Shown: positions 1 to 58,570 of the stretch, in pieces | Layout of the letters: each line of letters opens with the position of its first letter | Position numbering within the stretch: position 1 is the first letter of the stretch | Position numbers and translations under genes: made by a program | The notes under the pieces: model-generated | What the model was told of the DNA's origin: nothing | Databases searched by the model: none | What the model saw: only the letters and a program-made list of their open reading frames with translations | From: Luteitalea sp. | Lineage (GTDB): Bacteria > Acidobacteriota > Vicinamibacteria > Vicinamibacterales > Vicinamibacteraceae | Reading direction: 5' to 3' | DNA length: 58,570 nt | NCBI GenBank assembly: GCA_009377605.1 | Contig: WHTT01000016.1 | Location: 28,490-87,059 of the forward strand

Positions 1-78
1 GGGCAGCGCGTCGAGTTCACGCCGGAGGACTCCCAGAAAGGTCCGCGCGCCGGCGACGTTCGTCTCATCGAGAGCTAA
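1..78 (+). CDS. C-terminal end of a cold-shock (CspA-type) protein, partial
   Basis: Only the last 25 codons and the TAA stop are in the window. The visible tail reads GQRVEFTPEDSQKGP followed by RAGDVRLIES, which resembles the last OB-fold strands of CspA proteins (G-x-x-VEF, a K-G-P turn, then A-x-x-V-R). Proteins of this family bind single-stranded RNA and melt structure during cold or growth transitions. The RNP motifs lie upstream of the window, so the assignment rests on the tail alone. A short protein of another OB-fold family remains possible. Confidence 0.55.
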   Translation, partial: GQRVEFTPEDSQKGPRAGDVRLIES

Positions 79-136
79 CGCCTCTCACCGGGCACCTATC
101 CTCGAGAAACCCGGACATCCACCAACGCCACGTTTC

Positions 137-175
137 CCAACAGGAGATCGAGAGGGCACTCTCGATCTCCGTTGG
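137..175. terminator. Strong hairpin between csp tail and tRNA-Sec
   Basis: A perfect 12-bp stem (143-154 with 159-170, GGCA loop) is extended by CCAAC/GTTGG on the outside. It sits where the plus-strand cold-shock gene and the minus-strand tRNA converge. No T-run follows on either strand, so it could be a factor-assisted or bidirectional terminator; this role is inferred from position. Confidence 0.5.
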
Positions 176-212
176 CTCAGGCGCGGGCCGGCTATTTTTC
201 TGTTCTCCATAA

Positions 213-310
213 TGGCGGAAGCGCCTGGGAGTCGAACCCAGCCCTCCCGCTCGTGGCAGGAGGCAACCGGTTTTGAAGACCGGGAGAGCCACCGGGCCCC
301 GTTCGCTTCC
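213..310 (-). tRNA. selC: tRNA-Sec (UCA anticodon)
   Basis: The minus strand folds as a long-variable-arm tRNA of 98 nt with an encoded CCA end (213-215). It begins GGAAGCG and ends CGCTTCC-G-CCA. The anticodon stem CCGGT/ACCGG encloses CTTCAAA, giving anticodon UCA, which reads UGA. The T arm is CTGGG-TTCGACT-CCCAG. The length and layout match bacterial selenocysteine tRNAs, which carry an 8+5 acceptor/T stem; here the eighth acceptor position appears to be an A-G mismatch. No selA, selB, selD or recognisable selenoprotein is in the window, so the rest of the selenocysteine system must lie elsewhere. Confidence 0.93.
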
Positions 311-335
311 ATTGACTGCGCGCGTGCAGTACAGG

Positions 336-396
336 CGTAGCGCAGGCCTTCAGGCCTGCCTATGCCACATGGCAGGGCTAAAGCCCTGCGCTACGT
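336..396. repeat. Interspersed palindromic repeat, copy 1
   Basis: The segment opens with CGTAGCGCAGG, contains the palindrome GCAGGCCTTCAGGCCTGC, then a second inverted pair (CAGGGCTAAAGCCCTG), and closes with GCGCTACG, the inverse of its start. The same core recurs at 2856-2916, and a related one lies in the rRNA spacer at 58146-58168. The TAG stop of the HAD gene (391-393) lies inside the element. Confidence 0.7.
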
Positions 397-1083
397 ACTC
401 TCCAAGTTGGCGAGCGTCAGAAAGCCGGGCGTATCACTGAGATCATCGAGCACCACGTCTGCTCCGCACGCACGCAGGTCGTCAGCCGAGTAGATGCCGG
501 TCGCCACCGAGATGCATCGCGCCCCGCCAGCACGCGCGCAGGCGACGTCGCGCGGCGTGTCGCCAATGATCAGCACGGCGTCCGGCTCAATCGAGGTCGA
601 CGTTCGGCGGCGGTACCGCTCGAGCGCCACCGGCAACAGCTCGTTTCGATCATACGCGTCGTCGCCAAACGCTCCCCAGCCGAAGTAGCGCCACAGGTCG
701 TAGAAGCGAAGCTTGATCTCGGCGGCTTCGGGGAAGTTTCCCGTCAACAAGCCCAGCGTGACGTCGTCACGTGTGCCGAGGGCCGCGAGGAGCGACGGGA
801 CGCCTGGCAGCACGCCTGGGGCGCCGTCGCTTGCCGAGAGCTCGTCGCGCAAGAACGTGCGGTACGTGTCGCGGATCCGTGCAAGCAGCACGGCATCGAG
901 CCGGCGTGCGGTTGACGACAGGACATCGCGCAAGATGATGCTGTCGGTGCGGCCAGCGAGCGCCACACGATTGATCTGGTCGGGAACCTCGCACACCGTC
1001 TGGAGCGCGCGCGTCATGGCGCGTAAGCCCGCGCCGCCGGTGGCGATCAAGGTGCCGTCGATGTCGAAGAGAAGGAGCTTCAC
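391..1083 (-). CDS. HAD-superfamily phosphatase (phosphoglycolate phosphatase-like)
   Basis: A 230-residue soluble protein with all four HAD motifs. Motif I is FDIDGTL (nucleophile D7, acid D9), motif II has T114 in LLTGN, motif III has K124, and motif IV is GDTPRD (D175, D179). The helical cap between residues 15 and 95 is typical of the subfamily IA phosphatases that hydrolyse small phosphomonoesters such as phosphoglycolate. The real substrate cannot be read from sequence. It lies 45 bp downstream of the ABC-like gene on the same strand, with a heptamer repeat between. Its last codons and stop fall within an interspersed repeat, so the original C-terminus may have been altered. Confidence 0.85.
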   Translation of the reverse strand: MKLLLFDIDGTLIATGGAGLRAMTRALQTVCEVPDQINRVALAGRTDSIILRDVLSSTARRLDAVLLARIRDTYRTFLRDELSASDGAPGVLPGVPSLLAALGTRDDVTLGLLTGNFPEAAEIKLRFYDLWRYFGWGAFGDDAYDRNELLPVALERYRRRTSTSIEPDAVLIIGDTPRDVACARAGGARCISVATGIYSADDLRACGADVVLDDLSDTPGFLTLANLEST

Positions 1084-1120
1084 GAGTTTGAGTCTTGAGT
1101 CGTGAGTCGTGAGTCGTGAG
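1084..1120. repeat. Heptamer tandem repeat
   Basis: Four to five units of a GAGTCGT-type heptamer (TTGAGTC, TGAGTCG x3, then decay) fill the gap between the HAD start and the end of the ABC-like gene. Similar but unrelated-sequence heptamer arrays occur at 10429, 28634 and 47985. Confidence 0.7.
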
Positions 1121-1128
1121 TTCTCAGG

Positions 1129-1845
1129 TTACCGCCAGAGTCGCCATCCTCGTGACGCCGGCGTTATTCGACCGGTGCTCGGATTGAGCTTCAGTCGCCG
1201 CCGCGCAATGGCATTCGCAAACGCGTGGTCCTCGCTCACGGCAACGACGGTGAGGCGACGTTCGGCGGCCCCGGCGACAGTCCGGACGAGGGCCCCAAAG
1301 GCAGCGCTGTCGGCTGCTTCGAGCGAAAGCGTCGGGTGCTCGAGCAGCAACAACGACGGCGCGAGCGCCAGGGCTCGTGCCAAGTGCAGGCGCATTCGAT
1401 CGAATGGCCCGAGCTGAGCGGCTGGACGCTCGAGGGCCTCGCCGCCGAGTCCGACGTCGGCGCCTGCGGCCTCGGCACGTGCCGCATCCGCGGCGCCTAG
1501 CGGCTCGATCTGGACCGTGAACGGAAGCGCCAGGTTTTGCCGCACCGACAGGCGCTCGAGCAGCACATTGCGCGGCGTGACCAGGCCGAGTCGATCGAGC
1601 GAGGCGAGCCAGGCGTCACCATCGCCGATGTCCCTCGTGGACTGACCGAAGAGACGCACATTGCCGGTGTCCGGGATGACGAAGCCATTCAGGAGGTTGA
1701 CGAACACTTCACCCGCCGCGGCGTCTAGGCCTGACAGCGCCACGCGCGCACCATGCTCCACCTCCAAGGCTTCGACGCGGAGTGGCCGGAGGCCGTGATA
1801 GTCCTTGACGAGATCGCGAATCTCAATGACGAGTGGCGTGTCCAC
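1129..1845 (-). CDS. ABC-ATPase-like protein lacking the nucleotide-binding motifs
   Basis: A 238-residue protein laid out like an ABC ATPase domain: IEIRDLVKDYHGLRPL at the N-terminus, a middle segment like the Q-loop region, then an LARALALAPSLLLLEHP block. The key residues are replaced. The Walker A position reads SGLDAAAGEV (residues 38-47) with no GKS/T; the signature position reads LGPFDR (145-150) rather than LSGGQ; Walker B reads LLLLEHP (165-171), lacking the Asp-Glu pair. The GTG at 1845 was chosen because the fold begins there and it lies 13 nt after the fur stop; an upstream ATG at 1941 would overlap fur. Probably co-transcribed with the Fur-rubrerythrin gene. It may be a regulatory or scaffold pseudo-ATPase; no permease is nearby. 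Confidence 0.75.
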   Translation of the reverse strand: MDTPLVIEIRDLVKDYHGLRPLRVEALEVEHGARVALSGLDAAAGEVFVNLLNGFVIPDTGNVRLFGQSTRDIGDGDAWLASLDRLGLVTPRNVLLERLSVRQNLALPFTVQIEPLGAADAARAEAAGADVGLGGEALERPAAQLGPFDRMRLHLARALALAPSLLLLEHPTLSLEAADSAAFGALVRTVAGAAERRLTVVAVSEDHAFANAIARRRLKLNPSTGRITPASRGWRLWR

Positions 1846-1858
1846 GCGTGAAGTCTGG

Positions 1859-2833
1859 TCACGCGTTTGCCCGCGCAGCCTGTGTGGTGCGGGATCCACC
1901 GGATCGGCGCCCGCGCTTCCCGGTGTAGGCGCGCAGCTCACCGAGGAGCAGATTCAGGTGATCGCGCTCCTCGTCCGCGAACTCGAGGAAGATTCGCTTG
2001 CCTTCCGAATCCTCGAAGCGCTCACCGTACTTCTTGAAGAACTCGTACGACCCACGCTCGCAGCGAATGGCGATCTTCAGCGCATCGAGGTCGCTGGACA
2101 CCTTGGTCAACTCTGTCGCCGCGGCCGAGAAGAGCCCGTTCGCGGCACCCTTGAAGAAGAGGAATGGCGGCCGCGCCTCGAGCTCGGGGTCTTGTTTGAG
2201 GAGCTCTTCATAGCGCGACTCGAGCTTGTGGAGATGATCCACCTCTTCGCCGGACAAGCGCTGGAAGATCGTGCGCGCGCGGGCGTTCTTCGTCATCCGC
2301 GCCGCGCGGGCGTAGAAGTCGCGGCCGGAGCGCTCGGTGGCAATCGCTATCCGCAAGGCGTCGCGCGCAAAGAGCATCTCGGTCGTCTTCTCGTCTCCCT
2401 GGGGGCGGCCGGTCCGGCACGCCTCGCACATGCCGTGGATCTGCAACACCGTCTGGCCCATGTCGAAGCCACGGACCGAGGCAACTTCCTCGACCAGCGA
2501 CTCGATGTCGGAGCTGAGGAACTCGAACGACCGACCGCAGGACTTGCAGACCAAATGGAAGTGTCGAGGATGCCGATAGGAATGCTCGAAGCGGAATCGT
2601 CCCTCACCGAAGTCCACCTTGCGTGCGATGTCGTTCTGCACCATCCATTGCAGCGTGCGGTAGACCGTGGCACGGCTGATGCGGTGATCCTCCCGACGAA
2701 TCAAGTCGACCAGATCGTCGGCGCTGAGATGCCCCTCCTGGCGCAGGAACACGTTCACGATGAAATCACGCTTGTTGGAGCGCTTGGTTCCCTCCGGACG
2801 CACGCGGTCGATTGACGTCTCGGTTCGATGCAT
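1859..2833 (-). CDS. Fur-family regulator fused to a rubrerythrin-like di-iron domain
   Basis: A 324-residue two-part protein. Residues about 15-85 form the Fur winged helix (ISRATVYRTLQWM is the recognition region), followed by the Fur dimer/metal domain with structural CxxC pairs at C96/C99 and C136/C139. Residues 157-305 form a ferritin-like four-helix domain with two repeats. Each repeat supplies a Glu and an ExxH (E167 with E197-H200; E259 with E289-H292), the ligand set of rubrerythrin di-iron sites. Fur proteins repress iron or peroxide genes; rubrerythrins reduce peroxide or react with oxygen. The fusion suggests a regulator carrying its own redox or iron sensor, which is inference. 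The ATG at 2833 was preferred to 2881, which begins in a repeat. Confidence 0.88.
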   Translation of the reverse strand: MHRTETSIDRVRPEGTKRSNKRDFIVNVFLRQEGHLSADDLVDLIRREDHRISRATVYRTLQWMVQNDIARKVDFGEGRFRFEHSYRHPRHFHLVCKSCGRSFEFLSSDIESLVEEVASVRGFDMGQTVLQIHGMCEACRTGRPQGDEKTTEMLFARDALRIAIATERSGRDFYARAARMTKNARARTIFQRLSGEEVDHLHKLESRYEELLKQDPELEARPPFLFFKGAANGLFSAAATELTKVSSDLDALKIAIRCERGSYEFFKKYGERFEDSEGKRIFLEFADEERDHLNLLLGELRAYTGKRGRRSGGSRTTQAARANA

Positions 2834-2855
2834 GAGAATCGCTGTGGCCCTACCA

Positions 2856-2916
2856 TAGGCGCAGGCCTTGTGACCTGCCACCTGCGGGCCCGGCAGGCCT
2901 GAAGGCCTGCGCTACG
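2856..2916. repeat. Interspersed palindromic repeat, copy 2
   Basis: It starts TAGGCGCAGGCCTTG and ends CAGGCCTGAAGGCCTGCG-CTACG, the inverse orientation of the core seen at 336-396. It lies between the fur-rubrerythrin promoter region and the end of the IscA-type gene. Confidence 0.65.
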
Positions 2917-2952
2917 ACTGTTAACTCACGTAAGCTCTGGGCTGAGCCCGCC

Positions 2953-3282
2953 CTATGCGCTGAACGACGACCCGCAGCCGCAGGTGCTCTTCGCGTTGGG
3001 GTTCTTGATCGTGAAGCCGCCGCCAGCGAGATTGTCGACGAAATCCACCTCGGCGTCCTTCAGATACCGTGAGCTGATAGGATCGACGAACAGCTTGATC
3101 CCGTTCGACTCGACGATCTGATCCGCATCGGTGGTGCCGTCACCCTCTTCGATCATCAGGCCATACTGGAAGCCAGAGCAGCCACCACCTTGCACGAAGA
3201 CACGCAGGCCAGCTTCCTGCTTCTGCTCCTCGGTCAACAGCTCTTGGATCTTGGTGGCGGCGCCGGATGTCACGGTAATCAT
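2953..3282 (-). CDS. Iron-sulfur cluster insertion protein, IscA/ErpA/HesB family
   Basis: A 109-residue protein of exact family length. It has the three conserved cysteines: C35 in QGGGCSGFQYG and C101/C103 in STCGCGSSF near the C-terminus. A-type carriers use these to hold and pass on Fe-S clusters to apo-enzymes in the cytoplasm. The start ATG at 3282 has a GGGAG Shine-Dalgarno 8-9 nt upstream (TCAGGGAGTGCACACATG), which excludes the longer reading back to 3576. It stands alone without isc or suf genes, which fits ErpA-like use. Subtype (ErpA versus IscA) is not resolved. Confidence 0.93.
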   Translation of the reverse strand: MITVTSGAATKIQELLTEEQKQEAGLRVFVQGGGCSGFQYGLMIEEGDGTTDADQIVESNGIKLFVDPISSRYLKDAEVDFVDNLAGGGFTIKNPNAKSTCGCGSSFSA

Positions 3283-3438
3283 GTGTGCACTCCCTGACAC
3301 GCGCCTCCCGTGGCGCACTATCACCTCAGTATACCGGCTGGCTTGCGACCGCAGCAAGCACGCATCCGCACCTGCGAGCAGAGAGCATTGGGCCCTCCAA
3401 TCGCAGGACCTTCTGCTAGTCCACCGAGGTAAGTCCTC

Positions 3439-3600
3439 ATGATGACGCGCTTTCCAGTCTTTCTCGCCGGCAAGTGGCTCGAGACACCGGCAGAGCTTCC
3501 GGTCACCAGCCCGTACGTCGCGCCTCGCCGACGAGCGTGAGTCCATCGCGCGCACGATCGCGCAGGAGGCCGGCAAGCCGCTGCGGGACGCGCGCCGTCA
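3439..3600 (+). pseudogene. Remnant of an aldehyde dehydrogenase gene
   Basis: Behind a GAGGT ribosome site, an ATG opens MMTRFPVFLAGKWLETP, the N-terminus of NAD-dependent aldehyde dehydrogenases. It runs to SPYVAPRRRA and stops at 3538-3540. In the +1 frame the DNA continues as RLADERESIARTIAQEAGKP then LRDAR, a motif normally about 50 residues further on. An internal deletion has therefore joined two parts out of frame. Everything after about residue 110 of the family, including the catalytic Cys and Glu, is gone. The gene cannot be functional. Confidence 0.8.
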
Positions 3601-3678
3601 GCCCCGAACGCACGCAAACCGGCTGACCACTGGCCACTGACCCCTATTCTGATGCGATAGGATCCCCCTGGAGGTCCG

Positions 3679-5226
3679 ATGATGCCCACCCGTACAGAAC
3701 GCGACCCGCTCGGCGAGAAGGCAGTGCCCGCCGACGCGTACTATGGCATTCAGACACAACGTGCGATTGAGAACTTCCCGATCAGTGGCTTACGGGCGTC
3801 CGCCACGTTCGTCGTCGCGACGATGCTCGTGAAACGTGCGGCGGCGGAGGCCAACGTCGCCATCGGCCAGCTGGATCGGACGATCGGCGACGCCATCATG
3901 CGCGCCGCAGACGAAGTGCTCAGCGGCCAGCTCCGAGATCAGTTCGTGGTCGATGTGTATCAGGCGGGCGCCGGCACGTCGCACAACATGAACGCGAACG
4001 AGGTGTTGGCAAACCGCGCGTCGGAGCTCCTCGGTGAGAGTCGTGGCACCTACAAGCGCGTGCACCCCAACGATCACGTCAACATGGGCCAGTCGACCAA
4101 CGACGTGTTTCCCACGGCGACGCGACTCGCGCTGCTGCTTGCCGCCCTGGAGCCTTCCGGCGATCTGGACGTGCCACCGGATGCGCGCACGCTCGAGGGA
4201 GCGCTGCCGATCGTCGTTCCAAGAAATGGGCCGGCGCTGTTTCAGCGCCCGACGTTGGTCGGCTCCGCCCGCGCGCTGGTCGGAACACTCGACGAGAAAG
4301 CGCGCGCCTTTGCTCACATCATGAAAGCGGGGCGCACACATCTGATGGATGCGGTGCCCATCACGCTCGGCCAGGAATTCAGTGGCTTTGCAGCGTCGGT
4401 CGCGCGAGCGGCCGACGAGGTGGAGCATGCGGCGCGCCCGCTCCACGAGCTGAATCTCGGTGCCACGGCCGTTGGCACCGGTCTCAATGCAGACCGCGCG
4501 TATACGGAAGGAGCCGCCGCGAATCTGGCGCGGTTGACCGGTCTCGACCTCGTACCTGCGGCAAACGCGTTCCGGGTGACGCAGAGCATGGGCGATGTGG
4601 CAGGCTTCTCGGGCGCCGTGCGTCGGTTGGCGATCGAGGTGGGCAAGATTGCGAGTGACCTGCGTCTGCTGGGCATGGGGCCACGTGCGGGTCTCTCCGA
4701 GATCCTGCTGCCCGCCGTTCAGCCGGGCTCGTCGATCATGCCGGGCAAGGTGAACCCGTCGGTGCCGGAAATGGTCAATCAGGTGGTGTTCCAGGTGATG
4801 GGCTGCGACATGACCGTGGCCGTGTCTGCCGAGCATGGGCAGCTCGAGCTCAATGTGATGATGCCGGTCATCGCGTGGAATGGGCTGCACGCGTGCACGA
4901 TCCTCGCCAACGCGATGGAGGCGCTGCGCGTCCGTACGATTGAAGGCCTGGTGGCAGATGAAGCACGTTGTCGTGAGCTCCTCGACCGCAGCTCGGCCGC
5001 GGCGACCGCGTTGAGCCCATACATTGGCTACGCCGCCACCGCGGAGGTGGCCAAGGAGGCCGTCCGAACTGGTACGCCGATCCACGACATCGTTCGGACG
5101 CGCGGCCTCTTGCCCAAGGAAGAGATCGATCGCATTCTGTCGGTAGAGGCGATGACCTCGCCTGGCGTGGTCGGGCGTCAGAGCCCGCCCAAGGATCGGG
5201 ATGCGACGGCACGTGAGAAGAGCTGA
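3679..5226 (+). CDS. aspA: Aspartate ammonia-lyase (aspartase/fumarase superfamily)
   Basis: A 515-residue lyase with the family regions in order: AGAGTSHNMNANEVLANRA, the VHPNDHVNMGQSTNDVFPT segment, GRTHLMDAVPITLGQEFSG, and the catalytic SS-loop GSSIMPGKVNP (about residues 350-360). These enzymes eliminate ammonia from L-aspartate to fumarate, or hydrate fumarate. The N-terminal YYGIQTQRA favours aspartase over fumarase. It is about 40 residues longer than usual because of an insertion at about residues 157-195. A GGAGG site lies at 3670-3674, so either ATG of the ATGATG pair could be the start. The next gene overlaps its last 26 nt. Confidence 0.87.
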   Translation: MMPTRTERDPLGEKAVPADAYYGIQTQRAIENFPISGLRASATFVVATMLVKRAAAEANVAIGQLDRTIGDAIMRAADEVLSGQLRDQFVVDVYQAGAGTSHNMNANEVLANRASELLGESRGTYKRVHPNDHVNMGQSTNDVFPTATRLALLLAALEPSGDLDVPPDARTLEGALPIVVPRNGPALFQRPTLVGSARALVGTLDEKARAFAHIMKAGRTHLMDAVPITLGQEFSGFAASVARAADEVEHAARPLHELNLGATAVGTGLNADRAYTEGAAANLARLTGLDLVPAANAFRVTQSMGDVAGFSGAVRRLAIEVGKIASDLRLLGMGPRAGLSEILLPAVQPGSSIMPGKVNPSVPEMVNQVVFQVMGCDMTVAVSAEHGQLELNVMMPVIAWNGLHACTILANAMEALRVRTIEGLVADEARCRELLDRSSAAATALSPYIGYAATAEVAKEAVRTGTPIHDIVRTRGLLPKEEIDRILSVEAMTSPGVVGRQSPPKDRDATAREKS

Positions 5227-5968
5227 GGGCTATCGTTCGGCGCGCAGCCGCCCCGCGGTCTGGGCAGTCCCCGTCCTGTTGATGGCGTTGTGTGCAGCTG
5301 CCGCGGCCTCGGATGCCCAGCGGCAGGCGCATGCAATCCGCGAGCGCGGTCAGGTGCGGCTGTTCCCACCAGAAGAGCTGGGCTTGCTTGAAGGTCCGGA
5401 CCGTGAGGCGTGGCAAATGCCCGACCAGGTCATGGACGCGCTCGGGCTTGCCGAGGGATCGAGGGTCGCGGATCTTGGTGCCGGCGGCGGCTGGTTCACC
5501 CTCCGTCTCGCGCGGCGCGTGGGTCCGAACGGCATTGTCTATGCTGAAGACATTCAGCCGCAGATGATCGACTCGATCAAGCGGCGTATGGACCGTGAAG
5601 GGCTGCGCAACGTGACGCTCAAGCTCGGCACGGCCAACGACCCGAAACTGCCGGTCGGTGCGCTCGATGCTGCCCTGATGGTCGACATCTATCACGAAGT
5701 CGTGCAGAAGGTGGAGCTACTGCGCAACGTCAAGCAAGCGCTCACGCCGACCGGTCGGCTCGGCATCGTGAACTACAAGACGGATGGGGGTGGACCGGGT
5801 CCCGATATTCGCCGAGTGGTGCCACAAGCCGTGATCAACGATGCGCGCGCGGCAGGGCTCCACCTGCTGGCGCACGAGACCTTCCTGCCGTATCAATACC
5901 TGCTGATCTTCGGTAAGGGCGAGCACGGCGCGTTCGGCGAACGCGCCCTACCACGGGGCGGAAGGTAG
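5201..5968 (+). CDS. Exported class I SAM-dependent methyltransferase-like protein
   Basis: A 255-residue protein whose first ~38 residues form a signal peptide: basic residues, then AVWAVPVLLMALCAAAAAS. A class I methyltransferase fold follows. Motif I is VADLGAGGGWFTLRL (about residues 89-103), the acidic loop is YAEDIQPQM, and motif IV is ALDAALMVDIYHEV. Proteins of this layout occur widely in Acidobacteriota and Bacteroidota, but their substrates are unknown, and how SAM reaches the periplasm is unclear. The start overlaps aspA. The last ten residues (GERALPRGGR) are encoded by an intergenic-type repeat that continues past the stop, so the C-terminus looks recently acquired. Confidence 0.8.
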   Translation: MRRHVRRAEGYRSARSRPAVWAVPVLLMALCAAAAASDAQRQAHAIRERGQVRLFPPEELGLLEGPDREAWQMPDQVMDALGLAEGSRVADLGAGGGWFTLRLARRVGPNGIVYAEDIQPQMIDSIKRRMDREGLRNVTLKLGTANDPKLPVGALDAALMVDIYHEVVQKVELLRNVKQALTPTGRLGIVNYKTDGGGPGPDIRRVVPQAVINDARAAGLHLLAHETFLPYQYLLIFGKGEHGAFGERALPRGGR

Positions 5969-6010
5969 GGGCACCTCGCCGAGGCGTCCGAACGGCGAAC
6001 GCGCCCTACC
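5935..6010. repeat. 18-bp direct repeat joining two convergent gene ends
   Basis: CGGCGAACGCGCCCTACC occurs twice, at 5935-5952 and 5993-6010, with an inverted-type GGTAGGGGCACC between. The first copy encodes the tail of the methyltransferase. The second contains the TAG stop of bioY on the other strand (6006-6008). Confidence 0.75.
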
Positions 6011-6620
6011 GCAAGCGGCCGACGAGCTTCCAGACGGATGGCAGCACGGCGGCCGCAATCACGAGCTTCAGCAGGTCGGCGACGAAGAAGGGGGCGACGC
6101 CAACCTCGAGCGCCCGCTCGAGACCCATTGCCGGCGGGACGTAAGCCAACCGCAACAGACCGCCGATGAACAGAATCGCGAGACCCGCCGCCATGGCCAT
6201 CAGCGAGGTCAGATACCGACGGTCGAAACGGCGCTCGGCGAGCCATCCTGTGGCGAACGCAGCAAAGGGATACGCGAGAAGAAAACCAGCGGTTGGACCA
6301 AGAAGTCGCGCCGCACCTTGAGGGAGAAACGGAGACGCGGCAAAGACCGGGAGGCCCACCACGCCCAGCATGAGATAAAGGACCTGGCTGGCGAACCCGA
6401 GACGTGCGCCGAGCGCTGCGCCGCCGAGCAGCACGAGCGTCGGCTGCAACGTGAAGGGCACCGGCTGGAAGGGGATCGTCACCTGCGCTGCCGCAGCCGT
6501 GAGGGCCGTCACGAACAGCACTGCGCCAAGCTGCAGCGCACGTGAAGAAGCGCGATCGCCGGCCAGTCTGCCCAACAGTGTCGGCACCACAATCGCTCTC
6601 GGGGCATAGCCATTCGACAT
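6006..6620 (-). CDS. bioY: Biotin transporter substrate-binding component BioY
   Basis: A 204-residue integral membrane protein with about six hydrophobic segments. It carries the BioY pattern: TIPFQPVPFTLQP, then GAALGARLG, then a long G/P-rich loop (ARLLGPTAGFLLAYPFAA). BioY is the S component of ECF-type vitamin transporters and can bind or import biotin in the inner membrane, alone or with EcfAT. No biotin-synthesis or Ecf genes are nearby. The ATG at 6620 was chosen over a TTG two codons upstream. The start lies only 16 bp from the divergent thiD start, and TAGAAT sits 6-11 nt upstream, so a leaderless transcript is possible. Confidence 0.92.
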   Translation of the reverse strand: MSNGYAPRAIVVPTLLGRLAGDRASSRALQLGAVLFVTALTAAAAQVTIPFQPVPFTLQPTLVLLGGAALGARLGFASQVLYLMLGVVGLPVFAASPFLPQGAARLLGPTAGFLLAYPFAAFATGWLAERRFDRRYLTSLMAMAAGLAILFIGGLLRLAYVPPAMGLERALEVGVAPFFVADLLKLVIAAAVLPSVWKLVGRLR

Positions 6621-6636
6621 TGGCAAATTCTATAGC

Positions 6637-7428
6637 ATGAAAAAGGCACTGACAATTGCGGGCTCGGACTCCGGCGGCGGGGCTGGCATTCAAGCCGACC
6701 TGAAGACCTTTGCGGCGCACGGCGTGTTCGGCACGACCGCGATCACCGCGATCACCGCGCAGAACACACGTGGTGTGACGGCCATGCAAGCGCTCCCTGC
6801 CGACCTGGTCACCGCACAGATCGAAGCCGTCGTGGAAGACATCGGTGTCGACGCGGTCAAGACCGGCATGCTGGCGACAGCGGCAATCGTGTCGGCCGTG
6901 GCGGCGGCGGCAGAGGCGCTCGAACTGCCATACCTCGTTGTGGACCCAGTGATGGTCGCCAAGAGCGGCGATGCGCTCCTCGAGCAGGAAGCCATCGAAG
7001 CCGTCAAGTTCGAGCTCTTGCCGCGTACCTACGTGCTGACACCGAACGCACTGGAAGCGGCATCGTTGACCGGCATGCCGGTGACCAACGTGGCCGAAGC
7101 GCACGAAGCGGCGCGCGCGCTGCATCGCCTCGGCGCGCGCGCCTGTGTGATCACCGGGGGCCACATCGACGGGCCACAGGTGATCGACCTGCTCTTCGAT
7201 GGCCGGCACTTCATCGAGCTGAGCGGGCCACGATTGAGCACGCCACACACGCACGGGACGGGGTGCACGTTTGCAGCCGCGATCGCAGCCAATCTCGCGC
7301 TGGGCCGGACGCTCGAGGAGGCGGTCCGTGCCGCCAAAGCCTACGTGACGGGCGCGATCCGCCACGCCCCAGGGATTGGCTCCGGCCACGGCCCCATCAA
7401 CCACATCTGGCAGCAGTCCAAGCCGTAG
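6637..7428 (+). CDS. thiD: Hydroxymethylpyrimidine / phosphomethylpyrimidine kinase
   Basis: A 263-residue ribokinase-fold enzyme. The N-terminal [20 protein letters not shown] binds the pyrimidine, [12 protein letters not shown] is the conserved phosphate-side loop, and [14 protein letters not shown] (about residues 201-214) holds the anion hole and catalytic region. It phosphorylates HMP and HMP-P to HMP-PP for thiamine diphosphate synthesis or salvage. No thiC, thiE or TPP riboswitch is seen here. Translation must start at MKKALT, since the fold begins immediately; the divergent bioY start leaves only 16 bp between the two ATGs. Confidence 0.95.
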
Positions 7429-7447
7429 GCCGGGCTATACTCGAAAA

Positions 7448-7957
7448 GTGGCTGCTCCACGGTTTGCCGTCACGCCAGAGGAAATCTGCGTCGGCAGCCT
7501 CCTCGAGGCCGTGCTCGAGTTGCACCATGACAATGCCCGCATAACAAGCCGGGCCAGCCCGGGCGCCGCAGCGAGCTTCGTGGGGCTGGTGCGCAACGAG
7601 AACGCGGGACGCCGCGTCTTGTACTTAGAGTACGAAGCCTACGAGCCGCTGGCCTTGGCGATGTTCGAGAGGATTGCTGACGAGGTGACAAGGCGCTGGC
7701 CAGAAGTCGTCGTCGGTATCCACCACCGCACCGGGCGTCTCGAGATTGGCGAGGCATCGGTGGCCATCGTTGCTTCGTCACCACATCGCGCCGAGGCGTC
7801 CGGCGCGTGTCGTTACGTCATCGAGCGTGTGAAGCAGATCGCGCCCATCTGGAAGCGAGAAGTCTTTGAAGGTGGGAGGACCTGGATAGAGGGCGCCGTG
7901 GCGGATCCGGACGATCAGGCGGCGGCCGCCGAGGCATGGCGGCGAGCATGCGCGTGA
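7448..7957 (+). CDS. moaE: Molybdopterin synthase catalytic subunit MoaE
   Basis: A 169-residue protein. GAAASFVGLVRNENAGRRV is the family entry motif, YLEYEAYEPLA the dimer region, and VAIVASSPHRAEAS the conserved substrate surface. The active-site lysines lie in RVKQIAPIWKREVF. MoaE with MoaD transfers sulfur to precursor Z (cPMP) to form molybdopterin. GTG at 7448 was chosen because the fold begins just after; the alternative ATG at 7376 would lie inside thiD. moaD overlaps its 3' end, as expected for partner subunits. Confidence 0.93.
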   Translation: MAAPRFAVTPEEICVGSLLEAVLELHHDNARITSRASPGAAASFVGLVRNENAGRRVLYLEYEAYEPLALAMFERIADEVTRRWPEVVVGIHHRTGRLEIGEASVAIVASSPHRAEASGACRYVIERVKQIAPIWKREVFEGGRTWIEGAVADPDDQAAAAEAWRRACA

Positions 7958-8193
7958 CGGTCAGACTGTTTGCGCGGCTGCGGGACGCCGTAGGCGCGGG
8001 AGAGCTGGTGCGCGAGGTGCCGCCCGGAGCCACCGTCGACGATGTCTGGCAGACCTTGGCTTCGGAGTGGCCCGCGATTGCCGCCTACCGCGCAAGCCTG
8101 TCATGTGCCGTCAACGCCGACTACGCTCGAATGAGTGCGCGTGTGGCGGAGGGTGACGAAATTGCCTTTCTGCCTCCCGTGTCAGGCGGGTAG
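7948..8193 (+). CDS. moaD: Molybdopterin synthase sulfur carrier subunit MoaD
   Basis: An 81-residue ubiquitin-fold protein (MRVTVRLFARLRDAVGAG) ending in LPPVSGG, the diglycine tail that is adenylated and thiocarboxylated to carry sulfur to MoaE. It overlaps moaE by 10 nt; an ATG at 7936 would add four residues (MAAS) and is equally possible. The moaE-moaD order differs from the more usual moaD-moaE. No moaA, moaB or moeB is in the window. Confidence 0.92.
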   Translation: MRVTVRLFARLRDAVGAGELVREVPPGATVDDVWQTLASEWPAIAAYRASLSCAVNADYARMSARVAEGDEIAFLPPVSGG

Positions 8194-8261
8194 CGGGTAG
8201 GGCGGGACTTGCCTGCTAAAGGGCCAACCTACCAATACCACTCAATAGTGACTCAATAGAT

Positions 8262-9350
8262 ATGGCTCTCGTTGATCGTCTCACCACCGTCGAAGCGCAA
8301 TACGAGCGGCTGCTCGCGCGACTGGCCGACCCCGCCGTGCAGGCGGAGCCGCACGAGTATCGCACCGCAGCCAAGTCGGCCGCCGAGATGCAAGAGCTCG
8401 TCGAGCGTTACCGAGAGCTGAAGACGGTCGAGCAACATCTTGCAGAGACGCGCCAGCTCCTCGAAGGGGGCGACGCAGAGCTGGCCAGCTTGGCCCGTGA
8501 GGAGCTCGCAACGCTCCAGGCGAGGCAGGAAGCGCTGACGAGAGAGATTCGGCGGCTGCTTCTCCCCAAGGATCCCAACGACGAGAGGAATGTCATTCTG
8601 GAGATCCGCGCCGGCACTGGCGGCGAGGAAGCAGCGCTGTTTGCTGCAGATCTGTTTCGGATGTATCTCCGTTTTGCGGAGCGGCAGCGGTGGCGCGTCG
8701 AGCTCATGTCCAAGAGCGACGCCGATGCTGGTGGCCTCAAGGAAGCAATCGCACTGATCGAGGGCAAACAGGTGTACAGCCGATTGAAGTACGAGAGCGG
8801 CGTCCACCGTGTCCAACGCGTACCGGTGACGGAGGCCAGCGGCCGGATCCACACGTCGACGGCGACGGTTGCCGTACTGCCCGAAGCAGAAGATGTCGAC
8901 GTGCAGATCGACCCGAAGGATCTCCGCATCGACACGTTCTGCTCGAGCGGCCCAGGCGGCCAGAGCGTCAATACCACGTACTCCGCGGTCCGTATCACTC
9001 ACATCCCGACCGGCATGGTCGTCTCGCAACAGGACGAGAAGTCGCAGATCAAGAACAGGGCCAAGGCACTCAAGGTGCTGCGCACACGGCTCTACGAGAT
9101 GGAGATGCAACGTCAGCAGGAGGCGATTGCGAAGGAACGGCGCGGGCAGGTCGGTACAGGCGAGCGCGCGGAAAAGATCCGCACGTACAATGCCCCACAG
9201 AATCGCATCACGGATCATCGTATCAACTTCACGACGCATCGCCTCGGCGACGTGCTCGACGGTGATCTCGGCGAGCTCGTAGAACAGGTGGTCACCCACT
9301 TCCAAGCGGAGAAGCTCAAGGAAGCAGACTTAGGGCCTGTCAGGGAATAA
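8262..9350 (+). CDS. prfA: Peptide chain release factor 1
   Basis: A 362-residue RF1. The GGQ peptidyl-hydrolase motif lies in [17 protein letters not shown] and the codon-recognition motif is P-V-T in [18 protein letters not shown], marking RF1 (UAA/UAG) rather than RF2 (SPF). A helical N-terminal domain spans residues 1-100. The final residues LGPVRE and the TAA stop come from an inserted palindromic element beginning at 9333. Without it the frame would read LGEGVSK and stop at the TGA of the first octamer (9511-9513). prmC, which methylates the GGQ glutamine, follows directly. Confidence 0.95.
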
Positions 9351-9489
9351 GTGTGCCGTTCTGGGTGTCGAGGCGCCCGTCTGGCAAGGCGCGAGGAGTG
9401 CGCATACCGGGAGTATGTAAGCGACGAGCAACGCTGCCAGACGGGATGCCTCGGCAGCCAGAATGGTGCACTTATTCCCTGACAGGCCC
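9333..9489. mobile_element. 157-bp palindromic element (MITE-like) with TTA duplication
   Basis: The ends are exact inverses (GGGCCTGTCAGGGAATAAG at 9333-9351; its complement ends at 9489). Pairing continues inward with mismatches through GTGCC.TTCTGG and CGAGGC..CCCGTCTGGCA, giving a long hairpin with a central loop around 9400-9425. TTA flanks both ends (9330-9332 and 9490-9492), a 3-bp target duplication of the TNA kind used by some IS5-family elements. It encodes no protein, so it is probably a non-autonomous element mobilised in trans. It supplies the prfA stop codon. Confidence 0.72.
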
Positions 9490-9492
9490 TTA

Positions 9493-9557
9493 GGTGAGGG
9501 GGTGTCCAAGTGACCGGGTGACCGGGTGACCAGGTGACAAGGTGACAAGGTGACAGG
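9493..9557 (+). repeat. GGTGACNN octamer array
   Basis: Roughly seven octamers (GGTGACCG, GGTGACCA, GGTGACAA, GGTGACAG variants) run from the element end into prmC. The GTG of the last unit (9550) is the prmC start codon, and the AAGG of preceding units can serve as its ribosome site. The TGA at 9511-9513 would have been the pre-insertion prfA stop. Confidence 0.85.
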
Positions 9558-10428
9558 GCAGACGCTGCGAAGCTTTCTCCAACACGCGCAAGGCCGGTTC
9601 GTGCAAGCCGGCATCGCGCACGATGAAGCCGAGCTCGACACCGAGCTGCTGGCGATGCACGTACTCGGTTGGGATCCTGCGTCGCTCGTCACCCGATGGC
9701 GAGAGCCAGCTCCCACAGGATTTGCCGAGCGATACGCCGGGCTGACCGCGCGGCGCGAGGCACGTGAGCCAACGGCCTACATCGTTGGCGCCCGCGAGTT
9801 CTACGGCCGGCTCTTCGAAGTCACGTCCGCCTGCCTGGTGCCGCGGCCAGAGACCGAAGAGCTCGTGACCGCGGCGCTCGCGATCGGGGATCGCCTCGAG
9901 GCTGCTCCACGTATCGTGGACGTTGGCACTGGCAGCGGCTGCGTCGCGGTCACGTTGGCACTCGAACAGCCGCGCGCACGGATCGTCGCGACCGATGTTT
10001 CGGCCGATGCGCTCGCGCTGGCTCGAGTGAACGCCGTCCGTCTCGGTGCGGCTGGCGTCACATTTCTCCGTGGATCACTCGTGGAGGCGATTCGACCGCC
10101 CGAGCGATCGAAGGGCGCAGAGATCGGCATCATCGTTTCGAACCCGCCGTACGTCCCTCTTCGCGATCGCGAAGCGCTACAACCGGAGGTGCGCGAGTTC
10201 GAGCCGCCGCAGGCTCTCTTTGCCGGAGATGATGGGCTCGCGGTGATTCGACGGCTAGTGCAACAAGCGGCGGCGGTACTCCGGTCAGGCGGCTGGCTGC
10301 TGTTCGAGATCGGGGCCGGCCAAGCCGCAGAGGTCGAAGCGCTAGTCGACACTCGTCTATGGGCCTTGCGCGAGCTCCGGCCCGACTTGCAAGGCACCCC
10401 GCGCGTCGCCGTGCTCGAACGACAGTAG
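9550..10428 (+). CDS. prmC: Peptide chain release factor N5-glutamine methyltransferase
   Basis: A 292-residue methyltransferase. It has an N-terminal helical release-factor-binding domain (residues 1-75), the linker YIVGAREFYGRLFEV, SAM motif I IVDVGTGSGCVAVTLAL, and the catalytic NPPY at residues 198-201 (IIVSNPPYVPLRD). It methylates the glutamine of the GGQ motif in RF1/RF2. Its place directly behind prfA supports this. The start codon is a GTG inside the octamer repeat; no ATG precedes the fold. Confidence 0.94.
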   Translation: MTGQTLRSFLQHAQGRFVQAGIAHDEAELDTELLAMHVLGWDPASLVTRWREPAPTGFAERYAGLTARREAREPTAYIVGAREFYGRLFEVTSACLVPRPETEELVTAALAIGDRLEAAPRIVDVGTGSGCVAVTLALEQPRARIVATDVSADALALARVNAVRLGAAGVTFLRGSLVEAIRPPERSKGAEIGIIVSNPPYVPLRDREALQPEVREFEPPQALFAGDDGLAVIRRLVQQAAAVLRSGGWLLFEIGAGQAAEVEALVDTRLWALRELRPDLQGTPRVAVLERQ

Positions 10429-10521
10429 GAGGTTCAAGGTTCAAGGTTCAAGGTTCGAAGTTCGGAGTAGGAAGTCGGAGGTTGCTCGACACACCTCGAA
10501 CCTCGAACCTCGAACCTGCTA
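10429..10521. repeat. Paired heptamer arrays in inverted arrangement
   Basis: Four to five AGGTTCA/GGTTCAA units (10430-10465) are followed by CCTCGAA units (10494-10517), roughly the complement of a TTCGAGG variant. The RNA could fold into a long hairpin between prmC and the HIT gene. Confidence 0.65.
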
Positions 10522-10532
10522 GACTCGGGCGC

Positions 10533-10877
10533 ATGTCCAGCTGCCTCTTCTGCAAGATCATTGCAGGCGAAATCCCCTCGACGAACGTGTACGAGGACGA
10601 CCAACTGGTCGCGTTCATGGACATCAATCCACAGGCCCCTCTCCACTGCCTAATCGTGCCTCGCAGGCATGTCCCCACGCTGAACGACCTCACCGAAGGC
10701 GACAGCGGCCTGATTGGCGACATGGTTCGCCGAGCGTCGGCCATTGCACGTCAGCGGGGATACGCAGACGAGGGATACCGAACGGTGTTCAATTGCAACG
10801 CGGGCGCCGGCCAGTCGGTGTTTCACATCCACCTGCATCTGCTCGCAGGTCGCCCCTTCACCTGGCCGCCCGGCTAG
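10533..10877 (+). CDS. HIT-family nucleotide hydrolase (HinT-like)
   Basis: A 114-residue protein of family length. The histidine triad is HIHLHLLAGRPF near the C-terminus. It also has C4/C7 in SSCLFCKI (a zinc-type pair in many HinT proteins) and the dimer segment FMDINPQAPLHCLIVP. HinT proteins hydrolyse aminoacyl- and other AMP-phosphoramidates in the cytoplasm. The ATG at 10533 is the only start giving the canonical N-terminus; an upstream reading would run through the heptamer repeats. The substrate is not determined by sequence. Confidence 0.93.
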   Translation: MSSCLFCKIIAGEIPSTNVYEDDQLVAFMDINPQAPLHCLIVPRRHVPTLNDLTEGDSGLIGDMVRRASAIARQRGYADEGYRTVFNCNAGAGQSVFHIHLHLLAGRPFTWPPG

Positions 10878-10907
10878 GCGCCAGCCCCCCAGGACGCGTA
10901 AGGTACA

Positions 10908-13766
10908 ATGGCAGGAACGTCTATGCCGGATTGGAGTAAGACAGTCAACCTGCCCCGTACGGAGTTCCCGATGCGGGCGAACCTGCAGCGCACAGAGCCG
11001 GCGGTGCTCGCCCGCTGGGACGAATCGCGCCTGTACGAGCAGATTCTCGCCGCGCGGCACGGCAAGCCGCGCTTCGTCCTGCACGACGGTCCGCCCTACG
11101 CCAACGGACGCATCCACCTTGGCCAGGCCCTCAACAAGATTCTCAAGGACTTCGTCGTCAAGTCGAAGACGATGGCAGGATTCGAAGCGCCGTACGTACC
11201 GGGCTGGGACTGCCACGGCCTGCCCATCGAGCTGAAGGTGGATCGCGAGCTCGGATCCAAGAAACGAGAGATGAGCGCGGCTGACTTCCGTCGCGAATGC
11301 CGGAAGTACGCCGAGAGCTACGTGAACCTGCAGCGTGAGGACTTTCGGCGGCTGGGCGTCCTCGGTGACTGGTCGAACCCGTACCTCACAATGAGCTACG
11401 GCTACCAGGCCGCCATCGTGCGTGCCCTGGGCAAATTCGTCGAGCTCGGGCAGGTCTACAAGGGCAAGAAGCCAGTCAATTGGTGCATTCACTGCCGCAC
11501 GGCACTGGCCGAAGCCGAGGTCGAGTACGAAGAGCACGCATCGCCATCCATTTACGTCGAGTTTCCGCTGGCCGACGCCTCTGCTCAGGAGCTCGCCGCG
11601 CGGGCCCCAGCGCTCAGGGGCCGCGACGTTGCAGCCCTGATCTGGACGACGACGCCTTGGACGATCCCGTCGAATCTCGCCCTGGCGTTCCACCCGGCGC
11701 TGACATATGGCGCGTACGAGCTCGACGACCGGGTCTTCATCATCGCGGAAGGGCTCGCAGAAGCCACCTTCGGCAAGCGCGGCCTCACGCCGGGCGAGCC
11801 GCTCGCGCGGTTGACCGGGGACGCGCTGGAGCACATCAAGTTTCGCCACCCGCTGTACGAGCGCGACTCGCCGGGTGTGCTCGGGGAATACGTGACGCTC
11901 GAACAGGGCACGGGCGTCGTCCACACGGCACCCGGCCACGGCGCAGACGACTTTCACACGGGCGTGAAGTACGGCCTCGAGATCTACGCGCCGGTCGGAC
12001 CAAGCGGCCACTTCCACGATGACGTCGGCCTCTTCGGCGGCGAGCGTGTCTTCGATGCCAATCCACACGTGGAGGCGGCGCTGGCCGAGCGAGGCCGACT
12101 GTGGTTCCGCGAGCCGTACCACCACCAATATCCCCACTGCTGGCGGTGCCACAATCCGGTCATCTTCTTGGCGACGCCGCAATGGTTCATTGCCATGGAC
12201 CACGACGGCTTCCGGCAGCGGGCGCTCGACGCCATCAAGGGGGCGACGTGGCTGCCGGCTTGGGGTGAGGAGCGGATCCACAACATGGTCGCGCATCGGC
12301 CAGATTGGTGTATCTCGCGCCAGCGTGTCTGGGGTGTGCCGATCCCCGCGGTCTATTGCAACGGCTGCCGCGACGCCGTGCTCACGAAGCCGCTCATCGA
12401 CCACGCGGCGGCCGTGTTCGAACAGCACGGCGCCGATGTCTGGTACGAGTGGCCGGTCGAGCAACTGGTGCCGGCGGGCTTCACCTGTCCAGCCTGCGGT
12501 GGAGCACAGTTCGAACCGGAGCGCGACATCCTCGACGTGTGGTTCGATTCGGGATCGAGCCACGAAGCGGTGCTCGACCGACGGCCAGAGCTCGGTTGGC
12601 CAGCCGACGTCTATCTGGAGGGAAACGACCAGTACCGCGGCTGGTTCCAGAGCTCATTGCTGGTGGGTCTCGGCACGCGCGGCCGGTCGCCGTACCATCA
12701 GGTCATCATGCACGGCTTCATCGTGGACGAAGATGGCCGCAAGATGTCGAAGTCGCGCGGCAACGACGTCACGCCCCAGCAAGTGATCGAGCAAAGCGGC
12801 GCGGAGATCCTCCGGCTCTGGGCCGCCATGGTCGATTACCGGGAGGAGCAGCGCTTCGGCAAGGAAATCCTCGCGCGCACGGTCGAGGCGTATCGGAAGC
12901 TGCGCAACACGCTGCGCTACCTCGTGGCGAACCTGTACGACTTCGACCCCTCCACAGACCGCGTGTCGCCGGAGCGCATGTTGGAAGTCGACCGCTACGC
13001 GCTGGCACAATACGCTGCGGCGAGCCTCGAGGTCTTGCGCGCGTACAATGCGTACGACTTCCAATCGATCTTCCACAAGGTGAACCAGCTCGTGACCGTC
13101 GATTTGAGCGCGTTCTACATCGACGTGTCGAAGGACCGTCTCTACACCCACGGTGCCAAGTGGGAATCACGGCGCTCCGCACAGACAGCGATGTACGTCA
13201 TGGCCGACGGCCTCGCGCGGCTGCTCGCGCCCCTGCTGCCGTTCACGATGGACGAAGTGTGGCGCTCCTTACCAGGCACCCGCGAACCGTCGGTACATGC
13301 GGCGCTGTTCCCGGACAATGTCGACGAGCTCCACGACCCAGCGCTCACCGTCGAGTGGCGCAGCCTGTTGGCGCTCCGGGATGCCATCAACGCGGCGCTG
13401 GAAGCCCAGCGGCAGAGCAAAGTCATTGGTAGCCCGCTCGAGGCACACGTACAGGTCGGTGCGTCGGATCAAGAGTTGGCGCTCCTGCAGCGCCACGAGG
13501 CCGATCTACCGATGCTGTTCCTCACCTCCAGCGTAACCATACGAGATACGCGCTCACCCTCGCGTGCAGGTACGACGAGCGTGGCGGTCGACGTGCAGCG
13601 CGCATCTGGGACCAAGTGCCCGCGGTGTTGGCGGTATGTCGAGTCGATCTCGGATGAACCGGCGTTCGAGGGGCTGTGTGATCGCTGCGTTCAGGCACTG
13701 TCCGATCCGGAGCGCGATCCCGTCGGTGTCGGTGCTCCGACGGCTCCGACTCGGAGCGCGTCCTAA
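10908..13766 (+). CDS. ileS: Isoleucyl-tRNA synthetase
   Basis: A 952-residue class I synthetase. The HIGH-type motif is [11 protein letters not shown] (about residues 67-77), the editing domain (CP1) spans about 200-400 with [17 protein letters not shown], and the KMSKS loop ([11 protein letters not shown]) starts at about residue 612. A C-terminal zinc knuckle has C904/C907 and C924/C927 (CPRCWRY, CDRCVQA), as in bacterial-type IleS. It charges tRNA-Ile in the cytoplasm. Two ATGs (10908 and 10923) are possible. lspA follows after 8 bp, the common ileS-lspA order. The knuckle and domain layout suggest no mupirocin-resistance type. Confidence 0.96.
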
Positions 13767-13774
13767 GTTTACGT

Positions 13775-14281
13775 ATGCCGACCTGGATGTTCTCACCACG
13801 ACGCCGCGAGCCTTGGGTCGCGGCGATCGTGCTCCTGGCCGACCAACTGACGAAGGGGCTCGTCCACGGGACGATTCACCTGCACGACAGCGTTCCGGTG
13901 ATTCCGGGCTTGCTCAACTTCACGCACGTCCTCAACGAGGGCGCAGCGTTCGGCCTGCTGAATGCCGCGCAGTTCCGCTTCAAGCCGGTGATCGTGGCCA
14001 CCATGGCGCTCATCGCGCTCGTGGCGATCATCGTCTATGCCGGCCGCTTCGCCACGGAGACGGCAAGCGCGCGCTACGGCTTGGCGCTGGTGCTGGCCGG
14101 CGCCGTCGGGAACCTGATCGATCGGGCCACCCGAGGCCACGTGTTGGACTTCGTCGACCTCTACTGGGAATCGTGGCACTTCTGGGCCTTCAACGTCGCC
14201 GACGCTGCCATCACCACAGGCGCCGCGCTCATCGTGGTCGACATGCTCTTTGCGAAACGCGATGTATCCACAGCTGTTTGA
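13775..14281 (+). CDS. lspA: Lipoprotein signal peptidase (signal peptidase II)
   Basis: A 168-residue inner-membrane aspartyl protease with four hydrophobic segments. The catalytic pair is D116 in GNLIDRATRGHVLDFVD and D143 in AFNVADAAI; LNEGAAFGLL is the conserved N-x-G-x-A-F motif. It cleaves the signal peptide of diacylglyceryl-modified prolipoproteins. It sits between ileS and lgt, the enzyme acting just before it, and overlaps lgt by 20 nt, so the two lipoprotein steps are translationally linked. Confidence 0.96.
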   Translation: MPTWMFSPRRREPWVAAIVLLADQLTKGLVHGTIHLHDSVPVIPGLLNFTHVLNEGAAFGLLNAAQFRFKPVIVATMALIALVAIIVYAGRFATETASARYGLALVLAGAVGNLIDRATRGHVLDFVDLYWESWHFWAFNVADAAITTGAALIVVDMLFAKRDVSTAV

Positions 14282-15104
14282 GATCCCACTGCCCGATTGG
14301 CTGCCGTGGCTCGGCGGCGAGCTGACCATCTACACGTACGGCCTGCTGCTAGCGGCGGCTTACCTTGCGGGGCTGCAGCTGGCGCTGGTCAGGGCGCGTC
14401 ATCGCGGCCTCGACGCCAACCGGGTGATGGACCTCGGGCTCTGGATCATCATCGCCGCGCTCGTCGGCGCGAAGCTGCTCCTCGTCATCACGGACTTCGA
14501 ATACTTCGTCGCCAACCCGCGCGACCTCGTCTCCATCGTCCGCTCCGGCGGCGTCTTCTACGGGGGCCTCATCCTCGCGGTGATCGTGGGGCTGTGGTAC
14601 ATGCGGCGGCATCAGCTCCCCACCTGGACGACATGCGATGTCATGGCACCGGGCATCGCACTGGGACACGTCGTCGGTCGCCTCGGGTGTTTCTTGGCCG
14701 GCTGTTGCTACGGCAAGCCGACGAGCGCTCCCTGGGGCGTCATGTTCACCGATCCGTTCGCGCACGACAACGTGGGCACGCCGCTCGGCGTGCATCTACA
14801 TCCCACGCAGCTCTACGAGGCAGGGGCAGAGCTGATCATCCTCGTCGTCCTGCTCGCGACCGAGCGGCGACGCCGGCCGTTTGCTGGTCGTACTTTCTGG
14901 CTCTACATGCTGCTCTACGGCGTCTCGCGGTTCATCATCGAGTTCTTCCGGGGCGATCCTCGAGGCATGGTCGCGGGTCTCTCGACGTCGCAGTTCATTT
15001 CCGTCATCCTGGTGCCCCTGTCGGTCGTCATGCTCGTGCGGCTCTCGCGCCGCGGCCCTGCCCCGCAGCCCTCCCGCCGGCGGACGCAGGCGAAAGCGGC
15101 GTAA
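14262..15104 (+). CDS. lgt: Prolipoprotein diacylglyceryl transferase
   Basis: A 280-residue protein with about seven membrane segments. It carries the Lgt signature region GHVVGRLGCFLAGCCYG (a Cys-rich variant of GRxGNF), YTYGLLLAAAY near the start, HPTQLYEAGAEL, and the essential arginine region FIIEFFRGDPRG. It transfers diacylglycerol from phosphatidylglycerol to the lipobox Cys. ATG 14262 (MYPQLFEIP) was chosen over 14250 because the family starts there; both overlap lspA. A hairpin follows the stop. Confidence 0.95.
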   Translation: MYPQLFEIPLPDWLPWLGGELTIYTYGLLLAAAYLAGLQLALVRARHRGLDANRVMDLGLWIIIAALVGAKLLLVITDFEYFVANPRDLVSIVRSGGVFYGGLILAVIVGLWYMRRHQLPTWTTCDVMAPGIALGHVVGRLGCFLAGCCYGKPTSAPWGVMFTDPFAHDNVGTPLGVHLHPTQLYEAGAELIILVVLLATERRRRPFAGRTFWLYMLLYGVSRFIIEFFRGDPRGMVAGLSTSQFISVILVPLSVVMLVRLSRRGPAPQPSRRRTQAKAA

Positions 15105-15213
15105 ACAGGAACCGGGAAACGGGGACAGCCCCCGTTTTCGGTCTTGATGTTCGTAGAAACGAGCCGCGTCATCACCCGAAAACGGGGGCTGTCCCCGTTT
15201 CCTGTTCCTTTTT
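15103..15213 (+). terminator. Long inverted repeat followed by T-run after lgt
   Basis: The left arm (15103-15142) and right arm (15173-15206) share AACGGGGACAGCCCCCGTTT and flanking bases; the left arm has five extra bases (CCGGG). Pairing gives a stem of about 30 bp with a 30-nt loop, then CCTTTTT (15207-15213). It looks like an interspersed repeat recruited as the terminator of ileS-lspA-lgt. It ends 7 bp before rluD. Confidence 0.7.
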
Positions 15214-15219
15214 CTCCCC

Positions 15220-16185
15220 ATGGCCAGTGAAATCATCACAGTCGAGGTTCCGCCGGAGCAGGCGGACGAGCGGTTGGACCGAACCCTGGCCGCGGTGGTG
15301 CCTGGCCGATCTCGCTCGCAGCTTCAGCGACTGGTGCGCGACGGCTGTGTCCGTGTGGACGATGTGGTCACCGCGCGGGTGAGCGAGCGGGTGCGTGCCG
15401 GCAGCCGCATCGAGGTGACCGTGCCAGCCGTGGCGCCGGCCCAGGCGGTGCCGGAGGAGCTGCCTCTCGACATCCTCTACCAGGATGAGGACCTGATCGT
15501 CGTCGACAAGCCGCCGGGCATGGTGGTCCACCCCGCCGCTGGCCATGCGACGGGAACACTCGTCAACGCGTTACTGCACGCCGTCAGCGATCTGAGCGGC
15601 GTCGGAGGCGAGCTTCGTCCTGGTATCGTCCATCGCCTGGACAAGGGAACGTCGGGAGTGATGGTCGTGGCGAAGAACGACCGCACGCACATGGCTCTGG
15701 CGCGGCAGTTTCACGATCGAGAAGTCGAGAAGGAATACGTGACGCTCGTCTGGGGCGTCGTCCAGGCAGGCCGCCGGATCGATGCGCCAATCGGCCGCCA
15801 TGCCACCAATCGTCAGAAGATGTCGACGCGCGCCCGGCGCGCCCGAGCCGCTGTCACGCGTGTGGTGGCTGCCTCGCCGCTCGCGGGCGTGACGCTGCTG
15901 CACGTGGCAATTGCGACCGGACGGACACATCAGGTTCGAGTACACTTGTCGGCCATTGGCCACCCCGTTGTGGGGGATGCCACTTACGGCGGTATTCGGC
16001 GTCGATGGCCCGCGCATCTGCGTTCGTTGAGCGCCCTGGAGCGCCCCTTCCTACACGCCGAGCGGCTGGTCATCACGCATCCAGCCGATGAGCGCCGCAT
16101 GGAGTTCAGAGCGCCGCTGGCCAGGGATCTAGACCAAGTGCTCGACGGCTTGCGTGCAGATCTGCAGCGCTTCGGTGAGGTGTGA
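15220..16185 (+). CDS. rluD: 23S rRNA pseudouridine synthase, RluD family
   Basis: A 321-residue protein with an N-terminal S4 RNA-binding domain (residues about 14-75, RLDRTLAAVVPGRSRSQLQR) and an RluA/RluD catalytic domain. The catalytic Asp is D141 in GIVHRLDKGTSGVMVVAK. YQDEDLIVVDKPPGMVVHP and GRTHQVRVHLSAIGHPVVGD are further family motifs. RluD makes the pseudouridines of 23S helix 69. RluC-type specificity cannot be excluded from sequence. Confidence 0.92.
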   Translation: MASEIITVEVPPEQADERLDRTLAAVVPGRSRSQLQRLVRDGCVRVDDVVTARVSERVRAGSRIEVTVPAVAPAQAVPEELPLDILYQDEDLIVVDKPPGMVVHPAAGHATGTLVNALLHAVSDLSGVGGELRPGIVHRLDKGTSGVMVVAKNDRTHMALARQFHDREVEKEYVTLVWGVVQAGRRIDAPIGRHATNRQKMSTRARRARAAVTRVVAASPLAGVTLLHVAIATGRTHQVRVHLSAIGHPVVGDATYGGIRRRWPAHLRSLSALERPFLHAERLVITHPADERRMEFRAPLARDLDQVLDGLRADLQRFGEV

Positions 16186-16206
16186 CAAAAGGTGAAAGGA
16201 GCTTCA

Positions 16207-17532
16207 ATGCCCGTGACGAGCTACGCCAGAGCGCAACGAGCTGGGGTTGCGCTCGCTCCGATGTTGCTCATCGGCTCGATGAGCCTGGCGCAGGAGGCGC
16301 CGCAGGCGTTCTTGAACGCCCGCATCATCCCCATTTCGGGCCCCGTCATCGAGCGCGGCGTGCTCGTCGTTCAAGACGCGAAGATCCTGGCCGTGGGCCC
16401 GGCCTCCTCTGTGCAGGTGCCGAGTGGCGCGAAGCGCCACGACCTCGACGGCAAGACGATCATGCCGGGTCTGGTCGACACGCATAGTCACATCGGGGGC
16501 GGCTCTGGCGGCGATCGCTCCGCGCCAATTCAGCCGGACGTGCGCATCCTGGACGCGATCGACGTGAGGAACACGGGAATTCGGCGCGCACAAGCTGGCG
16601 GGATCACGACGGTCAACGTGATGCCAGGCTCCGGGCATCTGCTGAGCGGCCAGACCGTGTACCTCAAGCTGCGGCGCGGGCGCACGATCGACGATCTGCT
16701 GATTCGCGACGGGGAGGAACGCATTGCCGGCGGTCTGAAGATGGCCAACGGCACGAACTCCATTGACGAGCCGCCTTTTCCGGGAACGCGAGCGAAATCA
16801 GTAGCTCTCGCGCGCAAAGCGTTCGTCGAGGCGATCGATTACCGCGACAAGCTGAAGCGCGCTGGAGACGACCCGGAGAAGCGTCCCGCACGCGACCTCG
16901 GCCTCGAGACGCTCCTCGAGGTGCTCGACGGCCGGCGGGTCGTCCACTTCCACACGCATCGCCACGACGACATCCTCACCGTCATACGGCTGTCCAAGGA
17001 ATTTGGATTCAGACCGGTTCTGCAGCACGTTTCCGAAGGGTGGAAAGTGGCCGACGAGATCGCCAAGGCAGGCCTTGCGTGCTCGGTGATCGTGCTCGAT
17101 TCCCCCGGCGGAAAGATCGAAGCCAAGGATGTATCGCTGACCACCGGTGCGGTGCTGGACAAGGCGGGCGTGCTCGTCGGCTTTCATACCGATGACTACA
17201 TCACCGATTCACGCCTCTTCCTTCGGTCTGCGGCCCTTGCCGTCCGCGCCGGCATGGCGCGCGACAGCGCTCTCGCAGCGCTCACAACGGCTGGTGCGCA
17301 GATGCTTGGCCTCGAGCCGCGGATCGGATCGCTCGAGGCAGGCAAGGATGCAGACTTCATCGTGCTCTCAGGCGATCCGCTGAGCGTCTACACACACGTC
17401 GAGCAGACGTGGATCGAGGGGCAAAAGGTCTTCGATCGCTCAAATGCCGAGGACCGTCTCTACGCCGTCGGCGGCTACGGCGCCAGCCGCGACAACGATG
17501 TTCACGTCGAGCTGGGCGAGGAGGCACGGTAA
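16207..17532 (+). CDS. Secreted amidohydrolase with intact metal site
   Basis: A 441-residue protein with a signal peptide (about residues 1-28, ALAPMLLIGSMSLAQ) and an amidohydrolase TIM barrel of the imidazolonepropionase-like type. Metal ligands are visible: H93 and H95 (VDTHSH), a HFHTHRHDD cluster with H247/H249/H251, H274 (LQHVSEG) and D329 (GFHTDD). Such periplasmic enzymes hydrolyse C-N bonds in unknown amides or cyclic dipeptides. ATG 16207 has AAAGGAG 5 nt upstream, which decides the start over the GTG at 16192. The stop overlaps the start of a paralogue (TAATG). Confidence 0.86.
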   Translation: MPVTSYARAQRAGVALAPMLLIGSMSLAQEAPQAFLNARIIPISGPVIERGVLVVQDAKILAVGPASSVQVPSGAKRHDLDGKTIMPGLVDTHSHIGGGSGGDRSAPIQPDVRILDAIDVRNTGIRRAQAGGITTVNVMPGSGHLLSGQTVYLKLRRGRTIDDLLIRDGEERIAGGLKMANGTNSIDEPPFPGTRAKSVALARKAFVEAIDYRDKLKRAGDDPEKRPARDLGLETLLEVLDGRRVVHFHTHRHDDILTVIRLSKEFGFRPVLQHVSEGWKVADEIAKAGLACSVIVLDSPGGKIEAKDVSLTTGAVLDKAGVLVGFHTDDYITDSRLFLRSAALAVRAGMARDSALAALTTAGAQMLGLEPRIGSLEAGKDADFIVLSGDPLSVYTHVEQTWIEGQKVFDRSNAEDRLYAVGGYGASRDNDVHVELGEEAR

Positions 17533-18776
17533 TGGGAGTCGGGAATCACGATTCAGGGAGGGGGACAAGGCGGGGAATCTCGGCCTTGTTGGCAGTGATG
17601 GGAGTGCTCTTTGCGAGCACTGCCCACGCGCAGGTCGCCGTACGGGCAAAGACTGTCCACACGATGGCCGGCGCGGCGATCGAGAACGGCGTCGTGCTCG
17701 TGCGCGACGGCAAGATCGAGCGTGTCGGAGCGGCCTCAGGAATCTCCGTGCCGTCCGATTATCGTGTGCTCGAAGCGGAGGTGGTCACGCCGGGCCTCAT
17801 CGATGCGCACTCGGTGGTGGGCTTGGCCGGGTATCTGAATCAACCGCAAGACTCCGACCAACTCGAGACTTCCGCGCCCATCCAACCGGAGCTGCGGGCC
17901 ATTGACGCGTTCAATGCTCGGGAGCGCCTCGTCGAGTGGCTGCGCGGCTTGGGTGTGACAACCATCCATACGGGCCACGCACCGGGAGCGCTCGTCTCCG
18001 GTCAGACGATGATCGTCAAGACGACCGGCGCGGACACAGACGAGTCAGTGGTCGTCCCGACGGCGATGATTGCGGCCGCCCTAGGAAGCGCGGCCCTCGC
18101 CGAGGACGACAAGTCGCCAGGCACACGCGCAAAGGCTGTGGCGCTGCTGCGCGCGGAGCTCATCAAGGCGCAGGAGTACCTGGCGAAACGGAAAGATGCG
18201 GATGAACCACCAGAGCGCGACCTGACGCTCGAAGTGCTGGGGCAGGTGCTGCAAAGAGAGCGTCCATTGCTGGTGACAGCGCAGCGGGCAACCGACATCA
18301 CCGCCGCGCTGCGCATCGCGGAGGAGTTCGACATCCGCCTGGTGCTCGACGGCGCAGCTGAAGCCTACCTCGTCACCGACGCCATCAAGGCTGCGGGCGT
18401 ACCGGTGATCCTGCATCCCACCATGGCGCGTGCCAGTGGAGACCTCGAGAATCTCAGCATGGAGACAGCGGCCACGCTGCGAAAGGCGAGCATCCCGCTG
18501 GCCCTTCAGGCCGGTTACGAGGGCTACGTGCCCAAGACGCGCGTCGTGCTCTTCGAGGCCGCTGTCGCGTCGGCCAATGGTCTCACACGCGAGGAATCGC
18601 TCGCAGCCGTTACCATCGACGCAGCGCGCATCCTCGGGATAGACAAGCGGCTCGGCTCGCTGGAAGCTGGCAAGGACGCGGATCTGGTGCTCTTCGACGG
18701 AGATCCGCTCGAGTACACGTCGCACGTGGTGGGCGTGCTCATCGACGGACAGGTGGTGAGCTCGGAGCCGCAATAG
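17532..18776 (+). CDS. Amidohydrolase paralogue that has lost all metal ligands
   Basis: A 414-residue secreted protein (signal peptide ISALLAVMGVLFASTAHAQ). It aligns end to end with its upstream neighbour, including the shared tail LGSLEAGKDAD. At every ligand position the residue is changed: H-x-H becomes H93-S-V95, HFHTHRH becomes VTAQRAT, LQHVSEG becomes LDGAAEA, and the FHTDD aspartate becomes G in LQAGYEG. It is therefore predicted to be catalytically dead. The TAATG overlap implies coordinated synthesis with the active enzyme, so a heteromeric partner or regulatory subunit is a reasonable inference. Confidence 0.84.
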   Translation: MGVGNHDSGRGTRRGISALLAVMGVLFASTAHAQVAVRAKTVHTMAGAAIENGVVLVRDGKIERVGAASGISVPSDYRVLEAEVVTPGLIDAHSVVGLAGYLNQPQDSDQLETSAPIQPELRAIDAFNARERLVEWLRGLGVTTIHTGHAPGALVSGQTMIVKTTGADTDESVVVPTAMIAAALGSAALAEDDKSPGTRAKAVALLRAELIKAQEYLAKRKDADEPPERDLTLEVLGQVLQRERPLLVTAQRATDITAALRIAEEFDIRLVLDGAAEAYLVTDAIKAAGVPVILHPTMARASGDLENLSMETAATLRKASIPLALQAGYEGYVPKTRVVLFEAAVASANGLTREESLAAVTIDAARILGIDKRLGSLEAGKDADLVLFDGDPLEYTSHVVGVLIDGQVVSSEPQ

Positions 18777-18782
18777 CTTGCC

Positions 18783-19304
18783 ATGACAAAAGTCCTGTCG
18801 TCGAAGAACGTTTACGAAGGCCATATCATTCGCGTCGACGTCGACCGCGTCCTGTTGCCCCATGGTCATGAGGCGACTCTGGAGGTAGTCCGCCATCGCG
18901 GCTCGGTCGTGCTCATCCCGATGCCGGATGCGGATCATGTGACGCTGGTGCGCCAGTACCGCTATGCGATCGACCGATCCGTCTGGGAGCTGCCAGCAGG
19001 CAGTCTCGATCCAGGTGAAGAGCTCGATCAGGCCGCCAGACGAGAGTGTCACGAAGAAGTGGGATTGGTGCCGGGACGGATCGAACGCCTCGCCGTCTTC
19101 TACCCGACGCCCGGTTACTGCGATGAGATGATGGTGTTCTACCGCCTGACGGATCTGCAGACGCCCACAACCGCTGCGGCGCACGACGAAGATGAAGTGC
19201 TCGAGCCGCGGACGTTCACCCTCGCGGAGCTCAGCGAGATGCTGACGCGCGGGGAGATCGTTGATATGAAGACCGCCGTCGGAATTGGGTTGGTTACCAC
19301 GTAA
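18783..19304 (+). CDS. Nudix hydrolase, ADP-ribose pyrophosphatase-like
   Basis: A 173-residue protein with a perfect Nudix box (G-x5-E-x7-RE-x2-EE-x-G: GSLDPGEELDQAARRE then CHEEVGL) at about residues 77-99. The N-terminal EGHIIRVDVDRV and VRQYRYAIDRSVWELPAGS match NudF-type ADP-ribose pyrophosphatases, which split ADP-ribose to AMP and ribose-5-phosphate; the proline-containing loop after the box (YPTPGYCDE) agrees. It lies 6 bp after the amidohydrolase pair, probably in the same transcript. Other nucleoside-diphosphate-sugar substrates are possible. Confidence 0.9.
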   Translation: MTKVLSSKNVYEGHIIRVDVDRVLLPHGHEATLEVVRHRGSVVLIPMPDADHVTLVRQYRYAIDRSVWELPAGSLDPGEELDQAARRECHEEVGLVPGRIERLAVFYPTPGYCDEMMVFYRLTDLQTPTTAAAHDEDEVLEPRTFTLAELSEMLTRGEIVDMKTAVGIGLVTT

Positions 19305-19338
19305 TTCACGCGCGTCGACCACGTGAGCGCTCTACGAG

Positions 19339-20603
19339 ATGGGTGTTGACGTCACCTTATCAAAAGCGGGAAATGGTCCACGAACCGGTACGGTGTCGTC
19401 CAGCAAGGAGACGAACGCCGCGCCGGTGGCTACGGCTTCACGGATTGAAGACATCGACGTGATCCGAGGAGCGGCACTCTTCGGCGTCCTGATAATGAAC
19501 CTGGTCTACGGCTTCCGCGTCCCCTTCCCCTTCCGCCCGATCCCGCGCCCATCGACCGTATCGTGGGTGAAGTGCTCACGGTCGTGCTTGGCGGCAAAGC
19601 CATGACGCTCTTTTCGATGCTGTTTGGCATCGGCTTGTGCATCTTTTTCGAGCGTGCCAGCGCGCGCGGTCCCGGCGCGATGACGTTGCTCACGCGCCGC
19701 CTTCTGGTGTTGATGGCGTTCGGATTCGCGCACGTCATTTTCTTGTGGCACGCCGACATCTTGGCGTCGTACGCCGTCTCAGGGCTGATTGCGCTGTTGC
19801 TCATTCGGAAACGGGCGGCGATCTTGCTGACCGTAGCCATCGCTCTGCTCGGTGGTCGCGCGTTGATCGTTTGGATGTGGCCTACGGTGCTTCCGCCATC
19901 AAATGCGGCAATGGTGGCGCAGCATTATCAGGACGCGTTGGCCACGTACGGAGGTGGCAGCTATCTCGATGTCCTGGTATTCCGCGCAACAGAGGTGCGC
20001 GATATCTTCCTTCGCTTCTCGTTCACGCATATGCCGACGGAGCTGAGTCACTTTCTCATCGGCATCTGCATCTGGCGTGCTGGCGTGTTGCGTCACGCCG
20101 CGCGTTACCGTCGCGTGTTGGCTTGGGGGGCGTTTGTCGGCATCGCAGCCGGTGCAAGCTTCGCCATCGTTCGTCTCGTCCCAGAGGCAATGGCTCGGAT
20201 TCCGTACGCCCAAGGAGAGCTGTTCTACGCTATCCACAGCGTCTTCTTGCGGATGTTTGCGCTCGGATACGGCGCGCTCTTGCTGCTGCTGTTGCAACGC
20301 CCCAGCACCCGTGCCAAGCTCTTGCGACTCGCACCGCTCGGGCAAATGGCGTTTACGAATTACCTGACCCAGTCTATGGTCTTTTCCACGATCTTTTATG
20401 GATATGGATTCGGGTTGCTTACGAAGCTCGGGACGGCGGCGGCGGTATTGCTCGGCATCGCGTTCTACGTCGTCCAAGCGGTCGTGAGCATTCTGTGGTT
20501 ACGCCGATTCGTCTTCGGGCCCTTCGAGTGGGCTTGGCGCTGTCTCACTTATGGAAAACTGCAGCCCATGAGGCGGCTCCCACGGCCGATTCAATCAATT
20601 TAA
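19339..20603 (+). pseudogene. DUF418 family membrane protein, split by a frameshift
   Basis: The first frame (from 19339) encodes RIEDIDVIRGAALFGVLIMN and LVYGFRVPF, the N-terminal helix of DUF418 proteins. The rest of the family (PAPIDRIVGEVLTVVLGGKA, MTLFSMLFGIGL, the C-terminal GPFEWAWRCLTYG) is in another frame, readable from about 19545 and closing at 20603. The shift lies in the C/T-rich stretch around 19522-19548. Joined, the protein would be about 420 residues with eight or more membrane helices, the normal family length. It may be a true frameshift mutation or a sequencing error. The family's function, possibly transport, is not established. Confidence 0.8.
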
Positions 20604-20636
20604 GCCAAGAAGAACACGAAGCCGTGTCCTTGGTGG

Positions 20637-23075
20637 TTAGGCTCCGACCGACGCTTCGGCAGGTGTGCTCGTCGTCTTGATCGGCTCTTCGACGCGCACC
20701 GTGGTAAGGACATGCGCCAGCACTTCGTCAATCGTCGTGACGAAGTGAAACTTGAGCTCGCGCCGCAGCTCTTCTTCGATGTCCTCGTTCACGTTCTTCT
20801 CGTTCTGCCGCGGGAGGACGATCTCGGTGATGCCATGGCGACGCGCCGCGAGGACCTTCTCCTTGATACCACCGACAGGGAGCACGCGACCGGATAGGGT
20901 AATCTCGCCCGTCATGGCAATGTCGCCGCGCACCGGCCGTGCGGCCAGCACCGAGACCAGCGCCGCCACCATCGTCACACCGGCGGATGGCCCATCCTTG
21001 GGGATGGCTCCGGATGGCACGTGTAAGTGGATTTCCGTCTCGCGGTAGAAGTTCGAATCCAGCCCGAACTCGTCCGCGTGCCGGCGCACCCAGGAAAGCG
21101 CCGCGCGCGCCGATTCCTTCATCACGTCACCGAGATGCCCCGTGAGGGTCAGCGTCCCGGGGCCGGGCATCCGCGACGCCTCCACGAAGAGAATCTCGCC
21201 ACCGGCCGGCGTCCAAGCCACGCCAATGGCCACGCCTGGCTTGCTCGTCCGTTCTTCCGTTTCCTCTTCCTCGAACTTCGGTGCACCGAGGAACTCCTGA
21301 ACGGCCTGCGGCGTCAGCACCACCGGGGACTCGTCTCCTTCCGCGCGGCGGCGAGCGACCTTCCGGCAAAGCGCGCCAATCTCACGCTCCAGGTTGCGCA
21401 CGCCTGCCTCACGCGTGTACCCGCGGATGACAACGTGCAGCGCGTCATCGGTAAACGAGATCTGCTCGTCGGTGAGACCGTGGTTCTTCACCTGTTTCGC
21501 GACCAGGTGCTCTCGTGCGATTTTGAGCTTCTCTTCCTCGGTGTACCCGGGCAGCTCGAGGACCTCCATCCGGTCACGCAGTGCCGGCGGTACCGGGTCG
21601 AGGACGTTCGCCGTCGTGATGAACAGCACCTCCGACAGATCGAACGGCACGTCGAGATAGTGGTCGCGGAACGTGAAGTTCTGCTCGGGATCCAGCACCT
21701 CGAGCAAGGCGGAGGCTGGATCGCCCCGGAAGTCCGCGCCGAGCTTGTCGATCTCGTCCAGGATGAACACGGGGTTCTTGGACTCGGCGCGGCGCAGGCC
21801 CTGAATGACCTGGCCGGGCAACGCGCCGATGTACGTACGCCGGTGGCCGCGAATCTCCGCCTCGTCGCGCATACCGCCCAGTGAGACGCGCACGAACTTA
21901 CGTCCCAATGACTCGGCGATCGACCGCGCCAGCGACGTCTTCCCAACACCGGGTGGCCCCACGAAGCACAGAATCGGGCCCTTGAGCTCAGGGTTGAGCT
22001 TGCGAACGGCAAGGTACTCGAGAATCCGCTCCTTGGCTTTCTCCAGATCCGAGTGGTCATGATCGAGCTGCGCCTTCGCGCGCGCCAGATCAATCAGATC
22101 GTCAGTGCGTTTGGTCCAGGGAAGCGCGACGAGCCAATCCAAGTAGGTCCGAGAGACGGTGTATTCGGCGGCGGCCACGGGCATGCGCGCCAGGCGGTCG
22201 AGCTCACGCGACGCCTCCTTCATGACCGCCTCCGGCATCCCGGCCGCCTCGAGCTTCTGGCGCAGCTCCTCGATGTCCTTGGTGTGCTCGTCTTCGTCAC
22301 CCAGCTCGCGCTGGATGGCCTTGAGCTGCTCGCGCAGGAAATACTCCCGCTGATTCTTGCCCACCTCCGACTGAACCTGCGACTGGATCTTCGACCCGAG
22401 CTCGAGCACCTCGAGCTCCTTGATGAGAATGCGATTCAGCAAGTCGAGCCGCGTCCGCACGTCAATCGCCTCCAGCACCTCCTGCCGTGTGGCGGTCGTG
22501 AGCGAGTTGAGGCTCGACGCAATGAAATCGGTGATCTTGCCGGCTTCTTCGATGTTTTGCGCGAGCGTTTGCAAATCGTCGGAGAGCAGCGGTGAGAGCG
22601 AGACGATTCGCTGAAAGTTCGTGCGGATGTTCCGCTGCAGGGCGTCGATCTCGAGCCGGTCCTCGGGCCGCTCGATCTCCGGCGCAATGTCGACCGCCGC
22701 GCGCAGGTATGGCTCGCCCAGGATGAGCTGCTGGAGCGAGAGCCGCGTCAGCCCCTGCACGATGAGGCGGAGGCTGCCATCCGGCAGGCGAAACATCTTG
22801 TGGATACGGGTTGCCGTGCCGATTCGATAGAGCTCGCCATCGCTCGGCATCTCGACCGCGGCGTCTCGCTGGGTGAACACCCCGATGAGACGCGGGCCGG
22901 TCATGGCATCGGTGACCAGGCGGACCGACATCTCGCGCGCCACGGCGAGTGGCATGAAGGAATGAGGAAAGAGGACCGTATCTCGCAGAGGCAGCACCGG
23001 TAGCTCGGGCGGGACCACGAGCGTCGCTTCGCCGGAACTGACGTCTTCGAGCTCGACCCGATCACGAGTGGCCAT
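20637..23075 (-). CDS. lon: ATP-dependent protease Lon
   Basis: An 812-residue LonA: N-terminal substrate domain (LPVLPLRDTVLFPHSFMPLA), AAA+ module with Walker A GPPGVGKTSLA (about residue 371) and Walker B VFILDEIDKL, and a C-terminal serine-lysine protease domain with PKDGPSAGVTM (catalytic Ser about 695) and the Lys in GGIKEKVLAARR. It degrades misfolded and regulatory proteins in the cytoplasm. ATG 23075 was preferred over an upstream TTG. A perfect 17-bp palindrome lies 21 bp upstream of the start and could act as an operator. Confidence 0.96.
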   Translation of the reverse strand: MATRDRVELEDVSSGEATLVVPPELPVLPLRDTVLFPHSFMPLAVAREMSVRLVTDAMTGPRLIGVFTQRDAAVEMPSDGELYRIGTATRIHKMFRLPDGSLRLIVQGLTRLSLQQLILGEPYLRAAVDIAPEIERPEDRLEIDALQRNIRTNFQRIVSLSPLLSDDLQTLAQNIEEAGKITDFIASSLNSLTTATRQEVLEAIDVRTRLDLLNRILIKELEVLELGSKIQSQVQSEVGKNQREYFLREQLKAIQRELGDEDEHTKDIEELRQKLEAAGMPEAVMKEASRELDRLARMPVAAAEYTVSRTYLDWLVALPWTKRTDDLIDLARAKAQLDHDHSDLEKAKERILEYLAVRKLNPELKGPILCFVGPPGVGKTSLARSIAESLGRKFVRVSLGGMRDEAEIRGHRRTYIGALPGQVIQGLRRAESKNPVFILDEIDKLGADFRGDPASALLEVLDPEQNFTFRDHYLDVPFDLSEVLFITTANVLDPVPPALRDRMEVLELPGYTEEEKLKIAREHLVAKQVKNHGLTDEQISFTDDALHVVIRGYTREAGVRNLEREIGALCRKVARRRAEGDESPVVLTPQAVQEFLGAPKFEEEETEERTSKPGVAIGVAWTPAGGEILFVEASRMPGPGTLTLTGHLGDVMKESARAALSWVRRHADEFGLDSNFYRETEIHLHVPSGAIPKDGPSAGVTMVAALVSVLAARPVRGDIAMTGEITLSGRVLPVGGIKEKVLAARRHGITEIVLPRQNEKNVNEDIEEELRRELKFHFVTTIDEVLAHVLTTVRVEEPIKTTSTPAEASVGA

Positions 23076-23095
23076 AGTGATCAAAGCACGACCAC

Positions 23096-23135
23096 CGTAC
23101 GTAGAGAGGGGTCTTTCAACCCCTCTCTACGTACG
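23096..23135. repeat. Perfect 17-bp inverted repeat between lon and the DksA-type gene
   Basis: CGTACGTAGAGAGGGGT (23096-23112) is exactly mirrored at 23119-23135 with a 6-nt loop. It could end the upstream DksA-type transcript, act as an operator for lon, or be an interspersed repeat. No T-run follows on either strand, and it is not a CIRCE element. Confidence 0.7.
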
Positions 23136-23183
23136 GAAGACGTTTAGCTTACAGTGCTGGGCTGAGGACGCGTCCGCGAATCC

Positions 23184-23642
23184 TTAGCTCGGCAGGTCCA
23201 GGAAGAGCGCAGGCGCCCCACGTCGCTGTTGGAGCGAGCGCTGGCGCTCGGCTGCCGCCTCGCGCGCCTCCTCGCAATCCTTACAGCGCACCGCGAACGG
23301 CAATGCCCGCAGTCGCTGCTCGGAGATTTCTTCACCACACTCGTAACAATTACCGAAGCTTCCCTCCTCGAGGCGACGCAGCGCCTCGTTGATGCGTGCC
23401 AGAGTCTCCGCCTTCATCTGGATAAGGGCAAACTCGATGTCCTCTTGGATGTCCACTTCCGAGGTCTCGACGTCGTCGACGACGCCGACACCTGGGGAGC
23501 CACTGTTGGCGCCTTCGGTGCGGACATCGCGCATTTTATGATGTACTTCCGCCAGCAACGCACGTCGTCGGTCCTCGAGGATTTTCTTCAGCTCGCGGTA
23601 CCGCTCGCTGAGCATCGCCCTTTTGGTGTGTTGCTTCTTCAT
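23184..23642 (-). CDS. DksA/TraR-family zinc-finger regulator
   Basis: A 152-residue protein with an N-terminal coiled coil (YRELKKILEDRRRALLAEVHH then QMKAETLARINEALRRLEEG) and the C-terminal C4 zinc finger (CYECGEEISEQRLRALPFAV then RCKDC). DksA proteins enter the RNA polymerase secondary channel and modulate promoters, often with ppGpp. The acidic coiled-coil tip has the VVDDVETSEVDIQED segment rather than the classical DxxDxA, so partner behaviour may differ. ATG 23642 is placed behind an AAAGGAG site; the longer start at 23687 lacks one. Confidence 0.88.
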   Translation of the reverse strand: MKKQHTKRAMLSERYRELKKILEDRRRALLAEVHHKMRDVRTEGANSGSPGVGVVDDVETSEVDIQEDIEFALIQMKAETLARINEALRRLEEGSFGNCYECGEEISEQRLRALPFAVRCKDCEEAREAAAERQRSLQQRRGAPALFLDLPS

Positions 23643-24022
23643 GAATCCGACGCTCCTTTCGGGGACCGCCCTCGCGCCTAAGCCCACGAAAACAAGAACT
23701 ATAGCAAAGATAATGCCAGCCCGAGGACGACAGGCGTCAGGAAGCCCTGCCGAGCGCTGGTATGTATCTGACGTCGCCGAAAATCGGGGGAAAGGCCGGG
23801 GTGGGGGTGAGATGCGGTCAATCTGTCAGTCTCGCCCCGGACCAGCCCGGCTCCCCGCCCAGCTCCCTGGGGGACGCTTCAAATTACTCATTTACAGCGC
23901 TTTATACTTCCGACGTCCTTCGCCGAGCGACCCACCGCTCGGCACTGCATTACCTTAGACGCCGCCTGACGCAGTTCGGTTCGACGTGCTTGAACCCTCC
24001 CAAGCACATCATTGATCGAGTG
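23643..24022. other. Gene-free stretch upstream of the DksA-type gene
   Basis: It holds the likely promoter region of the DksA-type gene and, near 23930-23951, an 8-bp perfect hairpin (GCCGAGCG/CGCTCGGC, loop ACCCAC) just past the end of the minus-strand gene that stops at 24023. I see no tRNA, conserved reading frame or long repeat here. Confidence 0.5.
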
Positions 24023-24322
24023 TCAATGTACTGAACGCTTGAGGTTCGGCGACCGGACACCCTCGGCGAGAGACCCGCGGTCGGGCAACTGCTCCAGCAA
24101 CCGTTCGAACCGCGGCGCGTAGAGCAATTCGTAGGTCGCCTCGGAGCCCGGGAACAGGCGGAGCACGGCCGCTCGCGTGGCAGCGACCAACCGCTCCCCC
24201 TCGATTCGGTCCAGCTGACCCCGTGCCAAGAGCTGTGCCGCTAGGTCGACGAGCAACCGCACTCTCCGAACTCGTCTGTCTTCCTCGCGCACCGCTTCCG
24301 CGCGTGTCATGGCATTCCTCAC
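24023..24322 (-). CDS. Small conserved-looking protein of unknown function
   Basis: A 99-residue, Arg/Leu-rich, probably all-helical protein (RRVRRVRLLVDLAAQLLARG, then LFPGSEATYELLYAPRFERLLEQL). There is no membrane segment and no motif I recognise. It begins with a GTG at 24322 that overlaps the stop of the upstream 198-residue gene (GTGA), or with an ATG at 24310. The tight coupling argues that it is a real gene and a partner of its neighbour. Confidence 0.55.
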   Translation of the reverse strand: MRNAMTRAEAVREEDRRVRRVRLLVDLAAQLLARGQLDRIEGERLVAATRAAVLRLFPGSEATYELLYAPRFERLLEQLPDRGSLAEGVRSPNLKRSVH

Positions 24323-24915
24323 TGAACGAACCGGCTACCGACCGCCACCGGTGCAATGCCACGTTCGGTGAGCAGCTGTCTGCTGAGGCCACTGCCGGTC
24401 AGCAGCCAGCGCTCGTACAACTTCAGCAGATCGCTGTCCGACGTCAGCCCACTTCGCTGGCTGACTTCCTGGAGCACGTCGACGTAGGTGATGAAGCGCT
24501 GGGCGAGCTCAGCAAAGACGGGCGCGAGAACATCCGCGCCGCACTGGCTGAGCGAGCCGTACGCGTACTCGCCTAGTGACATGTAGTAGTCCGGCTCGAC
24601 GATTTTGCGATGGAGGCTGTCACCGAAGAAGCCCACCAGGAACAACGAGGAGTCGCCGATCTCACGAAGCTGGCTTCGCTGCTCGCGCCCGCTGTTCTCG
24701 AGCGCGCGCCCCAGGCGCAGGGCCAGCGGCTCGGGATCCCAGCAGGCCTGCCCCTGTTCGTCTGCACGTGCGAAGACCGTGAGGAGTCGAACGACGTAGA
24801 ACGTGGTGGGCGAGGTAGAGTGCGTCGGTTCGACACGCTGGTTTGCGAGCGCGCCTTCGACCATTTCTTTGAAGTACTCCACCAATGTCTCGTCCCGACG
24901 GAGCGCATTCGTCAT
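24319..24915 (-). CDS. Conserved-looking cytoplasmic protein of unknown function
   Basis: A 198-residue protein starting MTNALRRDETLVEYFKEMVE behind a GGAGGGAG ribosome site (ATG 24915). It is predicted helical, with no signal peptide or membrane helix. The strongest-looking segments are TSPTTFYVVRLLTVFARA, SSLFLVGFFGDSLHRKIVEP and YYMSLGEYAYGSL. I cannot name the family. It is coupled to the 99-residue gene downstream and diverges from a Cys-rich gene at 25075. Good codon usage and a strong ribosome site support it as a real gene. Confidence 0.65.
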   Translation of the reverse strand: MTNALRRDETLVEYFKEMVEGALANQRVEPTHSTSPTTFYVVRLLTVFARADEQGQACWDPEPLALRLGRALENSGREQRSQLREIGDSSLFLVGFFGDSLHRKIVEPDYYMSLGEYAYGSLSQCGADVLAPVFAELAQRFITYVDVLQEVSQRSGLTSDSDLLKLYERWLLTGSGLSRQLLTERGIAPVAVGSRFVQ

Positions 24916-25074
24916 TGGTCTCCCTCCTACGATGCCCCTTTCTTCGCTCGAGCCCCCTCCTCGCCGACTGAATGTTGCAAACGCCGTACCTCCCCCGGGA
25001 GCGTGGATTCTCCACAATGTGGCACCCGGCGCATCGGCAATTCATCCCGTCTTGTTTTGCATTAAGCTCGTTTC

Positions 25075-25773
25075 ATGGTCTGCCCGCTGTGCCGTGCCCG
25101 CAAGTCCCGCCGCAGTTGTCCCGCGCTGGGCCAACAAATTTGTCCCCTTTGCTGCGGTACCAAGCGCCGTGTCGAGATTGCGTGTCCCGAGACCTGCGGC
25201 TGGCTCCGCGCCGCCGAGACACATCCGGCCGCCGTAGAGCAGCGCCGCAGGGAGCGCGATCTAGAAGCCGCGGCGCCGCTGGGTGAAGCGCGCTCGCGGG
25301 AGCAGCGGCTCATCTTGACGGCGGTCCTGGACGCCACGACGCGATACGCGGACGCAGCGGTTCCCCATCTCACGGATCGCGACGTCGCCGAAGCTGCCGA
25401 GGCCCTCGCGGCGACCTACGAGACCTCGGCGAGAGGGATCATCTACGATCACCAGCCTGCATCGCTTCCGGCGCAGCGCTTGCTCACCGCGTATCGCGAG
25501 GCGCTCGAGACACCCACGCCGCGTCAGCGGCCGGCCTCTTTCGAGCGGGCTGCCGCCCTCGCGCTGCGCAGGGTCCGCGACGCCGCGCGGAACTTTGGGG
25601 CACGAGAAGAAACGACAGAGACGGCCTTCCTGGACTGGCTCCGGCGGGTCGGCGCGAAGCAGGGGGGGACGCCCGCCAGCCTCGTGATAGATCCCGGCTC
25701 GGCTGCGTTTCCCCCAGCGGGCGAGCCGTCAGAGTCCGATTCCGAGGACACGGGCCGCATCATCGTGCCTTAG
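25075..25773 (+). CDS. Cys-rich N-terminal zinc-ribbon-like protein, function unknown
   Basis: A 232-residue protein. Its first 42 residues hold seven cysteines in CxxC-type pairs (MVCPLCRARKSRRSCPALGQ, then QICPLCCGTKRRVEIACPET and CGW), arranged like a double zinc-binding knuckle. The rest is a helical domain (AEAAEALAATYETSARGIIY) with an acidic tail ending SDSEDTGRIIVP. No catalytic motif is apparent. It lies 84 bp upstream of rpmB on the same strand. A role in nucleic-acid or protein binding is a guess from the Cys pattern only. Confidence 0.65.
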   Translation: MVCPLCRARKSRRSCPALGQQICPLCCGTKRRVEIACPETCGWLRAAETHPAAVEQRRRERDLEAAAPLGEARSREQRLILTAVLDATTRYADAAVPHLTDRDVAEAAEALAATYETSARGIIYDHQPASLPAQRLLTAYREALETPTPRQRPASFERAAALALRRVRDAARNFGAREETTETAFLDWLRRVGAKQGGTPASLVIDPGSAAFPPAGEPSESDSEDTGRIIVP

Positions 25774-25857
25774 TGTGATAAACTCGTGTGTTCTTCCGTG
25801 CGGGCGGAGGACGATAATCCAGCTTCCTGTGGCGGAAGCAGTCCACGGTAGATGCTT

Positions 25858-26049
25858 ATGTCGAAACGGTGTGAAATCTGCGGGAAGGGGCCGGCATTCG
25901 GTCGTAACATCAGCCATGCCCACAACGTGACGTCGCGGCGGTTCCACCCGAACCTGCAGAGCGTCCGGGCGGTCATCGCGGGTGCGACACGGCGCATCCG
26001 CGTCTGCACGCGCTGTCTGCGCTCCAACAAGGTGGTCAAAGCAGCGTAG
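25858..26049 (+). CDS. rpmB: 50S ribosomal protein L28
   Basis: A 63-residue protein with the L28 signature SKRCEICGKGPAFGRNISHA and SHAHNVTSRRFHPNLQSV. It is the zinc-binding (C+) form, with CEIC near the start and CTRC near the end. ATG 25858 was chosen because L28 begins M-S/A-x-x-C; an ATG two codons upstream also exists. The C+ form contrasts with the zinc-free paralogue that many bacteria induce under zinc limitation. Confidence 0.95.
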   Translation: MSKRCEICGKGPAFGRNISHAHNVTSRRFHPNLQSVRAVIAGATRRIRVCTRCLRSNKVVKAA

Positions 26050-26258
26050 GCGCGTTTGACGCCCGCTCCTTCCCTGATCCCCTGATCCGTCCCCCTGCTC
26101 TCAGCGACCGCCAAGGGGCGTAGTCCACAGCGCGAGCACCTCCTCAACCACCAGCTCCGGCATTTCCTCCGGGAAAGAAGAGCATCGCGTCGTCGACGCA
26201 CTGCCACCAAGGGCCCTCAGAGGCGCAGTCCCACGTATCCTGCCACCGCCGCGACGCC

Positions 26259-26450
26259 CAGCTTGTCGTCCGCTCGCTCCACGATCATGCGGATTCGGCC
26301 TGGCGAGCCTATTGGCGCGGTGTCCCCCCCTCGGAGAAATTGAGCCTGGTGTGGAATATGGTGTTGGAGTATCAGGCCTGGCGTCATCCCGATGTCCCTC
26401 AACCAGGACTTCAGCGATCTCTTTGCCGAATTGAACGCCGCGGGCGCTAG
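26259..26450 (+). pseudogene. Remnant of the small partner gene of a nucleotidyltransferase module
   Basis: An open stretch without a start codon encodes AYWRGVPPSEKLSLVWNMVL followed by EYQAWRHPDVPQPGLQRSLC and RIERRGR, ending at TAG 26448-26450. This pattern (YWxxxxPxEKL...GLQRxxRIxER) resembles the C-terminal part of small proteins that commonly precede MNT/AbiEii-like nucleotidyltransferase genes. The 5' half is missing. The family recognition is from memory of the pattern and should be treated as tentative. Confidence 0.5.
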
Positions 26451-26463
26451 GTACCTGCGATAA
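26392..26463 (+). pseudogene. N-terminal stub of a nucleotidyltransferase gene
   Basis: ATG 26392, overlapping the previous remnant, encodes MSLNQDFSDLFAELNAAGAR then YLR and stops at 26461-26463. Intact relatives continue from RYLxVGGYAVA into the nucleotidyltransferase GS-x-DxD site, which is absent here. Together the two remnants mark a decayed toxin-antitoxin-like or defence-associated gene pair. The rest of the gap 26050-26540 shows only short direct repeats (CTGATCC at 26085) and a weak hairpin at 26490-26511 near the fabH end. Confidence 0.6.
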
Positions 26464-26540
26464 CGTCGGGCTCGTGGCCCCGGACGAGCTTCCTTCGAGA
26501 CACTGAAGGAAACGTTTCTATCAGATCGGATGATCGTTCC

Positions 26541-27581
26541 TTAGCATGTCCATCGTAGGAGTACGGACCCCACGGTGAAGCCGGCACCAACCGAGGCCAA
26601 GAGGACGAGGTCGCCCCTCTTCAGCCGCCGTGCCTTCACGGCGTCATCTAGCGCTAGCGGAATGGTCGCCCCGGTCGTGTTGCCATATTTGTCGATGTTG
26701 ATGACCACCTTTTCCTCGGGCAGTCCAAGCTTATGGGCGGCAGACTCGATGATGCGGCGGTTCGCCTGATGTGAGACGAAGAGGGCGATGTCGGCAGTTG
26801 TGAGACGGTTTCGCTCGAGGAGGCGGCGGAAGATCTCCTCGGTCTTCCGCACCGCGAACCTGAAGACCGAAGGTCCGTCCTGTTTCACGTAGTGCAGCCG
26901 CCGATCGACCGTCTCATGAGAGGGAGGCAAGCGGCTGCCGCCAGCAGGCATACACAGCGCCGGCCCGCCGCTACCGTCGATCTCGTGAGCGAAGTCGATG
27001 ATCCCGACGCCGTTCTCGCGCGCCGGTGACACGACCACCGCGCCGGCGCCGTCACCGAAGAGCACACAGGTCGTTCGATCGGTGTAGTCGATGATGCTCG
27101 ACATCACATCGGCGCCAATGACCAGCGCGTGCCGAGACCCGCCCGTGGCCACCATCGTCGCCGCCGTGGTGAGCGCGTAGGTAAAGCCGGAGCAAGCCGC
27201 TCCGAGATCGAAGCCCCATGCGCGCTTCGCACCTATACGGTTCTGTACGAGACATGCCGTGCTGGGGAAAATCGTGTCCGGCGTCGTGGTGCCAACGACG
27301 ATGAAATCGATGTCGGCCGGCGTGAGCCCCGCCCTTTCAATGGCTTGACGACCGGCAACGGCGGCGAGATCCGACGTCGCGACGTCGTTGTCAACGATGT
27401 GTCGCTCTCGGATGCCGGTCCGTTGCACGATCCACTCATCGGAGGTGTCGACCATCTTCTCGAGGTCTGCATTGGTGAGGACTCTGGGCGGCACGTGCGT
27501 GGCGAGCGACGCGATTGCTGCCGTGCGCAATACGCCTTGCGGCGCTCCGACGAGCGTCCGCGCGTTCTCGGCCGACTCCAT
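26541..27581 (-). CDS. fabH: Beta-ketoacyl-ACP synthase III
   Basis: A 346-residue thiolase-fold enzyme with the FabH triad: Cys in DLGAACSGFTYAL (about residue 128), His in FVSHQANRRIIES, and Asn in NIDKYGNTTGATIPLAL. It condenses acetyl- or branched acyl-CoA with malonyl-ACP to start fatty acid synthesis. The ATG at 27581 overlaps the ruvB stop (TAATG), which decides the start. Finding it at the end of a Holliday-junction operon rather than a plsX/fab cluster is unusual. Confidence 0.95.
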   Translation of the reverse strand: MESAENARTLVGAPQGVLRTAAIASLATHVPPRVLTNADLEKMVDTSDEWIVQRTGIRERHIVDNDVATSDLAAVAGRQAIERAGLTPADIDFIVVGTTTPDTIFPSTACLVQNRIGAKRAWGFDLGAACSGFTYALTTAATMVATGGSRHALVIGADVMSSIIDYTDRTTCVLFGDGAGAVVVSPARENGVGIIDFAHEIDGSGGPALCMPAGGSRLPPSHETVDRRLHYVKQDGPSVFRFAVRKTEEIFRRLLERNRLTTADIALFVSHQANRRIIESAAHKLGLPEEKVVINIDKYGNTTGATIPLALDDAVKARRLKRGDLVLLASVGAGFTVGSVLLRWTC

Positions 27582-28603
27582 TACCACAGTGTCTGATCCT
27601 TTCCCGGGGCGGTGATCCCGAAATAGTCGTAGGCGCGAGGCGTGGCCACGCGACCCCGCGGCGTACGATCGAGGAATCCAATTTGAATGAGAAACGGCTC
27701 GTAGATCTCTTCGATGGCGTCGCGCTCTTCGCCGACCGCAACCGCCAGCGTGTTCAAGCCCACGGGGCCACCGCCAAACTTGTCGATAATCACCAGCAGC
27801 AGCCGCCGATCGATCTCGTCGAAGCCGTGCTGGTCCACTTCCAGCAGCTCCAGACCACCCTGCGCGACCTCCATCGAGACGATTCCATCGGCGCGGACCT
27901 GCGCGAAGTCGCGAACGCGGCGGAGGAGGCGATTGGCAATGCGCGGCGTGCCGCGGGCGCGACGTGCAATCTCGTGCGCTGCTTCCTGGGCAATTTCCAC
28001 GCTCAAAATGCGGGCCGAGCGACGGACAATCTCCTCCATGTCCGGTAGGCGGTAGAAGTCGAGCCGGTGGACGATGCCGAAGCGACTCCGGAGTGGTGCG
28101 GTCAGCAAGCCGGTCCTGGTGGTGGCGCCCACGAGCGTAAACGGCTGGACCGGCACCTTCACCGACCGTGCTGCTGGTCCCTGGCCGATCACGATATCCA
28201 GCTCGTAATCCTCCATCGCTGGGTAGAGGATTTCCTCGATTGCGGCCGGCATGCGGTGGATTTCGTCCACGAACAGTACGTCGCGCGGCTTGAGATTGGT
28301 GAGGATCGCCGCGAGATCACCAGGCTTCTCCAAGACGGGACCGGATGTGGCGCGCATCGGGACGCCCAGCTCGTTGGCAACCACGTGCGCCAGCGTCGTC
28401 TTGCCGAGGCCTGGCGGTCCCGACAGCAGCACGTGGTCGAGTGCTTCGCCGCGTTGCCGCGCCGCGGCAATCGACACGCTCAGATTCTCACGGACGCGGT
28501 CCTGGCCGATGTACTCGTCGAGCGTGCGAGGTCGCAGCCCGGCCTCGTACTGGGCGTCATCGTCAACCCGAACTGCCGTGACGAGCCGTTCCTTTTCCAC
28601 CAT
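27581..28603 (-). CDS. ruvB: Holliday junction branch migration ATPase RuvB
   Basis: A 340-residue AAA+ motor: Walker [17 protein letters not shown], Walker [12 protein letters not shown], sensor 1 GATTRTGLL, arginine finger region PLRSRFGI, and a C-terminal winged helix ([17 protein letters not shown]). With RuvA it drives branch migration of four-way DNA junctions. ATG 28603 (MVEKER) gives the family length; an upstream start at 28621 is possible. Translationally coupled to fabH. Confidence 0.97.
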
Positions 28604-28633
28604 GATCACAGGCGACGCCAACTAGCGCTCTGC

Positions 28634-28713
28634 ATCCTCGACCGGCCCCTGCTGACCCCTTGCCCCTTGCCCCTCGCCCCCTACTGATCCCTGGCCTCTG
28701 ATCCCTGATCCCT
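28634..28713. repeat. Heptamer tandem repeats between ruvA and ruvB
   Basis: Two heptamer types follow each other: TGACCCC/TTGCCCC-like units (about 28650-28682) and CTGATCC/TGATCCC units (28684-28713). The second type has faint relatives at 26085 and 47985. Confidence 0.7.
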
Positions 28714-29325
28714 TTACCGCGCAAGCTCGCGCAACGCCCGCTTGAGCGCTTGTTCGAAGCTCGGTGCGGCGTCTCCATCTTCCAACGTGCGCGTAATGGC
28801 CTTCTCCACGAGCGGGCGATGGTAGCCGAGGTTGGTGAGTGCCGACAGCAGATCGGTGCGAAGACTTCTGTCACCAACCGTGTCGGTTGCCGCCTCTTCC
28901 GCCTCGGCCGAGGCAGTGATGCCAATCGGCAGACGATCACGCAACTCTAGGGCAATACGCTCTGCCGTCTTGCGGCCAATGCCTGGAATGCTCGTCAAGC
29001 GCGCCAGATCGCCCCGCTCGATGGCCTGCACGAGCTCGACTGGATCGAGGCCCGACAGCACCGCAAGCGCGAGCTTTGGTCCGACGCCGCTGATGCCAAT
29101 GAGTCGTTCGAAGATCTGCTGCTCGAGCGACGTCGCAAAGCCGAACAGCGTGATCTGATCCTCGCGCACGTACGTGTACACGCGGAGCACGACGTCGCTT
29201 CCCTCGTCTCCTATCCGTGTGAACGTCGCCAGGGGCACGTGCACATCGTAGCCCACGCCTTGCACGTCGACGAGCACGCGGTTCGGGTGCTTATCGAGAA
29301 GACGCCCGCGAAGCCGCGCAATCAT
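28714..29325 (-). CDS. ruvA: Holliday junction DNA helicase subunit RuvA
   Basis: A 203-residue protein: N-terminal OB fold (MIARLRGRLLDKHPNRVLVD), two helix-hairpin-helix motifs (ISGVGPKLALAVLS and IPGIGRKTAERIALELRDRL), and the C-terminal RuvB-binding three-helix domain (DLLSALTNLGYHRPLVEKAI). It binds junction DNA as a tetramer and loads RuvB. The ATG overlaps the ruvC stop (ATGA at 29325-29322), which fixes the start. Confidence 0.96.
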   Translation of the reverse strand: MIARLRGRLLDKHPNRVLVDVQGVGYDVHVPLATFTRIGDEGSDVVLRVYTYVREDQITLFGFATSLEQQIFERLIGISGVGPKLALAVLSGLDPVELVQAIERGDLARLTSIPGIGRKTAERIALELRDRLPIGITASAEAEEAATDTVGDRSLRTDLLSALTNLGYHRPLVEKAITRTLEDGDAAPSFEQALKRALRELAR

Positions 29326-29873
29326 GGCAAGCCGACGCCCCCCGGGCGGAAATGACGCCAGCTCCCGCCACGGCGGGCACGTGTGGTCGCCGCCGGCACT
29401 GACGCGGACTGATGATGCACATGGCACAAGGCGACAGCCAGCGCGTCGGCGGCGTCGAGCGGCGACGGACGCACGCGAAGGCCCAGCAGCATCCGCACCA
29501 TCTCCTGGACCTGGATCTTTTCAGCCCGTCCGTAGCCGGTGACCGTCTGCTTCACCCGCGCCGGCGTGTACTCGACGATGGGGAGGCCGGCTTGGCGCGC
29601 GGCGAGCAGGGCGACGCCACGCGCGTGGCCCAGTTGGAGCGCGCTCCGCGCGTTCACCGCGTGGAATAAGCTCTCGACCGCGACACAGTCGGGCCTGTGT
29701 GCGGTGAGCAGCTCGTCGAGCCGCGCGTGGATCCTCAGCAGCTTGTCCGGAAAAGGAGCCCGTGCGGGCAGGGTGATGGCGCCGCAGGCAATGAGACGGC
29801 TCCGGCTGCCGTCGGTCTCGATGCAGCCAAAGCCGGTGCGCACGGAGCCGGGGTCGATCCCGAAGATCCTCAC
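29322..29873 (-). CDS. ruvC: Crossover junction endodeoxyribonuclease RuvC
   Basis: A 183-residue RNase H-fold resolvase. Its acidic active-site residues are visible: D in FGIDPGSVRTGFG near residue 6, E in CVAVESLFHAVNARSA, and the D-x-x-D pair in SPLDAADALAVALCH. It resolves Holliday junctions made and moved by RecA and RuvAB. The GTG at 29873 overlaps the yebC stop (GTGA) and was chosen because the RuvC fold begins at VRIFGIDPG. Confidence 0.95.
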   Translation of the reverse strand: MRIFGIDPGSVRTGFGCIETDGSRSRLIACGAITLPARAPFPDKLLRIHARLDELLTAHRPDCVAVESLFHAVNARSALQLGHARGVALLAARQAGLPIVEYTPARVKQTVTGYGRAEKIQVQEMVRMLLGLRVRPSPLDAADALAVALCHVHHQSASVPAATTRARRGGSWRHFRPGGVGLP

Positions 29874-30619
29874 GCCAGGGAAGCCTCGATCTCCTTCTCC
29901 TCGATATCGAAGTTCGACCACACCTGCTTGACGTCGTCTTGCTCGTCGAGCGCATCCATCAGCTTGACCACTTGCTGCGCCGTCTTCCCTTCCAGCTTCA
30001 CGTAGTTCTGGGGAACCATGGCGACCTTGGCGACGTCCGGCTCGATGCCGAGTGTCTTCACGGCCTCGAGCACGGGTTGGAACTGATCGGGCGCGCTCAC
30101 GATCTCCCAGTTGTCTTCATCGTCGCGCATGTCATCCGCCCCAGCGTCGACGACCGCCGCCATCAGGGCTTCCTCGTTTGCCTTCTGTTTGTCGACGACG
30201 ATATAGCCCTTCTTGTCGAACATCCAGGCCACGCTATTGGTCTCGCCGAGGTTACCGCCGTGCTTCGAGAAGAGGTGGCGAACCTCGCTCACCGTGCGGT
30301 TTCTGTTATCGGTGACGGTCTCGACGATGACTGCGGCACCGCCCGCGCCATAGCCCTCGTAGGTGACTTCTTCGTACGCCACGCCCGGCTCTTCGCCGGT
30401 GCCACGCCGAATGGCCCGCTGGATGTTGTCCGCGGGCATGTTGGCGGCCTTGGCGTCGGCAACGACGGTTCGCAAGCGCGGATTGGTGGCTGGATCGCCA
30501 CCGCCGAGGCGGGCGGCAACCGTCAACTCTTTGATGATGCGCGTGAAGGCCTTGCCGCGTTTGGCGTCAGCCGCGCCCTTCTTGTGTTTGATTGAGTGCC
30601 ACTTCGAATGGCCTGACAT
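29870..30619 (-). CDS. yebC: YebC/TACO1-family protein
   Basis: A 249-residue protein starting MSGHSKWHSIKHKKGAADAK, the invariant YebC N-terminus, with SEVRHLFSKHGGNLGETNSV and the acidic middle segment (ADDMRDDEDNWEIV). The family was annotated as DNA-binding regulators; more recent work links it to relief of ribosome stalling at proline stretches. It heads the yebC-ruvC-ruvA-ruvB-fabH run, with a TGA/GTG overlap to ruvC. Confidence 0.95.
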   Translation of the reverse strand: MSGHSKWHSIKHKKGAADAKRGKAFTRIIKELTVAARLGGGDPATNPRLRTVVADAKAANMPADNIQRAIRRGTGEEPGVAYEEVTYEGYGAGGAAVIVETVTDNRNRTVSEVRHLFSKHGGNLGETNSVAWMFDKKGYIVVDKQKANEEALMAAVVDAGADDMRDDEDNWEIVSAPDQFQPVLEAVKTLGIEPDVAKVAMVPQNYVKLEGKTAQQVVKLMDALDEQDDVKQVWSNFDIEEKEIEASLA

Positions 30620-30708
30620 CGTGGTTCTCCGTAAAACCTGCAAATTTTACCATGCCCCTCGCTCCACAGGGTGTCCGGCAATGGGACGACTACTGGCGCC
30701 GGACGCCC

Positions 30709-30757
30709 CAAAAAGGAACCGGGTACCTTTTCGCTCCCGGAAAGGTACCCGGTTCCA
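30709..30757 (-). terminator. Rho-independent-type terminator after the ADOP operon
   Basis: On the minus strand, GGAACCGGGTACCTTT pairs with AAAGGTACCCGGTTCC around a 9-nt loop and is followed by TTTTT (complement of 30710-30714). It lies 9 bp past the end of the first ADOP gene. The GGAACCGGG core is shared with the inverted repeat at 15103-15213. Confidence 0.75.
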
Positions 30758-30765
30758 TTTTCCCC

Positions 30766-33465
30766 TCACTCGTGGCGCAAGGCGACCGTTGGGTCGATTC
30801 TCGCGGCGCGACGTGCGGGGATGTATGCTGCAACCGTCGCGACGACAATGAGCACGGATGCGGACACCGAGAGTGTCGCGGCGTCTGTCGGCTGGACACC
30901 GTAGAGCAGGCTGGCGGCGGCGCGAGCCGCCAGGAGGCTCAACGGTAGGCCGACGGCGACTCCGACGCATGCCATGATCAGAGCCTCGCGCACGATCTGC
31001 CAGCTCACGGCGGAGGCAGACGCGCCGAGCGCCATGCGGATGCCGATCTCGCTCGTGCGCCGAACAATGCTGTACGCCATGACACCGTGCAGGCCAATCG
31101 CGGCAAGCAGGAGTCCGACAACACCAAATCCGCCAGACAGGATCGCAACCAACCGTTCCCGAACGAAGACCTGGTCGACCTGCTCCTGCATCATACCGAC
31201 CTTTGTCACGATGATATCCGGACCGACCTCGCGAATCTCGCGCTGGACCGGCTCGATGAGCGAAGCGGCGTCACTGGTTGCCCGGACCGCAAGTGTCAGC
31301 GGTCCGAGCGTCGTGACCGGCTGAAGCAGCGGCACGTAGAGAAATCGTGGCGCGTTGTCGTGGAAGTTCTGGTGTTTCGAATCTCCAACCACACCAACGA
31401 CTTCGTACACCCCTCCATAACCACCTTCCGACGTCTCCGACTGTGCGGTCTGGATGCGTGCTCCCAACGGGCTGCGATCGCCAAAATAGGAGCGGGCTGC
31501 CGTTTCGTTCAGAATCGCCACCCGAGGCGCTGTCGATCGGTCGCGCGCCGTGAATGTACGGCCGAGCCGGAGGGGGATCCCCATGGTTTCGAAGTACTGC
31601 GCGGATACCTCGTTGAACGCCGTATGTTGATCCCCTTCGACGGCGGTCACATTGACCGTCATTCCATAATGGGTCCCGCTCAACGGCGTATAGCGCGACA
31701 GACTCGCTGAGTGCACGCCAGGCAGTGCCCGAATGCGACCCAGGATGTTCGTCCAGCGAGCGGCGCGGCGCTGGAACGAGGGGTCGGAGTCGGGTGTGTC
31801 GATGTCGAGCCTGAGCACCTTCGCTGGCCGAAACCCGAGGTCGATCGCCCGCAGGTTGCCGAGCGTGCGGATGAACAAGCCGGCTCCGACCAAGAGCACA
31901 AGCGATAGGGTTACCTGAAAGACGACGAGCGCGCGCCCCACGGGCAGGCGCAGTCGAGCAGCGCTCGCGGGACTCGCTCCGGCCTTGATGTCCGTATGGG
32001 CCTCGACTCGCGCTGCGCGAACCGCTGGCACGAGGCCGAAGAGTAAGCCAATGATTAGGCACAGTGCCGCCGTAAAGAGCAGGACTCGCAGATCGAGCTG
32101 CAGGTCGGGAAGTTCAACGGTGAAGAACCGAGCAAGTGCTCCGGCACCCCAACCGGCGAAGAACAAGCCCACGAGCGAGCCCATCATGAACAGCAGCAGC
32201 GACTCGGCGAGCAATTGACGCACGACGCGGAACCGGCTGGCGCCAATCGCCATCCGCACGGCGAACTCCCGCCGGCGAGCTGTCGCTCGGGCCAACAACA
32301 GATTCGCAATGTTGGAGCAGGCGATGAGCAAGACGAGGCTCACGATCCCCATCAAGAAGAGGAGCGGCTTCGAAAGCGGGTTGCGGAGGCCGCCCGCAAG
32401 CCCGTGCGATGCCGGCGTGAGCTCGATCTGGTCGAAGCGGCGCTCACGGTCTTCTCTTGAAAAGCCCGCGTCACGCATGAAACTCTGCCAGATTGGGTCA
32501 ATCTCGACACGAGCTCGCTCTCGCGAGATGCCAGGTCTGAGACGCGCCACGGCATGGAACCACCAACTGAAGCTGTCGCCGAGGCGCTCGCCCGGATCGA
32601 GCGTAATGGGAATCGTGACGTCGACCGGATAGCCAGGAGAGAGCCCGACGAATCCGGGTGGCGTGACACCAACGATGGTCAGCGTGCGATCTGGTGCTCG
32701 ACGACGGGCGCCGCTCGTAGCCCGTTCCCCGCTGCGCACGATCGTCTTGCCGATGACATCCGGGTTACCAGCAAATCGGCGCTGCCAGTACTGGTAGCTC
32801 AACACCGCTACCGGTCGGTCGAGCCGCTCGTCCGCCGCCTCGAACGTCCTGCCGAGTATTGCGCTCACGCCGAGCATGTCGAAGTAGCTTGCCGAGGCCA
32901 CCTGGACAGCGGCCTGCTCCGCTTGCCCATCTATCGTGAGCCTCCCGCTCACGAAGGAAAACGCTGCCATGCCGGAGAACGACCGACTGTGATCACGCAG
33001 TCGCTCGAAGCCGGGATACGGAGGTGCGCCCTGGTTACCTCCGTCGGATCCCACAATCTCCACGAAGAACAGTTGGCCGGGCTCGCGCACCGGGATGGTC
33101 TTCAAGAGAACGGCATCGACAATGGTGAAGATGGCCGTGTTGGCACCCATCCCGAGGGCGATCGTGAGCACGGCGACCGCCGCGAAGCCTGGGGCTCGGC
33201 GTAACACCCGGAGGGCATATCGCAGGTCCGCGATCAGATCCTCGATGAGCCGTGTGCCCCGTGCATCACGGCTCTCCTCTTTCAACGCCTCGACGTTACC
33301 GAAGCCGCGAGCGACGGTAGATCGCGCTTCCTCTGGGCTCATGCCGGCGGCGATGTGTCGTTCGATATCCTTCGCGACGTGGTAGGACAGCTCTTCATCG
33401 AGCTCCTGCTCCACCCGACTTCTTCGGAACAGCGCCCGTAGCCGCACCATCGCCCGGTTCAGCAT
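30766..33465 (-). CDS. ADOP-type duplicated MacB/FtsX permease (distal copy)
   Basis: An 899-residue membrane protein. Residues 1-90 are the ADOP soluble head (RSRVEQELDEELSYHVAKD, then GFGNVEALKEESRDARGTRL). Two MacB-periplasmic-plus-FtsX units follow. The first ends in helices near 390-520 (LLFLMGIVSLVLLIACSNIA, NLLLARATARRREFAVRMA); the second ends at the C-terminus with GVVGLLLAAIGLHGVMAYSI and ASLLYGVQPTDAATL. No ATPase gene is adjacent. ADOP permeases are typical of Acidobacteriota, and their cargo is unknown. ATG 33465 (MLNRAMVRLRALF) has an upstream GAGAG and matches the family start. Confidence 0.9.
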   Translation of the reverse strand: MLNRAMVRLRALFRRSRVEQELDEELSYHVAKDIERHIAAGMSPEEARSTVARGFGNVEALKEESRDARGTRLIEDLIADLRYALRVLRRAPGFAAVAVLTIALGMGANTAIFTIVDAVLLKTIPVREPGQLFFVEIVGSDGGNQGAPPYPGFERLRDHSRSFSGMAAFSFVSGRLTIDGQAEQAAVQVASASYFDMLGVSAILGRTFEAADERLDRPVAVLSYQYWQRRFAGNPDVIGKTIVRSGERATSGARRRAPDRTLTIVGVTPPGFVGLSPGYPVDVTIPITLDPGERLGDSFSWWFHAVARLRPGISRERARVEIDPIWQSFMRDAGFSREDRERRFDQIELTPASHGLAGGLRNPLSKPLLFLMGIVSLVLLIACSNIANLLLARATARRREFAVRMAIGASRFRVVRQLLAESLLLFMMGSLVGLFFAGWGAGALARFFTVELPDLQLDLRVLLFTAALCLIIGLLFGLVPAVRAARVEAHTDIKAGASPASAARLRLPVGRALVVFQVTLSLVLLVGAGLFIRTLGNLRAIDLGFRPAKVLRLDIDTPDSDPSFQRRAARWTNILGRIRALPGVHSASLSRYTPLSGTHYGMTVNVTAVEGDQHTAFNEVSAQYFETMGIPLRLGRTFTARDRSTAPRVAILNETAARSYFGDRSPLGARIQTAQSETSEGGYGGVYEVVGVVGDSKHQNFHDNAPRFLYVPLLQPVTTLGPLTLAVRATSDAASLIEPVQREIREVGPDIIVTKVGMMQEQVDQVFVRERLVAILSGGFGVVGLLLAAIGLHGVMAYSIVRRTSEIGIRMALGASASAVSWQIVREALIMACVGVAVGLPLSLLAARAAASLLYGVQPTDAATLSVSASVLIVVATVAAYIPARRAARIDPTVALRHE

Positions 33466-33488
33466 GTCGCTCTCCACTCTGTTCACAC

Positions 33489-36179
33489 CTACTCGGCGCG
33501 CAGCGCCACCAGCGGATCGACCGTGGCCGCTCGCCATGCCGGAATGAGGCTCGCTATCAACGCGATGCCTCCGAGGACGAGCGCCACGATTGTGAAGGTC
33601 ACCGGATCGGTCGCGCTGACGCCGTAGAGCTGCGCTTCCAACACGCGAGTGAGGGCAAGGGCGCCCCCAATGCCGAGGGCGAGACCAATGACGACGAGCA
33701 CCAAAGCCTCGCGGACAACGGTTTCGACAAGAGTGCGCGGCGATGCGCCGAGTGCGATCCGAATCCCAATCTCGTGCGTCCGCTGCGCGACGGCGAAGCT
33801 GAGGAGCCCGAAGATGCCGACTGCTGCGAGGGTCAACGCCACCGCCGAAAAGAGCGTCACAAGCGTCGCAACAAAGCGGGGACGGGAGACCGAATCTGCT
33901 ATGACCTGCTCGAATGTCCGAAACTCGGGGACGGGAAGGCTAGGATCGAGGGCCTTGAGCTCACGCCGAATCGGCCCGGTCAGGGTGAGCGGGTCACCGG
34001 CCGCGCGAACGGTCACCCACATCGACGAGAGCGGCACCTGCGCGTGGGCGAAGTAGACTTCGGGCGCAGGCGCCCGATCCAGGCGACGGCTGCGCATGTC
34101 ACCAACGACACCGACGATCGTGAAGGCGTCAGCAACCTCCGCGATCTGGTCGTCCCAAAAGTCACGGAGCCGTCGCCCGAGGGGATCCTCACCTGCGAAG
34201 AATCGTTTCGCTGCCGCGTGATTGATCACAACCGTTGGAAGGCTGCCAGCGGCGTCCTGCTCCCTAATGCCACGGCCTCGCAGGAGAGGCACACCCATGG
34301 TTTCGAAGAATGCTGGGCTGACGATGCGTAAATCGATGAACAGCTGTTCCTCACCGGGCGAAGGAGCACGCTGTCCGCGAACGCCACGGAGCGTTCGCCC
34401 TTCCGCACGGAAGCCGCTATTGTCAGGCCCCTGCTCGATCGGAAGGCGAGAGATCGTGGCGGCCGACCGCACACCAGGTTGCTGCCTGACGCGCTCCAAG
34501 AACTGGTTGTAGAACGCGCGGACCTGTCCAAGCGATCCGTACCCTGTGTCGGGCAGGCCGATCTGGAACGAGAGAATCCGTTCGGTGCGAAAGCCCGTGT
34601 CCACGGTGGTGAGTCGGGCGAAGCTCTCCAGAAGGAGGCCGGCTCCGACGAGGAGCACAACCGCTAGCGCGAGCTGCCCGACGACGAGCACGCTCCGGGT
34701 GCGCTGTCCTCGCTGCGAGCCGAGACCGCTCCTCCCGCCTGACTGGAGGGTAGCGCTCCGCCCACCAGCCGAGGCCCGAAACGCAGGGACGACTCCTGCC
34801 AGCAGGCTCGCACCGATCGCGATGCCGAACGTGAACGCCAGAACGGTTCCATCCACACGGATCGCGTCGAGGCCTGGCAGCTCCTCGGGCCACATCGTGA
34901 CGAGCCTGTCCGTGGCCCAGAAGGCGAGCCCAAGGCCGAGCAGGCCGCCGCCGAGGCCGAGCACCAGGGATTCGGTCACGAGCTGTCGAACGATTCGGCC
35001 GCGCTGAGCCCCAAGCGCCGCTCGCACCGCGATCTCGTCGCGTCGCCCCGCTGCCCTCGCCAGCAGCAGGCTGGCCACGTTGGCGCAGGCGATGACGAGC
35101 ACGAGTCCGACAGCACCGAAGAGCAGGAGCAGTGGCGTCCGCACATCCTCGACGATCTCCTCATGAAGCGGTCTGGTCGTGAAGCTTGTCCCTCTGTTTG
35201 TTTCGGGGAAACGCTCTTCGAGACGGCGGCCGAGCAGACGCAGCTCGGCTCGAGCCGCCTCCAAGCTCACGCCCGGACGGAGGCGCGCGAGCACCGGAAC
35301 CACCGAGTGTAGATAGCGGTGCGCGGTGGTCGTTGCCGAGAACTCCCCCCCATATTCCAGGGGCACCCAGAGAGCGCACTCCGACGGGAAGTCAAAGCGC
35401 GGCGGCATGACGCCAACCACGGTGTGCGGCTTCCGATCGAGCGTGATCGCTCGGCCGATGATGTCGCGATCGCCGCCGAACTGCTGCTGCCAGAGCGCGT
35501 GACCGAGCACGACCGCACGCACTTCGCCAGGCTCGCTCTCCTCCGGCCGAAACGTACGGCCCAGAAACGGGCGCACGCGGAGCGCCTCGAAGAAACCTGC
35601 GCTCACGCCTGCGCCCTCCAATCGCTGCGCCTCGCCGACACCCACCAGCGTCGGCGAAGTGTGACGGACCGCCGCAATTTCGGCAAAGGAGCGCCTCGGC
35701 TCTGCTTGCAGGCTCATGAAGTTCGGCGGCGAGAGCAAGCGTTCATACTCTCCTTCACCCTCCATGACCGTGTAGAGCAATACCAACCGGTCCGGCTCCT
35801 TGAACGGAAGGGACCGCAGGAGCACGCCATGGATCATGGTGAAGATCGCGGTCGTCATGCCGATCCCGAGCGCAAGGGTCAGCACGACGGCCGTCGTGAA
35901 CCCGGGGCTCTTCCGGAGCGTCCGGATCACGTACCGAACATCCTGCACGAAATCGTCGAACAGCCGAGTGCCGCGCGCGTCACGACTTTCTTCCTTGAAC
36001 AGCTCCACGTTGCCGAAGCCTCGCCGCACGGCCAATCTTGCTTCCTCCAGGCTCATACCCTGTGCGATGTGCCGTTGAACATCCTTCTCCAGGTGGTAGG
36101 AGAGCTCCTCGTCGAGCTCCTGTTCGACTTTGGCTCTGCGGAACAGGGCACGAAGCCTCGGCTTCAGTCGGTTCAGCAT
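33489..36179 (-). CDS. ADOP-type duplicated MacB/FtsX permease (proximal copy)
   Basis: An 896-residue paralogue of the downstream permease: ADOP head (RAKVEQELDEELSYHLEKDV), first FtsX module ending with VGLVLVIACANVASLLLARA, and second module ending with VALTLAAVGIFGLLSFAVA. About eight transmembrane helices flank two large periplasmic domains. The two copies are separated by 23 bp and follow padR by 16 bp, a typical padR-ADOP operon in which PadR represses the permeases in response to a small molecule (family knowledge). The pair probably works as a heteromer or handles two cargoes (inference). Confidence 0.9.
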   Translation of the reverse strand: MLNRLKPRLRALFRRAKVEQELDEELSYHLEKDVQRHIAQGMSLEEARLAVRRGFGNVELFKEESRDARGTRLFDDFVQDVRYVIRTLRKSPGFTTAVVLTLALGIGMTTAIFTMIHGVLLRSLPFKEPDRLVLLYTVMEGEGEYERLLSPPNFMSLQAEPRRSFAEIAAVRHTSPTLVGVGEAQRLEGAGVSAGFFEALRVRPFLGRTFRPEESEPGEVRAVVLGHALWQQQFGGDRDIIGRAITLDRKPHTVVGVMPPRFDFPSECALWVPLEYGGEFSATTTAHRYLHSVVPVLARLRPGVSLEAARAELRLLGRRLEERFPETNRGTSFTTRPLHEEIVEDVRTPLLLLFGAVGLVLVIACANVASLLLARAAGRRDEIAVRAALGAQRGRIVRQLVTESLVLGLGGGLLGLGLAFWATDRLVTMWPEELPGLDAIRVDGTVLAFTFGIAIGASLLAGVVPAFRASAGGRSATLQSGGRSGLGSQRGQRTRSVLVVGQLALAVVLLVGAGLLLESFARLTTVDTGFRTERILSFQIGLPDTGYGSLGQVRAFYNQFLERVRQQPGVRSAATISRLPIEQGPDNSGFRAEGRTLRGVRGQRAPSPGEEQLFIDLRIVSPAFFETMGVPLLRGRGIREQDAAGSLPTVVINHAAAKRFFAGEDPLGRRLRDFWDDQIAEVADAFTIVGVVGDMRSRRLDRAPAPEVYFAHAQVPLSSMWVTVRAAGDPLTLTGPIRRELKALDPSLPVPEFRTFEQVIADSVSRPRFVATLVTLFSAVALTLAAVGIFGLLSFAVAQRTHEIGIRIALGASPRTLVETVVREALVLVVIGLALGIGGALALTRVLEAQLYGVSATDPVTFTIVALVLGGIALIASLIPAWRAATVDPLVALRAE

Positions 36180-36195
36180 GTCGGCCTCTGTTCTC

Positions 36196-36528
36196 TCACC
36201 TCGTCTGGAGAATCAGCTCGAGGGCCGTGGAGAACCGCTCCCATGTCTGGCGCTCGGCGGCCAATTGCCGTCGTCCTGCCGCGGTCAACGTGTAGAACTT
36301 CGCCCGCCGGTTGTTCTCGGACGCTCCCCATTCCGAGCTTATCCACCCACGCGCCTCGAGCCGGTGCAACGCGGGATACAACGACCCGTAGTTGATGCTC
36401 AGGATGTCCCTGGACAGGACATGGATGCGCTGCGTGATGTCCCAGCCGTTGGCCGGCCCGCTCTGGAGCAGCTTGAGCACGATGAGATCGAGCGTCCCTG
36501 CCAGAAGGTCAGTCTTGTTCTTGCCCAC
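36196..36528 (-). CDS. PadR-family transcriptional regulator
   Basis: A 110-residue winged-helix protein with the acidobacterial PadR pattern: DLLAGTLDLIVLKLLQSGPA, then INYGSLYPALHRLEARGWIS, and KFYTLTAAGRRQLAAERQTW at the C-terminal dimer helix. PadR proteins are small ligand-responsive repressors that bind their own promoter. It is the first gene of the ADOP operon, so it most likely controls both permeases. Only 22 bp separate its start from the divergent HNH remnant. Confidence 0.93.
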   Translation of the reverse strand: MGKNKTDLLAGTLDLIVLKLLQSGPANGWDITQRIHVLSRDILSINYGSLYPALHRLEARGWISSEWGASENNRRAKFYTLTAAGRRQLAAERQTWERFSTALELILQTR

Positions 36529-36550
36529 GTGTCTCCTCTTGTTGATCTAT

Positions 36551-37564
36551 ATGTCTGATTGTATCGAGGAAATCGTGGCCAGGCTGCAACCGCGCCCAGA
36601 TGTTCCGAGCACGGTGCGAAAGCTGCCGGCACCGAAGTCACCCGCACCGGAGGCGTTGCTGGCGTGCACGACGGCGGCTTCGGTGAAGACCGCCGACACG
36701 ACAGGTCCCTCGACGCTAGATGCGTCCGCCACGCCCGGAACGTACTCCGTCGGCCCACCGTTAGGGCAGGCCTCGACCGAGAACCCGTCACCAGGAATCG
36801 TCACACCGCTCGCGCCCGCGCGCTACAAGCTGACGGTCACGATTTCCGCTGAGACTTACGAGAAGCTCCGCACGGCGCAAGACCTCCTGCGCCACAGCAT
36901 CCCGAGTGGCGATCTGGCGGTCCTCGTCGATCGCGCCCTGACGGTGCTGCTACGCGACGCGGCCAAGACGAAGCTGGCCGCCACCGCGAACCCCCGGACG
37001 AGCGCCGCCTCCGCAGCGCGGTCGCGCCGAATTCCTGCTGCCGTCAGGCGCACCGTGTGGGAACGTGACGAGGGGGAATGTGCCTTCGTTAGCGCAAGCG
37101 GGCATCGCTGTACCGAATACGGGCAGCTCGAATTTCATCACGTGGTGCCCTACGCCAGGGGAGGTGAGGCCTCAGTCGCAAATGTCCAGCTGAAGTGCCG
37201 TCATCACAACACACATGAGGCGGAGCGGGACTTCGGCCCTTGGACGGCCATGCATGTCCGGGAAGATCGTCCGCGTTATGCATCGGACGGCGTACCGGTC
37301 CGTGAAGCATCGGCCGGTAGCGTGGAAGATGGCGGCGGTGGTACGTCGCGGGTCGAGCCGATGGCTTGCAGGTATGCAGCTCGCCCCGGGCGAGCTCGAT
37401 GTGGCACGAATACTGTGCCGAACTCGTTTCGAAACGACCCTTGGCCGTCGCTCAGCGTCGCCCCGAGCGGGGTCGAGGGACGAACCGCCTGCAGCACGCT
37501 GAAGGCAGGGGCCGTTGCAGGCGAACAGTGTGGCCGGTTGCCTGCCGAGGCCTTAATCGCATAG
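36551..37564 (+). pseudogene. 5'-truncated HNH endonuclease gene
   Basis: From ATG 36551 the frame reads CIEEIVARLQPRPDVPSTVR then KLPAPK. In intact acidobacterial HNH proteins this lies in the middle, after a helical DUF222-like half that is missing here. The remaining region keeps RYKLTVTISAETYEKLRTAQ and the HNH domain RRIPAAVRRTVWERDEGECA, then LEFHHVVPYARGGE and CRHHNTHEAE, with both catalytic-type histidines near residues 195-196. After ERDFG the sequence loses similarity for about 100 residues. It may be a remnant or a short active nuclease; truncation at the padR promoter suggests the former. Confidence 0.7.
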
Positions 37565-37589
37565 CGTGAGCCACCGGACACGAGAACAA

Positions 37590-39986
37590 ATGAAGAACAC
37601 TCGAATCGCGCGATGGGCTTTCTTTGGCGCGGTGCTGATCAGCGCCGGCACGGCATGGCCCCATCGAGCGCAGGTGCAGCCGGCAGCGGATGGCGCAACG
37701 CGACTGTGGTACCGACAGCCCGCGAAGACGTGGGTCGAAGCCCTGCCCGTTGGCAACGGCCGGCTGGGTGCCATGGTATTCGGCGATCCGGCTCACGAGC
37801 GGCTTCAATTGAACGAGGATTCGCTCTGGTCGGGCGGCCCTCAGGATGCCGATAATCCGGCGGCACGCGACGCGCTTCCGAAGATCCGTGCGCTGCTCTG
37901 GAAGGGTCGATATGCGGACGCCGAAGAGCTCGCCAACCGCACGTTGATCTGCCGCGGGCCCGGAAGCGGACGAGCCAAGGGTGCGCGGCTCGCCTATGGC
38001 TCGTATCAAACCCTCGGCGATCTGTCGCTCACCTTTGCCGGCCACGACAACGCCACCGACTACAGGCGTGAGCTGGATCTCGACAGCGCCGTCGCGCGGG
38101 TGAGCTACCGGCTCGGTACTGCGTCTTGCACGCGAGAGGTGTTCGCAAGCCATCCAGACGAGGTGCTGGTGGTCCGCGCGGCATGCGATGCGCCCGGTCT
38201 CATCAACGTCGACGTGGCGCTTACGCGATCGGAGGCAGCCACCACCGCCGTCGATGAGACCAACGAGTTGGTCATGCGCGGTCGGATGTTCAACGGCGAC
38301 ACGCAGACGGGCTTGCGCTTCGCCGCGCAAGTCCGCGCCCTGGCCGAAGGAGGCGAGAGCACGGTCGCCGACAACAACCTTCGCGTCCGGAAGGCTGACA
38401 GCCTGGTGCTGCTGCTGTCGGCCGCGACGGACTATGCGCTCGAACCGCCCTCGTATCGCGGCGTGTCTCCTGATGGGCCAACTGCCAACCGGATCGACGC
38501 GGCCGCATCCAGACCATACGATGACCTGCGCGCCCGTCACATTACGGATCATCGAGCGCTGTTTCGGCGAGTGAAGCTCGACCTCGGCCAGCCTTCGCTC
38601 GCCTCCGGCGAGCTACGGCTAGGCGAGGCCACTGGCTCGGCCGATCCCGCGCTCGCTGCGCTCGCCTTCAACTACGGCAGATATCTTCTCATTGCCAGCT
38701 CCCGTCCAGGCTCGTTACCCGCCAACCTGCAGGGCCTCTGGGCCGATACGACCGACACGCCATGGAACGGCGACTATCACACCAACATCAACCTGCAGAT
38801 GAACTACTGGCCAGCGGAGGTGACCAATCTCGCAGAGACCGTCGAGCCATTGACCCGGCTGATCGAAGCCATGCAGGCGCCTGGAACGAGAACGGCGCGC
38901 GTTCACTACGGTGCGCGCGGATGGACGGTGCACGCCATTCACAACGTGTGGGGCTTCACCTCGCCGGGTGAGCATCCCGGCTGGGGCCTGCTGCCAACCG
39001 CCGGCGCGTGGATGACGCAGCATCTGTGGGAACACTACGCGTTCAGCCTCGACCGCGAGTACCTTCGCGGCGTGTATCCGATCATGGCGGGAGCTGCGCG
39101 CTTCGTCTTGGACTGGCTCGTCGAAGATCCATCGACCGGTGAGCTGATCTCCGGTCCCGCCAACTCACCAGAGAACCGCTTCGTTGCTCCAGACGACTCG
39201 AAGGCAAGCCTCAGCATGGGACCCACCATGGACCACGAGATTGCGTGGGATCTCTTCACGAACCTTGTCGAAGCCGCCCGCGTGCTCGAAGTGGACGACG
39301 AGCTCACGCGCGACGTCGCCAACGCCCGTGCGCGGCTTCGTCGTCCACGCGTCGGCGCAGACGGTCGGTTGATGGAATGGGCGCAGCCCTTCGAGGAGGT
39401 GGAACCCCACCATCGCCATGTTTCCCACCTGTTCGCGTTGCACCCCGGACGGCTGATCACGCACGCGACGCCAGAGCTCTTGGCGGCGGCCCGCCGGTCG
39501 TTGCTGGCGCGTGGAGACGAAGGAACCGGCTGGTCGATGGCGTGGAAGGTGAGCTTCTGGGCGCGCCTGCGCGACGGAGACCACGCCCACGGGCTCATTC
39601 AACGTTTTCTGCGGCTGCTTCCAGCAGATCAAGAGGAACGCGGCGTCCTCTCAGGAGGCGGCGTCTATCCCAACCTGTTCAGCGGTCATCCGCCGTTCCA
39701 GATCGATGGCAACTTCGGCATCACGGCTGGGATCGCCGAGATGCTGCTCCAGAGCCACGCGGGCGAGCTGCACCTGCTTCCCGCGCTGCCCCGCGCCTGG
39801 CGCCGAGGATCGGTGAGCGGCCTGCGCGCACGCGGCGGGTTCGAGGTCGACATCACTTGGGCCGACGGAGCGCTCACCGAAGCCACTATTCGATCGACGC
39901 GGGGCGGTACATGTCGAGTGCGTGTGGGCCACCGCGTCCATCGCATCGAGACGGAGGCGGGTGGAGCGTACCGGGTGACGGGGTGA
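37590..39986 (+). CDS. Secreted glycoside hydrolase family 95 (alpha-L-fucosidase type)
   Basis: A 798-residue protein with a signal peptide ([19 protein letters not shown]). The GH95 N-terminal domain is recognisable from [20 protein letters not shown] and [13 protein letters not shown]. The (alpha/alpha)6 barrel has [31 protein letters not shown], and a C-terminal [13 protein letters not shown] and [22 protein letters not shown]95 enzymes invert alpha-1,2-fucosyl or related galactosyl linkages in plant or host glycans. ATG 37590 gives a clean signal peptide. The last codons and the TGA stop (39984-39986) are formed by the first units of an octamer repeat. Confidence 0.92.
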
Positions 39987-40124
39987 CGGGGTGACGGGGT
40001 GACGGGGGGGTGACCGGGTGACGGGGTGACGGGGTGACAGGGTGAGGGGGTGACAAGGTGACCGGGTGACGGGGTGACAAGGTGACAGGGTGACGGGGTG
40101 ACCGGGTGAAGGGGTGACCGGGGC
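39972..40124 (+). repeat. Large GGTGACNN octamer array
   Basis: About 19 octamers (GGTGACGG, GGTGACCG, GGTGACAA, GGTGACAG, with a few decayed units such as GGTGAGGG) run without interruption except for one short slip near 40007. The array begins inside the GH95 gene and supplies its stop. On the plus strand each unit contains TGA. Confidence 0.9.
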
Positions 40125-40201
40125 AACTCGACACTGGGGTCACGTGCTTGTGGTGCTTCTCCGTCGTTCGATGTGGGCCGACGGCGTTCCGAACCGCCCG
40201 T

Positions 40202-40249
40202 TCACCTTGTCACCTTGTCACTTTGTCACCTGGTCACCCCCTCACCCAT
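40202..40249 (-). repeat. GGTGACNN octamer array in opposite orientation
   Basis: Six units read on the minus strand as GGTGACAA/GGTGACCA. It forms the 3' end of the minus-strand methyltransferase, whose TGA stop is at 40226-40228. It faces the larger array at 39972-40124 across about 78 bp. Confidence 0.85.
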
Positions 40250-41023
40250 CCGCCGACGCGCCAGGATCAGCCATGTGTCCGAACGCGGATCCCACGGAGT
40301 GCCGTTGTAATCGCCGAGCAGCGCGTCGATGCGGAAGCCGGCACGCTCGAGGCGCTTTGCCATATCCGGCACGCTGAGGGTGCGGAACGCCACCGAGAAG
40401 CGGGTGACACGACGCCCAGCCCCCTTGCCCTCGATGTACTCCTGGTCGAAGATCGTGAGCTTGCGGACGCGGTCCTGCCGCACCGACTCGACGAGCGCCA
40501 CCGGCAACCCATGCGGTCCTGATCGTCCACGCAAGGTGAGCCGCCGGTCGTACTGCTCCCAGCGGGGCACGTCCGCGACGAGATCCACACCAAATAGCCC
40601 GCCCGGACGCACGACACGCGCGACGTCGTCGAGCGTCCGTTTGAGCAATCGATCGCTGAGCAGCGACTGAAGGACTCCGTACGGCGCGATGACCAGCGGA
40701 AAGGTGTGCGGCTCGAACGGGAGGCTGGTGATGTCGCCTCGGACGAGGAGCAGCCCGTCCGGCGATCGGCGCAGGCGCTGCCGTGCTCGGGCCAGCATGG
40801 CCTCGGATCGATCGACACCGACCATGGAGACGCGCGCCCTCACGAGCGGTACCGCCACGCGTCCCGTGCCGCAGCCGAGCTCGAGCACGGGACCACCCGC
40901 CTGGCGCGCGAGATTGCGCCAGAACGCTACGTCACGCCGCCCAACGGTTCGGGCATTCTCCCAGTCGTAGAACGCCGCGTATTCGTTCCACCCCTCCCAT
41001 CCTGCACGGGCGCTACCAGTCAT
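40226..41023 (-). CDS. Class I SAM-dependent methyltransferase
   Basis: A 265-residue soluble protein with SAM motif I VLELGCGTGRVAVPLVRARV (about residues 46-65), the acidic motif MVGVDRSEAML, and motif IV FPLVIAPYGVLQSLLS. The C-terminal part (MAKRLERAGFRIDALLGDYN) is typical of small-molecule methyltransferases of this kind, but no substrate can be inferred. Its ATG overlaps the stop of the upstream methyltransferase (ATGA), so the two are co-translated. Its last residues (MGEGVTR) and stop are encoded by octamer repeats, indicating 3' end replacement. Confidence 0.82.
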   Translation of the reverse strand: MTGSARAGWEGWNEYAAFYDWENARTVGRRDVAFWRNLARQAGGPVLELGCGTGRVAVPLVRARVSMVGVDRSEAMLARARQRLRRSPDGLLLVRGDITSLPFEPHTFPLVIAPYGVLQSLLSDRLLKRTLDDVARVVRPGGLFGVDLVADVPRWEQYDRRLTLRGRSGPHGLPVALVESVRQDRVRKLTIFDQEYIEGKGAGRRVTRFSVAFRTLSVPDMAKRLERAGFRIDALLGDYNGTPWDPRSDTWLILARRRMGEGVTR

Positions 41024-41904
41024 ACCGGCAAGGGTCGGTCGGCTGACTCTGCAGCGTTCTGGCCGATCGCGGCAAACAAAATTGTGTGTTGGATCTCGAC
41101 GAACGCAGGACCCGCTGCGGTTGCTTGGTCACGATAGCGGGCGACCGCCTTCAAATAGTCGCGGCCGAGCCGCTTCAGCGCCTCACTCGGCGCGCGCGCA
41201 ACGGCATCGCCAATGCTCTCTTCGCGCGCAGCCCAGACGCTCGGCGCGGGCGCCCCGACGCGTACCTGGGGAACCGGAAAGAGCTGTACGGTCACCGGCT
41301 CGATGCCCACTTCGAGAAAGAGGGACGGCAGCTTCGGCCCGATCACCGGGTCGGCCGGATCACCGGCGGACGTTGCGAGCGCCGCGAAGAACTCCGTGCC
41401 AAGCTCGAACGCGCGTCGGCCGCTCTCGAGCGATGTGTAGAAATATCGAGCGCCATTGTCCGGCTCGACGATGACGATGCGGCCGCCGGGCTTGGTGACG
41501 CGGGCACACTCGTGGAGAACACGGATCGGGTACGGGACGTACTGGAGCACGGCGACAGCAAAGGTCGCATCGAACGATCCTGGCGCGAACGGCAACTGAA
41601 GGGCGTCAGCTGTCGCGACGGGCAGTGTCAGGCCGCGGTCCTGGGCGGCGGCGCGCGCCTCGCGCACGCGGCTCTCCACGATGTCGATCGCGACCAGCAG
41701 CGGCGATGCCGACTGCCCACCGCCATTCTGGCGCTCGAGGAAAGCGAGCTCCGCGGTGCCACGTCCACAACCGACGTCGAGAATGCGCTTGTCCGGCCGC
41801 GGCTGAAGCGTGTCTTCCAAGAACGTTGTGAAGGCGTCCGGCCACCAGCGATCCCGCAGATGCTTGAGCGTATTCGAGGTGAGCAGGTCGATGTCTCGAG
41901 GCAT
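41020..41904 (-). CDS. Class I SAM-dependent methyltransferase (UbiE/COQ5-like)
   Basis: A 294-residue protein with motif I RILDVGCGRGTAELAFLERQ, an acidic loop LLVAIDIVESRV, motif II LPFAPGSFDATFAVAVLQYV, and motif III RVTKPGGRIVIVEPDNG. The profile resembles small-molecule methyltransferases acting on quinones, lipids or secondary metabolites. It is coupled to a second methyltransferase and preceded by a membrane-protein gene on the same strand, so the three may form one operon. The substrate is unknown. Confidence 0.82.
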   Translation of the reverse strand: MPRDIDLLTSNTLKHLRDRWWPDAFTTFLEDTLQPRPDKRILDVGCGRGTAELAFLERQNGGGQSASPLLVAIDIVESRVREARAAAQDRGLTLPVATADALQLPFAPGSFDATFAVAVLQYVPYPIRVLHECARVTKPGGRIVIVEPDNGARYFYTSLESGRRAFELGTEFFAALATSAGDPADPVIGPKLPSLFLEVGIEPVTVQLFPVPQVRVGAPAPSVWAAREESIGDAVARAPSEALKRLGRDYLKAVARYRDQATAAGPAFVEIQHTILFAAIGQNAAESADRPLPV

Positions 41905-41991
41905 AAGGCAAAGCGCAGGGTTCAGGGTGCCGGGTTCATGGTGGCGCGTGCTGGGTGCATTGGCCAGCTCCGGACCAGTGCCGTTGAACGG

Positions 41992-42729
41992 TCAGTCGAG
42001 CGCTGCCAATTCGCCGGGCACGATTGGCCGCGTGCGCGGCAGACGGCCGCGATACGCGAGCCAGCCCACGCCTGCGAGTATGGCGACGAATACGATTAGC
42101 TTGACGAGGTCCGCGGCGCGCGTGTGCGGCAGGCCAATCCACATAAGCCCGAGTAACGGCTGCGCAATGCTCACTGCCCAAACCGTGCCGTAGAAGTACC
42201 GCCGCTCATGCCCCTCACCCTGTGTCGACGACTTGACACGCGGCAAGTAACCGAGCAACCCTGCCAGCCAGATCGCACCAGCGATCGGAAAATAGCTGGT
42301 TCGATAAATCTGCTCGAGCATCCAGGTGCCCGTTGTGACAGCGATGACAAGGCCGGCGATGTTGAGCAGGGCAAAGGTGATGGCTGCGCCCCATGCAAAC
42401 GAATAGCAGATGCGCCGATAGATCGGGTTCGGCCGATCCTCGGTGAAGCGAATGATGTAGGGTGCCGGCTCGCACCCAGGCAGCCGCCCACCGAGACCCG
42501 CGAGAGCAGTGCCCAAAACGACGAGCGATAGCCAGGCACCCATGCGCCAGTCGAAGCCGCGGTCGAAGAGGGCGAAGGTCAGCGGTCCCGGGGCGATGAA
42601 GAACACGAACACCCAGATCGGCCAGTGGAGGACACGATAATAGGGCTTGTTTCGCGTCCGGAGTGTTCGCTGAGTGTCGTACTCCACCAGGAGGAACGAG
42701 GAATCGCGGCGATAGGCGGGGCTGGTCAT
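41992..42729 (-). CDS. Multi-pass membrane protein of unknown function
   Basis: A 245-residue protein with about five to six hydrophobic segments: WPIWVFVFFIAPGPLTFALF, GAWLSLVVLGTALAGLGG, FALLNIAGLVIAVTTGTWML, FPIAGAIWLAGLLGYLP, and AVSIAQPLLGLMWIGL. A central loop has EPAPYIIRFTEDRPNPIYRR. I do not recognise a family. It lies 87 bp upstream of the two methyltransferases; the gap contains a short GGGTTCA-type repeat. Confidence 0.65.
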   Translation of the reverse strand: MTSPAYRRDSSFLLVEYDTQRTLRTRNKPYYRVLHWPIWVFVFFIAPGPLTFALFDRGFDWRMGAWLSLVVLGTALAGLGGRLPGCEPAPYIIRFTEDRPNPIYRRICYSFAWGAAITFALLNIAGLVIAVTTGTWMLEQIYRTSYFPIAGAIWLAGLLGYLPRVKSSTQGEGHERRYFYGTVWAVSIAQPLLGLMWIGLPHTRAADLVKLIVFVAILAGVGWLAYRGRLPRTRPIVPGELAALD

Positions 42730-42846
42730 GGGTGCAGGTGAGACGGCCTACGCACATGATTCTAGCGAAGAAGCGTCACCGGCGCGCTCCCGCTGGGGTC
42801 GTATCGAGCGTGGTGGAGGCATCCCGAGAGCAAAGGAAGGAACGCA

Positions 42847-43038
42847 ATGAAGGATAAGTTGCCGCTTACCGTGGAGCTCGAGCAGTCGAAGATCGACTTT
42901 CTCGAAGAGATGGCTCAGACCTACAATTTGCCGGACACCGGCAAGGCGATTCGGTGCCTCATCGACTACGCCCGGGAAAACGCCGACCTGCGGCAGACAA
43001 TCTTCGACGAGATCCGCTGCGTCGACTGCGACGCGTAA
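42847..43038 (+). CDS. Small conserved-looking protein, possible ribbon-helix-helix fold
   Basis: A 63-residue acidic protein: LPLTVELEQSKIDFLEEMAQ, then TYNLPDTGKAIRCLIDYARE, ending EIRCVDCDA. The beta-strand followed by two amphipathic helices resembles a ribbon-helix-helix core, and the C-terminal CVDC could bind metal. An AAGGAA ribosome site sits 8 nt upstream of ATG 42847. No partner toxin gene is adjacent. The role is unknown; a DNA-binding or metal-responsive function is conjecture. Confidence 0.65.
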   Translation: MKDKLPLTVELEQSKIDFLEEMAQTYNLPDTGKAIRCLIDYARENADLRQTIFDEIRCVDCDA

Positions 43039-43079
43039 AGGGCTAGTGGGCTGTGACGCCTGCATTTCGTGCGGTTGAG

Positions 43080-43224
43080 CACACACGAACAACCGCCACG
43101 GGCCAGCCCGTGCGGTTCTCTGAAACGGATGGACGCACCGAGGCGGTGCGCCCCTCCACGTTAGGACGCGTCGGCGAGGCGTCCCTCCCTTTCGGCTGGC
43201 AGGGCGTGCTCGCCGAACGCACCG
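43080..43224. repeat. Cluster of short inverted repeats
   Basis: Three adjacent hairpins: CGCACGGGCTGGCCCGTG-type at 43094-43115, GACGCACC/GGTGCG at 43132-43152, and GGACGC/GCGTCC at 43163-43186. The cluster also includes TCGCCGAACGC at 43211-43222, echoing the 5935-6010 repeat. It lies beyond the end of the RRM gene. Confidence 0.6.
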
Positions 43225-43578
43225 TTACCAGCGCGGCTCGCGTCGACGACCGCCCCGGCCGCCGCCACCGCCACCGCCACCACCGTTCCGACGGCCCTCG
43301 CCAAAAGGCCGCGGTCCGCCGCCAAAGGCCGGCTTCGGACGCGCTTCGTTGACCGTGAGCGTCCGGCCGCCGACCTGCGTCTCATGCAGCTCACGGATGG
43401 CGTTCTGCGCCTCCTCGTCAGTCGCCATTTCGACGAAGGCGAAGCCACGCGCACGCCCAGTGACCATATCCCGCATCACCTGGACCGTGTCGACAGTACC
43501 CACGCGACCGAACAACGCCTCGAGATCTGCTTCGCTGGTTTCGAACGGCAGGTTGCCCACATACAGTTTCCGACTCAT
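43225..43578 (-). CDS. RRM-domain RNA-binding protein with Gly/Arg-rich tail
   Basis: A 117-residue protein with one RNA recognition motif: RNP2 KLYVGNLPF at residues 4-12 and RNP1 ARGFAFVEM around residue 43. A disordered tail follows (GGGPRPFGEGRRNGGGGGGG then GRGGRRREPRW) that resembles eukaryotic-type RGG boxes. Bacterial proteins of this kind are often cold-induced RNA chaperones. ATG 43578 has AGGAG upstream. The long 5' region (to 43904) could hold a thermosensitive leader, though no motif proves it. Confidence 0.93.
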   Translation of the reverse strand: MSRKLYVGNLPFETSEADLEALFGRVGTVDTVQVMRDMVTGRARGFAFVEMATDEEAQNAIRELHETQVGGRTLTVNEARPKPAFGGGPRPFGEGRRNGGGGGGGGGRGGRRREPRW

Positions 43579-44099
43579 GGACCTACTCCTCTGCTCCTGA
43601 ACGGCAAGACCGGGGCCTTGCATACTCACGGGTATTCGTACCCAGACACTTGTGGACGTCTAAAGGGCACCTCACGGAAGGTCGCTTGCGCGGACGGCCC
43701 ACGCTGCAGGACAGACACGATCTGAGCGAAGCAAATCAGGAGCGGCTCCACTGGCTCGCGTGGTGACTGAGGCGGGCAAACTTCCAAACCCCCCCGTAAT
43801 ATACCGCGTTCGCCGCCCTCGCGCAACTGTAGGCTAGTTCACTCCAGCATGCCTCTGGACCACTCGCCCCGTCCAAAGAATCTGACAGCGCCGCCCACGG
43901 AGAATTGCCGACAATCGCGAGTGTGAAGCCTCGCGCTGCCTGCCCGAGCTCAAATCGCGACTTGTCCCTGGATCGATGGCGTTCGTCACGAGACCGACAC
44001 GCTTCATCCCGACGCGCTTCTCGTTGCCAGCGCCTCACGGGACACTCGTCGCCGTATTCCTCCCGTATTCGTAGCTCTTCCCCTACCAGGAGAAAACGG
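43579..44099. other. Divergent promoter region between the RRM and FG-GAP genes
   Basis: This 521-bp stretch separates two divergent genes. I see no conserved reading frame, tRNA or tandem repeat. It has an unusually A/T-richer patch at 43794-43806 (CCCCCGTAATATA) that may mark a promoter, and an AGGAG ribosome site at 44089 for the plus-strand gene. Confidence 0.45.
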
Positions 44100-46514
44100 A
44101 TGAGGCAGATTACTCTTTTGAGCGGCGCTCTGGCGATATTCCTCATTTCCGCAACAGCCAGCGCTGCGCAGGATGCGAACATCAGTGATTCCCGCGTCGA
44201 GCAGGCGCTGGTCTCGCGACTGTCCTTCGGCCAATCCGTCGCCATCGACGGCGACACGGCGGTTGTCGGCGCGCCCGGGGACACCCTTATTGGCGGAAGC
44301 CAAACTAGCTTGGGCGCCGCGTACGTCTTTACGCGGACAGACGCTGGCTGGACCGAAACGGCCAAGCTCGTCGCAACGGGCGGCGCACCGGGCGATGGGT
44401 TCGGTCAGTCTGTCGTACTCATGGGCGACACACTGGTGGTTGGCGCACCATCTGCACGGTTGGCCTATGTCTTCACACGCGCGAACGGCACATGGTCGCA
44501 AACGGCGACGCTGACGCCGAGCGATGAGGTCGGGAACTTTGGTACGCCGATGGCTCTCGACGACAGCACCCTGGTCAGCGGTTGGTACGTCTTCACCCGC
44601 GCAGACGACGGCACCTGGAGCGAGACGGCCAAGCTCACCTTCGGCGATGGACAACGCTTCGCCTCGTCTGTCGACATCGACGGAGACACCATCGTCGTCG
44701 GCACGCCTGCCGCCAATTTCGAGCAAGGTTCGGCGTATGTGTTGACGCGGAACGGTGACACCTGGGTGGAGGCGGCAGAGCTGGTCGCGTCGGACGGAAG
44801 AGGAGCCGATTGGTTCGGCTCCTCCGTGACCGTTGTGGGCAACACCATTGTCGTCGGCGCTCATGCCCTCGACGCCGCATACGTGTTCGTGGACAGCGGA
44901 GATACATGGACGGAAACCGCCAAGCTCACGCCGTCCGGCGACGCGGAACAGGTGGATCTCGTCGGCGAGACACTCTTCATTCGGACCCCCGACGCCGTGC
45001 ACGTGTTTACCGGGGCTGGCGATACCTGGACCGAGACAGCGACGCTCACGGCAGAGGGCGGCCAGAGCGATATAACAGCCCCGCCGCAGCAGACGGCGCT
45101 CGACGGCGACACGCTGATTGTCGGCGCACTGCACTTCCCTGACTCGAGGGGGGCGGCGTACTTCTTCACTGGAGCCGGCGAGACCTGGACGGAAACAGCG
45201 ACCGTCACGGTGCCGTTCGAGCAACATTTCGCCGAGGGCGCCACCGGCGTCTTCCAAACTGACCTGGGCCTCTTCAACCCCAGCGACACCGAAGCTGCCG
45301 AGGGCGTCATCACTCTAAATCCGGAAACGTCAGCCGAGCCAACGGCAGTGCCGTTCACTCTGGAGCCCGGCAAGCGACAAACGATCAACGTGAACGAGGT
45401 AATGAGCACGCACCAGGGCGGTGTCTCGATCCACGTCGAGTCGGATCAACCCGTGGTGGCGACGCGCCAGATGCACTGGGATGCCGCCCGTGCCTACGGC
45501 AGCACGCTGGAAAGCGGGACACCCGAGACCGCGGCGACGTGGTATTTCGCCGAGGGCGCGACGTATTTCACCAATCTCTTTTATCTGATCGCGAACCCGA
45601 ACGACGCCGAGACACAGGTCACAATCCAATATTTGCGCGGCAGCGGCGACCCCGTCACACAAGAGGTCGTCGTGCCCGCGCAGGGACGACGCACCGTCTG
45701 GGCCAACGAGGTGCCGGGTCTCGAGTTCGCCGAAGTTGCAGCCGTCATCTCGGCAGACCGCCCCATTGTCGCCGAACGGGCCATGTATTTCGGCGAGCGG
45801 TTCGACGCGGGCACAACGTCGCGGGGCACCCCGCTGCTCAGCCGGGAATGGTCCTTCGCCGAAGGCGAAACGTCGTTCTTCGACACGTTCGTCGTCGTGG
45901 GCAATCCGGGTGACGAGACAGCGGAGGTCTCCATCGGCTATCTGCTCCCGGAGGGTGGCGTGCCCTTTGGAACCGGGCCGTACGAAGTACCCCCACGCTC
46001 TCGACGGACCATTCTGGTCGACCGGGAGGATCCGCGACTGGCCGCCACCTCGATGGCGATGCAGGTGTTCTCGTCGGTACCGATCGTCGCCGAGCGTGTC
46101 ATGTGGTGGGGGCCAACGCCCGCCTCGTGGTACGAAGGCCACGTGACGTTGGGAGCAACGGAAACGGGAACGAAGTGGGCAATTGGCGAGGCGGCCTCCG
46201 GCGGGCCGGCCGCTGACGATACCTACGTGCTCGTAGGGAATCTCCTCTCGGAGGGTGTGGGCGTGCGACTGACCGTCGTTTTGGACGATGGCGCAACTGC
46301 TCACCGCGATTTCTCAATCGCGTCGCTTGGACGGCTGACGGTACGCATCCAGGACCACTTTCCCGAAGTTGACGGGCGGCGGTTCAGTATTCTCGTCGAG
46401 CACTTCGGTGTTGAGCGCGGACCGCTCGTCGTGGAATACGCCCGGTACAAATCGACCGATGGCCGGTTTGGCAATGCTGGTGGCGTCGCCCTCGCGACCA
46501 GAATTCCGGATTGA
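44100..46514 (+). CDS. Secreted FG-GAP beta-propeller protein with C-terminal FAEG repeats
   Basis: An 804-residue exported protein (signal peptide ITLLSGALAIFLISATASA). Residues about 35-385 carry seven FG-GAP-type blades of the form FGQSVAIDGDTAVVGAPGD then AAYVFTRTDAGWTETAKL, an integrin-like propeller. Residues 385-804 hold about four ~105-residue beta repeats opening HFAEGATGVFQTDLGLFNPS, WYFAEGATYFTNLFYLIANP and WSFAEGETSFFDTFVVVGNP. The last copy has decayed to AIGEAASGG. The protein is probably surface-exposed and adhesive or carbohydrate-binding, by analogy. ATG 44100 has CAGGAG upstream. Confidence 0.87.
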   Translation: MRQITLLSGALAIFLISATASAAQDANISDSRVEQALVSRLSFGQSVAIDGDTAVVGAPGDTLIGGSQTSLGAAYVFTRTDAGWTETAKLVATGGAPGDGFGQSVVLMGDTLVVGAPSARLAYVFTRANGTWSQTATLTPSDEVGNFGTPMALDDSTLVSGWYVFTRADDGTWSETAKLTFGDGQRFASSVDIDGDTIVVGTPAANFEQGSAYVLTRNGDTWVEAAELVASDGRGADWFGSSVTVVGNTIVVGAHALDAAYVFVDSGDTWTETAKLTPSGDAEQVDLVGETLFIRTPDAVHVFTGAGDTWTETATLTAEGGQSDITAPPQQTALDGDTLIVGALHFPDSRGAAYFFTGAGETWTETATVTVPFEQHFAEGATGVFQTDLGLFNPSDTEAAEGVITLNPETSAEPTAVPFTLEPGKRQTINVNEVMSTHQGGVSIHVESDQPVVATRQMHWDAARAYGSTLESGTPETAATWYFAEGATYFTNLFYLIANPNDAETQVTIQYLRGSGDPVTQEVVVPAQGRRTVWANEVPGLEFAEVAAVISADRPIVAERAMYFGERFDAGTTSRGTPLLSREWSFAEGETSFFDTFVVVGNPGDETAEVSIGYLLPEGGVPFGTGPYEVPPRSRRTILVDREDPRLAATSMAMQVFSSVPIVAERVMWWGPTPASWYEGHVTLGATETGTKWAIGEAASGGPAADDTYVLVGNLLSEGVGVRLTVVLDDGATAHRDFSIASLGRLTVRIQDHFPEVDGRRFSILVEHFGVERGPLVVEYARYKSTDGRFGNAGGVALATRIPD

Positions 46515-46746
46515 TAGCAGCCCGAAAGCCATCAACCGTCGTGTTTGCACTTCCGCCTCCGCTACGGTGACGGCCCCTTCGTCCGTCGCCGTGGCGGAGG
46601 TAAGCACACGGGAACCCCTCGAGCCCTTCATTTTCTCCAAGACATCGGACAGCGCCGTTCACTGGATCAGACATCGGCCCGCGATGGTAAGCTGGTGTCC
46701 GCCCCCCGCACGTCGGCCCTGCTCCGGTACAAGAAGGAGAGATGAC

Positions 46747-47973
46747 ATGAGCAGGCAGGCTCCTCACGCTCTCGCAACGGAAGTCGGCCGAGGCCTCTCG
46801 CGGCGGGCGGTTACCCGCTCGCTCGCTGCAGCCACGCTTGGCGCTTCCCTGTGGCCCCGTACAGCATTCGGCACAGCCCGAGCGATATCCAGCGCCCCAG
46901 GGGAGGACGGTGGGCCGCTCAGGCTCAGCAGCAACGAGAACTCCTACGGTCTCGGTCCAGCCGCGCTCGAGGCACTCCGCGCAAGCTTGAGCGAGGCCAA
47001 TCGCTATCCGTCCAAGCACACCTCCGCGCTCGGAGCGGCGCTCGCGGCGCTGCACGAGGTCGGGGAGGAGCAGGTTGCGCTCGCTCCGGGCTCTGGCGAG
47101 ATCCTCCGTGCCACCACCCTTGCATTCACCTCCTCGTCACACGGGCTCGTCACGGCGGCGCCAACGTTCGAGGCGCCGAGCCGCACGGCCGCCCTGATTG
47201 GCACACCAATCGACGCAGTACCAGTACAACCGTCCGGCGCCCTGGATTTGACGGCCATGGCGGCCCGAGGGCAAGGCGCTGGACTCTTCTTCGTCTGCAA
47301 TCCCAACAACCCGACCGGCGGGGTCAACTCCTCCGATGCGATCACCGACTTCGTCGCGCGGGTCCGGCGAACCACACCGGACGCCGTGATCCTGGTGGAT
47401 GAAGCGTATTACGAGTACGTGGAGGACCGCTCGTACGCCACGGCCCTCCCGCTCACACGCACTGACCCGCGCATCATCGTCTCACGCACGTTCTCCAAGA
47501 TTCATGGGATGGCCGGCTTGCGCGTGGGCTACGCGATCGGTCACCCGGACACACTGTCGGCCATGCAGCAACAGCTCGCACGAAACGGGCTCAGCAGCGC
47601 CAGCGCCGCGGCTGCCCTCGCCTCTCTCGGCGATGAGAAGCATCTTGCGCAGCAACGCACCCTCAACCACGAGGCACGCGCGTTCACACGCGAGGCCTAC
47701 GAACGGGCCGGCTATCGCGTGCTTCCTTCCGAAGCGAACTTCCTGATGGTGGATGTGCGGCGCGATGCGGGCAGCTTCCAGCATCTGTGTCGCGAAGCCG
47801 GCCTCGCAGTCGCTCGTCCGTTTCCTCCACTCACCACCCACGCCCGCATCACGATTGGGACGATGGATGAGATGCGGCGGGCGATGCGCATCATGTTGCC
47901 AATCCTCTCGGCTCCCTCGTCCGCGCGATATGGGCGATCGGTTGGCGCCGTTGAGTGGCAGGGCGAGTGTTGA
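46747..47973 (+). CDS. Tat-exported PLP-dependent aminotransferase (HisC-like)
   Basis: A 408-residue class I/II aminotransferase. The first 40 residues are a twin-arginine signal (SRRAVTRSLAAATLGASLW). The enzyme part has RLSSNENSYGLGPAALEAL, CNPNNPTGGVNSS, VDEAYYEYVED and the PLP lysine K251 in SRTFSKIHGMAGLRVGYAIG, a histidinol-phosphate aminotransferase pattern. Tat export fits a protein that folds around its cofactor before export. A periplasmic HisC would not serve histidine synthesis, so the substrate is probably an exogenous amino acid. An AAGGAG site precedes ATG 46747. Confidence 0.9.
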   Translation: MSRQAPHALATEVGRGLSRRAVTRSLAAATLGASLWPRTAFGTARAISSAPGEDGGPLRLSSNENSYGLGPAALEALRASLSEANRYPSKHTSALGAALAALHEVGEEQVALAPGSGEILRATTLAFTSSSHGLVTAAPTFEAPSRTAALIGTPIDAVPVQPSGALDLTAMAARGQGAGLFFVCNPNNPTGGVNSSDAITDFVARVRRTTPDAVILVDEAYYEYVEDRSYATALPLTRTDPRIIVSRTFSKIHGMAGLRVGYAIGHPDTLSAMQQQLARNGLSSASAAAALASLGDEKHLAQQRTLNHEARAFTREAYERAGYRVLPSEANFLMVDVRRDAGSFQHLCREAGLAVARPFPPLTTHARITIGTMDEMRRAMRIMLPILSAPSSARYGRSVGAVEWQGEC

Positions 47974-47975
47974 AG

Positions 47976-48012
47976 GAGGGGATCAAGGGGTCTAGGGATC
48001 AAGGGATCACCT
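47976..48012. repeat. GGGATCA heptamer repeat
   Basis: Three to four imperfect units (GGGGATCAAGGG, GTCTAGGGATCAAGGGATCA) fill the gap between the aminotransferase and the cyclopropane synthase. They are the reverse complement of the TGATCCC units at 28684-28713. The rest of the gap to 48145 looks like an ordinary promoter region. Confidence 0.6.
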
Positions 48013-48145
48013 GATTTCGCGGCCCTCGTGCATCCAACCATCGGCGAATTCTGCCGGCGCGTATAATCGGCGTGCCGATGTGCCCCTGCCCGGTATCGGG
48101 ATCTACCACTGACGGGGTGCTTCTGCATCTACTTCTGGAGGCTGC

Positions 48146-49420
48146 ATGGCTTCGCAACCCAACAGCGCTTCACTGGGTATGACCTCGTCGGGCCAGCCGG
48201 AATCGGATCAGGGAGCGATTGCTCGCGCCGCGCCGGTTGGCACGGCGGGAGACCGAATGCTCCTTGGTCTTCTTCGCCGATACATCGAGGACGCGCCGGT
48301 CAACCTGGCCCTCGGCGATCTGGTGTACGGCCCAGCATCGAGCGAGCCCATCGCGACGATTCAGATACGCAATCGCGCGACGCTGATCCGCTTGCTCACC
48401 CGTCCCTCTCTCGAGTTCGGCGAGGCGTACATGTGGGGCAACCTCGAGGTCGCCGGCGACCTCGTCACGGCACTCGAAGCGCTCTACCGGGTCACCTCCG
48501 GCGCCAAGCGGTGGCGGGATCACCTCGCGCCCTGGCTGGACCGATCGCACGGCCTCAATACGGCGCGCCACAACATCCACCACCACTACGACATCGGCAA
48601 CGACTTCTACCGGCTGTGGTTGGATGATCAGCTCGTCTACACCTGCGCGTACTTTCCCCATGCTCGCGCCTCGCTCGAAGAGGCGCAACGGGTCAAGATG
48701 GAGTACATCTGCCGGAAGCTGCGGCTGCAACCGGGAGAAACGGTCGTGGAGGCCGGCTGCGGTTGGGGAGCGTTGGCCCGGCACATGGCACGCCACCATG
48801 GTGCGCGTGTGCGGGCGTTCAACATCTCACACGAGCAAATTGCGTACGCGCGCGCGCAGGCGCGGGCCGAAGGCTTGGCCAATCGGGTCGAGTTCATCGA
48901 AGACGACTACCGGCACATCACCGGTCGCTACGATGCCTTCGTCTCGGTCGGAATGCTCGAGCACGTGGGTCTCGAGTGCTACCAAATGCTCGGCCAGACG
49001 ATCGATCGCGTGCTCGATCCGAATGGCCGCGGCTTCCTGCACTTCATCGGGCGCAATCATCCGGCGCCGCTCAACGCCTGGATCCGCAAGCGCATCTTCC
49101 CAGGCGGATACCCGCCCACGTTGCCGCAGGTCGTCGGACGCATCCTCGCGCCGTTCGACTTATCGGTCCTCGATATCGAGAACCTGCGCTTGCACTACGC
49201 TCGTACGCTGCACCATTGGCGACGCCGGTTCGAAGCGGCGACCGACCGGGTCAAGACGATGTTCGATGAGCCCTTTGCGCGGGCGTGGCAGTTGTATTTG
49301 GCCGGGTCGGAGGCCGCGTTCACGACGGGCACGATGCAGCTCTTTCAGGTGCTCTTCGCGCGCGGCGCGACGAACCGGGTGCCTTTGACGCGCAATCACC
49401 TGTACGAGGGGCCGCTGTGA
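48146..49420 (+). CDS. Cyclopropane-fatty-acyl-phospholipid synthase family methyltransferase
   Basis: A 424-residue protein with the CFA layout: N-terminal lipid-binding domain (PSLEFGEAYMWGNLEVAGDL), HHHYDIGNDFYRLWLDDQLV then YTCAYF, SAM motif VVEAGCGWGALARHMARHHG, and SVGMLEHVGLECY. CFA enzymes methylate double bonds of membrane lipids using SAM. The FAD-dependent gene that follows overlaps its stop (GTGA), so both act together. The product might be a cyclopropane or, after reduction, a mid-chain methyl-branched fatty acid; the latter is inference. Confidence 0.92.
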   Translation: MASQPNSASLGMTSSGQPESDQGAIARAAPVGTAGDRMLLGLLRRYIEDAPVNLALGDLVYGPASSEPIATIQIRNRATLIRLLTRPSLEFGEAYMWGNLEVAGDLVTALEALYRVTSGAKRWRDHLAPWLDRSHGLNTARHNIHHHYDIGNDFYRLWLDDQLVYTCAYFPHARASLEEAQRVKMEYICRKLRLQPGETVVEAGCGWGALARHMARHHGARVRAFNISHEQIAYARAQARAEGLANRVEFIEDDYRHITGRYDAFVSVGMLEHVGLECYQMLGQTIDRVLDPNGRGFLHFIGRNHPAPLNAWIRKRIFPGGYPPTLPQVVGRILAPFDLSVLDIENLRLHYARTLHHWRRRFEAATDRVKTMFDEPFARAWQLYLAGSEAAFTTGTMQLFQVLFARGATNRVPLTRNHLYEGPL

Positions 49421-50595
49421 CGTCGGCAGATGTGCTGGTCATCGGCGGTGGCCCGGCGGGCTCGAGCTGTGCCTGGAAGCTGCGTCAGGCGGGCGTCGAC
49501 GTGCTGGTGCTGGACCGTGCAGTGTTCCCTCGCGACAAAGTCTGCGCCGGCTGGATCACACCGGCGGTGGCGGACGCGCTGGATCTCGACGTCCGGGACT
49601 ATCGGCGCTCGCGGACGTTTCAACCGATTACCGCCTTTCGAACGGGGCTCATGGGCGGTGCGCTCGTCGACACCTCGTACGATGCCCCGGTCAGCTTCGG
49701 CATCCTCAGACGAGAGTTCGATCACTATCTGCTCGAGCGATCGGGAGCACGTCTGGCGCTCGACGTCCATGTGAATCGGATCGAGCACACGGCAGCAGGC
49801 TGGGTCGTGAACGACGAATACGCCGCACCGATGCTCGTCGGCGCCGGCGGCCATTTTTGTCCAGTGGCTCGTCGCTTGAACGGCCCACGCCGCGAGGAGC
49901 CGGTAGTCGTGGCCAACGAGGTGGAGTTCCTGCTATCAGCGGCCCAGATGAGCGTCTGCCGCATCGCACCCGAGGCTCCCGAGCTCTACTTTTGCTCGGA
50001 CCTCGCCGGCTATGGCTGGTGTTTTCGAAAGGAACGAGTCCTGAACGTGGGCATCGGGCGGCAGGATCGCCGCCGGCTCTCCGAGCATCTGCAGCGGTTC
50101 GTCGCGCAATTGCAGCACGCGGGCCGCCTGCCGGGGGATCTGCCAGATGGGTGGCGGGGTCACGCCTACCTGCTCTACGACTCCTCACCCCGCACGATAG
50201 TCGCCGATAACGCCCTCTTGATCGGCGATGCCGCCGGTCTTGCCTACACACAAAGCGGGGAGGGCATTCGCCCGGCCGTCGAATCCGGTCTGCTGGCGGC
50301 GCAGGCCATTGCGGGCAATCGGCGATCGGACGGGCTCGCCGCATATCAAGCCGCCGTGCAGGCACGCTTTGGGCGCCGCGGGCCGACAGGCAATCACACG
50401 ACGTCGATAGGTGGTCTGCTGCCGCGTGCCGCGATCACGGCAGCGGGACGCCGACTACTCGGGACCCGCTGGTTCTCGCGTCACGTCGTCCTCGACCGGT
50501 GGTTTCTCCACAGGAACGAATCCTCCCTTCGGTTCACGGCGAACGCTTCGCGCGCTGCTGCGGTCGAAGCCGCATCGACGATGGACCCGATGTAA
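49417..50595 (+). CDS. FAD-dependent oxidoreductase, geranylgeranyl-reductase-like
   Basis: A 392-residue flavoprotein: dinucleotide motif VLVIGGGPAGSSCAWKLRQA at the N-terminus, VFPRDKVCAGWITPAV, and the second FAD motif NALLIGDAAGLAYTQSGEGI then RPAVESG. This is the signature of the geranylgeranyl reductase / digeranylglycerophospholipid reductase family, which saturates isoprenoid or lipid double bonds; halogenase-like relatives also exist. The GTG start overlaps the CFA synthase stop. The pairing points to membrane-lipid modification. Confidence 0.88.
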   Translation: MTSADVLVIGGGPAGSSCAWKLRQAGVDVLVLDRAVFPRDKVCAGWITPAVADALDLDVRDYRRSRTFQPITAFRTGLMGGALVDTSYDAPVSFGILRREFDHYLLERSGARLALDVHVNRIEHTAAGWVVNDEYAAPMLVGAGGHFCPVARRLNGPRREEPVVVANEVEFLLSAAQMSVCRIAPEAPELYFCSDLAGYGWCFRKERVLNVGIGRQDRRRLSEHLQRFVAQLQHAGRLPGDLPDGWRGHAYLLYDSSPRTIVADNALLIGDAAGLAYTQSGEGIRPAVESGLLAAQAIAGNRRSDGLAAYQAAVQARFGRRGPTGNHTTSIGGLLPRAAITAAGRRLLGTRWFSRHVVLDRWFLHRNESSLRFTANASRAAAVEAASTMDPM

Positions 50596-50625
50596 CTCGC
50601 CGCGCCGGAGCCGTGCGAAGGCGGG

Positions 50626-50958
50626 TTGCGATTGCCTTCACTAGCATTCGACGTCGTCGTCGATGTTTCGGGACGCGCGGAGGGTCTGACACTCGCCCTC
50701 GGGCTCGTACGACCACGGGGCACGGTCGTGCTCAAGTCCACGTTTCACGGCACGACACCTCTGGAGGCTTGGCCCATCGTCGTCGACGAGGTGACACTCG
50801 TTGGATCTCGGTGCGGGCCATTCACAGCAGCGCTGGACCTGCTGACCCGCACTGTCGTGCAGACCGCGCCCCTCGTTGCTGCTGAATATCCCCTCAACGC
50901 GCATCGCGCAGCCTTCGAAGCTGCGAAGACCCGCCTGAAGGTTTTGTTTCGTATGTAA
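50626..50958 (+). pseudogene. C-terminal fragment of a zinc-type alcohol dehydrogenase (MDR)
   Basis: The 110-codon frame matches only the last third of medium-chain dehydrogenases: FDVVVDVSGRAEGLTLALGL, VRPRGTVVLKSTFHG, IVVDEVTLVGSRCGPF, and a terminal RLKVLFRM. The catalytic zinc domain and the glycine-rich NAD motif are absent, and there is no ribosome site before the first in-frame TTG. It is a 5'-deleted remnant immediately behind the FAD reductase gene. Confidence 0.75.
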
Positions 50959-50964
50959 GCGCTC

Positions 50965-51378
50965 CTACTTGGCACCGAGGACCTTCGCGGCTTTCCTGAC
51001 GTCGCGCGGCGCGACCCAGAGAATCACGCCAAACTGACCGGCACGGGTGGCGACCGCATCACTCGCGATGACGTTGATCCCGGCATCCGCGAGACGTCCC
51101 AACAGATCGGCCATGGCACCAACGCGGTCCTCGTCGGCGATCAAGAACGCCTTCTTGGGACCGACCAGCTTCCATTTGGCTCGACGAGCCAGCCGCTTGA
51201 GCGCGGCCGGATCCTCTGGCACGAAGTCGAGCTGTGCCCGACGTCCCTCGGGGAATCCAGAGAACGCCAGGAGGTTGACATTCGCATCCTTGAGTTGCTG
51301 CAGGATGCGACTTCCCGCACCCGGCTTGTCAGGGACGAACACGTAGAAGTAGTCGACGAGACGGACTTCCTCCGCCAT
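50965..51378 (-). CDS. ACT-domain protein
   Basis: A 137-residue protein made of two ACT-like units. The first begins VDYFYVFVPDKPGAGSRILQ and continues QLKDANVNLLAFSGFPEG. The second is FLIADEDRVGAMADLLGRLA with DAGINVIASDAVATRAGQFG. No catalytic domain is attached. ACT domains bind amino acids and regulate partner enzymes, so this may be a stand-alone sensor. ATG 51378 (MAEEVRL) is preceded by AGGAGGACGCC, supporting that start. Confidence 0.82.
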   Translation of the reverse strand: MAEEVRLVDYFYVFVPDKPGAGSRILQQLKDANVNLLAFSGFPEGRRAQLDFVPEDPAALKRLARRAKWKLVGPKKAFLIADEDRVGAMADLLGRLADAGINVIASDAVATRAGQFGVILWVAPRDVRKAAKVLGAK

Positions 51379-51420
51379 GGGCGTCCTCCTTTGGTGTCCT
51401 GTCACTAGAACCCTTGAGGA

Positions 51421-51453
51421 CCCGAAACTTGACGCATTTGGTCAAGTTTCGGG
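51421..51453. terminator. Hairpin downstream of the Rho-N-like gene
   Basis: CCCGAAACTTGAC (51421-51433) pairs perfectly with 51441-51453 around GCATTTG. It lies past the end of the minus-strand gene 51505-51828 and 43 bp upstream of the ACT gene start. No T-run follows, so it could be an operator instead. Confidence 0.5.
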
Positions 51454-51504
51454 GCTCGCAAGTGAGCGTCGTGGGGCGCGACCGAAGGCCGCGGCCCGCT
51501 AGAA

Positions 51505-51828
51505 CTAGACCGTCGCCGCGTGGAGACGGCGCTTGAGACGATGAATCCGCCGCCGAACGTGCTTGAGCTGTGTGTGGTCATGGTCGGCAAGGGCTCGGTC
51601 GCGTTCCTTCTTGAGCGAACGGATCGCTTGCTTGATCGATGATTTATCGACCCCCACGACCACGTGATGTGCGTGCATCTCGATGCCGAGCGCTTCGCAG
51701 AGCGCGGGCAGTAGATGCTCCTTGTTCATCTGCGTGTGCCCTTGAACGGCCTCATGGTCGACGTCCTTGGCGATCTCACGCAGCTCGGCAATCGTCTTTT
51801 CGTGCAGTTCGTCGTATGTGTACGCCAT
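51505..51828 (-). CDS. Small protein with Rho N-terminal/SAP-like fold
   Basis: A 107-residue basic protein. The N-terminal segment AYTYDELHEKTIAELREIAK then GHTQMNKEHLLPALCEALGI resembles the Rho N-terminal helix-extension-helix (SAP-like). The C-terminal half is a Lys/Arg-rich helix (KQAIRSLKKERDRALADHDH, LKHVRRRIHRLKRRL) likely to bind nucleic acid. The function is unknown. ATG 51828 (MAYTYDE) is favoured over an upstream ATG at 51852. Confidence 0.72.
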   Translation of the reverse strand: MAYTYDELHEKTIAELREIAKDVDHEAVQGHTQMNKEHLLPALCEALGIEMHAHHVVVGVDKSSIKQAIRSLKKERDRALADHDHTQLKHVRRRIHRLKRRLHAATV

Positions 51829-51876
51829 GAGTGCTTCTCCACGAGATGCCATACCATAAAGGTGAGCAACCTCGAT

Positions 51877-51921
51877 TCACCCTGTCACCTGGTCACCCGG
51901 TCACCTGTTCACCTGTCACCG
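51877..51921 (-). repeat. GGTGACNN octamer array
   Basis: Five octamers on the minus strand (GGTGACAG, GTGAACAG, GGTGACCG, GGTGACCA, GGTGACAG) form the 3' end of the TIM-barrel gene, whose TGA stop is at 51909-51911. Orientation again follows the gene. Confidence 0.85.
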
Positions 51922-52919
51922 CCGCGCGCACCCGATGCGTGCAGCTCACCCTTGCCCGTCTCCCGCACCGCTTCATTCCACAGTCGCTCCGCGAGGTCAC
52001 GAATGACGAGCGCCTGCGCCCAGCGGTCGGAAATCTCGCGGCCCGAGAGATCCCGGATCGCGTAGTCCGGCGGTCCGAGCTCCACCCGGAAGATGAAGAG
52101 GTCGCCTGGCACCGCGCTTTGCAGCCAGGCAATCATCGCTTGCTTCCACAGTGCGGCAAACCGCTTCGCGTGCGGCGTGTCGCCGCCCGAGCCGATGTCG
52201 ATCTGTACCTGTTCGCCGTTCGATACGCGGCCGTCGAGCATCGCCGTACGCCTCACGAGCACGTCGAACGCGCCGCGCGCCTCCGGTGACAGCTCACCGG
52301 TGAGCTCGCCGGCAACCACATAGTGCGACACGTCCAACGCGAAGCGAAGATCCGGAATTGCGTTGGCGTAGCGCACCGTGCGCAGCAGATCTTGCGTGAC
52401 GCGGCCGCGATGCGTTTGTGTCATCATGGGGATGCCCTCACTCTTGCAGCGCTCGACGAGGCTGCGCAGGAGCGCTTCGGCATCACCCTCGGCCATGAAG
52501 TAACCACCAACATGGAGGTCGACGTACGGCGCCTGGACACCCTTGATGAAAGGGAGAGCCGCATCGAGATCCTCCACGCGCTCGGGAAACGCCTCAACGC
52601 CGATGCCGAGGCCATACTTCGCCGCCAGGGCACGCCAGTGGGCAATGACACCCGGCTCTGCCGCGTCGTCTGGGAGGGCGACGTCGAAAGCGTCGAACTC
52701 GGTCTGCCGAAGCTTTTCGAGCTGCTCGTCGACGGACCACTCCTGCTCGACCGCCGGCCACTGCCGAAAGCCCCATAGGTTCTGAACCAACCACAACCGC
52801 GGTGCCTGATCGGATCCGTCACGCGCGTTCAGCGACTGCGCGGCGATGACACCGGGCCACCCTGCCAGCCCTGCAATGAGCACTGCCAACAACCGCACGA
52901 AGCACCAAGAATCACGCAC
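51909..52919 (-). CDS. Secreted sugar-phosphate-isomerase/epimerase-like TIM-barrel protein
   Basis: A 336-residue protein with a signal peptide (CFVRLLAVLIAGLAGWPGVI then AAQ). The mature part has a xylose-isomerase-like barrel: FDAFDVALPDDAAEPG, LGIGVEAFPERVED, YVDLHVGGYFMAEGDAEA, MMTQTHRGRVTQDLLRTV, LRFALDVSHYVVAGEL and QVQIDIGSGGDTPHAK. These segments place Glu, His and Asp at metal-site positions. The substrate is unknown, but a periplasmic carbohydrate role fits the secretion signal. GTG 52919 was chosen because upstream sequence does not look coding. The stop lies in an octamer array. Confidence 0.75.
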   Translation of the reverse strand: MRDSWCFVRLLAVLIAGLAGWPGVIAAQSLNARDGSDQAPRLWLVQNLWGFRQWPAVEQEWSVDEQLEKLRQTEFDAFDVALPDDAAEPGVIAHWRALAAKYGLGIGVEAFPERVEDLDAALPFIKGVQAPYVDLHVGGYFMAEGDAEALLRSLVERCKSEGIPMMTQTHRGRVTQDLLRTVRYANAIPDLRFALDVSHYVVAGELTGELSPEARGAFDVLVRRTAMLDGRVSNGEQVQIDIGSGGDTPHAKRFAALWKQAMIAWLQSAVPGDLFIFRVELGPPDYAIRDLSGREISDRWAQALVIRDLAERLWNEAVRETGKGELHASGARGGDR

Positions 52920-53099
52920 CCAGGACCTACCTTTGATCGTCGAAGAAGAAGCACTGTAGATACCACAGCATCCTGAAAAGTCAAGCGATTGAGTTGCGGC
53001 GGCCGCCAGCCTGCTTCGTCTCGCCTGAGGCTGGGCCAACGGCAACAGCGACTACGCAGCTCCTGACAGCACATGCGTAATGACAGACCGTGCACTTGA

Positions 53100-53234
53100 C
53101 ACCTTGACGCACTGGTCAACACACCCCACTTCGGGTTTCCAAATGCGTCCATCGGCTCCCCGACGGTGGGCCGCATCACCAGCACGGTCGGCGACAACCG
53201 GATCATGCAGTTCGCATTGAAGGTAGAGTTCTGA
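53100..53234 (+). pseudogene. C-terminal fragment of a TonB-dependent receptor
   Basis: The frame ALVNTPHFGFPNASIGSPTV then GRITSTVGDNRIMQFALKVEF ends at TGA 53232-53234. This is the hallmark end of acidobacterial carboxypeptidase-regulatory/TonB-dependent receptors (N-x-PxFG...FGRITS...RxMQFALKxxF). The rest of the ~1000-residue protein is absent; an in-frame stop lies at 53097-53099. The fragment abuts the convergent pilus tip gene. The surrounding gap (52920-53237) shows nothing else. Confidence 0.75.
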
Positions 53235-53237
53235 ATG

Positions 53238-54173
53238 TCAGAAGGTAATGGTGGCGGTAATGGTGTCCTGGTACAAGCCTGGCGGCTTGGGGCCTTGCGC
53301 CGGCACCGAGCCGTATACCGGGATGGACTGGGCACTGCCCGTGCCGCTGCCGGTCACGCCGGTAGCCTGCGTATCGCCCCACACCTGCGTGCGTCCGCTG
53401 TCACGATACAACTGGTAGTCGACCGTGTCGGGACCAGGACCCAAGCGCATCTGACGCTCATTGACATTGCCGCTAACCGAGCCGCCGTTCAGCGTAATGG
53501 TGTAAGCGGCGTTTGGCGTGCAGGTGGCCGAGAGATTACTGGTAGCCTCATGGCCAGTGATCCCGGTGACCGTGCCGAAGCTCAGCGGGTTGGCGGTGAT
53601 GGTGCAGTTCGGGTCGATGACGAGCTGACTGGTCAGGGTGGGCAGCGTGCTCAGATTGCTCGTGACGTTTTGGCAGGGCGGCGTGAGAATGAAGTCCCGC
53701 CAGCGCGCCTGGGGCGCGAGATTGGAGAGATAGGTGCCAACAGCTTTGCTCATCTGACCGGCGAAGACCCGACCATAGATTGTCACCGTTATCGTCCTCG
53801 AGCCAACCAGCAACAGGAAATCAACCGCGACCGCTGGGGAGCTGCCGCCGAGCGCGCCCCAAACATCGGTACGACCCGCGTTCGTGTAGAGCTGATATTG
53901 GACGAAATCGCCACCCGGGCCCGCCATGCGCCGATCGGCGATCGAGAGGCCGCCGCTGCCGGCGGGAAGGCTCAAGCACACCCGGCGATTCACAGAGAGC
54001 AGGGTGGAACAGGTCACCGAGATCGTGGTGGTGACATCGATCTGTGGAGTCGGCAGACCCGTGATACGGCCGAACTCCATGACCGGGCTGACGGTATAGG
54101 TGCAACCCTGCGCCTGCGCATCGAGTGGCCACAAGCCAAGCATCAGGATCATGCCGGACAAGATGCGCTTCAC
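53238..54173 (-). CDS. Two-domain spore-coat-U-type pilin, probable pilus tip
   Basis: A 311-residue exported protein (signal VKRILSGMILMLGLWPLDAQ). It contains two SCPU (spore coat protein U) domains. The first spans about 25-165 (YTVSPVMEFGRITGLPTPQI) and the second about 185-311 (NCTITANPLSFGTVTGITGH, ending GLYQDTITATITF). Two-domain SCPU proteins such as CsuE form the adhesive tip of archaic chaperone-usher pili. The GTG at 54173 overlaps the usher stop (GTGA); an ATG at 54191 is an alternative. It is the last gene of the operon. Confidence 0.86.
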   Translation of the reverse strand: MKRILSGMILMLGLWPLDAQAQGCTYTVSPVMEFGRITGLPTPQIDVTTTISVTCSTLLSVNRRVCLSLPAGSGGLSIADRRMAGPGGDFVQYQLYTNAGRTDVWGALGGSSPAVAVDFLLLVGSRTITVTIYGRVFAGQMSKAVGTYLSNLAPQARWRDFILTPPCQNVTSNLSTLPTLTSQLVIDPNCTITANPLSFGTVTGITGHEATSNLSATCTPNAAYTITLNGGSVSGNVNERQMRLGPGPDTVDYQLYRDSGRTQVWGDTQATGVTGSGTGSAQSIPVYGSVPAQGPKPPGLYQDTITATITF

Positions 54174-56596
54174 GGATCGATCCTCTCGCATGCCAGCGGC
54201 TCTCGTCGCAAGCCCGCGGACCGCGCCGTGTCGGCTGTAACAGGCACGCGATAGCGGCAGCCGACACCGGACACCTCGAGCTCGATCACGGTCTCCTCCG
54301 TGACGTCCTCCAAGTAAGCCTCGCCACCGAATCCCACCAGGATCTCGCGCCCCGTGCGAACCAGGCGCCCACGGCTGCCCGCGGGCACCGGCTCACCATT
54401 CGGACCCAGCAGCACCACGATCGCCGGGTTGACTTCTGTGACGTCGAACTCCACCAGCACACCACTCTGATCAGCAGGCGTCGCCATTTGTTCCACCGCG
54501 CCCACGCGGTAGTTTGGTCCCAGATTGCTCGGGTCGATGGCGAGACGGTTCCGCTGCCATCCGCGCAACTCCGGGATGAGCAGATAGCCGTCGCCGTTGG
54601 TGCGGCCGAACAGCCGATTCTCGCTGTGGATCGGCACATCGGTCACGGCTTGCGTGGAGACCACAGCGAAAGCGTCGTGGATCCGACGGCTCAGAAACAG
54701 CTGTCCGTCCATCAGCGCCATGCTGCCAGCCCCCTGGAAGAAGATGCCTGTGCGCTCATCCGTGCGGTCGACACCAAACCATGCCTCGCCATAGCGGCCG
54801 CGCACCTCCGCCGCTGCCTGCGCATAACCGCCAGGCCGGTCACCGCCCTCGACCCGCCAACCCCAGCCACCCTCGTATGGAGCACTACGACGCAGGGTTG
54901 CAGACAGCGAAGTGCGGTCCTCGCTGCGCCGGACGCTGGCGCTGGCATGCAGCTGATCGCCGAGCGGGATGCTCAGCGACAATCCGCCGCCGCGACCGCC
55001 CTCGCTGTCATCGAACAGGCTCGCGGACAGAGACAGACGCGCACCAAGGTTCTGCGTCCAGGACAGACTACGCGTATCGCGATCGCGCCCGTCGCTGTCG
55101 CGCCAGCGCAGCCAGGTCACGGCGAGACTGCCGCGCGGGACGGCCAGCCAGAACGTCGCGCGGTCCTGCGCCCGCAATGACGGCACCGCCATTATCGAGT
55201 CGACTCGCACATCGCCGAGGTCGCGGAAGCCGCGGCTACGCCGCAGTGCCAGCACGTCGAGACCATAGCGGACGTCGTACCATTGATAACCCAGCGTGTA
55301 CTGGTTGCCGGAAGGATCGCCGTCGCTGACGGCGATCGATGCCGTGGCGAGCCCCCAGCGGCTCCATGGCGACCAGACCGCGCCCACACCGGCCAGTCGC
55401 ACGCCGGGGCCTGCCTCGCCGTGTCCCTCTAGCGTGACTGCGTCCGTGAGGCCGCGGCGCCAACTGCCACTGACCACCGGATCGTCTCCGTAGTCATCCC
55501 CGTCGGCTGTGGCAAAACCGTGTCGCAAGAGGCCAGCCTCCACACTGAAATCGCTCAGGCCCGGCGCCAGGCGCTCATGATCTATGTAGAGGGGCAGCGT
55601 GGTCTCGGTCACACGGCCGAGCGCGTCGGTCACAATTAGCGACGCCTGGCCAGCGCCGCTGATCCGCGGCAAGGCATCGAGCACGAACGGACCGTCCTGC
55701 ACTTCCGTACCGAAGTGCCTGATGTTGTTGACGAACAGCTCCACCGTGGAAGGCACGGTCGTTTGAGCCGAGAAGCGGGGCATCGGAAGCGTGATCAGAT
55801 CCGGACGCGTCGCGAAGTTTCGCCGCCACTGAAAGCCCGCCATACGAACTGGCCGGCTCCAGGAGAGACCGCCGCTGATCAGGTCGCCTGCGGTCCAGCT
55901 CCACAGCCGCCTGGGATCGCTGTAAGTCCAGCGCGTGTCCAGGCGCTGGTAACCGATCGCGTTGTCGCCGGCGCGACTGACCCCAGTGAGCTCGATCGCC
56001 CCGGCGGGGCCGAACCGCCGCAACGAGCTGGCAACTGCAAATGTCTGATCGCCATTGAGCGCGCGGCTGTACGCGTCATATCCCAACAGCCAGCCTGGAT
56101 CGCGACGAACGTCGACAACGGCAGGTGTTTGGTACCCCAGTCGCTGCACCGGGCGCAGGTCTGGAGGTATCTGCAAGACCAGGCGCTGGCTCGCCGGCTC
56201 ATACCGATAGACCAGGCCCGGCAGCGCGTCGAGGGAGATCAAGCCCTCGGAATCGAGCTCGGTCTCATCGGGCACGATCAAGCCGACGGCTCGGAGGTCG
56301 GCGCGGGCGGCCCGAAGTTGGCCGTCGCGCAGACGCAGGCGTACGACGAGGCCGGTGGAACGCGCTCCATGGAACACCTCCAGATACAAATCGTCGGTCC
56401 GAGATTGTCCGGCGAGCTCCAAGTTGTCCGCGCTGATACTGGGCGGCGCCACGCCTTGGGGAGACGTCTCACCTCTGGCTGACGGTGACTGCGCGCTTGC
56501 AGCGACCGCGCTGACCGCGAACAGACAAGCTGCCACCGTCGCGAGCACCAAGTGGTTAGGGCGCCCGATCCACGGCGAGCTTCGCGGGATGGCCAT
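54170..56596 (-). CDS. Archaic (Csu-type) outer-membrane usher
   Basis: An 808-residue protein with a signal peptide (HLVLATVAACLFAVSAVAAS). It carries the usher plan: N-terminal domain (DDLYLEVFHGARSTGLVVRL), 24-strand pore region, plug-like ELFVNNIRHFGTEVQDGPFV then LDALPRISGAG, and C-terminal domains (GRTNGDGYLLIPELRGWQRN, VLLGPNGEPVPAGSRGRLV). Ushers secrete and assemble chaperone-bound pilins at the outer membrane. Its start overlaps the chaperone gene by 41 nt. This is family-typical for archaic pili. Confidence 0.9.
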   Translation of the reverse strand: MAIPRSSPWIGRPNHLVLATVAACLFAVSAVAASAQSPSARGETSPQGVAPPSISADNLELAGQSRTDDLYLEVFHGARSTGLVVRLRLRDGQLRAARADLRAVGLIVPDETELDSEGLISLDALPGLVYRYEPASQRLVLQIPPDLRPVQRLGYQTPAVVDVRRDPGWLLGYDAYSRALNGDQTFAVASSLRRFGPAGAIELTGVSRAGDNAIGYQRLDTRWTYSDPRRLWSWTAGDLISGGLSWSRPVRMAGFQWRRNFATRPDLITLPMPRFSAQTTVPSTVELFVNNIRHFGTEVQDGPFVLDALPRISGAGQASLIVTDALGRVTETTLPLYIDHERLAPGLSDFSVEAGLLRHGFATADGDDYGDDPVVSGSWRRGLTDAVTLEGHGEAGPGVRLAGVGAVWSPWSRWGLATASIAVSDGDPSGNQYTLGYQWYDVRYGLDVLALRRSRGFRDLGDVRVDSIMAVPSLRAQDRATFWLAVPRGSLAVTWLRWRDSDGRDRDTRSLSWTQNLGARLSLSASLFDDSEGGRGGGLSLSIPLGDQLHASASVRRSEDRTSLSATLRRSAPYEGGWGWRVEGGDRPGGYAQAAAEVRGRYGEAWFGVDRTDERTGIFFQGAGSMALMDGQLFLSRRIHDAFAVVSTQAVTDVPIHSENRLFGRTNGDGYLLIPELRGWQRNRLAIDPSNLGPNYRVGAVEQMATPADQSGVLVEFDVTEVNPAIVVLLGPNGEPVPAGSRGRLVRTGREILVGFGGEAYLEDVTEETVIELEVSGVGCRYRVPVTADTARSAGLRREPLACERIDP

Positions 56597-57287
56597 TGAG
56601 ACGGGTTTCCAGCCGCAGCGTCTGGCCCTTCAACGCTGGGCGGTGTGCGGCAAGGCTCCAGACCCTGCGGCTGCCAGGCAGAACGTAACCAAACAGGCCC
56701 TCGCTCAGGTTCAGGACCTGCGTTTCATCGTCGAGCAGACGAGAAGCACCAAGCTGGGCGGCGCGGCCGCCGCTGTTCTCGCACATAAGTAGGACGCCTC
56801 CCGCGTCGATCGTGCAGGTGAGAGCCGGAGTGCTCGCCTCCGCGGCGCGGACAAACAGCGGTAACACATAGCGCATTCGCAGCTTGACCCTGTTGCCCTC
56901 GGCGCGCTCCGCGCGCGGCAACTCATCGACGATGATGCGGTAGCAGTGATCGCGACCGGATGCAGGCGGTCCCAGACGCACGACCCGCACCACCTGCTCG
57001 CGACCAGCCGGTAACTCCACGATCGGCGGGCTCACCACCACCTGATCGCTGGGGACCAACCGGTCCTCACCGTCCGACTGGCGCCAAGCGTACACGCGCA
57101 CTTGCGCGGCGACCGGCGCATCACCCGTGTTTCCCAACAGGAGCCGAGTCGCGGCGACTTTCGGGCCGATCTCCAGCAGCGTGGGCCCAGCCTGCAGCTG
57201 ACCACCGCTCTGGCCGGCAGAATAGGCGAGCGGTACCAGCCCAAGGAGCATGATCAGCCCACCGGCAGCGGATCGGCCTGGGCCCAT
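56556..57287 (-). CDS. Periplasmic pilus chaperone
   Basis: A 243-residue protein with a signal segment (AAGGLIMLLGLVPLAYSAGQ) and the two Ig-like domains of pilus chaperones. The donor-strand edge is LEIGPKVAATRLLLGNTGDA, the mid-strand IVELPAGREQVVRVVRLGPP, and the domain linker has CYRIIVDELPRAER. Chaperones of archaic systems (CsuC) hold pilins by donor-strand complementation. ATG 57287 lies one base past the pilin stop (TGATATG), indicating coupled translation. Confidence 0.88.
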   Translation of the reverse strand: MGPGRSAAGGLIMLLGLVPLAYSAGQSGGQLQAGPTLLEIGPKVAATRLLLGNTGDAPVAAQVRVYAWRQSDGEDRLVPSDQVVVSPPIVELPAGREQVVRVVRLGPPASGRDHCYRIIVDELPRAERAEGNRVKLRMRYVLPLFVRAAEASTPALTCTIDAGGVLLMCENSGGRAAQLGASRLLDDETQVLNLSEGLFGYVLPGSRRVWSLAAHRPALKGQTLRLETRLNGHPAKLAVDRAP

Positions 57288-57288
57288 A

Positions 57289-57786
57289 TCAAAAAGTGAC
57301 AGTTGCGGTAATCGTTGACGTATAGGTGCCGGCCGGCTTTGGGTTCTGCGCGGCTGCCGTCTGACCGAACACATCGAACCCATCGTCACCACCGGTGCTG
57401 GTGAAGTCGATGGTCACCGTGCCAGTCGTGCCATCGCCCAGGATCTCTGTGTGGGCTGCGTCGGCGTAGAGGTTGTAGTCGATCGTGTCCGAGCCAAGTG
57501 CCATTTCGCGTGTGGCGAACGTGCTCGCGCCTCCCGTTCCCGGATCGAAGGAGACGCTGACGGGAGAGATTCCAGTACACGCTACGGTCCCCGTGGTGGT
57601 GGCCGCAATCTCTGGCGTGAGGTCCGCCACGGTACCAAAGCTCAAGTCGTCGACCGTGATTGTGCAGTCAGCCTCCACGGTGATTGAGACGTCGAAGGTG
57701 GCGGCTGCCGTTTGCGCGGAGGCAGGGGCGACAAGCAGCGTCCACGCGATAGCGACGGCCAAGGTGGTGATGGACAACCTAGCCAT
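57289..57786 (-). CDS. Major SCPU-type pilin (CsuA/B-like)
   Basis: A 165-residue exported protein: signal LAVAIAWTLLVAPASA, then one SCPU domain with a disulfide-type Cys pair (ADCTITVDDLSFGTVADLTP ... VACTGISPVSVSFDPG) and the end PKPAGTYTSTITATVTF. The N-terminal QTAAATFDVSITVEADCTI offers the donor strand. As the first and only single-domain pilin of the operon it should form the pilus rod. An AGAGGAG ribosome site precedes the ATG. Systems of this type usually encode additional CsuA/CsuB minor pilins, which are missing here. Confidence 0.88.
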   Translation of the reverse strand: MARLSITTLAVAIAWTLLVAPASAQTAAATFDVSITVEADCTITVDDLSFGTVADLTPEIAATTTGTVACTGISPVSVSFDPGTGGASTFATREMALGSDTIDYNLYADAAHTEILGDGTTGTVTIDFTSTGGDDGFDVFGQTAAAQNPKPAGTYTSTITATVTF

Positions 57787-57863
57787 GAGCCGCTCCTCTC
57801 ATGAGACCGTTGGAGTGGTGTACCCCTGTTGGAGCATCAACTGACAAAGGACGACGGTACACC

Positions 57864-57892
57864 TTTTTACGCAACTGCGAGAGGTAATTCAA
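57864..57892 (-). promoter_or_regulatory. Candidate sigma-70 promoter of the pilus operon
   Basis: On the minus strand TTGAAT (57892-57887) and TAAAAA (57869-57864) are separated by 17 bp. This would give a 5' leader of about 70 nt before the pilin ATG at 57786. Assigned by consensus only. Confidence 0.4.
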
Positions 57893-57961
57893 GTTCTAGC
57901 ACGGTGCGCTCGGCGTCCGTTCCCTGTGATGGGCGGATAGGGGCGCAGGCTGTGTGCGTAC

Positions 57962-58001
57962 AAGAGAAAAGCCCGACATCGCAGAGCGACGTCGGGCTTT
58001 T
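57962..58001 (-). terminator. Rho-independent terminator of the rRNA operon
   Basis: GCCCGAC/GTCGGGC (57971-57977 with 57991-57997) forms a 7-bp GC-rich stem with a 13-nt loop, flanked by AAAA and TTTT. On the minus strand it ends GGGCTTTTCTCTTG, 20 bp after the 5S gene. It separates the rRNA operon from the pilus promoter. Confidence 0.85.
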
Positions 58002-58021
58002 GTTCTCCCGGAGGATTTTAC

Positions 58022-58139
<118 letters not shown>

Positions 58140-58145
58140 AAGCGC

Positions 58146-58210
58146 TCGCCCGACCTGAAGGTCGGGCCTACATTTGCCGAACCTCGTGTCCGGCGTACAT
58201 TTGGTGCAAC
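58146..58210. repeat. Interspersed palindromic repeat inside the 23S-5S spacer
   Basis: GCCCGACCTGAAGGTCGGGC (58149-58168) is a perfect palindrome followed by CTACATTTG, with CGTACATTTG repeated 29 bp later. The CCTGAAGG core recalls the CAGGCCTGAAGGCCTG core of the repeats at 336 and 2856. It would be transcribed in the pre-rRNA. Confidence 0.6.
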
Positions 58211-58265
58211 TGAATACCCTGCAAACGGCAGTCTCTTACCGACCTCATCCGAAGTGAGAGAGGAT

Positions 58266-58570
58266 ATGGTCAAGCCTCACGGCTGATTAGTACCGGTCAG
58301 CTCAGGACGTCACCGTCCTTACACCTCCGGCCTATCACCTGGTCATCTTCCAGGAGCCTTTAGGGATCTCGCGATCCAGGGAAACCTCATCTTGGGGAGG
58401 GTTTCACGCTTAGATGCCTTCAGCGTTTCTCCCGTCCGGACGTAGCTACCCAGCGCTGCCGCTGGCGCGACAACTGGTACACCAGAGGTCCGTCCAGCCC
58501 GGTCCTCTCGTACTAAGGCCAGCCCCCCTCAAGTTTCCTGCGCCCGTGGCAGATAGAGACCGAACTGTCT
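58266..58570 (-). rRNA. rrl: 23S ribosomal RNA, 3' end, partial
   Basis: About 305 nt of the 23S 3' domain on the minus strand. The sarcin-ricin loop sequence AGTACGAGAGGACCGG is present near 58499-58514. The molecule ends GGTACTAATCAGCCGTGAGG then CTTGACC, as in bacterial 23S genes. The gene continues past the right edge. The exact mature 3' end is uncertain by a few bases. Confidence 0.95.

Follow-up and report, generated by a model that had tools for sequence, protein, structure and literature searches.

A Fur domain fused to a putative rubrerythrin-type di-iron bundle in the Vicinamibacterales, a candidate two-module iron regulator

The locus and the fused reading frame

The window, that is, the whole 58,570-nucleotide stretch of the Luteitalea sp. 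contig analysed here, contains a gene whose predicted product joins a Fur domain to a ferritin-like domain (Table 1). The gene is a single unbroken frame of 324 codons and a stop, running on the minus strand from an ATG at 2833 to the stop at 1859, with a possible alternative GTG start at 2881, 5' of this ATG. A preliminary description made from the sequence had placed a Fur and a rubrerythrin di-iron domain in one chain at exactly this position, and both domains were recovered above the curated Pfam cut-offs: FUR at residues 15-132 (E 3e-25, 89 bits against a cut-off of 23.1) and Rubrerythrin, PF02915, at residues 158-297 of the same chain (E 2e-12, 48 bits against a cut-off of 22.8). By sequence, the first 142 residues had Fur-family relatives in the PDB, and the remaining residues were related to the ferritin-like proteins 2fzf and 1vjx. 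No NCBIfam model matched the chain above its own cut-off, and each match there covered one domain only, so the fusion has no curated name in that collection. A rubredoxin domain was absent from the chain by Pfam, and residues 306-324 form a short tail that contains no cysteine.

Table 1. Features of the fusion locus, in window positions
Feature	Position	Strand	Description and basis
Fur-rubrerythrin fusion gene	1859..2833	minus	324 aa; open frame, Pfam, same chain across the order
Fur domain, about residues 13-144	2402..2797	minus	winged helix; Pfam, alignment
Ferritin-like putative di-iron domain, about residues 154-305	1919..2374	minus	helices A-D; Pfam, alignment, model
A-type Fe-S carrier gene (PF01521)	2956..3282	minus	directly upstream; Pfam
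ABC-transporter ATPase gene (PF00005)	1132..1851	minus	directly downstream; Pfam
HAD-family hydrolase gene	394..1083	minus	next after the ATPase gene; Pfam

The surroundings of the gene were partly conserved. The Fe-S carrier gene was directly upstream and on the same strand in 68 of the 70 named loci with room for it, and an ABC-transporter ATPase gene lay within 3.5 kb downstream on the same strand in 46 of the 74 with room. A PHP-domain protein was encoded downstream in 57 of the 74 loci with room; it is missing in the window, where the ATPase gene follows immediately. Fusion genes beyond the order Vicinamibacterales had different surroundings. No electron-donor gene was found among the named neighbours of the fusion.

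The Fur half

The roles of the metal ligands in the Fur domain were assigned by alignment with Fur chains and with the ligand list in passages of PMC4866751. The Cys pairs for structural zinc that had been reported as intact in the preliminary description are Cys96/Cys99 and Cys136/Cys139, and the regulatory ligands, all of Fur type, are His35, Glu83, His91, His93 and Glu104. In an alignment of 109 related rows, the first Cys pair was kept in 106 (the others being two gaps and one X) and the second in 108 (one gap), while the five regulatory ligands were kept in 105-107 rows, the others being gaps or X. Glu83 was found in 106 of the 109 rows (three gaps) and position 104 was Glu in 107 (two gaps). 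These rows are not independent, as some of the same genomes appear twice, genome handles and named contigs overlap, and L002 and L031 are identical over the fusion gene; there were 53 rows at less than 85% identity.

The ligand set bears on the kind of signal that the Fur site may receive. PerR binds its metal with His37, Asp85, His91, His93 and Asp104, and Fur proteins have Glu in place of Asp104, a residue that is held to decide peroxide access and sensitivity; in Zur, a Cys ligand replaces that at Asp85/Glu83 (all in passages of PMC4866751). By these rules a PerR-type site was rejected, position 104 being Glu and not Asp, and so was a Zur-type site, the ligand at position 83 being Glu and not Cys. 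With Glu104, the Fur site itself should be insensitive to peroxide under the rule as it stands in those passages. Peroxide input, if there is any, should therefore come from the di-iron domain. Among the Foldseek matches listed, only Fur chains were found.

The putative di-iron bundle

The C-terminal domain contains Glu167, Glu197xxHis200, Glu259 and Glu289xxHis292, the two E/ExxH sets already seen in the preliminary description, which we take to be di-iron ligands from the ligand patterns of rubrerythrins and bacterioferritins. The set is of the symmetric bacterioferritin/COG1633 type, and its six residues were kept in 108-109 of the 109 rows, the one gap being at 167. Cys258 (window positions 2060-2062), beside Glu259, was found in all 109 rows of the order and in none of the 18 full-length fusions outside it.

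An AlphaFold2 (AF2) model of the monomer without metals, built from a 39-row alignment, had a mean pLDDT of 82.5 and a pTM of 0.63, with lower confidence (block pLDDT 64-81) over the metal-binding half of the Fur domain. Helices were predicted at residues 148-180, 184-214, 248-272 and 277-309, and every one of them bears its ligand or ligands. Residues 147-310 of the model matched, in VIA, the COG1633 protein 2oh3 (Z 15.7), rubrerythrin 1ryt (Z 14.5) and 2fzf (Z 14.4), along with Dps and bacterioferritins at Z of about 14; all of the matches listed were ferritin-like. Helical bundles may score up to about 13 from their common arrangement alone, so it is the sequence match that carries weight for the bundle. 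Together, the alignment and the model indicate that the C-terminal domain is a four-helix ferritin-like fold with paired E/ExxH motifs, a putative di-iron site.

Comparison with the closest relative gave a dN of 0.025 and a dS of 0.77 for the Fur half, and a dN of 0.025 and a dS of 0.67 for the bundle half. The dN/dS ratio was thus about 0.03 in each domain; in the tail, dN was 0.31 and dS 0.86. These substitution rates show strong purifying selection on both domains, and their conservation indicates that both halves matter.

Distribution of the fusion

The Luteitalea genome (97.5% complete) contained one PF01475 match and one PF02915 match, and both were the fusion gene. A search for the same architecture, as suggested in the preliminary description, was extended to 72 genomes of the order that are at least 95% complete; a Fur domain was found in 71 and the long fused frame in 69, and in all 69 the bundle profile had a long match to that frame. 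Two genomes (G029 and G049) had an unfused Fur domain only. In one further genome of the order (G075; 99% complete, 7.2 Mb), Fur-family, FeoB and bundle matches were all absent. The fusion was the sole Fur-family match in 40 of the 72 genomes. The preliminary description had allowed for a frameshift or stop between the two domains, which is excluded by the same chain in the genomes of relatives, and the idea that an assembly join led to two genes being read as one was rejected as having a negligible probability, as the fused frame is open in 69 of 72 independent assemblies of the order, some of them single-contig, and on named contigs from many projects.

Among 100 genomes of relatives, the fusion was the best match, at E ≤ 1e-48, in 92, a few of these matches being ended by contig edges; of the other eight genomes, five had no match and three an unfused Fur-like match only. 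Outside the order, eight genomes of the same class had weak stand-alone matches to the bundle profile or none. A profile of the fusion matched 342 of the 396 genomes in a phylum sample, mostly by the Fur part only beyond the order, and both domains were matched in 41 genomes of the order and at least 28 other genomes of the phylum. Seventy-nine named contigs bear the fusion, nearly all of them titled Acidobacteria or Acidobacteriota and many Vicinamibacterales, the nearest (92%) being a Luteitalea bin. The record titles place the order in soil, sediment, groundwater and sea. Four contigs titled Acidimicrobiia or Woeseiaceae (L051, L064, L075 and L099) carry the fusion as well, and these bins are probably misnamed. 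No match to the fusion was found on viral contigs, and none of the 68 plasmid records that matched covered 80% of the query.

In a tree of Fur domains based on 63 of 75 rows, from which 12 long, deviant or truncated rows had been dropped, a single clade of fused Fur domains was not rejected (p-AU 0.50). In the tree of all 75 rows, the fused and unfused groups need several changes, and one of these rows (L210) is a fusion that was ended by a contig edge. Both a single origin and two origins of the fusion are compatible with the trees.

A ligand-poor family

The six di-iron ligands were also examined in 29 fusions from 28 genomes outside the order. They were complete in all 18 fusions that do not belong to family f42. 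In f42 (L148-L152, L154 and L232-L236), 10 of the 11 fusions lacked one to five of the ligands and one was complete; the domain was retained and every Fur ligand was present in all 11. That the domain was retained despite the lost ligands suggests that it is also of use without the metal site.

An additional Fur-family match was found in all 11 f42 genomes, compared with 8 of the 17 other genomes outside the order, the fusion being the sole Fur-family match in the remaining 9 of those 17. None of the 10 ligand-poor fusions was the sole Fur-family match, compared with 9 of 18 intact fusions outside the order (hypergeometric 0.007, a value that assumes independent rows, which these, being related by common descent, are not). 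The di-iron site may have been kept where sensing depends on the fusion, and have been lost in one lineage in which another regulator is able to sense instead.

Canonical and derived boxes

The canonical Fur box is TGANAATNATTNTCA. It was found in only 3 of the 72 genomes of the order, and the Luteitalea genome contained no exact copy. Elsewhere in the phylum it was present in 17 of 26 genomes with Fur only and in 12 of 24 with the fusion, two sets that were not matched for base composition. The box was upstream of feoB in two genomes of family f59 (G188 and G305) in which the fusion is the sole Fur-family match, and beside a ferritin gene in two genomes of family f35 (G122 and G146) that have further Fur-family matches. 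Sixteen loci with a canonical box were classified: eight were within a long frame, four at feoB or ferritin genes, and four at other or unnamed genes. In 102 regions upstream of the fusion gene, canonical boxes were in no excess compared with shuffled sequence. Two boxes with one mismatch in the Luteitalea genome were unconvincing, one lying inside an efflux-pump frame and the other at the first codons of a sugar-kinase-like frame.

A different palindrome, TGAGA-N5-TCTCA, was found in the feoB upstream regions of the order, with the same 7-1-7 layout as the canonical box. This derived box was spotted in an initial set of 20 such regions, 9 of which have it, and was then tested in 20 more (10 of 20). 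In all, 19 of the 40 feoB upstream regions contained it, compared with 0.19 sites expected from a background of three sites in 819 kb around fusion genes. Control patterns gave no sites when swapped or reversed, three with a four-base spacer and none with a six-base spacer. The exact box was absent from the other 21 of the 40 regions, and none was found at a second type of locus in the order that matches FeoB_N (n = 30). The fusion was the sole Fur-family match in 10 of the 19 genomes with the box. One of these 19 genomes (G049) is one in which the fusion was not found. In another (G031:C4:58469-60130), which also has the fusion, an unfused fur gene adjoins feoB and the box lies just before fur; this box is counted among the 19 and is far from feoB, and the fur-feoB cluster is perhaps an acquired iron cluster.

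The Luteitalea genome contained two exact derived boxes in 455 kb. The first, TGAGACTGGATCTCATTCTCA (G000:C4:56802-56816; L325:10663), is 28 bp before the FeoA gene (PF04023) of a feoAB cluster. This box has a third half-site, and on the other side of its intergenic region lies a divergent OsmC-like gene (PF02566), which raises the possibility that iron uptake and peroxide defence share an operator. The second exact box (G000:C16:28087-28101; L324:19598, and also L031:10937) lies about 400 bp to the left of base 1 of the window, where it precedes a conserved 75-codon frame with no Pfam match and the gene for ribosomal protein S4. Boxes with one mismatch showed no excess over the swapped control in the same 455 kb (4 compared with 5), and the operon of the fusion gene itself had no derived box in its promoter.

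A proposed two-module iron regulator

These results are best accounted for by a two-module iron regulator, to which as a whole a probability of about 0.5 is assigned, and the parts of this explanation differ in strength. The derived box at feoB, including that just before feoA in the Luteitalea genome, makes it very probable that the fusion is an iron-responsive repressor of feoAB. From the single chain, its conservation, its frequent standing as the sole Fur-family match, the ligands, the predicted fold and the feoA box, we infer that the fusion binds the derived box and represses. The N-terminal Fur domain would form a dimer, take up Fe(II) at the regulatory ligands and repress feoAB, and probably other genes too, through TGAGA-N5-TCTCA. 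The C-terminal bundle, with its symmetric Glu/Glu-His and Glu/Glu-His set, would be loaded with a di-iron centre when iron is sufficient, and this centre would react with O2 or H2O2. If the centre were oxidised or lost, the Fur dimer joined to the bundle would change in stability or geometry, and repression would in this way report iron and oxidative state together.

The part played by the di-iron site is less certain. Oxygen or peroxide input through this site is plausible from the conserved ligands, Glu104, the adjoining Fe-S carrier gene and the chemistry familiar from this family, in which di-iron bundles normally have O2 or H2O2 as a reactant, and it is judged to have a little under an even chance. 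We suppose, more tentatively, that the bundle is occupied by iron, that it undergoes a redox reaction and that this reaction is coupled to DNA binding. Coupling between redox state and repression is made more likely by the Fur-type Glu104 and is weakened by the loss of ligands, with the domain kept, in 10 of 11 f42 fusions. The preliminary description had proposed that a single chain could couple redox sensing to iron-responsive repression; of this, the regulatory half has gained in strength from the sole Fur-family match and the derived box at feoAB, and the redox coupling keeps the conditional form in which it was put. A dual-input master regulator that replaces stand-alone Fur throughout the order, with O2- or H2O2-gated DNA binding, an operator of its own and "blind" variants in f42, is tentatively suggested, the odds being somewhat against it.

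The bundle could instead be a second iron gauge or local buffer, which would bind Fe(II), or oxidise and hold a pair of irons, and would add a further threshold with no redox signalling. The symmetric type of the ligand set is consistent with this, as are the iron genes that are the visible target and the loss of the site only where another Fur-family protein exists. However, iron is already sensed by the Fur site, and bundles of this kind normally undergo the oxygen or peroxide reaction given above, so that a second gauge appears unlikely.

It is quite improbable that the protein is bifunctional, with a bundle that clears H2O2 or Fe(II) from around the DNA by peroxidase or ferroxidase activity and a fusion that serves only to place it there. 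Rubrerythrins do scavenge peroxide, according to passages of PMC5114695, and the fusion is the sole PF02915 match of the Luteitalea genome, but the rubredoxin domain is absent, no electron-donor gene is among the named neighbours, and the copies of a transcription factor in a cell would probably be too few for much detoxification. A purely structural bundle, which would aid the formation of dimers or higher oligomers and keep its metal site only for folding, would fit the f42 fusions, which retain the domain with one to five ligands gone in 10 of 11. It is very doubtful as a general explanation, since none of the 18 fusions outside both f42 and the order has lost any of the six ligands, each of which was kept in 108-109 of the 109 order rows (one gap), and the dN/dS of the bundle is as low as that of the Fur half.

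If the two-module iron regulator is correct, it concerns Fur, one of the best-studied bacterial regulators, and the division of iron sensing and of oxygen or peroxide sensing between Fur and PerR, which is a central question. Here a di-iron module of an oxygen- or peroxide-reactive type is joined, throughout an order, to what is often the only Fur-family protein of the cell, and one protein may inform the cells of this order of both iron and oxygen or peroxide. Direct tests can use the derived box as their DNA target and the ligand-poor fusions of f42 as a natural control.

Comparison with known systems

Di-iron bundles serve as iron- or oxygen-sensing modules in FBXL5 and in other hemerythrin-fused regulators. 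These have a hemerythrin fold and a different output, and the likeness to the fusion is drawn with no claim of homology. Both modules of the fusion are known, and domain-architecture databases may well include the fusion; in open-licence PMC, no paper on a Fur-rubrerythrin fusion was found, nor any description of the derived box or of such a chain as the only Fur-family protein in much of an order. A natural fusion of a rubrerythrin module to a different functional protein is the hydrogenase-rubrerythrin chimera of Clostridium perfringens (PMC11926857); it is an enzyme, whereas the present fusion would be a regulator.

Rubrerythrin and the COG1633 proteins (1ryt, 2oh3 and 2fzf) share with the fusion a four-helix bundle with the pattern E...ExxH...E...ExxH. 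Classical rubrerythrin has a C-terminal rubredoxin domain, whereas the fusion has none and carries an attached DNA-binding domain. PerR belongs to the same family as the Fur half, and a Fur-family repressor that responds to peroxide would be a concept common to both; however, PerR has Asp85 and Asp104 where the fusion has Glu83 and Glu104, so the histidine-oxidation mechanism of PerR is not expected. The closest likeness is to Fur itself, with which the fusion shares the fold, both CxxC zinc pairs, the His/Glu ligands with Glu104, the ATVYRTL recognition helix and a box at feoAB. Fur differs from the fusion in having no di-iron domain and in its canonical TGATAAT-type box, in place of which the order has TGAGA-N5-TCTCA.

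Follow-up and report, generated by a model that had tools for sequence, protein, structure and literature searches.

A predicted exported amidohydrolase and its catalytically dead neighbouring paralogue probably form an obligate pair that recurs across bacterial phyla

Why would a bacterium keep, directly behind a predicted-secreted hydrolase, a second copy of it from which the catalytic metal ligands have gone? The question is raised by two genes arranged head to tail, here called A and B, in a 58,570-nucleotide stretch of a Luteitalea genome (assembly GCA_009377605.1, contig WHTT01000016.1; hereafter the window), and it bears on a practical matter, namely which of the environmental-bacterial genes that carry the amidohydrolase label truly encode enzymes, genes of both types being annotated simply as amidohydrolases. 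An earlier note on this DNA had described the two as coupled paralogues joined by a TAATG overlap, each with a signal peptide, and had proposed that the dead copy serves as a heterodimer partner or regulatory subunit. The positions of both genes and of the overlap (17530-17534) are borne out by the sequence (Table 1), and the overlap itself points to translational coupling of A and B. Signal-peptide-like N-termini are seen on both proteins as judged by hydrophobicity, and by the same measure, which registers hydrophobicity only, a similar stretch is present in 67 of 71 A orthologues and 70 of 80 B orthologues. Upstream of the pair (window 10908-16185) lie genes that, named by eye from their open reading frames, resemble those for IleRS, LspA, Lgt and RluD; no functional link between these genes and the pair was found.

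Table 1. Features of the A-B gene pair, in window positions
Feature	Position	Strand	Basis or remark
Ribosome-binding site of gene A, AAAGGAG	16195..16201	+	Read from sequence; spacing to ATG 5 nt
Gene A, 441 aa, catalytic-looking predicted-secreted amidohydrolase	16207..17532	+	Stop TAA 17530-17532; Pfam, PDB 3ooq
A N-terminus, signal-peptide-like, aa 1-28 (...LLIGSMSLA/QE)	16207..16290	+	12-residue hydrophobicity 2.08
A: H93-S-H95, beta-strand 1 metal ligands	16483..16491	+	117/117
A: K178 in LKMANG, candidate carboxylated lysine	16738..16740	+	117/117
A: H249-T-H251	16951..16959	+	117/117
A: H274	17026..17028	+	117/117
A: D329, beta-strand 8 Asp	17191..17193	+	117/117
Ribosome-binding site of gene B, GAGGAGG, within the 3' end of gene A	17518..17524	+	7 nt ahead of B ATG
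Stop-start overlap TAATG, A and B sharing one base	17530..17534	+	Sequence
Gene B, 414 aa, predicted-secreted pseudo-amidohydrolase, dead paralogue	17532..18776	+	Pfam, PDB 3ooq, model
B N-terminus, signal-peptide-like, aa 1-33 (...ASTAHA/QV)	17532..17630	+	Hydrophobicity 2.62
B: H93-S-V95, second ligand His gone	17808..17816	+	His at 95 in 0/128 B
B: A181 replacing ligand Lys	18072..18074	+	Ala 110/128; no Lys among residues listed
B: T249-A-Q251 replacing HxH	18276..18284	+	His at 249 in 0/128 B
B: G274 replacing His	18351..18353	+	G 99, S 29 of 128
B: E330-G-Y-V-P-K335 at strand-8 Asp region	18519..18536	+	Glu 128/128

Both genes score above the Pfam cut-offs for PF07969 (29.7 bits) and PF01979 (25 bits), with 67.4 and 64.8 bits for A and 51.6 and 51.4 bits for B, respectively. 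The top PDB match by sequence is in each case 3ooq from Thermotoga maritima (E 2.7e-55 for A, 9.6e-50 for B), the runners-up being far weaker (2.9e-12 and 9.3e-11), and 3ooq is also the closest solved structure by fold to a predicted model of B (TM 0.84/0.91), which upholds the earlier view that the scaffold of B has been kept. A and B fit a 3ooq-like subfamily, well apart from other COG1228 proteins, and the nearest characterised relatives of the pair are COG1228-type peptidases and imidazolonepropionases. The COG1228-type prolidases and carboxypeptidases and imidazolonepropionase (3mtw Cc2672, 2p9b, 2qs8, HutI) share the superfamily with A and B, with weaker matches, and we know of no dead paralogous partner for any of them. 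Three more specific assignments were rejected on curated cut-offs, namely Xaa-Pro dipeptidase (NF051886; A 81.9 and B 56.1 bits against 500), imidazolonepropionase HutI (TIGR01224; A 54.2 and B 53.3 bits against 298) and, for B, the dihydroorotase family (31.1 bits against 279). Judged by profile and metal ligands together, A can be placed in the amidohydrolase superfamily; B is a homologue by profile and fold that, without the catalytic ligands, would fall outside the enzyme class.

The ligands themselves separate the two genes sharply. Ligand positions were aligned on 3ooq and counted in non-redundant sets from which near-copies had been removed (117 A, 128 B). All seven (H93, H95, K178, H249, H251, H274 and D329) are present in 117 of 117 A orthologues, in agreement with the six positions proposed in the earlier note, which had overlooked K178, a residue invariant in A, lost in B and occupied by Lys also in 3ooq and in all five fused A halves described below. 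Window B reads H93, V95, A181, T249, Q251, G274 and E330 at the same positions, so that six of seven are changed, and at five of them (H95, K178, H249, H274 and D329 in A numbering) the ligand is absent from all 128 B orthologues. The claim that every ligand of B is substituted is thus correct for H95, H249, H274 and D329 and wrong for H93, which persists in window B and in 98 of the 128 orthologues (Arg in the other 30); similarly, D329 had rightly been called lost, but its replacement is the invariant E330 rather than the Gly that had been assigned. The position of K178 holds A, V, S, T, M or L in B, and that of H251 is variable, with Q in the window and H in about half of the orthologues. 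A search for B orthologues with restored ligands found none in 128, and a single pattern running through 117 A against 128 B excludes chance.

Could B nevertheless be an enzyme that works through another site, for example a metal-free one or one built on new metal ligands? Strong purifying selection on B would fit such a role, as would the Glu and Lys held invariant at the strand-8 position, the Glu lying in a signature, QSGYExYVPKT, whose ExYVPK core is retained in five of five fused B halves. Against it stand the six altered positions in window B and the five ligands lost throughout, and a search by conservation for an alternative His/Asp/Glu ligand set shared by the B orthologues and the fused B halves found none; we regard this reading as very unlikely.

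Besides, B is not a gene in decay. Among closely related pairs, dN/dS lies mostly between 0.03 and 0.12 for B and between 0.01 and 0.15 for A. Purifying selection preserves B at the protein level, and pseudogene decay is ruled out by these values together with the natural fusions. A subtler proposal would make B a degenerate paralogue kept for operon reasons, such as the translation of A, with no part to play as a protein partner; since the genes overlap, loss of B could indeed disturb the mRNA. B lies downstream of A, however, so that A needs no B for its translation, and dN/dS far below 1, the retention of B in fusions and dead lineages whose age seems close to that of the family split all count against a purely operonic role, which we hold to be highly improbable.

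The linkage of the two genes extends well beyond the window. Scanning species genomes with the B alignment yielded at least 447 relatives. The best 80 constitute the named loci; their records carry the names Acidobacteria, Planctomycetota, Verrucomicrobia, Calditrichaceae, Ignavibacteriales/Chlorobi, Rhodothermales and Alpha- and Gammaproteobacteria. In 77 of these best 80, A lies immediately upstream of B; two of the remaining three are cut by contig ends, and one, L200, is the only locus with A and B on one contig yet separated. There (contig G403:C131) the genes stand about 5 kb apart, with open reading frames between them, one of which looks by eye like a PIN-domain gene. Within the window's phylum, an A orthologue occurs in 31 of 199 genomes and B in the identical 31, and in Planctomycetota each of the 43 genomes (of 246) that carry A also carries B, 36 with the genes adjacent, two with B at a contig end and five with both fused in one open reading frame (L193-L197), the first half (A) being live and the second (B) dead. 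A stop-start overlap (ATGA, TAATG or TGATG) joins 56-57 of the 77 named pairs and, in a second set that has a few genomes in common with the first, 45 of 51 unfused pairs. The tandem and its substitutions, which the earlier note had suggested surveying across genomes, therefore recur across phyla with no reversion. Apart from A and B themselves, gene families near the pair recur in 10 of 78 loci at most, which argues that the linkage is specific to A and B and not the by-product of a long conserved operon; a function for the wider neighbourhood was sought across the same 78 loci and not found. Given that the live-plus-dead pair recurs across phyla, in some cases as a fusion, B is very probably a subunit that its partner needs and not a gene on its way to loss.

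Linkage and co-occurrence alone do not prove contact, and both co-occurrence and coupling would also be expected if A and B, each exported, served one pathway without ever touching, a point that weighs against a complex. That account has difficulty with the A-B fusions in one reading frame, with the further fusions in the wider family, among them a 1419-aa protein of dead-live-dead type, and with the pTM of 0.88 obtained when the pair was modelled; we give it hardly any weight.

AlphaFold2 models bear on this point. Window B modelled alone has a mean pLDDT of 83 and a pTM of 0.84. For the pair, the prediction of a heterocomplex that had been proposed was made on orthologues from one locus (L014; 66% identical to window A and 66% to window B), whose genes stand in the same frame and were joined into one chain by reading through the TAA. 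When many separate A and B sequences were aligned to a two-domain target they stacked on one half, and that alignment was rejected in favour of a fused and read-through set comprising the target, 6 read-through pairs and 13 natural fusions (20 paired rows) plus 14 single sequences. The single chain reached a pTM of 0.88 and a mean pLDDT of 89, with disorder only in the linker (397-443). Two halves floating independently would score a pTM near 0.5, and the value obtained thus predicts a defined, confidently modelled A-B arrangement. Three B loops that are weak alone (101-110, 301-310 and 331-340; pLDDT 50, 47 and 55) score about 79, 82 and 85 in the pair model, although target sequences and alignments differ between the two models, and the EGYVPK region likewise passes from low confidence to order. 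The models suggest that these weak loops of B contact A. Taken with the recurrent tandem and the natural fusions, the pair model lends support to the heterodimer or regulatory-subunit idea.

The regulatory version of that idea deserves separate weighing. B might be a ligand-binding regulator in which the former active site binds a small molecule and switches A on or off; barrel folds are good binding scaffolds, and B retains a near-invariant set of polar residues (Q118, H149, H295, R300, E330 and K335) despite the lost metal site. H149 and H295 are, however, absent from the fused B halves, which share with B chiefly ExYVPK, E342 and E394 besides scaffold residues. The poor modelling of the 330-340 loop without A means that these shared residues could equally belong to an interface. 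Moreover, the substituting residues differ among the dead clades of the wider family. We consider a regulator of this kind unlikely, though less so than the other alternatives.

We think it probable that A and B instead form an obligate heteromeric secreted amidohydrolase complex, a reading that draws on the ligand losses, their fixation across phyla, linkage, co-occurrence, fusions, purifying selection and the predicted arrangement. The two proteins would be subunits of one exported, metal-dependent amidohydrolase whose sole working active site is presumably carried by A, and B, a non-catalytic, dead barrel with the fold of A, would bind A in the cell. Coupled translation may fix the A:B ratio at 1:1. 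In such a complex A would hydrolyse the substrate, and B would support folding or assembly or shape the active site of A, being obligatory for the fold, assembly or work of A as a structural or activating subunit, perhaps by means of loops that line the mouth of its defunct pocket, EGYVPK among them. A expressed alone would then probably fail or mislead, and, if the pair is obligate, the function of a common exported enzyme family must be assigned on A and B together.

The pair is one of several arrangements of live and dead barrels. The window's own genome holds, on contig C18 (36338-40373, minus strand; L011), a second cluster of three genes in the order dead-live-dead, 27-38% identical to A or B. 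Among 20 further multi-copy loci, wherever the whole locus was readable each live domain is accompanied by one or two dead ones, and several of these are fused proteins of 835-1005 aa; one locus (L121) contains three live/dead sets. Nearly all of 14 genomes chosen for few or weak matches have a trio with a single live and two dead domains. In one case (L232, on the minus strand) a single 1419-aa open reading frame encodes the amidohydrolase domains in the series dead-live-dead, and at L245 (G025, contig C23) a dead trio-type gene occurs with no live gene in the fetched stretch, a live/dead pair being found on another contig of the same genome. Such pairs, fusions and trios form a natural progression in which to study how an inactive enzyme copy becomes indispensable.

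In an unrooted tree computed with the ligand columns masked, the live/dead split needs 2 changes, against 27.8 with shuffled labels. 3ooq, which has all the metal ligands as A does, sits with the live proteins. The sister groups on the live side (A with fused A; trio live) recur on the dead side (B with fused B; two trio-dead clades), and the mirror-tree correlation of A with B is 0.69, a value that includes shared species history. The simplest reading of this unrooted tree is that live and dead forms arose in an ancient duplication and then diversified jointly, in which case the dead lineages would date from about the time of the family split. More tentatively, and with rather more doubt than conviction, the pair may represent a large and so far unrecognised group of exported amidohydrolases, spanning pair, fused pair, trio and fused trio, in which one live barrel is accompanied by one or two dead barrels derived from an ancient duplication and a dead barrel completes or gates the live active site in trans through its ExYVPK loop.

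The functional type, an enzyme with a dead partner, is already known. Pseudomonas aspartate transcarbamoylase (ATCase) requires pseudo-dihydroorotase, a dead amidohydrolase-fold protein, its isolated catalytic chain being inactive and the complex much more stable (PMC7053772). Like B, this protein and the pseudo-DHO domain of fungal CAD-like proteins have a dead amidohydrolase fold, but their partner is a transcarbamoylase, whereas A is a live paralogue of B, and, unlike A and B, which are predicted to be exported, the system is not an exported pair. An assignment of B to it was rejected on the dihydroorotase score given above and because no neighbour other than A recurs. In M16B heterodimers (mitochondrial processing peptidase, SPH2681/SPH2682 and TTHA1264/TTHA1265), a metal-binding subunit is joined by a homologous subunit that binds no metal, and a Thermus M16B protein that forms a homodimer in the crystal is, in solution, an inactive monomer unless it is paired with the protein encoded by the adjacent gene (PMC12731061). 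These heterodimers share the architecture of one metal-binding and one non-metal subunit proposed for A and B, yet they have an unrelated fold and family and are peptidases that enclose the substrate between their halves. Neither the ATCase nor the M16B case joins a live and a dead member of the amidohydrolase superfamily. The structural-genomics entry 3ooq, an amidohydrolase, in turn keeps all ligands like A, but its deposited structure contains ten copies of a single chain and no dead partner. A literature search for work on 3ooq, amidohydrolase pseudoenzymes or amidohydrolase heterodimers found nothing relevant among open-licence papers, which is weak evidence.

Two minor observations concern variation among the dead members. 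The B orthologues of one genus (L034-L040) align in two pieces around a short unaligned stretch at about residues 220-226, which suggests an insertion in B. Five dead members (L134, L135, L138, L139 and L140) still have part of the four-His ligand set (HHRHG, HSRHG, NHSHN, YRHHA and RHRHD, respectively) and perhaps represent intermediate stages of ligand loss.
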